From: Haloquadratum sp.
GTDB taxonomy: Archaea > Halobacteriota > Halobacteria > Halobacteriales > Haloferacaceae
Direction of reading: 5' to 3'
Assembly (NCBI GenBank): GCA_028275165.1
Contig: JAQCNF010000163.1
Coordinates: 1-49,839, forward strand
DNA: 49,839 nucleotides
This document shows, one piece after another, positions 1 through 49,839 of the stretch; within the stretch, counting starts at the first letter, position 1; every line of letters begins with the position of its first letter. The notes under the pieces are model-generated. The model searched no databases and was not told where the DNA came from. It saw only the letters and a program-made list of their open reading frames with translations. Position numbers and translations under genes: made by a program.

Positions 1-141
1 GCCACAAGACAGCCAAGCCGATGCTGAAATCCAGCAGTTGACGCCTGGAACGTATGCGTCTTGAAACCACAGGGTCGTTGCACTCGGCCTGAAATCCCGT
101 GGCGGGATTCCCGCGTCTTCAGGCGCGGGAGGAGGTCAATC
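1..141 (+). mobile_element. Right-end relic of an IS200/IS605 (TnpB-type) element
   Basis: The sequence at 84-140 has the layout seen at the 3' end of haloarchaeal TnpB-type elements: two adjacent hairpins, GCGGG-ATT-CCCGC (102-114) and CCCGCG/CGCGGG (110-115 with 124-129, loop TCTTCAGG), followed by a GGAGG run. In such elements this part is the transposon end and overlaps the omega-RNA. An open stretch from base 2 to a TGA at 62-64 could be the tail of a gene cut by the window edge, but it is too short to identify. The hairpins are seen; the family assignment is from memory of similar elements. Confidence 0.5.
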
Positions 142-399
142 AGCCATAACCTAAACAGCATGCTATTCTCGCCCACAACCGATGTGAACCACCACAGACA
201 GGTCACAGCTCTACAGGAAGCAAGGCGGGTGCCTCATCATCGAACGGAAATCGTCGGGTTTCGCCATGACTTCGAGTCCATCTTTCGAACCACGTACTCC
301 CAGAGAGTTGACATACAAAGCCATAGACAATCAGTTCACTCAGAGAGCGAACTGCTTCAGCGTATCTCGCGAGTAAATATGATCATCAACACAAGCGGT

Positions 400-560
400 A
401 AACTGCCCCGACCCGCCTGACTTCGCTCTCCTTGAGGAGGGGCTTCCACCCTCTCAGTTCGGACTGTCTGCTTCGACGACGGCGTCTGTCAGCAGTTCGT
501 GTCGCTGATGCCTGCTCACGGTGACACCAGTCTCCACAGACATTCGGACTGCCGTTGGCC
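400..560 (-). pseudogene. Decayed TnpB C-terminus
   Basis: Read on the minus strand this stretch gives pieces resembling the C-terminus of haloarchaeal TnpB: a VETGVTV motif, then VVEADSPN (compare the usual VVEAGSP), then a Lys/Glu/Arg/Ser-rich end. The pieces are in different frames with a stop between them, so no functional protein remains. It points opposite to the element end at 1-141, so it is probably a separate insertion. The open 83-codon frame at 386-637 on this strand does not preserve these motifs and is probably chance. Confidence 0.45.
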
Positions 561-781
561 CCACTCAGTAGCGACGGTATCATTTGCGTCTGAGTGGTTA
601 TTATGCCGTCCGAGGCCACTCTAATAGCATTCGTCACGATTCATCGTGAGGAGTGCAATTACTGAGAGTTTGGTGTAGGGCTGTCTCTCCCTTGTGCCGG
701 CTCGCTCGGCCTTGATTCCTCAGGAAGCCTGTAGATGTTAAATGAGCAGTCTTATCAGATTCATTAGTAGATACATAACTA

Positions 782-1585
782 ATGAGTACACCGCGGAGAA
801 TTGATGTCGCACGGGAGGGTGCACGCGCTGGAGCAGATGTTGCAAGCGGTCATTTTCGCACGACACTCTCAGTCGAACACAAAACCGGCAAAACCGACGT
901 TGTCACGATAGCAGATCGTGACGCACAGCGAGCGGTGATTAATTCAATCAAGTCGACATATCCCGAGGAAACAATCGTCGGTGAAGAGGAAGATGTATTG
1001 AAAACAGTCCCCTCACGGGGTGAAACATGGGTGATTGACCCCATCGACGGCACAAATAATTACGTTCGTGGAACCCAGGTGTGGGCGACAGCAGTCGCTG
1101 CAGTGACCGATGCGGAACCAACTGTTGGTGTTGTCAATCTCCCAGAGTTGGGCGATGAATACTGGACCGATACTGAAACCGCATATCGAAATGGTGAACA
1201 GATCAATGTCTCTGAAAAGACTGATCCTGCTGCTGGTATTGTTGCGCCAACACTGTGGTGGGACTTCGACTCGCGGAAACAGTACGGCCGTGCCTGCCAA
1301 GCTATCTTGGACCGCTTCGGAGACCTGCGTCGGATCGGCTCCGCTCAGGCGACGCTTGCAGGTGTCGCGGCCGGAATTATAGATGGAGCCATTACGAATC
1401 TTCAGGCAAATCCCTGGGACACCCTCGCTGGAGTTGCATTAGTTCGCGCAGCAGGCGGGCGTGTTACCGACGTATCAGGTGACCATTGGCAGCACGACTC
1501 GGACGGGTTGGTGGCATCGAACGGGTATCTCCATGCCGAGACGCTTACAGCAGCACAAAATATTCGCCCGACTCACTCGACATGA
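782..1585 (+). CDS. Inositol monophosphatase / FBPase-like sugar phosphatase
   Basis: This is a soluble Mg2+-dependent phosphomonoesterase of the inositol monophosphatase superfamily, 267 residues, the usual length. The metal and phosphate motifs are intact: GEEE at 67-70, WVIDPIDGTNN at 83-93 and NPWDTLAG at 210-217. Archaeal members hydrolyse inositol-1-phosphate, fructose-1,6-bisphosphate or NADP, and the sequence alone does not say which. The ATG at 782 has a TTATC-type box centred about 27 nt upstream, which supports a leaderless start. The DUF63 gene follows 45 nt later on the same strand with its own TATA-like box. Confidence 0.9.
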   Translation: MSTPRRIDVAREGARAGADVASGHFRTTLSVEHKTGKTDVVTIADRDAQRAVINSIKSTYPEETIVGEEEDVLKTVPSRGETWVIDPIDGTNNYVRGTQVWATAVAAVTDAEPTVGVVNLPELGDEYWTDTETAYRNGEQINVSEKTDPAAGIVAPTLWWDFDSRKQYGRACQAILDRFGDLRRIGSAQATLAGVAAGIIDGAITNLQANPWDTLAGVALVRAAGGRVTDVSGDHWQHDSDGLVASNGYLHAETLTAAQNIRPTHST

Positions 1586-1630
1586 TGGGAGACCGCAATC
1601 CTCAAATTTAACGATACCACTCTACCGAGT

Positions 1631-2770
1631 ATGTCAGCATATGTCGACCGCACTGGCTACTCGGCTGAAAATATCTGGGCTGGGGGCGTCTTAACTGCTC
1701 TTGCTCTCCTTATTGGTGGGTCGATACTCGCTCCTGAGACCGTATATGATAGCTTTATCTGGCATTACTTTTGGGGACCTGTTCAAGCTGATGCGAATTC
1801 AGCCTTCTGTGCGATTCGCCCAGGTCAGACTGTTGAATATCTCAACAGTGCATCGGCGTGTGCTGCGGCCGCCGAACCCGTCGCCTTCCCAGGGTATACA
1901 CTCGTCTCGGAGATTGGGTATATGATCATACTCATTACGTCGCTCGTCGGAGTGATATTCCTGTTGCAGCGACTTCAGATTGGAACCGAATCTCGACTAT
2001 TCTATGCACTCATTCCGTTCATCTTCTTTGGCGGCGCGTTGCGGGTCGTTGAAGATGCAAACGATACTGTCATGACCAGCGAGGCACTGATCAGCTATCC
2101 ACTCAATACGCTACTCATCAGCCCGGTTATTTACTTTACTGTGTTTATTATCACCCTCGTCTGCGTCATCCTCGCGGTGACTGCTGCACGATTCGACTTT
2201 ATCCAGCAGTATGAAAGAATGCTCTTTGCCCTTGGGTGGACTATTCTGACCCCTACAGTTGGATATCTGTTTTATTTATCGGTGGTCGGCTCTCAGGGGG
2301 TCGAATTCTACCCGCAAGTCATGGGAGTCGTGGCAATTGGAGCGACCCTGGCTGCGGGAATAACATGGGTCTGCATTCAGCAGGCAGCACCATTTATCAA
2401 CGATGGAACAGAGCAATTAGGATTTGTTATTCTCTGGGGACATGCGGTGGATGGTGTCGCCAACGTCGTTGGACTTGATTGGATGCCTGCATTGCAAGCT
2501 GGGCCAAACCTTGTTCCAAAACATCCAGTTAATCAGTTCGTCGTCGATCTAACAGGAGCTATTTTTCCAGCATCAATTATCTCACTCACCGGCGACACGT
2601 GGCCGTTTTTGATTATCAAACTGGTCGCTGCAACATTTGTCATATGGGTGTTTGAGCCGGATATCTTCGAAGAGAGCCCCCGATATACGATCTTACTACT
2701 CATCGCTGTATTAGCAGTTGGCTTGGGACCAGGAACACGTGATGTGATCCGTGCAACTTTCGGTGTGTGA
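1631..2770 (+). CDS. DUF63 family multi-pass membrane protein
   Basis: This 379-residue protein has about eight hydrophobic segments and no recognised catalytic domain. Hallmarks of the archaeal DUF63 family are visible: [10 protein letters not shown] at about 134-143, a [12 protein letters not shown] segment at 269-280 and PKHPVNQF at 296-303. The function of the family is unknown. The conserved Asp, Glu and His residues at membrane edges could suggest an intramembrane enzyme or transporter, but that is speculation. An AAATTTA box lies about 25 nt before the ATG. It follows the phosphatase gene closely on the same strand. Confidence 0.85.
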
Positions 2771-2824
2771 AACGATTGTGCCTCCTCATCGAAATGAGTA
2801 GCTCAATGTCTATAGATCACGAAA

Positions 2825-4540
2825 TCATGGATAGGGGTGGAACACACGATCGAGGTGAGGCTCAAACCCGAGTGACTTCGGAACTTCCTCCGCACGTTTC
2901 CCAAAGAAAGTCGTGTCTTGGAACAACGGTTGTGAGGATGGAATCAAAACCCGCAACGCTTCGAAGCCAAGTTGACTGACATCTGCAGTTGTAATTCGGG
3001 CGGCATACACGCTCATCCCTGCTGCGGTTATCTGTTCACAAATATTCGCTAGTGACTCCTGTTTATCTAGTTCGGTCGAACTGCCAACCGTGTGTATTGG
3101 AACAGTATGTTCAACATCAATAAATTCGTGAGCTGGCTCAGGAAAAGAGGCAAATTGTCCGATAGCCCCACTTGCATTCTCAGCCTCATCTGATCCCATC
3201 GACCGCAGTTCCATCCAATTTTGCAGTGCCTCCGCAAGTGCTCCATTCGCCGCAGCGATAGCATTAACTGCAGCGTTAGATCCGACCGCAAAATGTGGCC
3301 ACGTCTCCTCTCTATATAGGGCGACCGCAACCACAGGAATATCGATATCCTGTGTAAGTAAGAGTGGCTGCACACTCAGTCCGAGGCTATTGGCACGATT
3401 ACGAAGTGCTTCAAAGGTATCATCACTCGTGATGTTGAGACCCAGCGGGTCGTATGTCGAATACCACGATATCATCGCTGCATCGCGCTCAACCACCTCA
3501 CATACACCAGAGAGTGCCGCCTCTACTGGTGATGTCCCCACGCCTAATCCTGTTGTAATCGCTGGCCGCAAGCGCTCACGGGGTGGTGGATGAAACACGA
3601 ATTCTGCAGGAAGTGAAGCAATCGTTCCTTGATAGAGGTCACGCCCCTCGATCCATGGGATCGGGTCTGACTTCTTTGGTGGTGTTGTGTTGCTGGGAGT
3701 GACAAACTGAGATGGACTGACTGGGTTTCGTTGTGTTGTGGCTGGTGCGGTGGTGAAAGAATCGTGCGTATAAGTCCCTGCACAGTACCGTTCAAAAGCT
3801 TCACCGGTTGCTTTCATAAAAGCGACGTCCCAGTTCATATCGACTCCACCAGCAAACTCAGGCGCCCGTACCGCGCTGAAAGACCGATTTTCTCTCACCC
3901 GTGCCAGGTAGTATGGAGCCGGATATGACTCGCGTTCACCGACCTGTGAGATAATCCCAATCCGGGGATCGACAGCTTGCTCGGCGCGTGTCAGTGTCTC
4001 ATCAAGCGAGGTTGACCGATGTTCGAAACTGACGTTCTCGAATCCTAGTGGCCCATCAGGAGTCGGTAATATCACCCGCGGCTGTCGAATATCCGTCTGG
4101 GCGATCTCGATAACGACGCTCCCTGAGTTGGGGTCCTCGAGTAAGGCCCTCAACCGCTGTCCAGCAATTGCCCCAGCAACATACTCTACGCTGGTGCTCG
4201 TGCCCGACGTGTTAGATTCCTTCGTGTTGGACTCTGACTCTGACTCTGACGCCCCAACACGCGCCCGCAGGTCACTACTTCGAACACTCAATGTTGGAAA
4301 GACCGAGACCGCAGCATCCACATCCGAAATGGAGTGTGCCCCTACCCCTCCACGCTCGATGAGAACACTCGGTAGTTTGCATTTATCAATAGCTGACGGA
4401 TAATCATTGACTGTTCTGGTCCCTATCGCTACATCTGCGTCCATCTCGTTTTCGACGAGTGTGAGATTTAGATCGGTGAGCGCTTTGGTTGCCACTTTGA
4501 TCGCCGGGCTCTTGCCGTACTGGATGAGAGCGTGATTCAT
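2825..4540 (-). CDS. YcaO-domain protein (ATP-dependent backbone cyclase or thioamidase family)
   Basis: YcaO enzymes use ATP to activate peptide amides, making azolines, thioamides or uS12 modifications. The ATP-site signature is present (571-residue numbering): KATGEAFER near 243-251, SGVCEVVERDA near 344-354 and AEALQNWMELR near 436-446. The protein ends in HPYP, the proline-rich tail typical of YcaO proteins. About 180 N-terminal residues form a separate alpha/beta region joined by a Ser/Glu-rich linker. I chose the second ATG (4540) because GGAGGT lies 6 nt before it; the frame is open to an ATG at 4567. No precursor peptide, TfuA or dehydrogenase partner is adjacent, so the substrate is unknown. 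Confidence 0.85.
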   Translation of the reverse strand: MNHALIQYGKSPAIKVATKALTDLNLTLVENEMDADVAIGTRTVNDYPSAIDKCKLPSVLIERGGVGAHSISDVDAAVSVFPTLSVRSSDLRARVGASESESESNTKESNTSGTSTSVEYVAGAIAGQRLRALLEDPNSGSVVIEIAQTDIRQPRVILPTPDGPLGFENVSFEHRSTSLDETLTRAEQAVDPRIGIISQVGERESYPAPYYLARVRENRSFSAVRAPEFAGGVDMNWDVAFMKATGEAFERYCAGTYTHDSFTTAPATTQRNPVSPSQFVTPSNTTPPKKSDPIPWIEGRDLYQGTIASLPAEFVFHPPPRERLRPAITTGLGVGTSPVEAALSGVCEVVERDAAMISWYSTYDPLGLNITSDDTFEALRNRANSLGLSVQPLLLTQDIDIPVVAVALYREETWPHFAVGSNAAVNAIAAANGALAEALQNWMELRSMGSDEAENASGAIGQFASFPEPAHEFIDVEHTVPIHTVGSSTELDKQESLANICEQITAAGMSVYAARITTADVSQLGFEALRVLIPSSQPLFQDTTFFGKRAEEVPKSLGFEPHLDRVFHPYP

Positions 4541-4546
4541 GCCGGT

Positions 4547-4552
4547 ACCTCC
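4547..4552 (-). promoter_or_regulatory. Shine-Dalgarno GGAGGT of the YcaO gene
   Basis: GGAGGT (minus strand) sits 6 nt upstream of the ATG at 4540 and lies inside the longer open frame. Its spacing decides for the internal start over the ATG at 4567. Confidence 0.6.
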
Positions 4553-4592
4553 ATCGTCGGCATTCAAAAACCCGCATGATTCTTACTGTCTG

Positions 4593-5426
4593 CTAATTAT
4601 TCAATAGAGCGTAGGCGTTTTCTGCGAGTTCCTCTGGGTCAGCTTCTGCGACTGATTCCGCAGCCACTTGGAGTCGTAACCGCGGTCTACCCACTTCGAT
4701 TGGCACCTTCTCTGTTGAGATTAACCCTTTATTCTCAAGCTCTGACTTCGTCCGAGAGAACGTTGCCTTTGAGGCTACTCCGACATCCTCGCCCCATTTT
4801 GAGATTTCGTACAACAGGACATTATGTCGTGCTGCGACCAACAAACTAAGTGTCACCCCATCGAGGCGGTTGCTCATCTTATTGGTATGTTGGAGTGTCT
4901 GAATGACGCTCCTGAACTCTTCGCTCACTCCCTCACCAATTTCTGATTTTAATGTCTGTTGTACTTTTGACAGTGGCGGCGTACGAAGGCTGAATGCCTC
5001 GCCTGCTTCGAACACTGACCGAGCAGACGCATTGGCCGATTCGACACATTCTCTCTCTACGGCTGTGAGCCCTATCACCTGCTCATCAATCTGAACGACT
5101 GAGATTAAATGAACTGGCGTGATAATAATTGCCCGCTGAGCGAGGCTGTCTACAGACCGTAGTGTGAGCAGATCTGTTTCGATCAGGTCAGCAGTCATAC
5201 TAGCAATCAAGAATGGATCGGTAATCGTTTTGAGTCGTGACTCTGTCGCAACGACGCGCATGTGAAATTGATCTGGGAGATCAGCTGAGACGTGCTCACT
5301 TCTGAACAAACCTGCTAATATGCTAGCTGTGGGATTGAGTAAATACACTTCTCCAGAGACATCCTGTAAAGCAGCTGATAGAATGTGCTCAACGTCCCCT
5401 CCGAGCACATTCGAGGTCACCGTCAT
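4593..5426 (-). CDS. tbsP: TbsP-type haloarchaeal transcriptional regulator (DUF5821)
   Basis: This 277-residue protein has the two-part layout of haloarchaeal TbsP. An N-terminal sensor-like domain begins with TSNVLGGDVEHIL. The C-terminal winged helix is at about residues 195-260, with LLVAARHNVLLYEISKWGED followed by KATFSRTKSELENKGLI. In Haloferax, TbsP acts with TrmB on central carbon genes such as gapII. The frame is open for another 75 codons upstream to 5651. I place the start at 5426 because a TTAAATAA box lies about 27 nt before it and family members begin at this point. It is convergent with nothing and lies 52 nt upstream of the YcaO gene on the same strand. Confidence 0.8.
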   Translation of the reverse strand: MTVTSNVLGGDVEHILSAALQDVSGEVYLLNPTASILAGLFRSEHVSADLPDQFHMRVVATESRLKTITDPFLIASMTADLIETDLLTLRSVDSLAQRAIIITPVHLISVVQIDEQVIGLTAVERECVESANASARSVFEAGEAFSLRTPPLSKVQQTLKSEIGEGVSEEFRSVIQTLQHTNKMSNRLDGVTLSLLVAARHNVLLYEISKWGEDVGVASKATFSRTKSELENKGLISTEKVPIEVGRPRLRLQVAAESVAEADPEELAENAYALLNN

Positions 5427-5679
5427 ATCATATTTAATACAAAACTCCTTATTTAACATTAACTCACCGGGAACTGAAAGCTCCGCCCGTGCAGGCGTAT
5501 CGACGTGCCACCACACTGGCCCAGCAAGATTGTCGTAGGCAGGATCGCGCTCGCAGAAGACATTACATACATATGAAACATTGTGTTCTTCAACATGATG
5601 GATGAGTTTCATCGAGTGATCTGTGCGCTGCAGATGAGAGAGTGAACACACTTATTGGAACTACGCACTGGATTGTGAT
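5427..5679. promoter_or_regulatory. Divergent control region between tbsP and glyA
   Basis: On the minus strand a TTAAATAA box precedes the tbsP ATG at leaderless spacing. On the plus strand CTTATTGG is centred about 27 nt before the glyA ATG. The rest has no other recognisable gene, although the minus frame stays open through it (see findings). Confidence 0.5.
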
Positions 5680-6927
5680 ATGGAGCGAAATCACATCCGA
5701 GAAACCGACCCAGCCGTCGCTGATGCGCTTGCTGGTGAGCGAGCGCGGCAAGAAAATACGCTGGCGATGATTGCAAGTGAGAATCACGTGAGTGAGGCAG
5801 TTCTTGAAGCGCAGGGAAGTGCATTAACTAACAAGTATGCAGAGGGCTACCCTGGTTCGCGGTATTATGCAGGGTGTGAATATGCTGATGATATCGAAGA
5901 ACTGGCGATAGTACGAGCAAAGAAACTCTGGGGGGCCGAACACATCAATGTCCAACCACACTCAGGAACCCAAGCAAACATGGCTGTGTATCTGTCGATA
6001 CTGGAGCCAGGCGACAAAATTTTGTCACTAGACTTGACACATGGCGGGCACCTGAGTCATGGTCATCCGGCGAATTTTACAGGCCAAACCTATACAGTTG
6101 AACAGTACGAGGTGAATCAAGAAACGGGCTATATCGATTATGATGGGCTTCGAGACAAAGCTGAGACGTTCGACCCAGATATCATCGTCTCGGGATACTC
6201 TGCCTATCCGCGCGAGGTTGATTTCGAACGCATCCAGCTTGCAGCAGACGCTGCCAATGCATATCATCTTGCTGATATCGCACATATCACTGGTCTCGTC
6301 GCTGCAGGCGTGCACCAGTCGCCTGTCGGTGTTGCTGACTTTGTCACTGGGTCAACTCACAAGACTATCCGGTCAGGCCGTGGAGGAATCATCATGACAC
6401 AATCTGAGCATGCCTCAGATATCGATAACTCTGTGTTCCCAGGGGCGCAGGGCGGTCCGCTGATGCACAATATTGCAGGGAAGGCTGTCGGATTCAAAGA
6501 AGCCTTAAGTGATGACTTTGAGCAGTACGCTGCTCAGACTGTGGCAAACGCCGAGGCGCTCGCAGACACGCTCAGCGACGCTGGTCTCGCAGTCGTTTCT
6601 GGTGGAACTGATAATCATCTTGTCTTGGTTGACCTGCGCCCATCACACCCAGATACGACTGGAAAAGACGTTGAAGCAGCGCTCGAATCAACGGGAATCA
6701 TTATGAATGCAAATACAGTGCCGGGTGAAACCCGTTCACCATTTGAACCAAGTGGTATCCGACTTGGAACCGCTGCACTCACGACGCGGGGTTTCAATGA
6801 AGCAGCGACCCGAGAAGTTGGTGAACTCATCATTGATATTGTCAGGAATTATAACGACCAGGCAGTCATAACTGATGTCTCAGAGCGTGTAGACGAACTC
6901 ACGAACGAGTACACTCTTTATCAGTAA
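5680..6927 (+). CDS. glyA: Serine hydroxymethyltransferase
   Basis: This PLP enzyme interconverts serine and glycine with transfer of a C1 unit to a folate or pterin carrier. The 415-residue length is normal. Family motifs are intact: MIASENHVSEAVLEAQGS near 30-47, NKYAEGYPGSRYYAGCEYAD near 51-70, and the PLP-binding VTGSTHKT with Lys228. The usual TTTHKTLRGPRGG motif reads STHKTIRSGRGG here, a mild variation. folD follows about 110 nt downstream on the same strand, so the two steps of serine-derived C1 metabolism sit side by side. Confidence 0.96.
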   Translation: MERNHIRETDPAVADALAGERARQENTLAMIASENHVSEAVLEAQGSALTNKYAEGYPGSRYYAGCEYADDIEELAIVRAKKLWGAEHINVQPHSGTQANMAVYLSILEPGDKILSLDLTHGGHLSHGHPANFTGQTYTVEQYEVNQETGYIDYDGLRDKAETFDPDIIVSGYSAYPREVDFERIQLAADAANAYHLADIAHITGLVAAGVHQSPVGVADFVTGSTHKTIRSGRGGIIMTQSEHASDIDNSVFPGAQGGPLMHNIAGKAVGFKEALSDDFEQYAAQTVANAEALADTLSDAGLAVVSGGTDNHLVLVDLRPSHPDTTGKDVEAALESTGIIMNANTVPGETRSPFEPSGIRLGTAALTTRGFNEAATREVGELIIDIVRNYNDQAVITDVSERVDELTNEYTLYQ

Positions 6928-7038
6928 ATCCCCACAATCTGTCTGAAATCACATCTATTGTGGTCTCACGACGACATCCATCTGAGACAGACAGGCCAAA
7001 TCAACGCGTTTGAAGTCGATTGATATGCATCGGTGTAT

Positions 7039-7926
7039 GTGACCAATATAATTGACGGTGAGGCAGTGGCTGCGGACATTCGTAAGAGTTTGATTGATTG
7101 TGTCTCTCAACTTGGAGATGCTGGCGTTACTCCAACGTTGGCAACTGTATTGATGAATAACGACCCAGCCAGTCAAACGTACGTCTCAATGAAGCATGGC
7201 GACTGTGAGGAGGTGGGCATTGAGACACGTGACATCAAACTCGATCCTGACAGCAAGGAAGCAGAGTTGTTTGATATTGTTGATGAGTTGAATGCTGATG
7301 AGGCGGTTGATGGTATTTTGGTGCAGATGCCACTTCCATCGCACGTTGATGAGCGCGATGTACTTCGCCATATCACTCCAGAGAAAGATGTTGATGGCTT
7401 TCACCCAGAAAATGTTGGTCGACTCGTGGCCGGTAATCCACGGTTCAAACCTTGCACCCCGCATGGAATACAGAAACTCCTCGCTGATGCCGCAGTAGAG
7501 ACAGAAGGCGCTGATGCAGTCGTCGTCGGGCGGTCGAATATCGTTGGAAAGCCGATGGCAAACCTCTTGATGCAAAAAAACGGCACAGGGAACGCAACTG
7601 TCACGATCTGTCATTCGCGAACGGACTCGCTTGCAGAGAAAACACGTGCAGCAGATATTGTCATCGCTGCGGCCGGCGTCCCAGAGATGGTGGATGGATC
7701 GATGCTCTCTCCGGGCGTCACTGTTGTTGATGTCGGAATCAATCGAATAGAGACTGAGGATGGATCCACACTTGTTGGTGACGTCGAGTACGAGTCTGCT
7801 GCAAAGAAAGCACAGGCAATCACTCCCGTTCCTGGTGGTGTGGGGCCGATGACGCGAGCAATGCTGCTGTGGAACACTGTCAAAGCAGCAGCAGAGACAG
7901 CTTCAATCGATATTACACTCCCTTGA
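7039..7926 (+). CDS. folD: Bifunctional methylene-THF dehydrogenase / methenyl-THF cyclohydrolase
   Basis: FolD oxidises methylene-tetrahydrofolate to methenyl- and then formyl-THF using NADP. The protein has 295 residues. Visible motifs include YVSMKHGDCEEVGI with the catalytic lysine, DGILVQMPLPSH, PEKDVDGFHPENVGRL, the nucleotide-binding VVVGRSNIVGKPMANLL and the C-terminal TPVPGGVGPMTRAML. I prefer the GTG at 7039, giving MTNIIDG as in homologues, over the in-frame GTG at 7033. No clear TATA-like box is seen at the expected distance, so read-through from glyA is likely. Confidence 0.95.
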   Translation: MTNIIDGEAVAADIRKSLIDCVSQLGDAGVTPTLATVLMNNDPASQTYVSMKHGDCEEVGIETRDIKLDPDSKEAELFDIVDELNADEAVDGILVQMPLPSHVDERDVLRHITPEKDVDGFHPENVGRLVAGNPRFKPCTPHGIQKLLADAAVETEGADAVVVGRSNIVGKPMANLLMQKNGTGNATVTICHSRTDSLAEKTRAADIVIAAAGVPEMVDGSMLSPGVTVVDVGINRIETEDGSTLVGDVEYESAAKKAQAITPVPGGVGPMTRAMLLWNTVKAAAETASIDITLP

Positions 7927-7928
7927 TC

Positions 7929-8333
7929 TTAGAACCCAAATGGCCCGCCCGGACCCGGATTCTGTGAGCGGTCTGGACTGGGTTGGCTATCTGATAACTC
8001 AACCGTTTCAGGGTCAGGTCGTGGCTCAACTTCAACGCCATCCTCAAATCGAACGAATGAAAGATAAAATTTCTTTCCACACGGGCTGTCTATTTCAGGT
8101 GACTCAATGTCATCTGCAGTCATCACCATCTCTGTCCAACTCAGTTTATCAGTGGAGGAGTTCCCACATACGAGTTGGATCCCATCAGCAGACTCAAACG
8201 AATCACCCGGGGACACATACTCCCATCCAATGAGTGGATACGGGGTGACAGATTTGTCTGCTAAGTACCCTGCTCGCTCTATTTCGAACACTTGGCCACA
8301 GTGTGGACAATAGTACCTTACTGAGTAACTCAT
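7929..8333 (-). CDS. Haloarchaeal zinc-ribbon protein, function unknown
   Basis: This acidic 134-residue protein has a CPHCG knuckle at residues 9-13 and two further cysteines (VCGN near 56 and PCGK near 85) that could complete a zinc site. The C-terminus is a Pro/Gly/Ser-rich tail ending GPGGPFGF. I do not recognise a functional family. Its ATG overlaps the stop of the upstream HAD phosphatase gene by 4 nt (ATGA), so the two are translationally coupled. It converges on folD with a gap of 2 nt. Confidence 0.75.
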   Translation of the reverse strand: MSYSVRYYCPHCGQVFEIERAGYLADKSVTPYPLIGWEYVSPGDSFESADGIQLVCGNSSTDKLSWTEMVMTADDIESPEIDSPCGKKFYLSFVRFEDGVEVEPRPDPETVELSDSQPSPDRSQNPGPGGPFGF

Positions 8334-8875
8334 TGCTGTGAGCCCTCTATCTCGGTGAGATATGCAAAGTCCATTCCAGCAGCCTCCGCGGTCTGTTTAT
8401 CTGTTATTGAGTCACCAATGAAGATCATTGACTCCATATCGATATCAAGATTCCTTGCTGATCGTTTCAACGGAAGTGGGTCCGGCTTGTGCGCCGCGAC
8501 AGTATCACGGCCGATAATACTCTGGATAGACCCTTTTAGTGCATGTTTCTCAAGCGCGACTCGACAGGCTGACTCACTATTGAGCGAGCAGACTCCCTCC
8601 ACTGTTGCGTTCCCAACGTAGGCGGCACCCGGGGCGAGTGTCGCAGAGTGAGCCCCCTCCCGCTCGTATGCTGAAATAATCGACTCAATGTCCTGTCGGA
8701 TATCGTACTCTGATGCGAGTGTAAGCATATCCCACAGCTGATACGAGTCAACACCGATACCTTCCCGCTCAAACCGCTCTGCCACCGCTTGAGCGACATC
8801 ATCCCAGTCAACGTCTAGGTGTACGAGCGTTCCATCAAGATCCCAGACAACTCCTTGGTATGTCGATAGCTGCAT
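8330..8875 (-). CDS. HAD-superfamily phosphatase
   Basis: This 181-residue HAD hydrolase resembles phosphoglycolate phosphatase in size and motifs. Motif I is VVWDLDGTLVHL near 9-20 (nucleophile Asp12, acid Asp14), motif III is the lysine in AAHKPDPLPL, and motif IV is FIGDSITDKQTAEAAG. A short helical cap lies between motifs I and II. The substrate cannot be told from sequence. On the minus strand CTATAAGA lies about 27 nt before the ATG, consistent with a leaderless mRNA that also carries the zinc-ribbon gene. Confidence 0.88.
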   Translation of the reverse strand: MQLSTYQGVVWDLDGTLVHLDVDWDDVAQAVAERFEREGIGVDSYQLWDMLTLASEYDIRQDIESIISAYEREGAHSATLAPGAAYVGNATVEGVCSLNSESACRVALEKHALKGSIQSIIGRDTVAAHKPDPLPLKRSARNLDIDMESMIFIGDSITDKQTAEAAGMDFAYLTEIEGSQQ

Positions 8876-8987
8876 TTGTATGTTAAAACGCGCTTGAGCC
8901 TCTTATAGCGCCACATTTGTGGAGCGAATATGTCCCGTTTGAGCCTATACGACCAAGGTTTATACTGCTGCTTCTCGTCTACTTTGT
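8876..8987. promoter_or_regulatory. Divergent promoters of the HAD gene and sppA
   Basis: The minus strand carries a CTATAAGA box (about 8901-8908) serving the HAD gene. The plus strand carries GGTTTATACT (about 8957-8966), centred 27 nt before the sppA ATG. Both spacings fit leaderless haloarchaeal transcripts. Confidence 0.6.
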
Positions 8988-9938
8988 ATGTCGGAACAAC
9001 GCAACCGGACGACACAAGCGGCTGTATACGTGGTGGTTGTCACCGCAGCATTGGTCGCTGCAGCCGCTGTAGCGCCGGTGGTGTTAGATACTGTCTCAGA
9101 CTCAGGCTCGGATGAGCCGAGCGTTGCAGTTATTACATTCCGTGGTGGAACAACTGATGCAAACGTTGCTGCAGCAGCAGAAGCAATGCGGGACGTTCGA
9201 CGAAACAGTTCCGTTGATGCAGTCGTGCTTCGTATCGATAGCCCAGGCGGGCCTGTCGATTCGAGTGAGGAATTCTACATGGCTGTCAACCGAACTGCAA
9301 GTGAGATGCCTGTTGTCGCTTACGTTGAAGGCACAGCCGCTTCGGGCGGATATTATGGGATTGCCCCTGCGGATGAAATTATCGTTAAGTCCAGTTCAAC
9401 GGTTGGGAGTATTGGGGTAATCGTACAGGCGCCATTGAGTGCTGTCGAAAATGTTGAGACCCAACGTGAGGTATTCATTCGTTCTGGGCCAGATAAAGCG
9501 CAGATTAGTAAAGATGGAATTCGCAATCAACTAGAGCTTCTTCAAAAGGCATTCGTTGATACGATTATGATTCATCGAGGTGAAGAGTTAGATATCTCTC
9601 GCGAGCAAGTGGCTAATGGAAATACATTCTTGGGACCGAGAGCTGTCGAGAATGGATTTGCCGATAATATCGGTGATCTGAATTTCGCTATTCAGAGGGC
9701 AGCGAATCTGAGTGAAGACATTTCCGAGGATCAATATAATGTGTATTATAAGAGTTCATCACCCACAGAAGTAAATATTCTCGTCCTAAATGAGGATGGT
9801 GAAACGGTCGGTAGTGATACCGCGACAGTGAACCCACAGGCTGAAAATCCAGAGTTCGTTCGACCTGTGCGATACTACGCTGTATGGGGAGTCCCTGCAG
9901 ACACAAATGCGACTGTGGGGGTGAACTCGGATGAGTAA
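8988..9938 (+). CDS. sppA: SppA-type signal peptide peptidase (S49 family)
   Basis: This membrane-anchored serine protease has 316 residues, with one N-terminal hydrophobic segment (about 12-35) and the catalytic domain probably facing outside. Family motifs are LRIDSPGGPVDSSEEFY near 81-97 and GTAASGGYYGIAPADEI near 115-131, with Ser119 as likely nucleophile. STVGSIGVI and SGPDKAQISK follow, with Lys170 as likely general base. Such enzymes clear signal-peptide remnants from the membrane. The next gene's ATG lies within the last codons (ATGAGTAA overlap), so it is coupled to the DUF4350 protein. Confidence 0.9.
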   Translation: MSEQRNRTTQAAVYVVVVTAALVAAAAVAPVVLDTVSDSGSDEPSVAVITFRGGTTDANVAAAAEAMRDVRRNSSVDAVVLRIDSPGGPVDSSEEFYMAVNRTASEMPVVAYVEGTAASGGYYGIAPADEIIVKSSSTVGSIGVIVQAPLSAVENVETQREVFIRSGPDKAQISKDGIRNQLELLQKAFVDTIMIHRGEELDISREQVANGNTFLGPRAVENGFADNIGDLNFAIQRAANLSEDISEDQYNVYYKSSSPTEVNILVLNEDGETVGSDTATVNPQAENPEFVRPVRYYAVWGVPADTNATVGVNSDE

Positions 9939-10929
9939 TCAATTTATCAAACCTCTTGCTGTATTTATTATCCTCTTAGCAGTCTTTGTCGGTATCATCG
10001 CTGCCGTCGGAATCGTCGGGACGTCATCTTCCGCACCTGATGGTGAATCGATTGTTGGGCAGAGCCCACAACAGTTTCAACCAGACAATCTACAGTTCCC
10101 AGGGGATCCTGAAGAGGGTGATATTAGCGTTTCATCTGAGCTTGAGGGAGGAGACATCTTGATCGACCTTCGCCATGATAATCAAATCTCAAGGGCCAAG
10201 CTTGAACCAATCGAAACAGCGCTCCAGGAAGCTGGTCATACTGTAACGTACGACACGGGCGGTGATACCCTACAAGAGCAACTCGCAGACAAAGAGGGCT
10301 ATCTGATCGTCCAGCCGACAAGCTCTTTTGCTGACTCTGAGCGAAACACGATACAGTCATTCACTGCTGATGGTGGCCGTGTAGTCGTCTTAGCTGAGCC
10401 GACCCAGCCAGCAGTCACTTCTCAGAGTCTCTTCGGCAGCTCAACTTCGCTTGTATCATTCGGTGCTGATAAGCTTACCACACAGTATGGCATCATAGTT
10501 GGACCAGAAGTACTCTATAATGCAGATGATGACGCAATGGATAATAACTTCAAATCAATCTATGCCGAACCAACAGCGGGTGGAAGCCTGACGTCCGGTG
10601 CTGAAAGGATAACTTTCGATTCCGGTGGGTATCTGCTATCGACGTCTCAAAGCGAAGCACGGCCTCTCTTTGAGGCAGCCGAAGGCACAAAGACGCTCGA
10701 GACCAGACGAGAGGGCGAGTATATCACTGCGATGAGGAACAAGAACGTCGTCGTCGTTGCAGACTCTGATTTCATCCGTCCATCCGAACTGTATGATGTT
10801 GATAATCAAGTATTCATTTCAAGCCTACTGGAATTCCTTCTCCCTCCTGATGCAAATACTGAGACCACTGTCACAGGAAATGAATCAGTTGGGAATACGA
10901 CACTGACTGAGACGCCAATTTCGACATAG
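9931..10929 (+). CDS. DUF4350-domain membrane-anchored protein
   Basis: This 332-residue protein has one N-terminal transmembrane segment (about 8-30) and a large external domain. The core (ILIDLRHDNQIS, then GGRVVVLAEPTQP, then a late VVVVADSDFI) looks like the DUF4350 / class-I-glutamine-amidotransferase-like fold, with no catalytic Cys evident. The C-terminus is a Thr/Asn-rich tail. The function is unknown. The start overlaps sppA by 8 nt, which suggests that the two products work together at the cell surface. Confidence 0.75.
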   Translation: MSNQFIKPLAVFIILLAVFVGIIAAVGIVGTSSSAPDGESIVGQSPQQFQPDNLQFPGDPEEGDISVSSELEGGDILIDLRHDNQISRAKLEPIETALQEAGHTVTYDTGGDTLQEQLADKEGYLIVQPTSSFADSERNTIQSFTADGGRVVVLAEPTQPAVTSQSLFGSSTSLVSFGADKLTTQYGIIVGPEVLYNADDDAMDNNFKSIYAEPTAGGSLTSGAERITFDSGGYLLSTSQSEARPLFEAAEGTKTLETRREGEYITAMRNKNVVVVADSDFIRPSELYDVDNQVFISSLLEFLLPPDANTETTVTGNESVGNTTLTETPIST

Positions 10930-10980
10930 GATACATTGGAAGTGCTCACGTGTTTCAGGCGGTGGTCGTCTGAGATCTAC

Positions 10981-11448
10981 TCAGTTTGGCAGGGCTGTCC
11001 ACACAATAACGACAGTGACCACGACATAACTCGTTGCTGAGATAGCCCAATCACGACGGATGCTGTGCACTCTCTCCGATGCGATATCCGCTCGTGGGAG
11101 GACGATACCAATAAAGAATCCAACCATCCCAGTGTAGAGCGCGGCTATCGCGAGTAAGATATGTACTGGCGTCGGCCCAACAATCGCCTCACTACTTAGT
11201 CGTAGCCAGACAAACAATGGCCCAGTCAAAATGGCAGCAATGTAGTGAATAAAAATTGCCAGTCGGGATGATGCTGCCGCCGGTGTCTTGTTGGTTAGTA
11301 CGCCAGCAGCCACCCGTGGGGGAGTCTCACCCTCTGGTAGTTGCATCATTACCCGGTCCATTACCAGTGTGGCCACGCCGGCAGCAACACCGCCTACAAG
11401 GAACTGCCCGCTGATGTCGAGCGCTGTATACTGCATCAATGAGTTCAT
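10981..11448 (-). CDS. Four-helix membrane protein, function unknown
   Basis: This 155-residue protein has four hydrophobic segments at about 15-32, 64-82, 93-116 and 132-152. An MQLPEGETPPRVAAGVLT segment lies between the first two. I do not recognise a named family. It converges on the DUF4350 gene (50-nt gap). The gene at 11491-11826 lies upstream on the same strand, 42 nt away. Confidence 0.72.
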   Translation of the reverse strand: MNSLMQYTALDISGQFLVGGVAAGVATLVMDRVMMQLPEGETPPRVAAGVLTNKTPAAASSRLAIFIHYIAAILTGPLFVWLRLSSEAIVGPTPVHILLAIAALYTGMVGFFIGIVLPRADIASERVHSIRRDWAISATSYVVVTVVIVWTALPN

Positions 11449-11490
11449 ACACTCGTGTCGTAGACGCCCTCTATCGATGTTACGATTATT

Positions 11491-11826
11491 TCATCTAATT
11501 GGTGCGTCTCCGGAATACGTATGAATGTTGTTATGTGATTCAACGAATTCGTACTGTAATGGCGGATCGATACCCCACGATTGTAACCTTTTCTCGATAG
11601 CATCAACAATCGTCTCAACGTATGAACCATATGCCCGAAGATGTGCGTGTGATTGAGTGTGTGAGATGGAGTACTCAATACGTGCCTGACCTGCGGATGA
11701 GTTCAATGAAATTCGGACTCGTAAGTCATTACGAAGTTGCTGATTGAGGGGCTCTGTATCACGCGTCAATAGATCAGCACCAAATTGATCGATGGCGCTC
11801 AGCACCGAATCAGGGATATGATTCAT
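11491..11826 (-). CDS. Small haloarchaeal protein, function unknown
   Basis: About 111 residues from the ATG at 11826 (another in-frame ATG at 11850 would add eight). The protein is soluble and of mixed alpha/beta composition, with a segment rich in His, Ser and Tyr in the middle. No known domain was recognised. With the preferred start it overlaps the end of the upstream gene by 17 nt, so it forms a coupled pair with it. Confidence 0.6.
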   Translation of the reverse strand: MNHIPDSVLSAIDQFGADLLTRDTEPLNQQLRNDLRVRISLNSSAGQARIEYSISHTQSHAHLRAYGSYVETIVDAIEKRLQSWGIDPPLQYEFVESHNNIHTYSGDAPIR

Positions 11827-12142
11827 TTGACGCTGAGTCAATGCGCTCACTCACAGTATCTAACTCTGCTTGGACTTCTGTTGCTGCTGCTTCAATCGTT
11901 TCAAACTGAACAGTCTCTCCACCCGAGCATCCTCGTGTTGGCTTGATTTGTACTGCTGCGTCGGTTAAATAAGCAGGCCGAGCAGTAACCTTCGCAACAG
12001 CACACATCCCGTCTGGGTCTGGCAGTCGATACTCAATGATTCCGCCCGTATGCTCATATCGCTTCCACTTCCCGGAAGCAGGTGGAAGTGCATTACTGAG
12101 TGCTGTTGGATCCGCAGCGGTATCAGTGTCTAAACGTTCCAT
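11810..12142 (-). CDS. Small acidic haloarchaeal protein, function unknown
   Basis: A 110-residue protein with a conserved-looking core (SGKWKRYEHTGGIIEYRLPD, then a CSGGETVQFETIEAA stretch) and a helical, acidic C-terminal end. No family was recognised. It overlaps the following gene on the same strand, and the pair looks like one transcription unit. Confidence 0.62.
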   Translation of the reverse strand: MERLDTDTAADPTALSNALPPASGKWKRYEHTGGIIEYRLPDPDGMCAVAKVTARPAYLTDAAVQIKPTRGCSGGETVQFETIEAAATEVQAELDTVSERIDSASNESYP

Positions 12143-12653
12143 ATATTATTCTAACTGGCCACACGGTCAAGTATGTTTCAGCCACCCTCCTCACAGTGCT
12201 TCGACGAGGGCACTAACATAACTGAACGCTCTCTGTGAAGACTCAGACACGTCTAAACTAAACCACGACCTGGACAACGACAAAACCACCTGCATATGAC
12301 GCTGATACCAACACAGTCACGTCCAACGATCAAAAGACACACTGTATACATCTATCAACGAATAGGGCGACTATTCAGTGTCAGACAGAGACCTGTGCGG
12401 TGATAACGAACGCTCCGATTCTCGACGCAGTTTATCTGACACCGAGGCGGCCCACGGAAGAAACGACCTGAGTGTTTCGGGGTCGGACGAAAATGGAAAC
12501 TGCGGAGTTCAGTTTCTATGACGACGAGTAAGTGTGGCTCTCAGTGACCCTAAGGCGATTCACTGGATTCATCGGATAGCAAACGTCATGATGCTTTCGT
12601 TGACAATCATAACCGACGCTATCATGCGTGTAGAACCGCTAACACTCATAGAA
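12143..12653. other. Gene-free stretch upstream of the DUF4397 lipoprotein
   Basis: No convincing gene here. The plus frame upstream of 12654 is open back to 12534, but the twin-arginine start at 12654 fits much better. An inverted GTGTCAGA (12378-12385) and TCTGACAC (12435-12442) are separated by 49 bp. They might be an old insertion end, but that is weak. Confidence 0.4.
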
Positions 12654-14189
12654 ATGTCGGAAGAGAAGAAACTCACACGACGACGTATTCTCACTGGCGT
12701 TGGCGCTGGATCAGCGGCTCTTGCTGGGTGTAGTGGGCAGAGTGGGACCACTCCAACCCCGACAGAGGACAGCGCAACAGATACCCCAAGCACGATGGAG
12801 ACCTCAACACAGATGGGTGAAGACGAATCTGGGATGGCAAATATCCGGATAGCCCATCTTTCGCCAGACGCACCGAACGTCGATGTCTCGGTCAATGGGA
12901 GCGTCATTTTTGAGGACGTCAGCTTTGGAACTGTGAGCGAATATGTCGGGTCTCCTGCAGGTGAACAGCAGGTCCGGATCACGACTACCGGTAACGATGA
13001 GACGACTGTTTTCGAAGGCACAGTCCCCACCGAAGCGGAGACTAATTATACAGTCACTGCACGTGGGGAGATCAGTGAGGGTGCAGATGAACCGTTTGAA
13101 CTGCTCACACTGGAAGGGAGTAACTCGACCCCTGGCTCAAACATGGCGCGAGTGCGGCTTGTCCATGTGTCCCCTGATGCACCAGCAGTCGATGTGACGC
13201 TTGCTTCTAACGGTGACGTGCTCTATGACGGTGTTACGTATGGCGACTCCGCTAATGTCACCGTCCCAGCAGGCGACTACACGCTACAGGTACGCGGCGA
13301 CTCAATGAGCAACGATGGTGATGTGGTCGCAGAATTTGACGTCACTCTCAGGGGTGAAGAGGCATACACTGCATTTGCGGGCGGATATCTCTCAACAGAT
13401 GATGACCCATCAGATTCCGCATTTGGCCTACTGGTCTCACAGGATACTGCGGCGGGCGCGACATCAGGCTTCTTGACTGCAACGACCAGCACGACTACGA
13501 ATCTCCGGGTAGCACACCTTTCGCCAAACGCGCCGAACGTCAACGTCTCTCTTGACGGGAATGCAATTCTTGAGGATGTTGGCTTCGGAGCAGTCAGTGA
13601 ATACCTGGAGGCACCAGTGGGTGAACGGCAGATTCAGATCACCTTGGCCGATGACGCCGGGACGACTGTCACCGAAAGGTCAGTGTCTATCGAAGCAGAG
13701 ACCGACTATACGATTGCAGCGAGCGGAGAAGTTGGTGACGCTGCTGATGAACCATTCCAACTCCTTGCTCTTCGGGATGACAACTCGGAGGTTCAAGATG
13801 ATTCTACCCGAATTCGAGTTGTTCATCTATCACCCGATGCGTCGTCAGTCGACGTCACGGTTGATTCAACGATGAATACACTCTTTGACGGAGTGGCATA
13901 CGGTGAGTCTGGCTATACAACAGTCCCTGCAGGTGAGTATACGCTTAATATCCGCGACGATATGATGGGAATGAGTAATACCGGCGACATAGTCCAAACA
14001 GTAGACGTGACACTTGCAGAGGGAGAAACATACACTGCCTTTGCTGGTGGCTATCTTACCCCGGACGACGACCCGGCCGATACGGCGTTTGGTGTGCTTG
14101 TCTCACAAGACACAGCAAGTGGTGGGACATCTGGACTGACCGGTAAGAGCCCAAGTGAAGAAGACGATTCAGGCTCTGGGTACTACTGA
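12654..14189 (+). CDS. Tat-exported lipoprotein with four DUF4397 modules
   Basis: This 511-residue surface protein starts with a Tat signal (RRRILTGVGAGS) and a lipobox LAGC with Cys26 as the likely lipid anchor. A Thr/Ser/Glu-rich linker follows. Four DUF4397 beta-sandwich modules come next, each opening with a motif like RVAHLSPDAPNVDV (near residues 62, 164, 284 and 388). Modules 1+2 and 3+4 form two similar halves, each ending with AFAGGYL and LLVSQDTA or VLVSQDTA. The role is unknown; DUF4397 is common in secreted proteins. I chose the ATG at 12654 because the upstream extension would bury the Tat signal. Confidence 0.85.
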   Translation: MSEEKKLTRRRILTGVGAGSAALAGCSGQSGTTPTPTEDSATDTPSTMETSTQMGEDESGMANIRIAHLSPDAPNVDVSVNGSVIFEDVSFGTVSEYVGSPAGEQQVRITTTGNDETTVFEGTVPTEAETNYTVTARGEISEGADEPFELLTLEGSNSTPGSNMARVRLVHVSPDAPAVDVTLASNGDVLYDGVTYGDSANVTVPAGDYTLQVRGDSMSNDGDVVAEFDVTLRGEEAYTAFAGGYLSTDDDPSDSAFGLLVSQDTAAGATSGFLTATTSTTTNLRVAHLSPNAPNVNVSLDGNAILEDVGFGAVSEYLEAPVGERQIQITLADDAGTTVTERSVSIEAETDYTIAASGEVGDAADEPFQLLALRDDNSEVQDDSTRIRVVHLSPDASSVDVTVDSTMNTLFDGVAYGESGYTTVPAGEYTLNIRDDMMGMSNTGDIVQTVDVTLAEGETYTAFAGGYLTPDDDPADTAFGVLVSQDTASGGTSGLTGKSPSEEDDSGSGYY

Positions 14190-14596
14190 GACTCTATCAA
14201 GAATACCGGAGTCCCGCTCAAAACAAATGCCAGACCAACCGCTTCGTAGTTGAGGGAGAACAAATCTCTCTAAGAAGAGAGCGAGTCTCTCAGTTCACAC
14301 GCTCTTAGGTATATAAGCCATCTGGTAAAATTGAGCATTCCAATCATAACGGAACGATGACAGCACAGATCTACGAGGCCGGATCAAAATAAATTATGAG
14401 AATCGGATGTCGCATTGCAGATAGCTCATTCCAGTATACACCACATGAGTGATTTGCTTCTGAGTGTCTATTAGCGTCAATGACTGGCATGTGTTCGAGT
14501 GGAAAAATGGTGATGTATTCTTTCACAGGTCAGTGTATCATCTCCACAGAGGCATGAGTCCAAACTATTATACTGAGGTCTCCCCTCTGGCAGTCG
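14190..14596. other. Intergenic region with amylase promoter
   Basis: No gene was seen. CTATTATACTG, centred near 14570, lies 27 nt before the amylase ATG and is a good TATA-like box. The remainder is AT-rich and shows a few short palindromes only. Confidence 0.5.
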
Positions 14597-16819
14597 ATGG
14601 CACGCCAAACACCATCTCATAGTCATCACCCTGGTCCACCACGGTTTCTCCAAGTAGGCGAGCGTATTGCTGACCCGATTTTCGTCGATATGGCACATGG
14701 ATTTGATCGAGACAACCTTGCTCCAACAATTGCAGGCAAGCCCGAGCGAAACCCAGAAAACTATCACAGGGATGCGTTTAGCTGGCGCCTATCAGCTCGA
14801 CCACCCAATAGTTCAGCTACGATTAAACATGCGCTGACAGCACATGATGATGGGGAGCGGTACGATCACGGGTTACACCACACCGCTGAATTTGAGCCTG
14901 ATGAGCCAGGCCGGTATATCATGCAGCTACATGCTCCTGACGGTATGCATGAACTGACATTGCAGGTATTCGATGGAGAGATGCCCGCAGGTGCCAAGGC
15001 AGGCACCACTCACCGATCAAACGCCGCCGATGGACTCCCACGGATCAACCTGAGGGGGCATTATGACTCGGAAACGGCAACGTTCATTATTGAGTCCAAC
15101 CCAGCAATCTCTTCTAACAGCCACGCACATGAATCGGAACTCATCGTTGAGTTTCTTCCGCACGATGCGAGTGAGCTCGAAACCACAGACATGAGTATTG
15201 AATCGACGTCAGCGCAGATCCCCGCTGCAGCATTAGACGGCCCTACAAGCATCTATGCTGCTCCGTTCGATGGTCAGCGCGTTGGGATCCGCGATCAGAT
15301 TGTCCTTGACCCCGAATCTGAGACAGTGTCACTGCCGAACCGTCCGCCAGACTGGCTTGACGATGCAGTTATATATGAAATTTTCACACGGTCGTTCGCA
15401 GGTGCACCAGGTGAGACGACATTCGGAACGCTCACTGACCGAGTAACATATCTAGATTCCTTGGGTGTGGATGTGGTGTGGTTGACACCGATCATCCCCG
15501 CGTGGAGCCCGACTGTTGATCGAGCCCCAGGTGGGCCACATGGATACAGTGCGACTGACTATTTTGATATCGCTGACGATTTAGGAACGTTGGCAGACTT
15601 TGAGACATTTGTCGACCACTGCCACGAGCACAATATTCGGGTGTGTTTCGATTTAGTGATCAACCACTGTGGGTGGCCACATCCATTCTTTCAAGATACT
15701 ATCGAGAAACTCGGACCAACGCCACAAGAGACCGGCGCATTTCCAGCGATTGAATCGTGGGACACTGACTCACAGTACTTTGACTGGTTTGATCGTCAGA
15801 GAGGGGCAACCTCTGACGACGCTGCCCCTGCACAGACAAGCTTCTTTGATGTCAGATATCAGCCAAATCTCAATTTTGATAATATTGCCCTCCGTGAGCA
15901 CGCTTTAGCAGTCGTTGAGTTTTGGGCTGAGCGGGTCGATGGATTCCGCTGTGATATCGCATGGGGAGTGCCACACAGCTTCTGGACGGAGGTTCGCGAG
16001 CGCGTACACGCGATAAATAGCGAGTTCTTTTTACTCGGAGAGGCTATTCCACGAACAGCCGCGTTCGCCGCCTCAGAGTTCGATTGCCACTTCGACACGA
16101 CAGGGTTTACACAGACTGCCCATGCCATCGCTCGAGGGGAGCGCCTACCAAGGGATCTACTCCAGGCTATTGCCGCTCGTCGCCATGACGGGTTTCCGCG
16201 GTATACACGCGTGCTGAACGCCACGGAGAATCATGACGAAGCTAGGTTGGGCTATGAAGCAACGACAGGTCATCGAGAAGCTCCAGCACACGCTCAGCGA
16301 GCCGCCGCAGCAGCTGCGTTCACTCTTCCCGGTATCCCGATGATCTATTATGGTCAAGAGCGGCGTATCACTGAACATGGCCGACGTCGACAGCCCGCTT
16401 ATCCTGACGACCCTGACCGGTGTGATGATATTGAGTCTGATCCATACAAGCGGGCGTTCATGAACTGGTCAGTGCTTCCGACAGATCACTTCAATTTCTA
16501 TCAGCGACTCATTTCATATTATCACAGCTCAGATGTCCTTGGTCCCGAGGCTGAGCTCATGCGAGTTGCCTATGACACTGAGGCGGCGACAGACATACTT
16601 GTCTTCGGTCGAGATGCTGGCGCACAGAAGCGTATTGTCGTCGTCAATTTTGCTGCTGAGCCACGGAGAGTAGATCTCCGCTCGGTCGTTGACACGAATA
16701 ATACATTTACGCAGCATGATATAGGCGTTGCATGTGATGATAATCTCGTTACGATTGAGGTCGACACGCTGGCAATTCTTCCGACGCCAACGCTCCTTGG
16801 ACAGTCTTATATATCATGA
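14597..16819 (+). CDS. GH13 alpha-amylase family glycoside hydrolase
   Basis: This 740-residue enzyme has a ~250-residue N-terminal beta-rich region like those of cyclomaltodextrinase or neopullulanase types, then the (beta/alpha)8 GH13 domain. Conserved regions are intact: DLVINH (352-357), GFRCDIAW with nucleophile Asp453, LLGEA with acid/base Glu482, and NATENHDEAR with Asp547. No signal peptide is visible, so it likely acts in the cytoplasm on malto-oligosaccharides or storage glucan. Linkage specificity cannot be read from sequence. The start is supported by a TATA-like box at -27. It is flanked by gene-free DNA on both sides. Confidence 0.9.
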   Translation: MARQTPSHSHHPGPPRFLQVGERIADPIFVDMAHGFDRDNLAPTIAGKPERNPENYHRDAFSWRLSARPPNSSATIKHALTAHDDGERYDHGLHHTAEFEPDEPGRYIMQLHAPDGMHELTLQVFDGEMPAGAKAGTTHRSNAADGLPRINLRGHYDSETATFIIESNPAISSNSHAHESELIVEFLPHDASELETTDMSIESTSAQIPAAALDGPTSIYAAPFDGQRVGIRDQIVLDPESETVSLPNRPPDWLDDAVIYEIFTRSFAGAPGETTFGTLTDRVTYLDSLGVDVVWLTPIIPAWSPTVDRAPGGPHGYSATDYFDIADDLGTLADFETFVDHCHEHNIRVCFDLVINHCGWPHPFFQDTIEKLGPTPQETGAFPAIESWDTDSQYFDWFDRQRGATSDDAAPAQTSFFDVRYQPNLNFDNIALREHALAVVEFWAERVDGFRCDIAWGVPHSFWTEVRERVHAINSEFFLLGEAIPRTAAFAASEFDCHFDTTGFTQTAHAIARGERLPRDLLQAIAARRHDGFPRYTRVLNATENHDEARLGYEATTGHREAPAHAQRAAAAAAFTLPGIPMIYYGQERRITEHGRRRQPAYPDDPDRCDDIESDPYKRAFMNWSVLPTDHFNFYQRLISYYHSSDVLGPEAELMRVAYDTEAATDILVFGRDAGAQKRIVVVNFAAEPRRVDLRSVVDTNNTFTQHDIGVACDDNLVTIEVDTLAILPTPTLLGQSYIS

Positions 16820-17248
16820 TCTGTCGAACTGGCTGGCACTCGGTAGATACTTTTCAGTCGATCGGACACATGCAATTTGCTTCAATCATCCGTGGATCTC
16901 CGCGGCCACGTGTCGAGAGCACTGAGAGAAGCGGACCAATCGTGGTTTTTGACCTTTCTAAGGAGTGCGCGGATATCAGTAAATGATCAGCTAACATGCA
17001 TTTAGATATGCCTTGCAGTTTGTAGCTTTCTGAAATCAACAGCCATCTGGCTCAGGCTAAAATCCACTGATGTGGTTATTGAAAGGAGGTCACTCAGGCA
17101 GTCACTGTCAGTGCCCGTAATATCGTCCCGCACTGAGTATCCCGATGGTGAGACAGATGGTTCAAACGCCTGTCTGGTCTCACGAATCAGTAACTCCAGA
17201 TGTCGATTTAAATACGATGACCACATTGCCGGGAATGTGTCAGGAGAC
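16820..17248. other. Gene-free stretch with promoter of the zinc-ribbon gene
   Basis: A TTTAAATA box at 17207-17214, an AGGAG at 17242-17246 and the ATG at 17249 fit a transcript with a short leader. An 82-codon minus-strand frame at 17002-17250 is open but has no supporting signal. Nothing else was recognised. Confidence 0.45.
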
Positions 17249-17455
17249 ATGAATCAACGATGTCCAGATTGCGACGTAACTGCCGAAGAAATGGAACCGC
17301 GCAGTGCTCAAGGGTATGCAATCCAGCTTGTTTCTGATGAGAGCCGTGAAGGTATCTTGGGAAAGATTGGACTCAAGGAGAGTTATGATGCGACCAGCTA
17401 TGTTTGTCCAGAGTGCGGATTGACCCGGCTCTATGCGGATATTAGTGAAGAATAA
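17249..17455 (+). CDS. Small two-knuckle zinc-ribbon protein
   Basis: A 68-residue protein with CPDC at residues 5-8 and CPEC near 53-56, the two halves of a zinc ribbon. Between them is a helical stretch. The type is frequent among haloarchaeal small proteins, and its function is unknown. The frame extends upstream to 17072, but the ATG at 17249 is preferred: AGGAG lies just before it and a TTTAAATA box lies about 40 nt upstream. Confidence 0.75.
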   Translation: MNQRCPDCDVTAEEMEPRSAQGYAIQLVSDESREGILGKIGLKESYDATSYVCPECGLTRLYADISEE

Positions 17456-17658
17456 CACGTGATCGCAAGCCCCACGAAGCGAGTGCTTTGACCCTCAGGC
17501 GCGAGAGAGAGCCGACAACTGATGTAGCAAACAAGATCACAATCGCAGGCCCGACTCACAGATATCTGGTTTCAGCAATGGTTGTGGGTCACAGTACAAT
17601 CCTGTCGCTATCATCACACTCGACACTCCTGAAGAAGCCATGGGAGACTGGCAAGCAG

Positions 17659-18669
17659 TCAGTCAGCAAAGTCGACACTCGTGATTTCGAACTGTGCTCC
17701 ACCACTGGAACTCTCGGTTACCTGTATCTCCCACCTGTGTCCGGTCACAATCTGTTGGACGATACTTAGCCCGAACCCAATTCCGTCCTCATCAGTCGTG
17801 TACCCTGTCTCAAACACGCGGGTGCGCTTGGTTGGTGAGATACCAGGCCCATTATCGGCAACGTAGAATCCATCTTGGGTGATATCGAGAGTTACGTCAA
17901 CCTCTGCTCCAGCATGTTCAATTGCATTCCGCATGAGATTTTCAAAGAGTTGCTGTAAGCGAGGCTCGTTAGCCAGTATATGTGGGTCCGACTCGGGTGT
18001 GTGTAGGGTTGCCTGTTTGGTATCTACGTTTTGCCATGCTCGCTCTGCAATAGCTCGTATCGAAGACGGCGTCGTCTCACTCACTTTCCCACTCCGTGCG
18101 AGTCCCAAAAGCTCAGTAATCAACACATTCATTCGATCAAGCGCATTCTCAACGAGGTGTAGCTCATCTCGGTCGATATCATCCTGTAGTAGATCGAGAT
18201 ATCCCTGAGCAACATTTAATGGATTTCGCAGGTCATGAGAAACGACGCTCGCGAAGTTTTCGAGCCGCTCGTTCTGTCGCTTGATTTCTTCTTTCCGAGC
18301 TTTCTGTTCTGAGATATCCTTAATTGTTCCAAAATGATATGCCGTGCCCTCAATTGAGCGTCGCGTCGTAATTGTCCTCACCGGAACCTGCCGATTATTA
18401 TATGTATGTAGCGTCTCAGTTTCTCGTGTTTCATCCGTATCAAACGATGTCCAATACCGGTCAAATTTGTCCGCTTCGATCGCTGGGACAACCTTCCACA
18501 GTGCTTCGCCGATTAATTCTGAGGGTGTGACATCGAATAGATCTGCATATGATTGATTGACGTATATGTAACGACCATCTTCGTCATAAATACCGACACC
18601 AACACCAACTGACTTGACCATCTTAGCAAAGAACTGTGGGGCAAGGTCATTCGGATCACTTTGGTCCAT
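17659..18669 (-). CDS. PAS-domain sensor histidine kinase
   Basis: 336 residues from the ATG at 18669. One PAS domain (about 15-120, with VGIYDEDGRYIYVNQSYADL) is followed by a kinase core. The H-box is NFASVVSHDLRNPLN (phospho-acceptor His about 145), the N-box ENLMRNAIEH, the G1 box VADNGPGIS and the G2 box GFGLSIVQQI. No membrane segment is seen, so it senses a cytoplasmic signal. No response regulator is adjacent, so its partner is unknown. The ATG at 18735 would add 22 atypical residues and is not preferred. Confidence 0.9.
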   Translation of the reverse strand: MDQSDPNDLAPQFFAKMVKSVGVGVGIYDEDGRYIYVNQSYADLFDVTPSELIGEALWKVVPAIEADKFDRYWTSFDTDETRETETLHTYNNRQVPVRTITTRRSIEGTAYHFGTIKDISEQKARKEEIKRQNERLENFASVVSHDLRNPLNVAQGYLDLLQDDIDRDELHLVENALDRMNVLITELLGLARSGKVSETTPSSIRAIAERAWQNVDTKQATLHTPESDPHILANEPRLQQLFENLMRNAIEHAGAEVDVTLDITQDGFYVADNGPGISPTKRTRVFETGYTTDEDGIGFGLSIVQQIVTGHRWEIQVTESSSGGAQFEITSVDFAD

Positions 18670-19010
18670 AATGTATGAAGGATATGAGCTATGAATATTC
18701 TCTTTGGGTTCTCCATGGAGAATCACCGAGACCAACGACAGGCGGCAATGTGGGACAGGCCAGATATGGTCGGTTAAGCTGCGTTTTCACGTCACACAAC
18801 AGAGAGTGAAAATCGAATACTGTGAGTTTGAGTGTGTTCGTAGTGGTATTCAATAGACAGTCATAGAGTCTGCTCATCATCCGCTCGCTCAGCATCATTA
18901 CCGCGGAAACGGTATGACCGCGATGGCCGGTATCGGATCATAAGCCGTTCAGAGATCAAACAATTACCCTTGTACAATATATTCTTCGAGTCTGGGGGGG
19001 ATTCGCACTC

Positions 19011-19282
19011 GTGATTGGCGTTCTCTTGTCTATCTTCGGATTACTCGCAGTCTACAAGTTACTTGTTAGAGAGTATCGTACAGTCCGTTTCGTATTGAGT
19101 TCTCTTCCATTGGCAGTTGTTGATAATGTCGTTTTTTACTCGAAATGGGACGTGCCAACTATCGTTTCAACTCAAATTGGTGTGGTTTCGAGTATACATA
19201 TTGGTCATATTGTCAACAACTGTTAGGCTCGATTTCTACAGGGGCAGCCAAGCGGGAGAAGTGCCGAGTGCAGGGGATGTAG
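19011..19282 (+). pseudogene. Truncated membrane-protein gene interrupted by MITE copy A
   Basis: The frame starts at a GTG (19011) and encodes a transmembrane segment (VIGVLLSIFGLLAVYKLLV) and then RTVRFVLSSLPL, where it meets the MITE. Removing the MITE (19114-19222) and one 4-bp flank joins it in frame to GSISTGAAKREKCRVQGM and a TAG at 19280-19282. The joined product resembles the beginning of haloarchaeal membrane proteins in which one helix is followed by a short V-x-G motif (GIDE-like), but the rest of that domain is missing. So the gene is both truncated and interrupted. The family match is tentative. Confidence 0.5.
19114..19222 (+). mobile_element. MITE copy A (109 bp)
   Basis: A non-coding element with imperfect terminal inverted repeats: CAGTTGTTGATAATG at the left, and CATATTGTCAACAACTG at the right. 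It aligns over its whole length with copy B at 21580-21690; the internal block CAAATTGGTGTGGTTTCGAG and the following 25 nt are identical. The flanks are TTGG and TTAG, possibly a mutated TTAA duplication. No transposase is present, so it would need one supplied in trans. Confidence 0.8.
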
Positions 19283-19289
19283 AAAAAGT

Positions 19290-19560
19290 GGATGCAAAGT
19301 GAAGTATCTCGGGGCAAGCCCCGAGGCTTCACCGTTTTGTCCATATCCGGACGGATGAACCCAGGCGAATTTCATTCCTCTCAAGATTCGCCGTTTTGTG
19401 TCAGCTGGAATTTACGCTCCAACGCTCGCTGTGTCCGTGAGGGTCGCTCCAGACCCGACAACTCCCGTCTCACGCCCAATGAACGGTTTTGAGAGGAGTC
19501 GCATTTCCACACTGCCGAACGACCGTCTCAGATGAAGATCTTTCATGTCTGTCACAGCCG
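19290..19560. other. Palindrome-rich non-coding stretch, possible IS200/IS605 end relic
   Basis: Contains a perfect hairpin CTCGGGG-CAAG-CCCCGAG at 19308-19325. An inverted pair TCCTCTCAA (19376-19384) and TTGAGAGGA (19489-19497) also lies here, with a repeated CCGTTTTGT (19332 and 19391). No protein-coding frame is convincing. The hairpin type is common at ends of haloarchaeal TnpB-type elements. A structured RNA is the alternative. Confidence 0.35.
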
Positions 19561-19565
19561 TTGAA

Positions 19566-19790
19566 CTACAATACAAGGTCTGATAATTGAAACCTTTTGA
19601 CGGGCTTCACCCTCTCAAGTGGCTTAAGATGCAAATCTTTATTTATGGAGCGGAAATTGGGGACAGGGCCGAGGCACTCGCCCTGTTCCGCCTGTAGATA
19701 TTCAACACAGATTTCATCATATATTTTATTATCTACATCTATTGAGTCCTCAGTTATCGTTACGTTTGTACCATCTGCTGATTAATTCAT
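19566..19790 (-). pseudogene. Possible small gene broken by a stop at codon 3
   Basis: On the minus strand an ATG at 19788-19790 is preceded at leaderless distance by a TTTTTTATTTA box. The frame reads ATG AAT TAA and then stays open for 72 codons to a TAG at 19566-19568. The peptide is acidic in its first half (ITEDSIDVDNKIYDEI) and basic at the end, with two cysteines. This looks like a real small protein with a nonsense mutation, but a chance open frame is possible. I do not recognise the sequence. Confidence 0.35.
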
Positions 19791-19841
19791 TCGTATTGAT
19801 TTGTACGGGCTAAATAAAAAATCAGCATATTGTCGATTCAC

Positions 19842-19937
19842 TCATCTGTAGAAGCGAGCCCCCGTGATAATGAGTATTAGGTTATCACTCTGCGTCTCTG
19901 CTGCCGAGCGACCGTAGGTACCGACATCTACAGATGA
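19842..19937. repeat. 96-bp segment bounded by 11-bp perfect inverted repeats
   Basis: TCATCTGTAGA at 19842-19852 is matched by its exact reverse complement at 19927-19937. Nothing codes in between. A GTCGATT occurs a few bases outside each end but at unequal distances, so it is not a clean target duplication. A second class of short inverted-repeat element is possible. Confidence 0.4.
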
Positions 19938-20019
19938 TCGTCGTCGATTTAATGTGCTTGTCGGAGGGCAAGAAATTGAGTCCAATATCTCTCTGCCAAC
20001 CCAGTGGAGGGGCGGAGGG

Positions 20020-20208
20020 TTAGTCGCTGATGGGTTTCCACGGAGGCGGTATCACTCCGATGAGTGTGAGCAGGATTTGTGGAACCCAAAATAGGACAAT
20101 CACAAACATCGTCAACTCGGCTTGGAGATGGAGGAATCCTACACAACTCAAGAATAATGTGATGAGGAAAACCCAGATAGCAATTGCTCGTTGTATGTCC
20201 CCATCCAT
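20020..20208 (-). CDS. Small two-helix membrane protein
   Basis: 62 residues with two strongly hydrophobic segments (about 10-27 and 33-51), a polar start MDGDIQRA and a Pro-rich end. This amphipathic pattern supports a real gene. No family was recognised. It lies in the decayed zone, so it may itself be a remnant. Confidence 0.5.
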   Translation of the reverse strand: MDGDIQRAIAIWVFLITLFLSCVGFLHLQAELTMFVIVLFWVPQILLTLIGVIPPPWKPISD

Positions 20209-20541
20209 ATCGACGACTCAACTTTGAACAACACTTCATTGTGACCCCTTTGAGAGGGTGGACTGTCGAAACGTCTCGTCTGTAAGCCGAGTTATTTCCG
20301 TTGATAGAAACGCCAGCAGGGAGTGTTGAGCGTATAACTGAGAAAAGTAAGTACTGATCGATACAGCTTTTGAGGCAATAAATTCCTTCATCGGAATCTG
20401 AGTTAGAGGGGATTCACTCTTAAGTCGCTTGTCGGTTTGGAAATTCAGAGGTAACCGTGGAGTTCGCTGTGGGTATCATTCTATTCAATTTTGAGCATAG
20501 AGTCGAAAACGTATATTGATACGTCGGTTCACAAACCAGAG
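20209..20541. other. Gene-free stretch
   Basis: I see no coding frame with a credible start, no RNA gene and no repeat here. It separates the two small membrane-protein genes on the minus strand. Confidence 0.4.
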
Positions 20542-21090
20542 CTATTTGTGAGTCCGACTTTGTTTGGAGGATTCGACAGCAGTGCTGGAACGCTTACTCT
20601 GCTCAATTGCTGACGCCATCTCTGTTGGATTTCGAGAACTGAGTCTCACCTCTGTGCCATCGGTTCTCTCCATGTGTACCATCCCCTCTACATCTGCTCC
20701 GAAGTACCGATTGTCATCGGTCAGGATATCACCTGATGACTCGCTCGAAATAAGCAAAAGCGGAATAGCGTATTGGTATATCGGGCTGACATACTCTGCC
20801 ATCAGATTCTCAGTCGGACTCGCCTTCACAGATTCAATCTCGGCATAATCAACGAGCTTACTTCTTCCAATCCCGATTGGTAGTTGAACGATGTCCTTGT
20901 ACACGCCATCATCTTCCACGGTAATTTGATATGTGAGAGACTTCAGCATAATCACGAATAGTCCACAGGGGAGTAGCAAGGAGATGCTTACTGTCAATGA
21001 GAACAGACAAGCAACCACAGTCGGGGCTGCGAATAATGCGAAGAGCTTGCACGCCGTTCGATTTTGCATCTTGAACCGTTCAGAGTACAT
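20542..21090 (-). CDS. Membrane protein with PH-like cytoplasmic part, function unknown
   Basis: A 182-residue protein with two adjacent hydrophobic segments (about 14-32 and 35-48), followed by a beta-rich soluble part (YQITVEDDGVYKDIVQLPIG and further strands). The tail is polar and Ser/Lys-rich. The layout resembles bPH-type membrane proteins. No enzyme motif was seen. It is the largest intact-looking gene between the histidine kinase and secY. Confidence 0.6.
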   Translation of the reverse strand: MYSERFKMQNRTACKLFALFAAPTVVACLFSLTVSISLLLPCGLFVIMLKSLTYQITVEDDGVYKDIVQLPIGIGRSKLVDYAEIESVKASPTENLMAEYVSPIYQYAIPLLLISSESSGDILTDDNRYFGADVEGMVHMERTDGTEVRLSSRNPTEMASAIEQSKRSSTAVESSKQSRTHK

Positions 21091-21188
21091 ATGTTCTGAG
21101 TGGCTTATTGAAACAATCGTGACGAATCGTGAGTCGTCTGTTTGGGGCTGTCTATCTGTGGTTAGTGTCGGTTCGTTGTTTTATCGTC

Positions 21189-21377
21189 TCAGTATACATT
21201 CCAGAGGTACACCAGCCCACCATAGAAGACCGCACTCACAGTCGCCGTTGAGAGTGCTGAGAGCAGGGTTCTATCGGTGAACAGATACTCACATATCGAG
21301 ATGACCACGAACCACAGGAGACCGTGTACAAGCGGGCTCTGCTGTAGGGACTGGATATTGGCGTTGGTGGAGGGCAT
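21189..21377 (-). CDS. Small membrane protein
   Basis: 62 residues with two hydrophobic segments (about 17-31 and 38-57) separated by the TDRT turn. Composition and topology suggest a real small membrane protein. No family was recognised. Upstream DNA is short of clear promoter signals. Confidence 0.45.
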   Translation of the reverse strand: MPSTNANIQSLQQSPLVHGLLWFVVISICEYLFTDRTLLSALSTATVSAVFYGGLVYLWNVY

Positions 21378-21536
21378 CAGTCGTTGGATTGGATTAAGCG
21401 AACAAAACTTCTGCTGATGTTCTCTCGTCTAACAGACTCCTCATAGGTGTGAATACGCTTCTGTAACACCTCACGGCTCTACGCGTACTGAATCGGTTTC
21501 ACAGCATACTTTGATCTGATTCGACTACTGACACGT

Positions 21537-21894
21537 ATGGTATCGAATGAAGAAGAACAGCGACTCATAGAGCGTTTAACAGTCGTTGGTAATGTGGGTT
21601 TATTTATTCGAAATAGGACGTGCAAACTATCGCTCCAGGTCAAATTGGTGTGGTTTCGAGTATACATATTGGTCATATTGCCAACGACTGTTAAACTGGC
21701 TGGAAGAGGTGAAACGGCTCAAGCAAGATAGCGAGCGTCTCTACTCAAATTCGTACCTGCAAGGGTTTCGAGACCACATCATTCCTTCCGAGTACCGCGA
21801 TATGGATGGGGTATCGGAGGGTGAGGTTAACGAGATAATTCAGCGGTATGAGCGTGACCTCAAAGACTTACAGGATGGTGAGTTCCAGAAATGA
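21537..21894 (+). pseudogene. Small coiled-coil gene interrupted by MITE copy B
   Basis: The first 14 codons (MVSNEEEQRLIERL) run into the MITE. Past it, a frame shifted by one resumes with NWLEEVKRLKQDSERL and continues through an acidic, helical segment to the stop at 21892-21894. Deleting 21580-21690 and one TTAA (115 bp) gives a single 80-residue frame. The product would be a soluble, charged helical protein of unknown function. As it stands the gene is broken, unless translation restarts within the MITE (an ATG at 21586 is in the downstream frame). Confidence 0.65.
21580..21690 (+). mobile_element. MITE copy B (111 bp) with TTAA target duplication
   Basis: The terminal inverted repeats CAGTCGTTGGTAATGTG and CATATTGCCAACGACTG differ at two positions. 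TTAA occurs immediately outside both ends (21576-21579 and 21691-21694). It is homologous along its whole length with copy A at 19114-19222. No coding capacity of its own. Confidence 0.88.
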
Positions 21895-21977
21895 CCAGTA
21901 TCTCAGACATCATCTATGAGAGAAGGTACTTGTTGGGTCTCAGTTGGCTGAAGTCACGTTGAATCCCTCAAGCCGCT

Positions 21978-21985
21978 CAAAAAAT
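21978..21985 (-). terminator. Possible T-tract terminator after secY
   Basis: On the minus strand, the DNA just past the secY stop contains a run of six T within 25 nt, preceded by an AT-rich stretch. Archaeal termination at T-runs fits, and this is the end of the ribosomal block. Confidence 0.35.
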
Positions 21986-22001
21986 CACGGAGATATTTTG
22001 A

Positions 22002-23471
22002 TCAATCGCCAAACATCTGACGCATCATCGGATGCATTTCCATTAATTGCTCTTCAGCGATCTCTTCATAGAGTTTGTAAGTAATCGAGACGGTGAGCAG
22101 CAATCCGGTTCCAGAGACACCCCCAATCGTGCCTAGCATGTTTGCACCGACAGCTAATAACCCAACAAGAGCTCCACCAATCACTGTGACCTGTGGGATG
22201 TAACGTTCCATTACTTTCTCAATCACCTGTGGATTCCGTCGGAATCCTGGAATCTGCATTCCTGAGCTTTGAATCTGTTTAGCGGTTGCTTCTGGACCCA
22301 TTCCAGTTGTTTCGACCCAGAAAATGGCAAATATTGCACCGCCAAGAATCATAAACGTCAGATCGATCAGCACGCGAACGCCGATTGCGAGCGGGTCCTG
22401 TGAGGTGAATCCCAAAAACCACATCCAATCTTGACGGGATTGAATCGGTGCCAAGTACCAAAATAGTCCTCCAGTCACCTGCCCATCTGCATACTGACCA
22501 ATCCATGCAGGCATCTCGGCCCAAAACCCGGCGAGAATCTGTCCGAGGAACTGAATATTCGCCTGTAGTGCACGAACAAGGATCATTGGCAACACGCTTG
22601 CATAGATGAGCTTGACCGGAAACCGCCCACGTGCACCCTTGACATTGGCGTGCGCAAGGGGAATCTCAACCCGGACAGACTCTGCGTATACGACAATCCC
22701 AAAGATGAGCACTGTCGTAATGAGTGCAAGAATCTGACCAGTTCCCAGGAAGATATCAGAGAGTCCACCTGGTGTCAATGGCGACCCGATCTCGACAGAT
22801 CCTGTGATTATTCCAACCCACGTCGGAATAAATCCGCTTTGCCCACCGAGCCCTTGCCAACTGAACAGCCCAGCAACAAGTTGTTGACTCACTCCAGCAA
22901 TAATGAAGAGCCCAACTCCAGAGCCAACACCCCATTTGCTGACAATTTCGTCCATGAACAGAATAAGGAGGCCGCCGACGAAGATTTGTGCAAAAATGAT
23001 TGATTTCACACTCCCCTGGCCGAGGCCAAGCGATGATGCAAGCTGCGGTGAGGCAGGCAAGAAGTTACTGGCGAATACCATCGGTAATCCTGTCAAACAG
23101 ATCATCACAACCACGAGTAACTTTTGTAAGCCCTGGTACAGCACCTGATCTCGTGGGTCGTTCGTGTCCAATCCTAACAGGTCCGCACCACCAAGAAGCT
23201 GCAAGACGATGGAGGCGGTCACGATCGGTCCAATACCTAGCTGTAGGATTGACCCCTGTGAGCCTGCGAGGATACTCCGAAATTGCCCGTAGAAGTCTCC
23301 TCCTGCGCCAGAGGTCTGTAATCCGAACAGTGTCACATTTGTCAGAAAGAAATACATCACCAAGATGCCGGCTGTCCACGCAAGCTTGCGCCGGAATGGC
23401 ACATGTCCCTCTGGTTGAGCGACTGATGGCATCCGTGTTAGTACCGGTTCTGCGGCCTCCTTCCATCCCAT
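22002..23471 (-). CDS. secY: Preprotein translocase subunit SecY
   Basis: The 489-residue, ten-helix core of the Sec translocon, with the plug and pore helices recognisable from the typical archaeal pattern (SILQLGIGPIVTASIVLQLL near 54-73). The C-terminal cytoplasmic part FRRNPQVIEKVMERYIPQV is the loop that contacts the ribosome. It is the last gene of the ribosomal block, 3 nt after uL15. In many archaea adenylate kinase follows; here the MITE-bearing zone follows instead. Confidence 0.97.
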   Translation of the reverse strand: MGWKEAAEPVLTRMPSVAQPEGHVPFRRKLAWTAGILVMYFFLTNVTLFGLQTSGAGGDFYGQFRSILAGSQGSILQLGIGPIVTASIVLQLLGGADLLGLDTNDPRDQVLYQGLQKLLVVVMICLTGLPMVFASNFLPASPQLASSLGLGQGSVKSIIFAQIFVGGLLILFMDEIVSKWGVGSGVGLFIIAGVSQQLVAGLFSWQGLGGQSGFIPTWVGIITGSVEIGSPLTPGGLSDIFLGTGQILALITTVLIFGIVVYAESVRVEIPLAHANVKGARGRFPVKLIYASVLPMILVRALQANIQFLGQILAGFWAEMPAWIGQYADGQVTGGLFWYLAPIQSRQDWMWFLGFTSQDPLAIGVRVLIDLTFMILGGAIFAIFWVETTGMGPEATAKQIQSSGMQIPGFRRNPQVIEKVMERYIPQVTVIGGALVGLLAVGANMLGTIGGVSGTGLLLTVSITYKLYEEIAEEQLMEMHPMMRQMFGD

Positions 23472-23474
23472 ATG

Positions 23475-23972
23475 TTATTCCTCAGATTCTGTTGGCTCAG
23501 TGGTAGGTGCTTCGATTTCTTCGGCTCGGGTGATACCACGGTCAGTCAGTTCTGCGCTTCCGGCTTTCTCAAGTTGCTCGCGAGCGGTGTCAGTAAATGC
23601 ATCCGCAGTCACGTGTAACTCCTGTCGCACTTGTCCGCTCCCGAGCACTTTGATTACATCAACGTCGTCATTTGTCTCAACCACCGAACGAGCGTCAATT
23701 TCGTAACCCCCATCAACGTGCTCTGCTAATCCTTTTGCGGCGTATACCGCTGCATTCTCATCAAGCTCTTGGACGGTTACTTCAGCGACTGTCTCTTGAG
23801 TTTCTGCTGGGCGGGTAAAGCCATGCTTACCGATCGGCTCATAATTATGCGAATTATGCTTATCGCGCCCAGCACGCCCACGACCACCACGATGGCCTGC
23901 TCCGCGTCGATTTTTGTGCGTGCCGCCACCGTGTGTTCTCGTGCCTCGTTGTCGTCGTTTCTTTGAAGTCAT
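23475..23972 (-). CDS. rpl15: Ribosomal protein uL15
   Basis: Large-subunit protein of 165 residues. The basic N-terminus (KKRRQRGTRTHGGGTHKNRR) threads into 23S rRNA as in other archaeal uL15. The C-terminal globular part is acidic, typical of halophiles. Its ATG overlaps the uL30 stop by 4 nt. Confidence 0.95.
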   Translation of the reverse strand: MTSKKRRQRGTRTHGGGTHKNRRGAGHRGGRGRAGRDKHNSHNYEPIGKHGFTRPAETQETVAEVTVQELDENAAVYAAKGLAEHVDGGYEIDARSVVETNDDVDVIKVLGSGQVRQELHVTADAFTDTAREQLEKAGSAELTDRGITRAEEIEAPTTEPTESEE

Positions 23973-24433
23973 CGCATTGCCTCCAGTAGTTCATCAATCT
24001 GCTCAGTCGTATGTACACCGAGTTGGCCTCCCTCGGCGGTTGGTTGCTTTTGACCTCGATGTCCGCCACGCGGTGGGTGAAGCCGAACAACTGGTGAAAG
24101 TCCCGCTGCACGTAAGGTTGTTTCTTCAGACACGAGCGCAGACGCGAGCTCATCAAAGTCCTCGTAACTAGTATGTGCTGAGAGCCATGCTGCATCGACA
24201 TCTTCATTCCCTTGCTCAGGTTCCGCACGACGTTCAAGTACTTCTGCGACAGTTGCTGTTGAGGGTTCGCCATGAGCAACATACTCATTCACTTTTGTGA
24301 TCATTCCCCGATATGTGTCCGTCTCTGGAACGAATGCACAATGATTCACATGATGGATGTTTAACATTTCCAGGGTATCCTCAACGGCTTGGCTCATGTT
24401 CACGTTTCCGCGAATTTGAATGATTGCTTCCAT
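23969..24433 (-). CDS. rpl30: Ribosomal protein uL30
   Basis: Large-subunit protein of 154 residues, the long archaeal/eukaryotic form. It starts [20 protein letters not shown], with the conserved NHCAFVPETDTYRGMI region and the HPPRGGHRGQK loop. It is in the order uS5-uL30-uL15, as in other archaea, and overlaps both neighbours by a few bases. Confidence 0.95.
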   Translation of the reverse strand: MEAIIQIRGNVNMSQAVEDTLEMLNIHHVNHCAFVPETDTYRGMITKVNEYVAHGEPSTATVAEVLERRAEPEQGNEDVDAAWLSAHTSYEDFDELASALVSEETTLRAAGLSPVVRLHPPRGGHRGQKQPTAEGGQLGVHTTEQIDELLEAMR

Positions 24434-25086
24434 TATTCATTCACCTCTTCGCCGCGCTGGACTGCCGCAGCGCGCTGCGGGACACGAGACTGTGAGGCGT
24501 TTTTCAACGCATTGAACGTTGCCTTTGCCAGGTTGACTGTCGTCCGCGTGTTTCCGTTTGAGCGGGTCCATGCATCTTGCACACCTGCCAGTTCGAGAAT
24601 ATTGCTCACCGTTTCCGCAGCCGCCAGACCGAGTCCCCGCGGCGCAGGCATTATTTCGACTTGTACTGAGCCTGCTTTTCCAGTCGCTTTCCGCGTGAGT
24701 GAGTTCACACCACCGGCAGAGTCTTCCCACGATCCAGACCCGCGATTAATTTTGATCATATTGAGCTTCGCAATGTCAATCGCTTTCTGAATCGCCGACC
24801 CAACTTGGTCGTCACGTCCCTCAGCGTAGCCCAGATATCCATCCCGATTGCCAATGGCGACGACACAACGGAATTTCACTCGTCGACCCGAGTCAGTCAT
24901 CCGCTGCACCATATTAATATCAAGGACTTCGTCTTCCAGTCCTGGGAGCAGTTGATCGACTAGTTCGGATTCTTTCAACGGGAGGCCACTATTAAGCGCC
25001 TGTTGCATCGTGGTGATATCGCCGTCCTGTACCATTCGACCGAGTCGTGTTCGCGGCGTCCAGCCGCTGTTATTTCGTTGGCTCAT
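24433..25086 (-). CDS. rps5: Ribosomal protein uS5
   Basis: Small-subunit protein of 217 residues in the archaeal length range. It has a double-stranded RNA-binding fold ([21 protein letters not shown]) and the C-terminal S5 domain ([20 protein letters not shown]). It helps maintain decoding accuracy. The start overlaps the uL18 stop by 4 nt. Confidence 0.96.
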
Positions 25087-25637
25087 ACATCCTCCTGAAG
25101 TGTGTTCAGCACCTTATCGAAGTGCTCGGGAAGTTCAGTCGCATCGAAGTCACCGCTATAGAGTGGCTCGTCTAACTGTTCAGCATACTCAGCGATATGC
25201 TCGCCCCGGTTGCGTGACCAGTCAGCGAGTACGGACTCGTTGTGCGGAATTTCAACACCAGCATCAATTGCACCCTCTTGTACAGCAAACACCTTATTCC
25301 CAGGGGTCGCTGTATTCAACCCGATATCCAGTACAGCCTCTTCTATGCCCGCCTGCTGTGCACGTATTCCAGCCAGGTAGCCGGTCAGATACGCACTCGG
25401 AAGATTCCCTGTCGGGGCCTTCCATCCGTATGATTGCAGATCCATCGAAGAGGCAGCAGCATGTGTCTCATCACCGTCTGGGCCGGGGGTAATCAGCTGC
25501 GCCCTGACATGTTTATTGCTCACGCGTGCAACGAGACGCGGCTTGCCGGATTTCAACAGGCGCAACCTTTGATGATAATCTGTCCGGACCTCACGGCGAC
25601 GACGCATCGGAACTTTATATCGTGGTCCTGTAGCCAT
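25083..25637 (-). CDS. rpl18: Ribosomal protein uL18
   Basis: Large-subunit protein that binds 5S rRNA, 184 residues. The N-terminal [20 protein letters not shown] and the [18 protein letters not shown] segment are typical of archaeal uL18. The start codon overlaps the end of eL19 by one base. Confidence 0.95.
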
Positions 25638-26092
25638 TAGTTAATCTCCACATCGTATGTATTCGTAATATATGCTTCAAGTCGATTGACATCCTCAAAT
25701 TCGCCACCAGAGGCCTTGTTGTACACCGTACGGTACATCGTAGGAGTAAGAGGCCCCTCATCACGAAGCTCTTTGAGTCGGCGGCGTTGCGCACGAATCC
25801 GACTGACCCATTCATCTTTCGAAGACTTCCGTCCACCGGCGCGGCCTTTCTTGCTTCCTGGGCCCTTTTGATGCCCGTATGCGCGCTTTTCTGCCCGTTT
25901 GCGGGCACGGCCCTTTGAATTACTCTTTGCATCCATCTCTTGGATAGTCCCTGATTCGATCAGGTCACGGATATCTTCTCGCGTGATTGCATCGGCAATC
26001 TCTGCCTGCTCATCAGGGTCGAACCAGATACGCGATTTTCCTATATCTAAGATATCTGCAGCCATCCGTCGCTGTGCTGTGAGATCACTCAT
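25637..26092 (-). CDS. rpl19e: Ribosomal protein eL19
   Basis: Archaeal/eukaryotic-type large-subunit protein of 151 residues. It begins with [13 protein letters not shown] and has the long basic helix rich in Arg, Lys and Gly ([20 protein letters not shown]). It overlaps the eL32 stop by 4 nt. Confidence 0.95.
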
Positions 26093-26787
26093 TGTTCAAC
26101 CTCCACTTCGATATAAGTTGGATTCAAAACACGAATCTCGCGGTCCTCGGCGATATCTTCGATCCGCTCTCGCTTTCTGCCACCAACCTTTGAGGCGATA
26201 CGAACCGCCTGCGTGGCTGGGTCAACACCATCGAGATCATTGCTGTTGTGAACCCGCACTTCCTCAAAGCCTGATGGGTGGAGACCACGAGCTGCTTTCG
26301 GTGTGCGGTACCCTGGCCCGACAACGTCACCTTTCCCCTTAATACCGCGACGCTGTTTTGAGAGACCTCCTCGCGGCTTCCGGTACGATTCTGGGACTCG
26401 TTTCTTTTTGTGATAGTTTTGACGACGAAACGCGGGTTTTCCCTCTCGGTGCTTCTGAGCGAGCGCTCGCGCTGTTTCCTCATCTAACTCTGGCGTTTTC
26501 TCGGCATGTCCGCGCGGCTCAAGGGTGGTTTCGACCGCTTGTTGCTCTTCTGTGTCTCCTTCCTCATCTTCGACCTCTGCCTCTGTCTCTGCAGACACTT
26601 CGAGGCCGCCAACGTCCGCTTTAATCCGAGCAGCAAGAGCATTCCCAACACCATCGACATCGGAGAGCTCCCCTTGACTTGCTGCTTTGATATCTTCGAC
26701 AGATTCGTACCCAGCTTCTTCGAGTGATTCAGCCTTCGATGGACCGACACCGCTGATATCGCTGAGTTCTGTTATCTCATCTGACAT
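26089..26787 (-). CDS. rpl32e: Ribosomal protein eL32 with N-terminal helix-hairpin-helix extension
   Basis: 232 residues. The C-terminal ~130 residues are the eL32 core ([36 protein letters not shown]). The N-terminal ~70 residues carry two helix-hairpin-helix motifs ([19 protein letters not shown] and [20 protein letters not shown]), joined by a Glu-rich linker. This extension is known in haloarchaeal eL32; its role on the ribosome is not established. Confidence 0.94.
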
Positions 26788-26790
26788 TGA

Positions 26791-27327
26791 TTATACTCCT
26801 CCCATCCGTGGTTTTTGAGTAATATAGACACCATCTTGGAATATTCGCGTGTCTTTATCAGTGACGCGCGTCAGTTGTTCAATATCAGCCGCGGTTTGTC
26901 CAACGTCCTCTTTCGATGGTCCTGTGAGCGTGATCTCTTCTCCATCAACGTCGACATTTGTTTTCCCCCGGATAGGCGTCCGACGCGAGGATGTCTCACC
27001 GAGGAAATTCTCAATAACGACCTCATCGCCCTGGACGGATACCTGCATAGGGAAGTGTGCGTAATATATCTCCATCTCATACTCCCATCCCTCAGACACA
27101 CCATGAATCATATTCGAAACATGACTCTCGAAAGTCCCGATTGTGGCTGTGGTCTTTGCATCTTCGACGTCACTTTCGATGTAGACGTGTTCATCTCTCA
27201 CCTCAACATTGACTGAGGGATACCATAGTGTTCGGCTCACACTGCCATTTGGTCCCTCAACTGTCATCTCAAGATTTGAGACGACCGCAGAGACATCTTC
27301 TGGAATCTCGATTGCTACTGTTGTCAT
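26791..27327 (-). CDS. rpl6: Ribosomal protein uL6
   Basis: 178 residues from the ATG at 27327, giving MTTVAIEIPEDVSAVV as in relatives. The in-frame ATG 36 nt upstream overlaps the uS8 end and is rejected. Two tandem alpha/beta repeats are present, with the C-terminal VYITQKPRMGGV typical of archaeal uL6. It lies near the sarcin-ricin loop. Confidence 0.95.
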   Translation of the reverse strand: MTTVAIEIPEDVSAVVSNLEMTVEGPNGSVSRTLWYPSVNVEVRDEHVYIESDVEDAKTTATIGTFESHVSNMIHGVSEGWEYEMEIYYAHFPMQVSVQGDEVVIENFLGETSSRRTPIRGKTNVDVDGEEITLTGPSKEDVGQTAADIEQLTRVTDKDTRIFQDGVYITQKPRMGGV

Positions 27328-27331
27328 ACTT

Positions 27332-27724
27332 TCAGTACACGTAAGCGAGTACTTGACCACCAACGCCTGCTTCTCGGGCCTCGTAGTGGCTCATTACCCC
27401 ATGACTGGTCGTCACGATCAACGACCCATAATCACGGGCTGGAAGGTACCGCTTCTCCCATCGTTCAAATTCATCCGCCCCGGCTGAATACCGTGGCTTT
27501 ACGACTCCACATTCATTAATTCCTCCACTCAACGCAACATCAAACTTCCCGGCTTTCCCGTCATCAACGTACTCGAAGCCATTAATATAGCCACGATCGT
27601 AGAATACCTCAAGGACGGAACCGATGACGTTCGATGCTGGCTGAATCTCGTAACTGAGATGACCAACGCTCTCGGCATTATTAACACCAGCGAGCGCATT
27701 GGCTAGTGGATCATTTCCTGTCAT
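27332..27724 (-). CDS. rps8: Ribosomal protein uS8
   Basis: 130 residues from the ATG at 27724 ([18 protein letters not shown]). The open frame extends 38 codons further upstream, across the uS14 gene, and that part is rejected. The C-terminal [20 protein letters not shown] is the conserved 16S-binding end. Spacing to uL6 is 4 nt and to uS14 2 nt. Confidence 0.95.
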
Positions 27725-27726
27725 TG

Positions 27727-27903
27727 TTATCGATACTTTTTGAATCCCATCTCGCGTGCAACCTCGCGGAAGCACTGTCGACACAGATATATTTCGTACT
27801 TTCCGACAAGCCCCTGATTTCGACCACAGCGGCGGCACTCGTGGCTCTGGCCAGTCCGTTGGCTTGCATGTTCGCCTGTCTGCTCTGCTTCTGATTCACT
27901 CAT
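27727..27903 (-). CDS. rps14: Ribosomal protein uS14 (zinc form)
   Basis: 58 residues from the ATG at 27903. It has four zinc-binding cysteines, CRRC and CRQC, around [14 protein letters not shown]. The start overlaps the uL5 stop by 8 nt. The longer frame to 27927 is rejected because it lies inside uL5. Confidence 0.93.
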
Positions 27904-28426
27904 TTTCACTCTCGCTCTGGATATCAACCTCGAAGTTCGCTTCTAAAAACATCACTGCATCTTCTGGCGTCAGCCGGTGCCGTGATGGAATTGTCTGCGT
28001 TGCTTTGTCTCGCTTGCTCACTCGGTACCCTGGTCGCGTCAGATTAACTGTCACATCAAGTCCGTAGATGCCGATCTGCGGGTCATATTCCTGCGAGGGG
28101 AACGTTGTGTGTTCTTCAATTCCGAAACTGAAGTTTCCGGTCTGATCAAACTGTCGTTCAGTTAAATTCGCAAATGAGAGCGCTGTCTGTAGAAACGCAT
28201 CTGCATCGTCGCCTCGCAGCGTGACTTTGGCGCCCATTGGGTCACCCTGACGAGCACCAAACTGGGTCGCTGCAGCTGTCGCAGTCGTCCGGACAGGCTG
28301 TTGTCCGGCTATTTCTGCGAGAATCTCTTCTGCATTGGCAAGTTCACGTCCACCCTCTCCGACAGCCATATGTACAACGACCTTCTCAATTTGCGGCTCT
28401 CGCATTTCATGGAAAGCATCACTCAT
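27896..28426 (-). CDS. rpl5: Ribosomal protein uL5
   Basis: 176 residues. Binds 5S rRNA and contacts the small subunit and P-site tRNA. Typical segments are [20 protein letters not shown] and [19 protein letters not shown]. It overlaps eS4 by 4 nt and uS14 by 8 nt. Confidence 0.96.
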
Positions 28427-29130
28427 TCGCTCTCACCCTCAGTAAAGTTTTCATCGATAACGACAACATATGGTTCGATCGTTTCGAAACGACCGTCTTC
28501 AGTTACGACACTTACTGTATTCTCCCCGCTTCCTGACGTGACCGTTATCGCGTCAATTTCACCGATTTCGCCAGAATGACTTCCGGCAACAGCTGTGACC
28601 AGTGCACCTTCCTCATATGGGAAGTGCGCAATGATTTCGCTCGTCTCGTTATCGATCACAAGTGAGTCTCTTGTACTGTAATCAACACCGGTTTCCTCGA
28701 CTCGGATATTCGACCCATCATGCAGCGTGATTTGTGTCGCCCCGCCGGCAACATGCTGTTTACTGACAACTTTGCCCAGGCGGCTCTGTGCTGAGTCTGC
28801 GTCGATTGGTGTCAGTGCAAGTCGACCACCCGCTTCGGGGAAGACGCGGTAGTGTTCTTCTCGCTCGGTGAATACTAAAATGTCAAACAGCCCCACTGGG
28901 CGCTGTTCATCGGAGACAGCAGTTCCATTGATCAATACAGTATCTTGATTAAGCGCATACCGTGCCTCTTTTGTCGTGTCTACATAGCCCAACACGTCGC
29001 GGAGAAGGATGATGAGTGGAACGCCAGACTCGCCGTGAGGGCCTGCCCCTGCTTTGACCGTGAAGGTTTGTGTCTTCCGCTCAATTGGCCATGCGTTTGG
29101 AGCCGAAAGTCGTTTTTGATGTCGAGTCAT
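28423..29130 (-). CDS. rps4e: Ribosomal protein eS4
   Basis: 235 residues, the archaeal/eukaryotic S4e. It has the N-terminal S4-like RNA-binding part ([20 protein letters not shown], then [15 protein letters not shown]) and a KOW-type C-terminal segment. It sits between uL24 and uL5 as in other archaea, overlapping both by 4 nt. Confidence 0.95.
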
Positions 29131-29489
29131 TGCTCATCCTCTGTCGACTCAAGCCTGGCAACTCGGACATCGTCTTCAAGTGTGAGTTCTGTGACTCGGA
29201 GATTTGAGGCATCAAGCGGCCGTGGGACCTCCTCCCCGTCAGCCTTTTCAATTGTCACATCTTCGACATGGACGACCGTCTCTGTGAGGTCGACCTTGAC
29301 AACTTCAGCCTCTGTTCCAGCGAAATCGCCGCGAAGTATCTCGACAGTATCACCGCTGTTCACGCGGACGTTTCGTTGGTCATACTCCTCTCGAAGATCA
29401 TCGGAGAGCGTTGCTCGTACAGCACGCTGACGCTCATGTAGTGGCGCATTACGTGTCCGTGTTCGTTGTTTATGTGGTTGTTGTGACAT
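29127..29489 (-). CDS. rpl24: Ribosomal protein uL24
   Basis: 120 residues with a KOW motif ([20 protein letters not shown]) that contacts 23S rRNA at assembly. The basic N-terminus ([20 protein letters not shown]) and acidic tail are normal for haloarchaea. It lies 6 nt after uL14. Confidence 0.95.
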
Positions 29490-29495
29490 AGTAAA

Positions 29496-29894
29496 TTACA
29501 CAATCATCGTGGCAGTCGAAGCAATGCTCCCAAAGCGTTCGGCCACCTCGCGGGCGATCGGACCCTTTATTTCGGTCCCTCGTGGCTCTTCCATCTCGTC
29601 AATCACGACTGCTGCATTATCTTCGAACTTCACGCGGCGGCCATTCGGTCTTCGAATGGATTTGCGTTGTCTGATGATAACTGCCTGTAACACCTGCCGT
29701 CGCATCTCGGGTGTTCCTTTAGTCACCGATACAGTGACCTGATCGCCAATTCCTGCTTTGGGGTGTCGATTCTTTGTTCCTGAATAACCCTTGACACTGA
29801 TGACTTTCAGTTCACGCGCACCAGTATTATCTGCGCAGTTGATGAGTGACCCACGTGAAAGCCCTTTTGTCACGTCTGCTTTCAGTGCTTCCAT
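29496..29894 (-). CDS. rpl14: Ribosomal protein uL14
   Basis: 132 residues. Conserved uL14 segments are [20 protein letters not shown] and VVIIRQRK-like [14 protein letters not shown]. It lies at the subunit interface near the factor-binding region. It shares one base with uS17. Confidence 0.96.
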
Positions 29895-30220
29895 TAAAGC
29901 TCACGCTCCAGTTGCTCAACAACAACGTGTGACTTTGTCTTCGATAGTGGTCGGGTCTCTGCGATTCGAACCGTCTCTCCTTCCGATAAATCCATACACG
30001 GCGGTGCATGGGCCGGAATTCGACTTCGCCGCTTCATAGAGCGGTCGTATTTCGGAACGCGAACGTCATACTCGCGCTGAACGATGACGGTTTTTGTCAT
30101 GTCTGTGGAAGCAACAGTGCCTTCGAGTGTCTGTCCCCGCACCGAAAGGGTACCATGGAACGGACAGTTCGCATCCGAACACTCCTGCTCCGGTTCTTGT
30201 ATATTCAATCCTATTGCCAT
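29894..30220 (-). CDS. rps17: Ribosomal protein uS17
   Basis: 108 residues. It carries the archaeal N-terminal [20 protein letters not shown] and the conserved YVRVPKYDR-like [17 protein letters not shown] block. Its ATG overlaps the Rpp29 stop by 10 nt. Confidence 0.95.
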
Positions 30221-30630
30221 AATCTATCTCCTGCTTTTTCTGTCCGCAAGACAGGTCGTGAGAGTAACTGTGATCCATCCACCGTAACGTAAGCTACGTC
30301 CTCGCAACAGTTCGACTGGCCAGAGTGAGTAGCACTCGTCGTTTCGAACTGAAGTTCAGATGCAGTCCCCGGCATGTTCATATCGCCGGCGGTTTCATCT
30401 GTATCCGCTGCATGTACGCGGGTATCGGTACCCACTACGAACTCAAACCTCGTATGCTGCTTTGGTACAGCACACACCCGAGCGTCAACAGCCCCAATAT
30501 GGAGCATCTGTCGTGTTTCATCTACGACACGACCGGATATTCCGCGAAGATCGGTATTCGCTGCTTCCACTACCTGAACGGGCAGCCCGATCAGTTCGTG
30601 ACGGATGAGTGTCTCAGGTGTTAATGTCAT
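30211..30630 (-). CDS. rnp1: RNase P protein component Rpp29
   Basis: 139 residues. Rpp29 is an archaeal/eukaryotic protein subunit of RNase P, which matures the 5' ends of tRNAs. The OB-like core is shown by LPVQVVEAANTDLRGISGRV and DETRQMLHI. Between them and the C-terminus is a low-complexity Thr/Ser/Asp insert, longer than usual. Placement between uL29 and uS17 is the standard euryarchaeal position, which supports the call. Confidence 0.92.
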   Translation of the reverse strand: MTLTPETLIRHELIGLPVQVVEAANTDLRGISGRVVDETRQMLHIGAVDARVCAVPKQHTRFEFVVGTDTRVHAADTDETAGDMNMPGTASELQFETTSATHSGQSNCCEDVAYVTVDGSQLLSRPVLRTEKAGDRLWQ

Positions 30631-30638
30631 ATATCTGT

Positions 30639-30848
30639 CTACCCTTCGCTGTCGCCTTCTTCCTGCTGAATTGTTTTAATTCGCGCAATCGTCCGCTTCA
30701 ATTCACCGACGCGACCGGGGTTCTCTGGTGCTCCACCAGCGGCCTGTACTGCCTTCATATTCAACAACTCCGTCTCAAGCTCTTCAAGCTCGGCTTCCCG
30801 CTCAGCAGCAGTCATATCACGTATCTCTTCAGCGTATAATATTGCCAT
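30639..30848 (-). CDS. rpl29: Ribosomal protein uL29
   Basis: 69 residues, two helices ([20 protein letters not shown] and [15 protein letters not shown]), with acidic ends. Lies next to the nascent-chain exit. It shares one base with uS3 and sits 8 nt before Rpp29. Confidence 0.94.
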
Positions 30849-31780
30849 TACTCTTCGTCCTCACTCGGTATCTCATCAGTCTCCATCTCAGCAACGAGGT
30901 CTTCGGCCTCAGCTTCAACTTCTTCGTCTAGCTCTTCAAGATCAGCCTCGATTTCAGCTTCAACTGATTCGACGTCTTCTTCAACTGCACCCGTTTCAAC
31001 AGTCTCTTCACCAGTTTCCTCAATGACGTCCTCAACCACTTCTTCATCAATAACCTCCTCGGGTGCCTCCGTTGGAATTTCAACGTCTTCGTCCTCACCA
31101 ACATCAGGAATCTCTTCAGGCTCTTCTTCGAGCAATGATTCGACTCCTTCAGTTTCGGTCATCTGTTCGACGGGCTCGACATCCACGTCCTCATGAACCT
31201 CGAAATCATCTGGGAGTTCTGCCCCTGGAGGAATCGTCTTGACTGTGACGCCAATGGTACCGAGTTTCATCACCGCAACGCCCTGTCCTTCGTCGACAAT
31301 CTCCTGTGCAGGTTCGCCGTTGTGCTTGATGTACCCCCGATTAAACTTTTCTACGCGTGAGCGTGCGCCTGTCACTTTCCCACTGAGGACAATCTCGGCT
31401 CCGAGTGCGCCTGCTTCCATAATTCGATCGATGGTGGTATGACCCGCTTTCCTAAAGTACCACCCTCGCTCTAAGGCATTCGCTAATCGGTCTGCGACGA
31501 TCCGTGCGTTGAGATCCGGCTCTTCAACCTCTTGTACGTCGATTTGTGGGTCATCCAGATTAAATCGGTTCTCGAGCTGTTGTGTTACTTTTCGAATGTT
31601 CTTTCCACCCTTGCCAATGACCATTCCTGGCTTCTCGGCCTTGAGGACGATCTGGGTACCCATCGGGGTTTTGGCAACATCCATGCCACCATATCCGGCA
31701 CGACCAAGCTCTTCTGCAAAGAATTCATCTATCTGCGACCGCTGGAGGCCGTCCTCAATGAACTGGTGTTCGTCAGCCAT
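30848..31780 (-). CDS. rps3: Ribosomal protein uS3 with long acidic tail
   Basis: 310 residues. Residues 1-200 are the uS3 core with the KH domain ([20 protein letters not shown]) and the mRNA-entry C-terminal domain. The last ~105 residues are almost entirely Glu, Asp, Val, Ala and Thr. Such acidic tails are typical of haloarchaeal uS3. It shares one base each with uL22 and uL29. Confidence 0.96.
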
Positions 31781-32241
31781 TAGATATCTCCCTCTTCGGC
31801 AATGAGTTCGACATCACATAGCGTCGTGTTCCACGGATCAGCACTTCCGAATGCTCGTGGCTTTCTACCCTGTCGTTCGCCAACTTTGTGCGCTGCGACA
31901 TGTGTGATTGTCATCGACGAGTCGTCGAATCCCTGCTCAGTTGCGTTCGCCTTCACGTTCGAAATAAGTTCTTTGAACGCCTTTGATGCCTTTTCAGGGT
32001 AGCGACCTGCGTCCCATCCATCAATATCACTTCGATGTCCGACACCAGTATTGTGTTGCCGGAATGCTACAGACTGCCGCTCGGCTATCACATCGTCAAG
32101 ATATGCGGCCGCATTATCCAGCGTCTGGCCTTTAATTTCGCGTGCGACTGCTTTACTATGCTTCAAACTAATTGGCCGCTCTCGGAGCATACCCTTGGCA
32201 GTTGTCTCCGGGTCGGCCTCAACACTGTAACTAATACCCAT
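31780..32241 (-). CDS. rpl22: Ribosomal protein uL22
   Basis: 153 residues. The core is [20 protein letters not shown], and the loop lining the exit tunnel is [15 protein letters not shown]. Acidic at both ends, as expected of a halophile. It lies between uS19 and uS3 with 2 nt and 1 nt junctions. Confidence 0.95.
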
Positions 32242-32243
32242 AA

Positions 32244-32666
32244 TTATTTGAGTGGCACGAATTTCGAAGATCGAGTTGCCCCGATTCCCGCCTGTCCATG
32301 CTCAACAGACGTTCGAGTAAGCTGAAACTCACCGAGATAATGACCGATCATTTCTGGTTCAATCCGAACGCGTTCGAATGATTGTCCAGTGTAGACAGCG
32401 AATGTCTTCTCGACAAACGATGGTAAAATTGGCATATCGCGGAGGTGTGTCCGAATTGGGTCATTAGCTGTTTCCTGTACACCGGCATCTTTCGCCTCCT
32501 GTCGGAGTTTCTGCTGCTCGGTAGATAGTCCTCGCTGTATGGTTCGCCGCTGTCGAGCGGGAAGCAATTCTGCAACCTCCTCTAGTGACATTTCTTTGAG
32601 CTGTTCGAGCGTGTGACCACGGTAGGTGAACTCACCTTCGCGGCCGGTTCGGTATTCAGAACTCAT
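32244..32666 (-). CDS. rps19: Ribosomal protein uS19
   Basis: 140 residues from the ATG at 32666 ([20 protein letters not shown]). The open frame extends 44 codons upstream into uL2, and that extension is rejected. The C-terminal part with [20 protein letters not shown] is the conserved uS19 end in the head of the small subunit. Confidence 0.95.
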
Positions 32667-32670
32667 ATGA

Positions 32671-33402
32671 TTAGTCGCTACCTCCATTCCCACCACGGCC
32701 GGTCCGCTTCGAAGCAATATCTCCGACTTTCCGACCAGGTGGTGCATCTCGTGATATAGACTTTGGTTGTCCTGGATGCTGTCGACCTCCACCACCAAAT
32801 GGATGATCGACAGCGTTCATCGCAACGCCTCGCACTCGTGGCCACTTGATTCCACGGGCCCGCATTTTGTGATGCTTATTCCCGGCTTTGACCAGAGGCT
32901 TCTCAGTTCGCCCCCCACCGGCGACAACACCAATCGTGGCTCGACACTCTGGGTTGAGTCGTTTCGACTCACCAGAAGGTAACTGAACAACAGTTACCTG
33001 TCGGTCGTGTGTCACCAACTGCGCGCTGGTCCCTGAAGCGCGGGCAAACTTTCCGCCGTCGCCAACTTGCCGCTCAACATTACAGACGGGAACTCCCTCT
33101 GGAATTTCAGCAAGTGGTAGCGTATTTCCCGGCTTGATTTCTGCACTGACACCAATCTGGATTTGCTCGCCGACTCGAACACCTTCAGGAGCCAAGACGA
33201 GCCGTTGTTCGCCATCATCGAACTCGACGGCCGCAACTGGTGCACTCCGAGCAGGATCATGCTCGATATCAACGATTGTCCCTGAAACTGTCTCATCACT
33301 CTCCGGCTGTTTGTGAGATAGTTCAGACTTATACCGGTGTGATGGTGCTCGAAACGTTGGTGTGCCACGTCCTCGACGTTGTCCTTGTATTCGTCGCCCC
33401 AT
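32671..33402 (-). CDS. rpl2: Ribosomal protein uL2
   Basis: 243 residues. The active-site-proximal loop [20 protein letters not shown] is the archaeal version of the universal VDHPHGGG motif. The basic N-terminus begins [20 protein letters not shown]. It is central to subunit association and peptide-bond formation. Spacing to uS19 is 4 nt and to uL23 2 nt. Confidence 0.97.
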
Positions 33403-33404
33403 GC

Positions 33405-33659
33405 TCAGAACACCCCGATCCGCGAAGCAACTTCCTGTGCGTCATCATCTGAAGAGAGTCGGACAGTTGCTTTCTTTTTTGCTTGTGGAGTAATTTGTGT
33501 ATTTATATGTGTGATGTCGACCTCGTACCGTGATTCTACTTCAGACTTAATCTCGGGCTTAGCTGCGTCGACATCAACGATGAACTGTAATTTGTTCTCA
33601 AAATCCATCTCATCCATCGCTTTCTCGGTAACTAATGGGTGGTCTATGAGTGAACTCAT
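33405..33659 (-). CDS. rpl23: Ribosomal protein uL23
   Basis: 84 residues. Begins SSLIDHPLVTEKAMDEMDFE and contains the conserved TEKA and KSEVESRYEVDITHINT stretches. It forms the docking site for SRP and Sec at the exit tunnel. It overlaps the uL4 stop by 4 nt (ATGA). Confidence 0.95.
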   Translation of the reverse strand: MSSLIDHPLVTEKAMDEMDFENKLQFIVDVDAAKPEIKSEVESRYEVDITHINTQITPQAKKKATVRLSSDDDAQEVASRIGVF

Positions 33660-34402
33660 CGTGATTTCAGCTCCGTAATCGCTGCCTTCGAATAAACTGT
33701 GAGTCGGCCAGCATGTGTTCCTGGGGCAAGCTCTTCTGCTCCGAGGTTGTCCGCAGTAACGACGTCTGCGCCGGCTAAATTCCGCGCTGCTCGGGACGGT
33801 TCATCAGCTGTGACGAACAAAACAGACGTGGGTGTTTTGTACTTTCGTCCACGTGTTTTTCCACGCCCGGCCCTGATTGTCGTGTTCTCATCTGCCCGTT
33901 CAATATCGCTATGTAAGCCGAGTGTTTCGAGCAGATCAACGACTTCCCTTGTCTTGTTCAAAGACTCAAACTCATCGGTAATCACAATCGGGAATGAAGC
34001 TTCTGTTTCGAAGTCGTGCCCTCGGTCTTCGACAATCTCTGGGTTCGCTGTCGCTGCAATCGCAGAGCGAATTGCCAGTTGGCGCTCTTTATCATTGATA
34101 TCCTTCCCTTGGTTTTTCTCAGCTTTTGGTGGATGTGCTTTCCGACCCTTTACTGTCTGGGGAACACGCCGGGCACGCCCACTCTCGCGTGGCACGTGAG
34201 CCATTCCTCTGCCACTGCCGAACGATTCTGCAGGTGTCCGCATTCCCGCATATGGATCTGCTCCATACGGTTGCTTGCGGTTTGCCTGTGCTGCGACGAC
34301 GGCTCGTTGGATAAGGTCGGGCCTATACGGTGTGTTGAAGATGTCCGGAAGCGTCGTCGACTCAGCTTCTTCACCATCGACGTTGTATACTGTTGTTTCC
34401 AT
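33656..34402 (-). CDS. rpl4: Ribosomal protein uL4
   Basis: 248 residues. The long tunnel loop is GRGMAHVPRESGRARRVPQT. Near the end are the KTRGRKYKTPTSVLFVTADE segment and the C-terminal SRAARNLAGADVVTADNLGA. The archaeal insertions are normal. It lies 3 nt after uL3. Confidence 0.96.
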   Translation of the reverse strand: METTVYNVDGEEAESTTLPDIFNTPYRPDLIQRAVVAAQANRKQPYGADPYAGMRTPAESFGSGRGMAHVPRESGRARRVPQTVKGRKAHPPKAEKNQGKDINDKERQLAIRSAIAATANPEIVEDRGHDFETEASFPIVITDEFESLNKTREVVDLLETLGLHSDIERADENTTIRAGRGKTRGRKYKTPTSVLFVTADEPSRAARNLAGADVVTADNLGAEELAPGTHAGRLTVYSKAAITELKSR

Positions 34403-34405
34403 AAG

Positions 34406-35422
34406 TTATCCCTGGTTAGAAGCGGTTGAAACGTGTCGAACCTCGGGGTCAAGACGAGGCTGACCAGTCGGTCGGACCGCTGGCCGGAACCGGAGCAGTC
34501 GTTTGTCAGGGCCAGGAAGCGACCCCTTGATTAACGAGTATGGGCCATCGACTTCCCCGTACCCGACGAAGCCACCGTCAACACTCGGCTCAGAGCCGGT
34601 ACCGACGGTAATAAGTCGCTTGTTTAGCTCAGTTCGCTGGTGATAGCCTGTCTGTCCCTGCTGTGGAACTGTTGATCGGACACGCGATGGATTCCACGGA
34701 CCGAGATTTCCGATCCGACGGCGGAACCCCTGCCGCGCATGTTTGCCCTTCCGTTTCTGGACACCCCAGCGCTTGACTGGGCCCTGGGTCCCCTTTCCTT
34801 TCGTAATTCCGGCAACATCCAGATATTCACCAGAACGAAAGATATCTGTCATCTCGTGTTCGCCACCCGTCTCAACAAGATCAAGCCCATACTCGACGCG
34901 TTCAGCGATACTCCCACCACCAACTCGGGTCTCCATCACATCTGGCTTCTTCTTTGGCACATTATCGACCGCGACAGGTAAAGTGTGGGTAATAATTCTG
35001 ATATCATCGATCCTGCCTTCCTCAAGCGCACCCTCTATGTTGTCTGCGTCCGCTTCAAAGGTATCCTCACTCGGAAGATCAAGAGTGCGGTCTAAGCTCT
35101 CATCAAAGTCTCGAGCCCAGACTTCAGTCAGTGGCTTTGTTCCATACGGCGTATTTTCGTAAGCTCGAAGCGCAACTGCTCGCATTGGTGGTGTCTCAAC
35201 GACAGTCACCGGAACGGCTTCCTCAATTCCCTCTCGTGGTGAGTTGGCCTCATCGTTCACCATCATCACCTGCGTCATTCCTGCTTTGTACCCTGCGAAT
35301 CCCTGTAGAATAGGTGATCCGTCATTGTCTGGCCAAGACCGGATACGGGGAACTTCGGAGGTCGCTCGCTTCCGCGGGCTGAAACCCATCGAGCCTTTTC
35401 GTGGTCTGTTTGATTGTGGCAT
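34406..35422 (-). CDS. rpl3: Ribosomal protein uL3
   Basis: 338 residues from the ATG at 35422 (MPQSNRPRKGSMGFSPRKRA). The frame is open 66 codons further upstream, inside the SPOUT gene, and is rejected there. Core motifs: GFAGYKAGMTQVMMVNDE, then GTQGPVKRWGVQKRKGKHAR, then GNLGPWNPSRVRSTVPQQGQ. It is the first ribosomal gene of the block. Confidence 0.96.
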   Translation of the reverse strand: MPQSNRPRKGSMGFSPRKRATSEVPRIRSWPDNDGSPILQGFAGYKAGMTQVMMVNDEANSPREGIEEAVPVTVVETPPMRAVALRAYENTPYGTKPLTEVWARDFDESLDRTLDLPSEDTFEADADNIEGALEEGRIDDIRIITHTLPVAVDNVPKKKPDVMETRVGGGSIAERVEYGLDLVETGGEHEMTDIFRSGEYLDVAGITKGKGTQGPVKRWGVQKRKGKHARQGFRRRIGNLGPWNPSRVRSTVPQQGQTGYHQRTELNKRLITVGTGSEPSVDGGFVGYGEVDGPYSLIKGSLPGPDKRLLRFRPAVRPTGQPRLDPEVRHVSTASNQG

Positions 35423-35426
35423 GATA

Positions 35427-36272
35427 TTACTCCGTAAGCGTAAGGATTGAAAGTGAGGCGAACATTGCTTCCTCAGTTCGCACCACCTCACATCCCTGTT
35501 GCGGAATCGTATTGAGCCAGAGGTCAAACCCGACACCGTTGGAGGGCTCGACAGTGGCCTCAGGGTCGCTTGGTACGTCGACCCCAAGGATGGCTGGAAG
35601 CCCTCGGCCAGGTGAACCAAACACCACTGTTGCCCCTTTATTCGTTAGCCGTGCAGACAGCGTGGACATCAGTGAGGGGGTGATAGCAGTGCCATGTCGA
35701 GAGGTTGCGATTCGAACCCCTGCTTCATCTCGATTGAGTGCGTCTGACAGGTCCATACGAGAGACCTGGAAGCCCGGTAGTGGCTCATCAATGAGCCGTG
35801 CCCGGACTGGTTCTCGCGAAGAGATTCTGATGGCAACGCGTTCTCCCTCAGTGAGCGTCATTGTCGACGGTTGCACGAGCGAGATTGGGTGTTGTAGTTC
35901 ACAATTGACCCGAACGCGGCCTTCAGATCCGACCTCGGTCACGATTCCTTGTGTTAACGACTCTGAATCATCTGATTCAGAGCCGGTCATAGACGGGATA
36001 CGGAGGGGCGGTAAGACACCTGCGTACTCAAGTTCATCACGACGTCCCCAGAGCGACTTTCGAAGCGTAGGCGGAGTCGCCGCGTAACTGAGTACAGTTT
36101 CAACGAATTCACCCGCGAAGCTGGTTTCACCGGCCTTATCGTTGAATACGACGAGTGAATCAGCTTGGAACACCGCTGCCGCGCGAGCGATGTACCCAAT
36201 TTTCAGGGTCGCTGTCCGCTTATCTTCAGTCTCGCGAACGACAGAGGATGGAACGAGTAGTGTTAATGTCAT
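35427..36272 (-). CDS. SPOUT-fold RNA methyltransferase (DUF171)
   Basis: 281 residues from the ATG at 36272 (MTLTLLVPSSVVRETEDKRT); an upstream in-frame ATG at 36317 is less typical. This family lies just before rpl3 in many archaea, is predicted to methylate RNA, and carries an inserted OB-like middle domain (about 120-190). The C-terminal knot with VVFGSPGRGLPAILGVD is the expected SAM-binding part. The target RNA is not established here. It heads the ribosomal block, 4 nt before uL3, so is presumably co-regulated with it. Confidence 0.85.
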   Translation of the reverse strand: MTLTLLVPSSVVRETEDKRTATLKIGYIARAAAVFQADSLVVFNDKAGETSFAGEFVETVLSYAATPPTLRKSLWGRRDELEYAGVLPPLRIPSMTGSESDDSESLTQGIVTEVGSEGRVRVNCELQHPISLVQPSTMTLTEGERVAIRISSREPVRARLIDEPLPGFQVSRMDLSDALNRDEAGVRIATSRHGTAITPSLMSTLSARLTNKGATVVFGSPGRGLPAILGVDVPSDPEATVEPSNGVGFDLWLNTIPQQGCEVVRTEEAMFASLSILTLTE

Positions 36273-36449
36273 ACCTGCCCGTTCCGTATCACGTCTTGAC
36301 TGTGTTTCTGATATCAAATCGCTCGGTAAAAGGCTAGCGAAAGGGAATTCCCCTGAGAATCAGTCTCATGACTCTTTCCAAACTCACACTGCGTAGAGAC
36401 GTTCGCAATATTTATCAGTGACTCAATATTCATTCAACATGTCGTGAAA
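36273..36449. promoter_or_regulatory. Divergent control region of the ribosomal block and tRNA-Gly
   Basis: On the plus strand AATATTTATC (36408-36417) lies about 40 nt before the mature tRNA, a plausible TATA-like box for the tRNA. On the minus strand the best candidate for the ribosomal block is CTTTTACC near 36333-36340, which would leave a leader of about 40 nt. No attenuator or ribosomal-protein binding site was recognised. Confidence 0.4.
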
Positions 36450-36520
36450 GCGCTGGTAGTGTAGTGGTATCACGTGACCTTGCCATGGTCACAACCCGGG
36501 TTCAAATCCCGGCCAGCGCA
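36450..36520 (+). tRNA. tRNA-Gly (anticodon GCC)
   Basis: 71 nt. The acceptor GCGCTGG pairs with CCAGCGC, with discriminator A at 36520. D-arm, anticodon arm GTGAC-CTTGCCATG-GTCAC with GCC in the loop, and T-arm CCGGG-TTCAAAT-CCCGG are all intact. CCA is not encoded. No intron. The next ORF starts only 18 nt past the end. Confidence 0.97.
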
Positions 36521-36538
36521 CTTCTTCTGAGAATACAT

Positions 36539-36865
36539 ATGACAGTGATTGCATTACTGAGTGTGGCACCAGTTATCGAAGACAGTATGGCCAGTGAAGT
36601 GGCTAAAGCTGTCGATGCGCTCGACAATCATGCGGTGAGTTACGAGACGAATCCAATGGGGACTGTTATCGAGTCAGACGATATTCAGACATTACTTGAA
36701 GCGGTTGAGGCTGCGCACACAGCAGTCGAAGCAGACCGCGTGAGCACTGTATTAAAGATTGATGATAAACGAGACTCTGCCAGCGACGCATCGGAAAAAG
36801 TATCTGCGGTTGCTGATCAACTTGGCCGGTACCCAGCTAGCACCTCAGATAACTCCCCCAGCTGA
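36539..36865 (+). CDS. MTH1187/YkoF-family thiamine-binding protein
   Basis: 108 residues of the MTH1187 (DUF77) family, small ferredoxin-like proteins that bind thiamine or its hydroxymethylpyrimidine precursor. Motifs: VIALLSVAPVIEDSMASEVA, VSYETNPMGTVIESDDI, VSTVLKIDDKRD. The start at 36539 matches the family; the longer frame (36464) runs through the tRNA and is rejected. There is no room for its own promoter outside the tRNA, so it is probably co-transcribed with it. mch follows 42 nt downstream with a TATA-like box of its own. Confidence 0.88.
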   Translation: MTVIALLSVAPVIEDSMASEVAKAVDALDNHAVSYETNPMGTVIESDDIQTLLEAVEAAHTAVEADRVSTVLKIDDKRDSASDASEKVSAVADQLGRYPASTSDNSPS

Positions 36866-36907
36866 GTCTAGCCAACTTCTTAACCCAGTCAGCACCCATG
36901 ATTCAAC

Positions 36908-37855
36908 ATGGACTCGCTCAATCGGATGGCTGTGGAATTAGTCGATGAAGCACTCGACTTTGCTGAGGAACTCCGAATATCTGTCACTGAACTCCCCTCG
37001 GGGGCAACAGTTCTCGACTTTGGTCGCGACGCAGTTGGCGGTATCGAGGCCGGACTATTGCTAGCAGAGATACAAACAGCCGGATTGGCAACTGTTCAAA
37101 CACGTATGGGTCATCTTGCAGACAATCCCCTCCCGTACGTCGAACTGCAATGTGACCATCCAGCCATTTCGCTCTTAGGCTCACAGAAGGCTGGTTGGGA
37201 ACTACGCTTTGATGACGAGTTCTCGTTTGAGGGACTTGGCGGGGGTCCGGCTCGAGCACTCGTAGCAGAGGAGAATGAGTTCCATGAAATGGAGTATTTC
37301 GATGAATTTGATCTCACAGTCTTAACAATCGAGACAATCGACCAACCGTCAACGCAACTCGTTTCATACATCGCTGAACAGACCGATGTGCCCGAATCAG
37401 GCGTGTATCTTCCAATCTACCCTACTGGGTCAATAGCTGGTAGTGTCTCGGGAGCAGCACGAGCCGCTGAACTGGCTGTGTTCAGGCTTTTCGAACTTGG
37501 GTACCCGCTCGAAAATATTCTCTCGGTATCTGGATCAGCACCTGTCGCGCCCGTGAGCTATGATGAGCGCATCGCGATGGGGCGGACCAATGATGCGCTC
37601 GCATATGGCGGTGAGGTGTATCTCAGCGTTGCTGAAGATGATCCCGCATTTGCAGAGATCCCTTCGCGTGCGCGAGAGGAGTATGGAACTCCGTTTGAGG
37701 AGATCTTCGCCGCTGTGGACTGGAATTTTTACGACGTTGACGAGGCAGTATTCGCCCCAGCGAGCGTCACAATCGACATCATTGACGGCCCGACGCATCA
37801 GTTCGGGTCAACCGAGCCTGATGTTCTGATCGACTCATTTGAATTCGACCAATAA
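36908..37855 (+). CDS. mch: Methenyltetrahydromethanopterin cyclohydrolase
   Basis: 315 residues. Mch converts methenyl-H4MPT to formyl-H4MPT in the methanopterin C1 pathway. The N-terminal MDSLNRMAVELVDEALDFAEE and LDFGRDAVGGIEAGLLLAEI match archaeal Mch, as do YLPIYPTGSIAGSVSGAARA and GRTNDALAYGGEVYL. A CTTCTTAAC box sits about 27 nt before the ATG. Its presence in a genome with folD/glyA is usual for haloarchaea, which are not methanogens. Confidence 0.93.
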   Translation: MDSLNRMAVELVDEALDFAEELRISVTELPSGATVLDFGRDAVGGIEAGLLLAEIQTAGLATVQTRMGHLADNPLPYVELQCDHPAISLLGSQKAGWELRFDDEFSFEGLGGGPARALVAEENEFHEMEYFDEFDLTVLTIETIDQPSTQLVSYIAEQTDVPESGVYLPIYPTGSIAGSVSGAARAAELAVFRLFELGYPLENILSVSGSAPVAPVSYDERIAMGRTNDALAYGGEVYLSVAEDDPAFAEIPSRAREEYGTPFEEIFAAVDWNFYDVDEAVFAPASVTIDIIDGPTHQFGSTEPDVLIDSFEFDQ

Positions 37856-39148
37856 TTAACCTGATGGAAGCGAGTCATAGTCAGTAGCGTCATCTTCGGC
37901 TGTCTCGAACTGAGCGTGAAGTCGGCGGATACGGTCTGGAATCGGTGGATGAGTCATGTGAAACGCGGCGTAAGCTGGATGTGGAAAAGGATTTTGTAGA
38001 TTCTCTCCGGCAAGCGTTTCCAAGGCGCGTGTCATTGGGGTTGCACTATTCAATGTTTCTGCAGCAAAATCATCTGCCTCACGCTCGTGTCGAAGCGATA
38101 ATTGGTTCGTTAACGGTGAGAGTAAGCTGAATCCTGGCCCAGCAAATAGGAGACCGATACCGAGTGCTGCATACGTCACTGACGGCAGATCGAATGCAGC
38201 ATACACCCATGATGCGGTGCTTATCCACCAGAGCAGAGCGAAGAGAATACCCATCTGAGCCGCTGAGGCTCCAAGTTGCTTCCAAATATGTGCCTTCTTC
38301 CAATGCGCTAGTTCGTGCGCTAATACAGCTTGCATCTCGGTCGTTGACATCTGTTCAAGAAGTGTATCGAAGAGGACAACTCGCTTGGCTTGCCCGAACC
38401 CAATAAAGTAAGCATTCGAATGTGACGACCGCTTGCTTGCATCCATCTCATATACTTGCTCGCAATGAAATCCAGCTTGATCGAAGACATCGTCAACTGC
38501 CTCCCGAACAGATCCTGAATTAAGTGGCTCAAACTCATTGAATAGTGGTGCGACTACACGCGGATAGATAATCATCATCAGAATCGAGACTGTCATCACG
38601 ACGGCCCACCCAACTAGAGGCCATAGCTGTGGTAGTCGGTCAATAATCACCAATACAGCTCCGCCAATCAGACCAGCGGCAATCAACCCCAGGGCTGTTC
38701 CAACACATCTATCTCGAAGCCACAGCAACGGTGTTTGATTATTAAAGCCGTACCGTTCTTCGATGACGAAGGTTTCATACAAATCAAATGGTGCTGAGAG
38801 CAATTGTGAGCCGACAACTGCACCAGCAAGAACCGTTATTCCCTGAGCGACGACCGGAATAGAAGTCTCAGCTAGTCGCGTGACAATCGTGCCGTACAAT
38901 CCTGAGGCAACGAGTGCAAACACAATCGCGACGGTGACCCACGATTGAATCCGAGATGTGATTGTCGTGATCCGCTGATACTCTATCATCTTCTCCGGCG
39001 TCGACACTTCCAGTCGTGATCTGATCCATGATTCAGCAGAACGCAATTTTTCAGCACCGTATCTTAGATTTATCAGGTCCAGGCCTGAATACAGCAACTG
39101 CACTCCAAAGAGGAGCACTCCTAATATGACAACTGGTGTTGCGACCAT
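37856..39148 (-). CDS. Ste24-like M48 family membrane metallopeptidase
   Basis: 430 residues with several transmembrane helices and a zinc protease site. HELAHWKKAH (HExxH) is near residue 275, and HEREADDFA with the third ligand Glu is near 355. The FVIEERYGFNNQTP segment is diagnostic of the Ste24/CAAX protease branch rather than HtpX. In eukaryotes Ste24 trims prenylated proteins and clears blocked translocons; the archaeal substrate is unknown. A TTTTAATC box (minus: GATTAAAA) lies about 27 nt upstream. It converges on mch with no gap. Confidence 0.9.
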   Translation of the reverse strand: MVATPVVILGVLLFGVQLLYSGLDLINLRYGAEKLRSAESWIRSRLEVSTPEKMIEYQRITTITSRIQSWVTVAIVFALVASGLYGTIVTRLAETSIPVVAQGITVLAGAVVGSQLLSAPFDLYETFVIEERYGFNNQTPLLWLRDRCVGTALGLIAAGLIGGAVLVIIDRLPQLWPLVGWAVVMTVSILMMIIYPRVVAPLFNEFEPLNSGSVREAVDDVFDQAGFHCEQVYEMDASKRSSHSNAYFIGFGQAKRVVLFDTLLEQMSTTEMQAVLAHELAHWKKAHIWKQLGASAAQMGILFALLWWISTASWVYAAFDLPSVTYAALGIGLLFAGPGFSLLSPLTNQLSLRHEREADDFAAETLNSATPMTRALETLAGENLQNPFPHPAYAAFHMTHPPIPDRIRRLHAQFETAEDDATDYDSLPSG

Positions 39149-39194
39149 ATTCAGAATACGCTCCTACGCGAGTTTTAATCGCTCGCTAAGTCGA

Positions 39195-40805
39195 CTAGAT
39201 ATCTATCGAAGTAACAGTTCCAACTCCCTTAGATTGACCCTCTCGAAACACAAATCGTTGCCCTTCCTCTACAAGATATGGTCGGAACTTGAATTCAATC
39301 TCTGCATCACCCGTACTCCCTGGAAGTAGCTGTCCTTCTTCGGGGTGGAAAATGACAGCTTCGCTTGCAGTCTCAAGATGGACGACCGGTTCGTATCCAT
39401 CGCGAATGCGCGTTGGATGATTCAGTACCATTACCTCAGCTTCAAACGACTGAACTGGCGTTGGGTCGGCTGCGGCCGGCAGTAACGCCATCCCACGCTC
39501 AATCTCCGATTCACGAACACCCTTCAGTGCGATCCCGACAATTCGGCCTGCCTCAGCCCGGTCAACCCGGTGATAATGCATCTCAATTGAGCGCACTTCG
39601 ACTTGCTTGAAACTCCCATCCGGCATTGGACCAAGTTGCAGTGAATCGCCAGGTTCGACACTCCCCGAGTTAACCGTCCCAGAGGCAACAGCACCCACAC
39701 CAGTAACTGAGTATGTCCGGTCGACGTACATCCGGAAGTCACCGCAAGCATCCGCAGTTGTTTTTGGCAGCTGTCTGAACATTGCATCCAGTCGGCCGAG
39801 CCCCTCCATTGTGACTGCACTCGTCCGCACGATTGGAACGACTGAGTCGCTTAGCTCTTCAACAGCAGAATCAATCCCATGCCGTTCCAGACGGAGCGGA
39901 GTTCGTCCAACATCACGCAGAAGCCGCTCCACATCGCGTTCGACAGTTTCGACTGCCTCCGTCTCAACTATGTCAGTCTTTGTAATCGCCACGACCGTGG
40001 GAAGCTCCATCGCTAAGAGAATACCCAGGTGTTCGCGTGTGGTTTTCGTCGGCCCATCATCTGCCGCAACAACGAGCAAACCGTAGTCCAGTCGTTGGCC
40101 CACTAACCCGCGAATTGTGGTTCGAAGCCACGGTTCGTGACCGACCGTATCAACAAAAGAGACAAGACGGTCAGATTCCTCAACAACACGTGCTCGGTCG
40201 CTTTTCCGATGGGGATTATCCAGATGGACGGCATCATCATCTGTGAAACCATAGACAGCGTATGAGAGATCAGCGGACAGTCCACGTTCGACTTCATGCG
40301 GCTGAACATCAAGAAATCCGCGCGTTTGTCCCTGCCCATCGTCTGCAGTTCCTGTGACGAGTGATCCAACGAGTGTCGACTTTCCGTGGTCAACGTGCCC
40401 AGCGGTTCCGACAACAATATGATCATCATCGACGTTGAGCATCGACCCCTCGCTCAGAGTTGCAACCCCAACGACACCTGCATCCGGGGTATCGTCGACC
40501 TCCCATGTCTCAACATTCTCGACATGTGCACCGGCTTCTTCAGCAACCACTGAGAGGACCTCCATCGTTTCTGAGAATGCAGATTCTGAGATACCAGCGA
40601 TGCCACCTGCATCGGTGACGCCGAGGACATATGTTGCGTGGCCATCTCCTGAGAGCACCCGATGACGGAGCTGTGCGACCAAACTCTCCATTCGCCCATC
40701 AGTCAAGTGAACGTCACGCGATAGCCGTTCTTTGAACTCGATGTTTCCATCTTCTTCCTCGCCGCGCTCAAGGGCTGCGTGTAAGACAGCCCGGTCAGCG
40801 CTCAT
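39195..40805 (-). CDS. GTPBP1-like translational GTPase
   Basis: 536 residues. Begins with a ~125-residue non-GTPase region, then the GTPase: G1 GTAGHVDHGKST at 133-144, G3 DTVGHEPW, G4 TKTD. Two beta-barrel domains (II and III) follow. This layout is that of archaeal homologues of GTPBP1/GTPBP2, which act on ribosome-related quality control. Role in archaea is not established. CAGTATAAC read on the other strand gives a box about 27 nt upstream of the ATG. Confidence 0.9.
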   Translation of the reverse strand: MSADRAVLHAALERGEEEDGNIEFKERLSRDVHLTDGRMESLVAQLRHRVLSGDGHATYVLGVTDAGGIAGISESAFSETMEVLSVVAEEAGAHVENVETWEVDDTPDAGVVGVATLSEGSMLNVDDDHIVVGTAGHVDHGKSTLVGSLVTGTADDGQGQTRGFLDVQPHEVERGLSADLSYAVYGFTDDDAVHLDNPHRKSDRARVVEESDRLVSFVDTVGHEPWLRTTIRGLVGQRLDYGLLVVAADDGPTKTTREHLGILLAMELPTVVAITKTDIVETEAVETVERDVERLLRDVGRTPLRLERHGIDSAVEELSDSVVPIVRTSAVTMEGLGRLDAMFRQLPKTTADACGDFRMYVDRTYSVTGVGAVASGTVNSGSVEPGDSLQLGPMPDGSFKQVEVRSIEMHYHRVDRAEAGRIVGIALKGVRESEIERGMALLPAAADPTPVQSFEAEVMVLNHPTRIRDGYEPVVHLETASEAVIFHPEEGQLLPGSTGDAEIEFKFRPYLVEEGQRFVFREGQSKGVGTVTSIDI

Positions 40806-40875
40806 ACATGTTGTTTGGCATGTTACAGTATAACGCTTTTCGTAATTTGATTGTCAATGGCTCAAAGTGGCGAGA

Positions 40876-41328
40876 TCACTCTGTCAGACGCTCATATGCC
40901 GCAGTCACTGCTTTGAATTCTCGCTCGTTTCCAGCATTTCTATCAGGGTGTACCTGCTTGACACGCTCTCGGTAGGCAGCCTTGACCCGCTCTTGATCAG
41001 CATCTGGTGTGAGTTTAAGTCGACGATACGCCTCAGCCTCTGAGAGCGATGGGTTAGCCGAGACCGTGGAATACTGTCGTGTCCTTCGTTTATCTGTGCG
41101 AAACTCGCCCGTGACTGTGTTATATTCTTGCCGCTGGGACACTTTTTTCTGCCAGACACGTTGTTTGAGACGTCCACTTGCGTGAGACCAGAGGAGGTAT
41201 GTAACGACACCAAATAGGAGCGCAACAATCGAAAAAAACCATGAGTAAGCGAGTGTCAAAACCACAAACAACGTGGTTAAGCCTGCGAAAACAGAAGCAA
41301 TCCCAAAAATAAGACGTTCTCTGTCCAC
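40876..41328 (-). CDS. Membrane-anchored J-domain protein
   Basis: 150 residues. Two hydrophobic helices (about 7-30 and 31-47), a basic linker and a C-terminal J-domain (about 93-150) with the HPD triad (VHPDRNAGNEREF). J-domains stimulate DnaK (Hsp70); the anchor would place this at the membrane. Alternative readings have no domain. ATGTAAATTT on the plus strand places a TATA-like box about 27 nt upstream. Confidence 0.9.
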   Translation of the reverse strand: MDRERLIFGIASVFAGLTTLFVVLTLAYSWFFSIVALLFGVVTYLLWSHASGRLKQRVWQKKVSQRQEYNTVTGEFRTDKRRTRQYSTVSANPSLSEAEAYRRLKLTPDADQERVKAAYRERVKQVHPDRNAGNEREFKAVTAAYERLTE

Positions 41329-41425
41329 GAATCAATTTCGTAGGGATGGTATGTAAATTTCTGGTTACTCATCGGCAGGTCCTGCAAAGCAGTAATTTCA
41401 ATATTGTGGTTACAAACTGAACCGT

Positions 41426-41590
41426 ATGAGTCAGACACGTGAGGTGACTTGTCCGGAGTGTGGGAATACACAGTTCTGGAAGACCGCATCAATGGAGGTT
41501 CATTTGGGAACGAAGACGAAGTGGGCATGTAGTGACTGCAAATATGCATTTATCGAGATTGAGAATATCAGCTCTCTCTCCCAAGAATAG
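41426..41590 (+). CDS. Small zinc-ribbon protein (54 residues)
   Basis: A short gene encoding 54 residues. CPEC at 9-12 and CSDC near 36-39 form a zinc ribbon, with a conserved-looking GNTQFWKTASMEVHLGTKTK between them. It resembles TFIIS-like or haloarchaeal small zinc-finger proteins. A TAATTT box sits about 27 nt before the ATG. It is divergent from the J-protein gene. Function unknown. Confidence 0.75.
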   Translation: MSQTREVTCPECGNTQFWKTASMEVHLGTKTKWACSDCKYAFIEIENISSLSQE

Positions 41591-42615
41591 CATTGCCTGC
41601 CGTCGCGTGCAAATCGCCGCATTTCCTCTCCGAAACTGAGTATGAAATCAACATCTCACAGTTCAAATGATACTAGTGTAGAGGGTGCGATCTTCTCGGG
41701 TTATATATTGGGTCTAAAAACACATGAGTGTGGCCCGAATCAGTTGAATTGTCTGCCAAGTGTGAGGCGACAATTATATTTGGGTGGCCAATGTTCCAGT
41801 CTGGTACAACAACCGGTAATAGAGACACCATCAACACCGCGACGATATGTGGTGATTATTTTGATTCCCTACCGGTCGTCGTATAGCCACATAAAAGATA
41901 CTCTCACGACTGCTAAATATGAGAGAAATTGTCGCCCGCAACACTAACGACCAGCCTCATCCCAGGGCAGCAAGCCGAGTCAGCCGGGAAACCCTCGTGT
42001 CGGGCGGTCCACGGTATGGTGTGGACGGACCAGTATGTCCCATACCCGGGTTCATCGCCAAGTCATCGCTTCCAGTGTGGAATCACTCCGGCGCGGACAT
42101 AGGGGTATGGACATAATCAAACAATTGGTGACTCAAAATCTCTTTCGGTATAGATGGCCATGTACTGGGAGTATAACTCAATTCATACCTCGTGCCGAAG
42201 GTGTTCTTCACAGAGAGAACGGCTTGTTTAGCTGATTGCAGGCGCTCAACCGCCTCTCTCTCCCCTCAAGGGGTCGTGAATCGAAGATTCTCGTGATCCC
42301 GAAGAGCGGCGATTTTCGGGCGACACCGCAATCCGCGCCAGCGAGCAACGAGCGAAATAACGAGGGGATATAGTCTCTCCAGAAGTCGAAGGGTGCCGGT
42401 ATACGAACGGATCGCAGAGCGATTCGTCAACGTCTGTGGAGACCGCGTTCTCCTGTTTACTTCATCAGATGTTTCCGAAGTTGTAGATGGGAAAGCGCGT
42501 TTATGAGAACCCACCTCATAGGTTGTCAGGGACCGTCTAACGACATCATAGAAACGGGATCATCATCAATAAAGCCGCGCCAGCGGCTGAGTAGGGTCAA
42601 CTCAGCTGGAGGAGT
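41591..42615. other. Gene-poor kilobase with a possible small gene or structured RNA and decayed repeats
   Basis: No secure gene. At 41919 an ATG is preceded by a CATAAAAG box at exactly leaderless distance and opens a 65-codon frame to 42116. It is Arg/Ser/Gly/Pro-rich and unlike neighbouring proteins. The same DNA is GC-rich and can fold (GTCCAC/GTGGAC around 42006-42024). Farther on, CCCCTCAAGGGG (42266-42277) and CCCGAA/TTCGGG (42298-42320) are hairpins of a type seen in insertion-sequence debris. Confidence 0.35.
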
Positions 42616-43989
42616 TCAGAAAGCGTATTCAGATTCAGTTAACTGCACATATTGACCATTGCGGAATCTGAACTTTGCCATCTTATACGCGCCTAATAGC
42701 TTCGTTGCGTTCATTCCTGCTCGAATATTGCTTAATTTAAACATCTCCCACCCGCCTGTATCAGAGATCAGCGACCGGGCAGTGGCGAAGGCGTGGTCCC
42801 AATCGTCAGGGCTATACGAGCGGACAATATCAGCCATTGCCGCATTTCGCAGCACCTCGTCACCGATTTCGTTTTTCCATCGATTATTGTAATTTGCTAT
42901 GTTTCCATTCGCTGCGAGTTCACCAGCAATGTTGCCGGTCCGGATAGCTGTGTGATCTCCTCCCTCATGGAACGCAGACGTGGCACCCATTGCACCACCA
43001 ACGACAGCAATGCCCGCTTGTGTTGGTGACTCAATTGGCCGTGTCGATGAGATAGCGTACGTTTCCGTTCCATCTTTTTTTCCTCGATCAGTCACGACGG
43101 GGAAGTCATTTGATACATCATATTCATCGCCATATTCCTGCTCTAATAGACGTCTAATATACTCTGAGCCCCGTGGTAACTGTGTGTCATCAGCTGATAG
43201 TAGTGGATAGTCACTTGGTGAGGATATATCCTCAAGCGAGAGTCCTATTGGCATTGTCAAGCCGATACGAGCAATATTATCATCATTTGGAAAGATCCAG
43301 GGATACGCGGTGTGCCCTGGCATATGTCCCCACCAGAATTTGATTGCGCCATCAATCTCAGCGGCGACTGCATCCGGTAATCGGCGATGCTCCTGGTATG
43401 CAATATGATTTGCCTTGCGAGTCGAAAGCCGGTCAGTTACCTCAAATGACAGGAACGTATCGAGAACACGGTTCGTGAGCTGGCGTTGTGGACCATCAGC
43501 TAAAATAACGGTTTTTGCGTGTAATTCAGACCCATCAGCCAGCCTTACTTGATGCGCAGTTGGGCTCTCGGTATCGACCGACCGAACAGACGTGCCAATA
43601 CGATATGACGCGCCCGCAGATTCGGCTCGCGAACGAAGGAAGTCGTCGAATTTCGCTCGATGCATGCAGAATCCGAACTGGTCGTACGACGAGTTAATTC
43701 CCGTCGATTCCATGGTAAGTGACTCCGTCGGGCCAATGAATTCAGCTCGGTCGAGTGTATCGAGGATTACCCCTTCTGGCATCTCATCAGGGTGAATTCC
43801 CATGATATCGACCCAATAGTCCAGAATGCCGGCTGCATCAGTCGAGTCAGGGCCCATCTGCCCATTACGATCATCTCGTGGCACCCCCTTTTCGATAACT
43901 ATCGCGCTCGCCCCGTTCGACGCGGCAGCATGCCCCGCAGCGGAACCAGCAGGACCGCCCCCGATTATCGCGACGTCGAATTGCTCCAT
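42616..43989 (-). CDS. Geranylgeranyl reductase family flavoprotein
   Basis: 457 residues from the ATG at 43989. It opens with an FAD-binding Rossmann motif, FDVAIIGGGPAGSAAG (4-19), and has the VVGGAMGATSAFHEGGDHTA segment that contacts the flavin. These enzymes hydrogenate the double bonds of isoprenoid chains of archaeal lipids or of quinone tails. The reading frame continues upstream to 44142 across the promoter and is rejected. A TTTATTA box lies about 27 nt upstream. Confidence 0.86.
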   Translation of the reverse strand: MEQFDVAIIGGGPAGSAAGHAAASNGASAIVIEKGVPRDDRNGQMGPDSTDAAGILDYWVDIMGIHPDEMPEGVILDTLDRAEFIGPTESLTMESTGINSSYDQFGFCMHRAKFDDFLRSRAESAGASYRIGTSVRSVDTESPTAHQVRLADGSELHAKTVILADGPQRQLTNRVLDTFLSFEVTDRLSTRKANHIAYQEHRRLPDAVAAEIDGAIKFWWGHMPGHTAYPWIFPNDDNIARIGLTMPIGLSLEDISSPSDYPLLSADDTQLPRGSEYIRRLLEQEYGDEYDVSNDFPVVTDRGKKDGTETYAISSTRPIESPTQAGIAVVGGAMGATSAFHEGGDHTAIRTGNIAGELAANGNIANYNNRWKNEIGDEVLRNAAMADIVRSYSPDDWDHAFATARSLISDTGGWEMFKLSNIRAGMNATKLLGAYKMAKFRFRNGQYVQLTESEYAF

Positions 43990-44074
43990 GTATAAAACCG
44001 CTTGTGGGCAGTAATAAACTTCCTGACCCGCGGGGCGGTTGAGATTTATCCCAGTCGAATACGATTTAACACTG
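43990..44074. promoter_or_regulatory. Divergent promoters, reductase and dehydrogenase
   Basis: Minus-strand TTTATTA (about 44012-44018) and plus-strand GATTTATC (44043-44050) both lie about 27 nt upstream of their ATGs. The two TATA-like boxes are about 30 bp apart, so the promoters may interfere. Confidence 0.55.
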
Positions 44075-45043
44075 ATGACTGCCAAGGACTCAGACACAGA
44101 TATCGTCGTGCTTCGACAGAAAATCCATGGCCTCTCTGCCACAGCATACGCTGAGCGTCTTCAAGAACGCCTCGCTGAACAGACAGTCACCGCTGCGCAA
44201 ACACCGGATGCAGAACGCAGACTGTTAAAACAAGCGTCTGTTGCCACTGGATACTCCCTCCCTGAGGAGATACCAGAGATAGCGACGAACTTAGAACTAT
44301 TTGCGTGTGTGTTTGCCGGAACGGGACACTTGTCACTTGACGAATTTGAAGCAAACAAAATTGCTGTGACAAACGCCTCCGGCGTCCATGGGCCTAACGT
44401 TGCAGAATATGTGCTCGGCGGTATTCTCTCGTTTGCACGCGGGTTTCACCAAGCCAATCGCCGTGCACAGTTTAACGAGTGGCGCTCGTATCAGACACAG
44501 GAACTCACCGGTTCAACAGTTACTATCATTGGTCTTGGGGCTATTGGCACATCAGTCGCCGAACATCTACAATCGTTTGATGTGCATCGAATAGGCGTTC
44601 GGCACTCCCCTCAGAAGGGTGGCCCAGTCGAAGACGTTGTTGAATTAGGTAACACTGAGGCAGTACATAAAGCTGTCTCACACGCTGAATATGTCGTATT
44701 AGCTTGTCCATTAACAGAACTCACCCGCGAACTTGTTAATGCGAACTTGTTTCGGTCGATGCCTCCTGAAACAGTCATTATCAATGTCGCACGAGGTCCT
44801 GTCATCAATACAGATGATTTAGTCACCGCTCTTCAGACAAACGCAATACGTGGCGCGATGTTGGATGTCACAGACCCGGAGCCACTTCCTCCAGATCATG
44901 TATTATGGAATTTCGGAAACGTCCTTATTACCCCCCACAATGCAGGCCATACTCCGAAATACTGGGACCGCTTAGCTGATATTGTCGCTGAGAATATAGC
45001 GCGGCTTGAGGCAAATGAATCGCTGCGAAATCAGGTCGTTTAA
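44075..45043 (+). CDS. D-isomer-specific 2-hydroxyacid dehydrogenase
   Basis: 322 residues from the ATG at 44075; the upstream ATG at 44039 lies in the promoter. NAD-binding IIGLGAIGTSVAEHL, catalytic Arg in INVARGPVINTDDLV, Glu in DVTDPEPLPPDHVLW and His in ITPHNAGHTPKYW are all present. Belongs to the phosphoglycerate/glyoxylate reductase superfamily; the exact substrate is not clear. It converges with asd, with 16 nt between the stop codons. Confidence 0.88.
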   Translation: MTAKDSDTDIVVLRQKIHGLSATAYAERLQERLAEQTVTAAQTPDAERRLLKQASVATGYSLPEEIPEIATNLELFACVFAGTGHLSLDEFEANKIAVTNASGVHGPNVAEYVLGGILSFARGFHQANRRAQFNEWRSYQTQELTGSTVTIIGLGAIGTSVAEHLQSFDVHRIGVRHSPQKGGPVEDVVELGNTEAVHKAVSHAEYVVLACPLTELTRELVNANLFRSMPPETVIINVARGPVINTDDLVTALQTNAIRGAMLDVTDPEPLPPDHVLWNFGNVLITPHNAGHTPKYWDRLADIVAENIARLEANESLRNQVV

Positions 45044-45059
45044 TCCGAGAGGCTGTCTC

Positions 45060-46094
45060 CTAAACCCACCCGGCGTCAACGAGTAATTCCGCATTAAGTA
45101 GCGAGGCGCCAGCAGCCCCTCGAATTGTGTTGTGAGCAAGGCAATTGTATTTGATTCCAGTAGCTGTCTGTTGAATGCCTCCGACGGAAATCTGCATTCC
45201 ATCAGCACGAGCGCGGTCAAGCCGTGGCTGTGGTCTTATCGGGTCATCAAACACGTTGATTAGTTGCTCTGGTGAAGAGTATAGCGATGTGCCACTATAT
45301 GACTGCATCGCATCAGCAGCCTCGTCTGCGGAGACCGATTGACTCGTTTCAACAAACACGTTCTCAAGATGTCCATCAAGCGTTGGGATACGGTTACACG
45401 ATGCAATCACGTCCATCGAATGCAGCTCTACATTCGCTCCAGTGAATGATCCGAGTATTTTCCGCGACTCGGACTCCATTTTATTTTCTTCACCTCCGAT
45501 ATGTGGAATTGCATTGTCGATAATTTCCATTGAGGTGACTCCAGAGTATCCTGCTCCAGACACAGCTTGCAATGTCGAGACATGGACAGAGTCTATTTCG
45601 AATTCTTGGAGTGCAGCTAACGTCGGCATCATAGTGATTGTCGAACAGTTCGGGTTTTTCACGAGCGCACCGTCCCACCCTCGATTTATTCGTTGTTGCT
45701 CGATGAGTTTAAGATGACCCGGATTGATTTCCGGAATCGTCAGTGGAATGTCTGATGCCATTCGATCGTTCGAGGAATTCGATGAAATGACATATCCTGC
45801 CTCCAAGAAATCTGGTTCGACCTCTGCAGCAACACTTGATGGCAGTGAAGAAAAAAGCAAGTCTACACTACTCGGCAGTGCCTCTGGCGTCGTCTCTGTG
45901 ACAACCATCGAACCAATCTCCTCCGGAATGGGTGTCTCGATGCGCCACTTTGCCGCATCGTCATATCTCTTTCCAACACTCGACTCGGAGGCTGTCACTG
46001 CGACGAGGTTGAACGTTGGATGGTCTTGAAGTAACTGAATGAACCGCTGTCCGACTGCACCGGTCGCGCCGAGTATGCCCACGCGTACGCTCAT
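45060..46094 (-). CDS. asd: Aspartate-semialdehyde dehydrogenase
   Basis: 344 residues from the ATG at 46094 (MSVRVGILGATGAVGQRFIQ). Catalyses reduction of aspartyl phosphate to aspartate semialdehyde on the way to threonine, methionine and lysine. NADP-binding GATGAVGQ and the active-site Cys150 in LVKNPNCSTITMMPTLAAL are intact. The upstream ATG at 46145 is less likely. The gene stands alone on this strand. Confidence 0.94.
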   Translation of the reverse strand: MSVRVGILGATGAVGQRFIQLLQDHPTFNLVAVTASESSVGKRYDDAAKWRIETPIPEEIGSMVVTETTPEALPSSVDLLFSSLPSSVAAEVEPDFLEAGYVISSNSSNDRMASDIPLTIPEINPGHLKLIEQQRINRGWDGALVKNPNCSTITMMPTLAALQEFEIDSVHVSTLQAVSGAGYSGVTSMEIIDNAIPHIGGEENKMESESRKILGSFTGANVELHSMDVIASCNRIPTLDGHLENVFVETSQSVSADEAADAMQSYSGTSLYSSPEQLINVFDDPIRPQPRLDRARADGMQISVGGIQQTATGIKYNCLAHNTIRGAAGASLLNAELLVDAGWV

Positions 46095-46684
46095 ATGATG
46101 CGGGTGTGCACCTCTTGCATAAGGTCGTTTGGATTCCACCATCATACACGCCTACGCTCCATCAAAAAGCAGATTATCTTTATTATGCGCACAGAGTACG
46201 TCAGTGCACCCGCGCCATGGATGTGCTGCCAGTATGGTTACCTCCAAGCCGATCGGGAGCATCTTGGGCGTGAGTCGTTGAAGAGATAAGCGCGATAAAA
46301 AAAGCGTCTGAGAATTGCTGAGTGCCACTATGGAGGCGAAAACGCCACCAGTTCCCCCGAAGAGTTCTTTCGTTACTACGCATAGGGTATGCTTTGATGA
46401 CTGCCGAAGAGCCGAGTATGAATTTAATCATAGAGTTGACAGCTAACACTCAAAACACCGCCTCAACAGCACAGGGCATCTTCAGGACAGTGCTAGAGGT
46501 ATCTGATGCAATCGGGGATACACACATGTCGTGGAAACAGGAAACTCCACGTCAAGCAGCCTCCACAAGCAGGTAGTACATGAGGATCGTTCAGTACGTG
46601 ATCAGTCGATGTACGTCAGTTGTCGAAGATTAGTTCGTCCAAAATCGATAGATAGAGGTTCCAGGTTAGAATACGTGGGGTAAA
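46095..46684. other. Long intergenic region between asd and the carboxylase
   Basis: 590 bp without a secure gene. Short frames of 34 codons (from 46185) and 59 codons (from 46397) start with ATG on the plus strand but lack promoter boxes at the usual distance. A seven-A run lies near 46298. Weak TATA-like sequence precedes the carboxylase ATG. Confidence 0.4.
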
Positions 46685-48496
46685 ATGTTCAATAAAGTGC
46701 TCATCGCTAACCGTGGTGAAATTGCTGTCAGAGTGATGCGTGCCTGCCGGGATTTAGGCATTCGGACGGTAGCAATATACAGCGAAGCAGACCGCCACGC
46801 GGGACACGTCCGATACGCAGATGAGGCCTATCATATCGGTCCTGCGCGAGCAGCAGAGTCATACTTAGACCAGCGGGCGGTGATGAAAGCCGCCAAAGAC
46901 GCCGAGGTTGATGCAATTCACCCTGGGTATGGATTTTTGGCTGAAAACGCGTCGTTCGCTCGCAGAGTTGAGCAAACTGATATCACCTGGGTCGGGCCAT
47001 CGTCAGATGCGATGGAGCAATTAGGTGAAAAGACGAGTGCCAGAGCCGCCATGCAATCAGCTGACGTCCCTGTCGTTCCGGGCACAACAGAACCTGTCAA
47101 ACGTGCTGAAAGGGTCGCTGAGATAGCCGACGAATACGGCTATCCGGTGGCAATCAAGGCCGATGGAGGCGGCGGCGGACGTGGAATGAAGGTCGTCACT
47201 GACTCTTCAGATATTGAACCGCAACTTGAGGCCGCAAAACGAGAGGGTGAGGCGTATTTTGATAACGAGACTGTTTATGTCGAAAAATACCTGCAGTCTC
47301 CCCGTCATATAGAGGTTCAAATACTTGCCGATAGACACGGAAATATTCGTCACTTAGGCGAGCGAGACTGTTCGTTACAGCGTCGACACCAGAAAGTAAT
47401 TGAGGAAGCACCTTCGCCTGCGTTGAGTGAGACAGTCCGAGAATCAATCGGGGCGGCAGCCAGACGTGGTGTTCGGACAGCAGGATATGTGAATGCAGGC
47501 ACTGTCGAATTCCTCGTTGATGAGCAGGCGAGTGAAGAGGACCCACCGTTTTATTTTCTGGAGGTCAACACCCGTATTCAAGTTGAGCACACTGTCACTG
47601 AGGAGTTAACGGGGATTGATATCGTCAAATGGCAGCTTCGTATCGCCGCGGGTGAGCAGATGACATTCTCTCAAGACAGTATCGAATTCACCGGACATGC
47701 TATCGAGTATCGAATTAATGCTGAGAACGCCGCGGATGATTTTGCTCCTGCGACAGGCAGCTTAGAAACGTATGACCCACCCGGTGGATTAGGAGTCCGG
47801 GTTGATGACGCTGTACATGAGGGCGACGAGGTAGGTGGCGAGTATGATTCGATGATTGCCAAGTTGATAGTTTCTGGCCCTAATCGGGAAACCGCCTTAG
47901 CACGCTCAGAACGTGCTATATCCGAATATCGGATTCAAGGTCTTGAGACACTTCTTCCGTTTCACCGGCTCATGTTGACTGACGCACAGTTCAGGTCGGG
48001 AACACATACCACAGACTATCTTGACACTGTTGTCGATGCCGAAACAATTACACAGGCAGTCAATCAACTCAGTTCAGATACAGATGCAGCGGTATCGGAT
48101 CCTAACACCACAAATACCCACAAGATGGTTGTTGAGGTTAATAATAAGCGCTTCGACGTCGCTGTCTCTGGGATAGAATCATTGAGTTCGGACTCAGACA
48201 GCTCTGAACCAGATCGCCCTCCCCGTCGGGTATCTCGCCCCTCATCTGACCCACAGTATACCGCCAGTGCAACGAGCGGTGATAGCCAGGAAATCACCGC
48301 TGAGATGCAAGGGACCATCCTCTCTGTCTCTGTTGGGGAAGGTGACTCGGTAGAGGCTGGTGAGACCATTTGTGTGATAGAGGCCATGAAAATGGAGAAC
48401 GATGTGCTCGCAGACCGTGACGGAACTATAGAAAGGGTGATGATACAGGAAGGCAACAGTGTCGATATTGGCGATGTCCTCGTTAAATTTAGTTGA
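46685..48496 (+). CDS. Biotin carboxylase fused to biotin carrier domain (acyl-CoA carboxylase alpha subunit)
   Basis: 603 residues. Residues 1-450 are the ATP-grasp biotin carboxylase ([53 protein letters not shown]). After a linker rich in Ser/Asp/Pro, the last ~75 residues are the biotinyl domain with the EAMKMEND site, the biotin being on Lys569. With a separate carboxyltransferase it would carboxylate acetyl- or propionyl-CoA; no such gene is in the window. birA lies downstream. Confidence 0.93.
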
Positions 48497-48944
48497 CCGC
48501 AGACGCTAAGCTTCCTCTCTCACTCAAGCAACGGAGTAGGAAGAAGGGATACAGCGTCGTCTTCGCTTCTCATTGCACGTCTTGGTGGCTGTCTCACAGG
48601 CCCACGCAAGCATTTTTATCGGGGGATGCGCAAGCGAACCGCACATGACCATTTCGACCTGTGGACTTCGACTCGCTCGTCGTTCCAGCTGGAGTGGCTC
48701 GCTCCTTGCGAAGTCTCCAGTCACGGACAGCGTGAGAACGCGACAAGAAACGTGCGCTGCCCCACAGAACTCACCCTACCGAGACACGAAAGATGGGCTG
48801 CTCCGAAGGTGCACCTGTGGAGACTGGAACCCCTCAGTTCCTGCAGAGCGCGTCTTGGAAGCAGCAAGTCCCTCCCTCAGCGAGTGCGTCAGCGTGAGCA
48901 GGATAGGGGAATTCATCTGAGTTGCCCTCATGACTAATATATAG
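48497..48944 (+). mobile_element. TnpB relic between the carboxylase and birA
   Basis: Between 48780 and 48910 the plus strand encodes pieces typical of a haloarchaeal TnpB C-terminus, in two frames. APVETGTP (48808-48831) is in one; PAERVLEAASPSLSE (48843-48887) is in another, so there is a frameshift. The DNA farther upstream (48560-48780) is open in long stretches but matches no protein I recognise. No transposase remains. The insertion could have moved birA away from its original promoter. Confidence 0.55.
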
Positions 48945-49839
48945 ATGAATGAGACACTAACTACCCTCTTATCGCTGCTTTCAACGGGGCCTATCAGCGG
49001 CCCAGAAATGGCGAGTCAATTGAATATCTCACGGGCCGCAATCTGGAAATATATCGAGCAACTCAGAGATCAGGGCTTCACGATCGAAAGTACACCAGAG
49101 GGATACACAGTTGCTGAGATATCAGGCTACACAGCGCCGACGATACGTTATGGACTTGACGCGCCGTACAAAATAATTTATTTCGATCAAATTGACAGCA
49201 CGAACATTCGCGGTCGACAACTCGCTGAGGCCGGCAGAACAAACACCGTTGTTGTTGCAGACAAACAGACAGGCGGGCGCGGTCGACTTGACCGCTCTTG
49301 GGAGTCACCACGCGGAGGGATTTGGGCAAGCATCATTATCCGACCGAATTGCCCCTTCTCATACCTTCCGATGTATACACTCGCCGCGGCGGTGTCTATC
49401 TCAGTTTCACTATCGGCGAGTGGATACGACGCTACAATCAAGTGGCCAAACGATGTACTCATCGGCGAGTCGAAACACAAAGTTGCAGGAATCTTAACAG
49501 AAAGCGCAGGCGAAACAGATCGAGTCTCTTGGCTAATTATCGGGATGGGTATCAACGCGAATGTGAACCCAACTGCCCTTCCACCCGGGTCTGTGAGTCT
49601 GTCGACGAAAGGTACTGTCAATCGGCGCGAGCTTTTACAGGCAATCTTGGAAAAATTTCATTCACTCACGACTCTGGGTAATGAAGAAACATACCAACGT
49701 GTCGGGGAAACCATTCTACATGAGTGGCGAGCACAGGCAGCCACACTTGGTCAGCAAGTGCGAGTTGACACGACAGAGGCGACTATCGTAGGGGAAGCAG
49801 TTGACATTCAATTTCCTGGTGCGTTAGTCGTAGAAACAG
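48945..49839 (+). CDS. birA: Biotin protein ligase BirA (runs off the window end)
   Basis: Open for 298 codons to the window end; the C-terminus is missing. An N-terminal helix-turn-helix (EMASQLNISRAAIWKYIEQL, about 22-41) precedes the ligase domain. Catalytic motifs are GGRGRLDRSWESPRGG near 111-126, KWPNDVLIGE and HKVAGILTES. The enzyme activates biotin with ATP and transfers it to the carrier lysine of the carboxylase encoded upstream. The helix-turn-helix suggests it may also repress biotin genes. A TATATA stretch sits only ~10 nt before the ATG, so the promoter may be elsewhere. Confidence 0.92.
   Translation, partial: MNETLTTLLSLLSTGPISGPEMASQLNISRAAIWKYIEQLRDQGFTIESTPEGYTVAEISGYTAPTIRYGLDAPYKIIYFDQIDSTNIRGRQLAEAGRTNTVVVADKQTGGRGRLDRSWESPRGGIWASIIIRPNCPFSYLPMYTLAAAVSISVSLSASGYDATIKWPNDVLIGESKHKVAGILTESAGETDRVSWLIIGMGINANVNPTALPPGSVSLSTKGTVNRRELLQAILEKFHSLTTLGNEETYQRVGETILHEWRAQAATLGQQVRVDTTEATIVGEAVDIQFPGALVVET

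What the first reader, a model, noticed from the sequence alone, without database searches (positions are those of the whole stretch)
21537..21894. A 111-bp MITE with TTAA duplication splits an 80-residue gene; excision restores the frame exactly
Copy B has 17-bp terminal inverted repeats (two mismatches) and TTAA on both sides. Deleting the element and one TTAA (115 bp) joins ERL to NWLEEVKRL with no stop and no frameshift. The insertion adds one extra base to the frame, which is why the two halves appear in different frames now. TTAA targets are known for piggyBac-type and some prokaryotic IS families; which transposase mobilises this element is not visible here.
Basis: partly seen in the sequence, partly recalled or inferred. 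Interest (0 to 1): 0.7.

Follow-up and report, generated by a model that had tools for sequence, protein, structure and literature searches.

The report
Haloarchaeal MITE breaking a small gene
A 111-base hitch-hiking DNA element has jumped into and broken a small gene of a salt-loving archaeon, and its ends match those of much larger jumping elements that carry relatives of CRISPR proteins.

Summary
A 111-bp element (21580-21690) with 17-bp TIRs (two mismatches) lies between two TTAAs inside an 80-codon gene. Removing 115 bp gives an 80-residue product that aligns end to end with all 7 element-free homologous loci compared (66-74% identity). Two stand between the same neighbours in relatives, a third beside the same secY.

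The TTAA reading does not hold. Of 36 full-length copies, 15 have identical 4-bp flanks: TTAA, CTAA, ATAA, TTAT or ATAT, always with central TA. The target is NTAN.

A likely mobiliser was found by its ends. Elements of 2.7-9.6 kb share the tips (CAGTTGTTGG..AAT) and 4-bp NTAN duplications; in 40 survey loci, 8 of 11 end pairs have identical flanks, 0.04 expected. Counting four found earlier, 12 such elements are known: 11 carry Cas7-like and Cas5-like genes resembling HRAMP, a published CRISPR derivative; 10 hold divergent ISH3-like transposase sequence, full-length in four. HRAMP and transposase modules reassort.

The insertion is ordinary. The HRAMP-carrying transposon family is the interesting part; I found no description in the held papers, but the original HRAMP paper is not held.

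The parts
21537..21579 (+). 5' part of the split 80-codon gene, up to and including the first TTAA
   Evidence: joined product aligns from residue 1 with the 7 homologous loci compared
21576..21579 (.). left copy of the 4-bp target duplication (TTAA)
   Evidence: exact 4-bp duplications at 15 of 36 full-length copies, all NTAN
21580..21690 (+). 111-bp MITE
   Evidence: 36 distinct full-length copies harvested from the loci fetched by then
21580..21596 (+). left terminal inverted repeat CAGTCGTTGGTAATGTG
   Evidence: nearly the same tip ends the long transposons
21674..21690 (-). right terminal inverted repeat (read on -: CAGTCGTTGGCAATATG)
21691..21694 (.). right copy of the 4-bp target duplication (TTAA)
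21695..21894 (+). 3' part of the split gene
21586..21894 (+). mechanical ORF (TTG start inside the MITE) that keeps the 3' part of the gene in frame; no evidence that it is expressed
21891..21962 (+). 23-codon ORF overlapping the stop of the split gene (ATGA); the same ATGA overlap is seen in G011 and G013
   Evidence: read from the sequence
22002..23471 (-). secY; the same neighbour lies beside the empty site in G001, G009 and G011
   Evidence: named from the translation by recall, not by a family search
19114..19222 (+). second, probably older MITE copy of the window (109 bp, 86% identical); flanks TTGG/TTAG are not an exact duplication

Best explanation
The 111-bp stretch is a MITE, a non-autonomous DNA transposon moved in trans. 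A DDE transposase of a divergent ISH3-like group recognises its CAGT(T/C/A)GTTGG..AAT tips, inserts it at a staggered 4-bp NTAN target (here TTAA) and so duplicates those 4 bp. Here it landed after codon 14 of a small gene of unknown function beside secY, shifted the frame by one base and broke the gene. The larger relatives are 2.7-9.6 kb elements with the same tips and the same kind of duplication; most carry a HRAMP-like module (Cas7-like, an uncharacterised protein, Cas5-like) at one end, and those with a transposase carry it at the other. Shown: the element, the duplication, empty sites in relatives, the long elements and their shared tips. Inferred: that this transposase group moves the MITE, that it works by cut and paste, and that the gene is inactive.
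For: Insertion: joined frame of 80 residues against 7 of 7 element-free loci compared; empty site between the same two neighbours in G001 and G011, beside secY in G009. MITE family: 15 of 36 full-length copies have exact 4-bp flanks, all NTAN, and 10 more agree at 3 of 4. The TIR pattern (up to 2 mismatches) is enriched: 58 against 7 reversed-pattern matches in G000, 274 against 3 in G011; weakest in G009, 15 against 6. Long partners: 40 HRAMP loci gave 11 end pairs with at most one mismatch per end, 8 with identical flanks (0.04 expected), all NTAN; four elements known add 4 identical of 5 pairs; reversed-sequence control over the same 44 loci, 0 pairs. Transposase: ISH3 model hit in 5 of 5 aligned members, Pfam DDE_Tnp_1 above its cut-off for the Haloferax copy, invariant D, D, E and R-(3)-E-(3)-R. 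Ordinary ISH3 copies of the same genomes have other tips, and ISH3 has 5-bp duplications in Halobacterium (PMC10264941, passages). G000 holds decayed long elements and an open 178-residue transposase piece, 88% identical to that of Haloferax sulfurifontis, at a contig edge (C147).
Against: No full-length transposase of this group was seen in the draft genome (73% complete). Full-length transposase was found in only 4 of the 12 long elements, a piece in 6, none in 2, so most long elements may be non-autonomous too. MITE and long element share only about the outer 30 bp and the MITE interior is unlike them, so the pairing rests on tips and duplication. Shorter ISH3-like elements with CAGTAGTTGC tips and 4-bp flanks TGAA or TTTA could be partners too; one ordinary ISH3 kind shares CAGTCG with the MITE tip. 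21 of 36 copies lack an exact duplication. The transposases score below the NCBIfam ISH3 cut-off and the L067 one has no Pfam hit. Calling the cargo HRAMP rests on weak profile hits (NCBIfam gave none for 10 of 10 Cas5-like members), gene order and a review; no structure could confirm it.
Confidence: 0.78

Rival explanations
1. A TTAA-specific, piggyBac-like or IS1380-like element with seamless excision.
For: This copy has TTAA on both sides; the transposases also hit the IS1380 model weakly (best 4.9e-10, 4 of 5 members). That piggyBac uses TTAA is recalled, not from a call.
Against: Only 5 of 15 exact duplications are TTAA; the long elements use ATAA, GTAA, GTAT, TTAC, TTAT, ATAT and TTAA; ISH3 is the best-scoring model and the only one hit by 5 of 5 members.
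Confidence: 0.03
2. A short mobile repeat of the SMR-A kind described in Haloquadratum walsbyi: about 110 bp, prominent inverted repeats, no target duplication, insertion into IS605-type palindromes, mobiliser unknown.
For: Size and prominent TIRs agree (PMC3119063, passages).
Against: SMR-A is described as without target duplication and with ITRs unlike known transposons; this family has 4-bp duplications and the tips of a transposon type. The sequences of HqIRS42/43/55 could not be compared (supplement not readable here).
Confidence: 0.12
3. Moved by the shorter ISH3-like insertion sequences with CAGTAGTTGC tips (1357 and 1385 bp) rather than by the HRAMP-associated group.
For: They share CAGTAGTTG and have 4-bp flanking repeats, TGAA or TTTA.
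Against: Beyond 9 bases their ends differ from the MITE, while the HRAMP group shares CAGTTGTTGG..AATGTGA and a TTTATTC block; TGAA and TTTA lack the central TA.
Confidence: 0.1
4. Not a disrupted gene: the ORF starting inside the MITE is the working gene, using the element as new 5' end.
For: A 102-codon ORF keeps the 3' part of the gene in frame.
Against: It needs a TTG start and dozens of MITE codons; the 7 homologous loci align from the lost N-terminus on; the overlapping downstream frame has only 23 codons.
Confidence: 0.05

Closest known systems
MITEs of Haloquadratum walsbyi (PMC3119063, passages read)
   Same: non-coding, short, TIRs like those of a transposon, often a target duplication, mobilised in trans, sometimes without an intact transposase in the genome
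   Different: a link to a HRAMP-carrying transposon is not in the passages read; HqIRS sequences could not be compared
SMR-A elements of H. walsbyi (PMC3119063, passages read)
   Same: about 110 bp with prominent TIRs
   Different: SMR-A is reported without target duplication and with ITRs unlike any known transposon
ISH3 family (PMC2266710, passages with Table 1; NCBIfam NF033541)
   Same: CRGT tips, 4-5 bp duplications, R-(3)-E-(3)-R signature, archaeal
   Different: the partner elements are 2.7-9.6 kb rather than 1.2-1.5 kb, carry cargo, have transposases of about 600 aa where full-length, and score below the family cut-off
HRAMP, haloarchaeal RAMP (summary in PMC8730458, passages; original paper fnz079 not held)
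   Same: diverged Cas5 and Cas7 homologues, closest to type III, no CRISPR array seen
   Different: here no HNH gene was found beside the transposon kind, and it lies next to a transposon end
CRISPR-associated transposons (CAST; PMC12669027, passages)
   Same: a transposon carrying class 1 effector homologues
   Different: ISH3/IS4-type single transposase instead of Tn7 or Mu machinery; no array seen; no evidence of guided insertion

Membership tests
MITE | short, no transposase gene | tested here: met
   111 bp
MITE | terminal inverted repeats | tested here: met
   15 of 17 positions
MITE | target duplication | tested here: met
   TTAA here; 15 of 36 copies exact
MITE | several copies at different sites | tested here: met
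   11 other matches in the own genome
MITE | ends shared with a transposase-coding element | tested here: met
   CAGTTGTTGG..AAT tips and 4-bp NTAN duplications; full-length transposase in 4 of 12
MITE | moved in trans by that transposase | not testable with these tools
   needs a transposition assay
piggyBac/TTAA element | TTAA-only target | tested here: not met
   10 of 15 exact duplications are not TTAA
SMR-A | no target duplication | tested here: not met
SMR-A | sequence of HqIRS42/43/55 | not testable with these tools
ISH3 family (partner elements) | CRGT tips | tested here: met
   CAGT at both ends of all 12 elements (the search pattern itself asked for CAGT within one mismatch)
ISH3 family (partner elements) | 4-5 bp duplication | tested here: met
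   4 bp; 8 of 11 end pairs in the survey, 4 of 5 in the loci added
ISH3 family (partner elements) | NCBIfam NF033541 above cut-off 225 bits | tested here: not met
   90.2 bits for L145, 56.5 for L067
ISH3 family (partner elements) | Y-(2)-R-(3)-E-(3)-R signature | tested here: inconclusive
   R, E, R invariant in 5 of 5, but the Y is F in 3 of 5 (alignment, read by eye)
ISH3 family (partner elements) | size 1225-1500 bp | tested here: not met
   2670-9603 bp
HRAMP (cargo) | Cas7 homologue | tested here: met
   Weak: Csm3 models, the most frequent in 7 of 11 members, best E of any 2.8e-6; Pfam RAMPs 0.012, below cut-off; NCBIfam TIGR03986 0.0058, below cut-off; no PDB sequence hit
HRAMP (cargo) | Cas5 homologue | tested here: met
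   Weak to moderate: Cmr3 model in 10 of 10 members, best 1.3e-8; NCBIfam 0 of 10; no PDB sequence hit
HRAMP (cargo) | associated nucleases | tested here: inconclusive
   HNH match near 4 of 6 loci of the other kind, 0 of 34 of the transposon kind, with one HNH query only
HRAMP (cargo) | identity with the proteins of the 2019 paper | not testable with these tools
   PMC6702361 not held
CAST | guide array and targeted insertion | tested here: not met
   no CRISPR-like array in 3 of 3 elements scanned; the only target rule seen is NTAN

The most novel reading that the evidence does not exclude
The MITE is a satellite of a haloarchaeal transposon superfamily whose standard cargo is HRAMP. HRAMP is then largely a transposon-borne module, swapped between transposases as little as 31-36% alike and kept even where the transposase is lost, and it serves the transposon: either by RNA-guided target choice, giving an ISH3-type counterpart of CAST, or by suppressing rival elements.
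Probability: 0.15. Interest if true: 0.85.

Novelty: new variant of a known kind. Interest (0 to 1): 0.5.

Why it matters
The insertion itself is a clean but ordinary MITE event. It leads to a mobile-element family that I did not find joined up in the papers I could read: 111-bp MITEs, partly deleted forms and 3-10 kb transposons with one set of tips and one duplication rule, carrying a CRISPR-derived module of unknown function. It suggests how HRAMP-like genes spread (Cas7-like profile in 83 of 342 genomes sampled from the order), gives HRAMP a testable context, and offers a candidate mobiliser for small haloarchaeal repeats; the movement of one class of these, the SMRs, has been called enigmatic (PMC3119063, passage).

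Tried and rejected
TTAA-specific targeting: rejected. Ordinary ISH3 as mobiliser: eight loci were examined, six of them ISH3 copies above the cut-off; ends were found in five of those six, of three kinds, none like the MITE beyond CAGTCG in one kind. MITE as a structured RNA: the consensus fold pairs mainly the TIRs, covariation term -0.67 kcal/mol, 4 of 21 pairs with a two-sided change; not pursued. CRISPR array inside the long elements: none seen in three scanned. Cas7-like fold prediction without an alignment: mean pLDDT 31.8, unusable. Profile search of PDB sequences: no hit for either RAMP-like protein. MITE in plasmid records: no match. Cas7-like protein in viral contigs: none confirmed. 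Pfam for three homologues of the split gene: nothing above cut-off. The gene looks narrow: one homologue as query matched 4 of 293 genomes sampled from the order at 1e-5, two of them weakly; that sample lacked some relatives known to have it.

Dropped rows: two elements appear twice (L105/L171, L106/L169), the L143 pair (AGCC, 507 bp) looks like chance, and L219 has poor ends (3 mismatches each); none of these is among the 12. Four of the 12 (L067, L128, L151, L157) were put into because one search had already shown them; therefore gives the survey apart. L233 (TTAT, ends with 2 and 1 mismatches) was left out of the 12 by the mismatch limit. Two of 34 HRAMP loci (L217, L232) were cut by contig ends, so the right end could not be tested there.

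Full report
What was checked. The window is contig 189 of an unnamed draft genome (3.10 Mb, 194 contigs, 73% complete), 50.9% G+C. That it is haloarchaeal is inferred from the named carriers of its element family. The element at 21580-21690 has 17-bp inverted ends with two mismatches and TTAA on either side, and is the only structure of its kind in the window under the scan. Removing 115 bp gives an 80-residue frame that aligns over 79-80 residues with the 7 homologous loci compared, none of which has the element (66-74% identity). In G011 and G001 the empty site stands between the same upstream membrane-protein gene and secY; in G009 it stands beside secY.

The family. The element is matched at 11 other places in the genome and in seven of the other 59 related genomes searched (alignments). 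A profile search over the loci fetched by then gave 36 distinct full-length copies. Fifteen have identical 4-bp flanks: TTAA 5, CTAA 3, ATAA 3, TTAT 3, ATAT 1. All have TA in the middle; 10 more agree at three of four positions, and 11 agree at fewer. TTAA is thus one instance of NTAN. The single strand folds as a hairpin of the TIRs (z -3.3 for the window copy), but covariation is negligible.

The mobiliser. A pattern built on the tips (up to 2 mismatches) matched 58 times in G000 and 274 times in G011, against 7 and 3 for the reversed pattern; the excess is least in G009, 15 against 6. Among the matches were pairs far apart. In the stretches fetched up to then, 13 of 111 wide pairs had identical 4-bp flanks, 0.43 expected (two elements are listed twice there and one pair looks like chance). 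Forty HRAMP loci were then fetched without regard to their ends: 11 pairs with at most one mismatch per end were found in them, 8 with identical flanks against 0.04 expected. The four loci added give 4 identical of 5 (together 12 of 16, with 0 pairs in reversed sequence). The duplications are ATAA 6, and GTAA, ATAT, TTAA, TTAT, TTAC, GTAT one each, as read on the fetched strand: all NTAN. The 12 elements are 2670-9603 bp long and include a Haloferax sulfurifontis copy (7292 bp, GTAA) and one on Natrinema pellirubrum pNATPE01 (6569 bp, GTAT). In the Haloferax copy the frames on both sides read as the two parts of an intein in a DNA methyltransferase gene (by eye and from recall).

What they carry. 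Ten of the 12 hold sequence of a DDE transposase: full-length in four (about 600-626 aa), a long but incomplete frame or pieces in six; in two none was detected with the queries used. An alignment of five members has invariant D, D and E; ISH3 is the one NCBIfam model hit by 5 of 5, below its equivalog cut-off; Pfam DDE_Tnp_1 is above cut-off for the Haloferax protein and absent for the L067 one. Published ISH3 features are CRGT tips, 4-5 bp repeats and 1225-1500 bp (PMC2266710, passages): tips and repeats fit, size does not. Of six ordinary ISH3 copies in these genomes, ends were found for five, and they differ from the MITE (one kind shares CAGTCG). Eleven of the 12 hold a Cas7-like gene, an uncharacterised gene and a Cas5-like gene; the twelfth has only a Cas5-like remnant. 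So the cargo is kept more often than the transposase. Profile support for the cargo is weak but consistent: Csm3 models in up to 7 of 11 members, Cmr3 in 10 of 10, NCBIfam none for the Cas5-like members, no PDB sequence. The set matches the outline of HRAMP in a review (PMC8730458, passages); the original paper is not held.

How general. The Cas7-like profile hits 83 of 342 genomes sampled from the order. Of the 40 loci fetched, 34 are of the transposon kind by closest query: a tip with at most one mismatch lies 83-114 bases after the end of the Cas5-like match in 18; in 16 it was not found at that stringency, two of these being cut by contig ends. In the six loci of the other kind there is none. 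In two Halobacterium plasmids the order transposase, small genes, Cas7-like, middle, Cas5-like, tip is the same, but the left end was not found; in Halomicrobium both tips are present but the flanks differ (TTAA against ATAG). Modules reassort: L145 and L215 share 93% in Cas7-like but 34% in transposase; L151 and L215 share 81% and 92%; L152 and L221 share 96% and 62%. In five pairs the cargo genes have dN/dS 0.05-0.24, the transposases 0.09-0.66. No array was seen in three elements.

Mechanism. Most likely a transposase of this group, acting in trans, moved the MITE from another site and joined it to a staggered NTAN target, here TTAA after codon 14 of the small gene. Tips, duplication and empty sites are shown; the enzyme's action is inferred. 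Whether the source was one of the decayed long copies of this genome, the transposase piece at the edge of contig 147, or an element no longer present cannot be told from a draft. The gene is probably inactive; its function is unknown and it looks narrowly distributed.

Novelty. The insertion is ordinary. I found no description of HRAMP as cargo of an ISH3-like transposon in the listings of nine full-text searches or in the passages read; the 2019 HRAMP paper and the Haloquadratum supplement could not be read, so a prior mention is possible.

Noticed in passing
L145:4611-11902 (Haloferax sulfurifontis NZ_AOLM01000007.1): A 7292-bp HRAMP-carrying transposon with GTAA duplication; the frames on either side look like an intein inside a DNA cytosine methyltransferase gene.
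   Followed up: partly
L151/L215, L152/L221, L145/L215: HRAMP-like genes and transposases have different relatedness in the same elements, i.e. modules seem to be exchanged.
   Followed up: partly
L212, L214, L220, L222, L223: Elements with clean ends and duplication that keep the three HRAMP-like genes but have only a piece of the transposase, or none detected.
   Followed up: partly
L149, L150 (Halobacterium salinarum pHSAL2, H. hubeiense pSTJ001): Same gene order transposase - small genes - HRAMP - tip; the HRAMP-like genes are annotated only as hypothetical proteins.
   Followed up: partly
L241-L246, L153, L154: A second HRAMP kind without transposon tips found, several with an HNH endonuclease match close by.
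   Followed up: partly
window 19011-19226: A small membrane-type ORF ends at the older MITE copy, which would supply its last codons.
   Followed up: no
window 21891-21962 and L045, L046: The split gene overlaps a second frame (ATGA); in the window this partner has only 23 codons, so the cassette seems to be decaying.
   Followed up: partly
G011 (274 tip matches): Very high load of these tips in one relative, possibly over a hundred MITE copies.
   Followed up: no
L150:13620-13756: A 137-bp MITE-like element with a further tip nested inside it.
   Followed up: no
L125:1369-2071, L142:3942-4343, L079:861-1629: Apparent internal deletion forms of the long transposon, 402-769 bp, keeping tips, 4-bp duplication and a piece of the Cas5-like gene: a possible path from transposon towards MITE.
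   Followed up: partly
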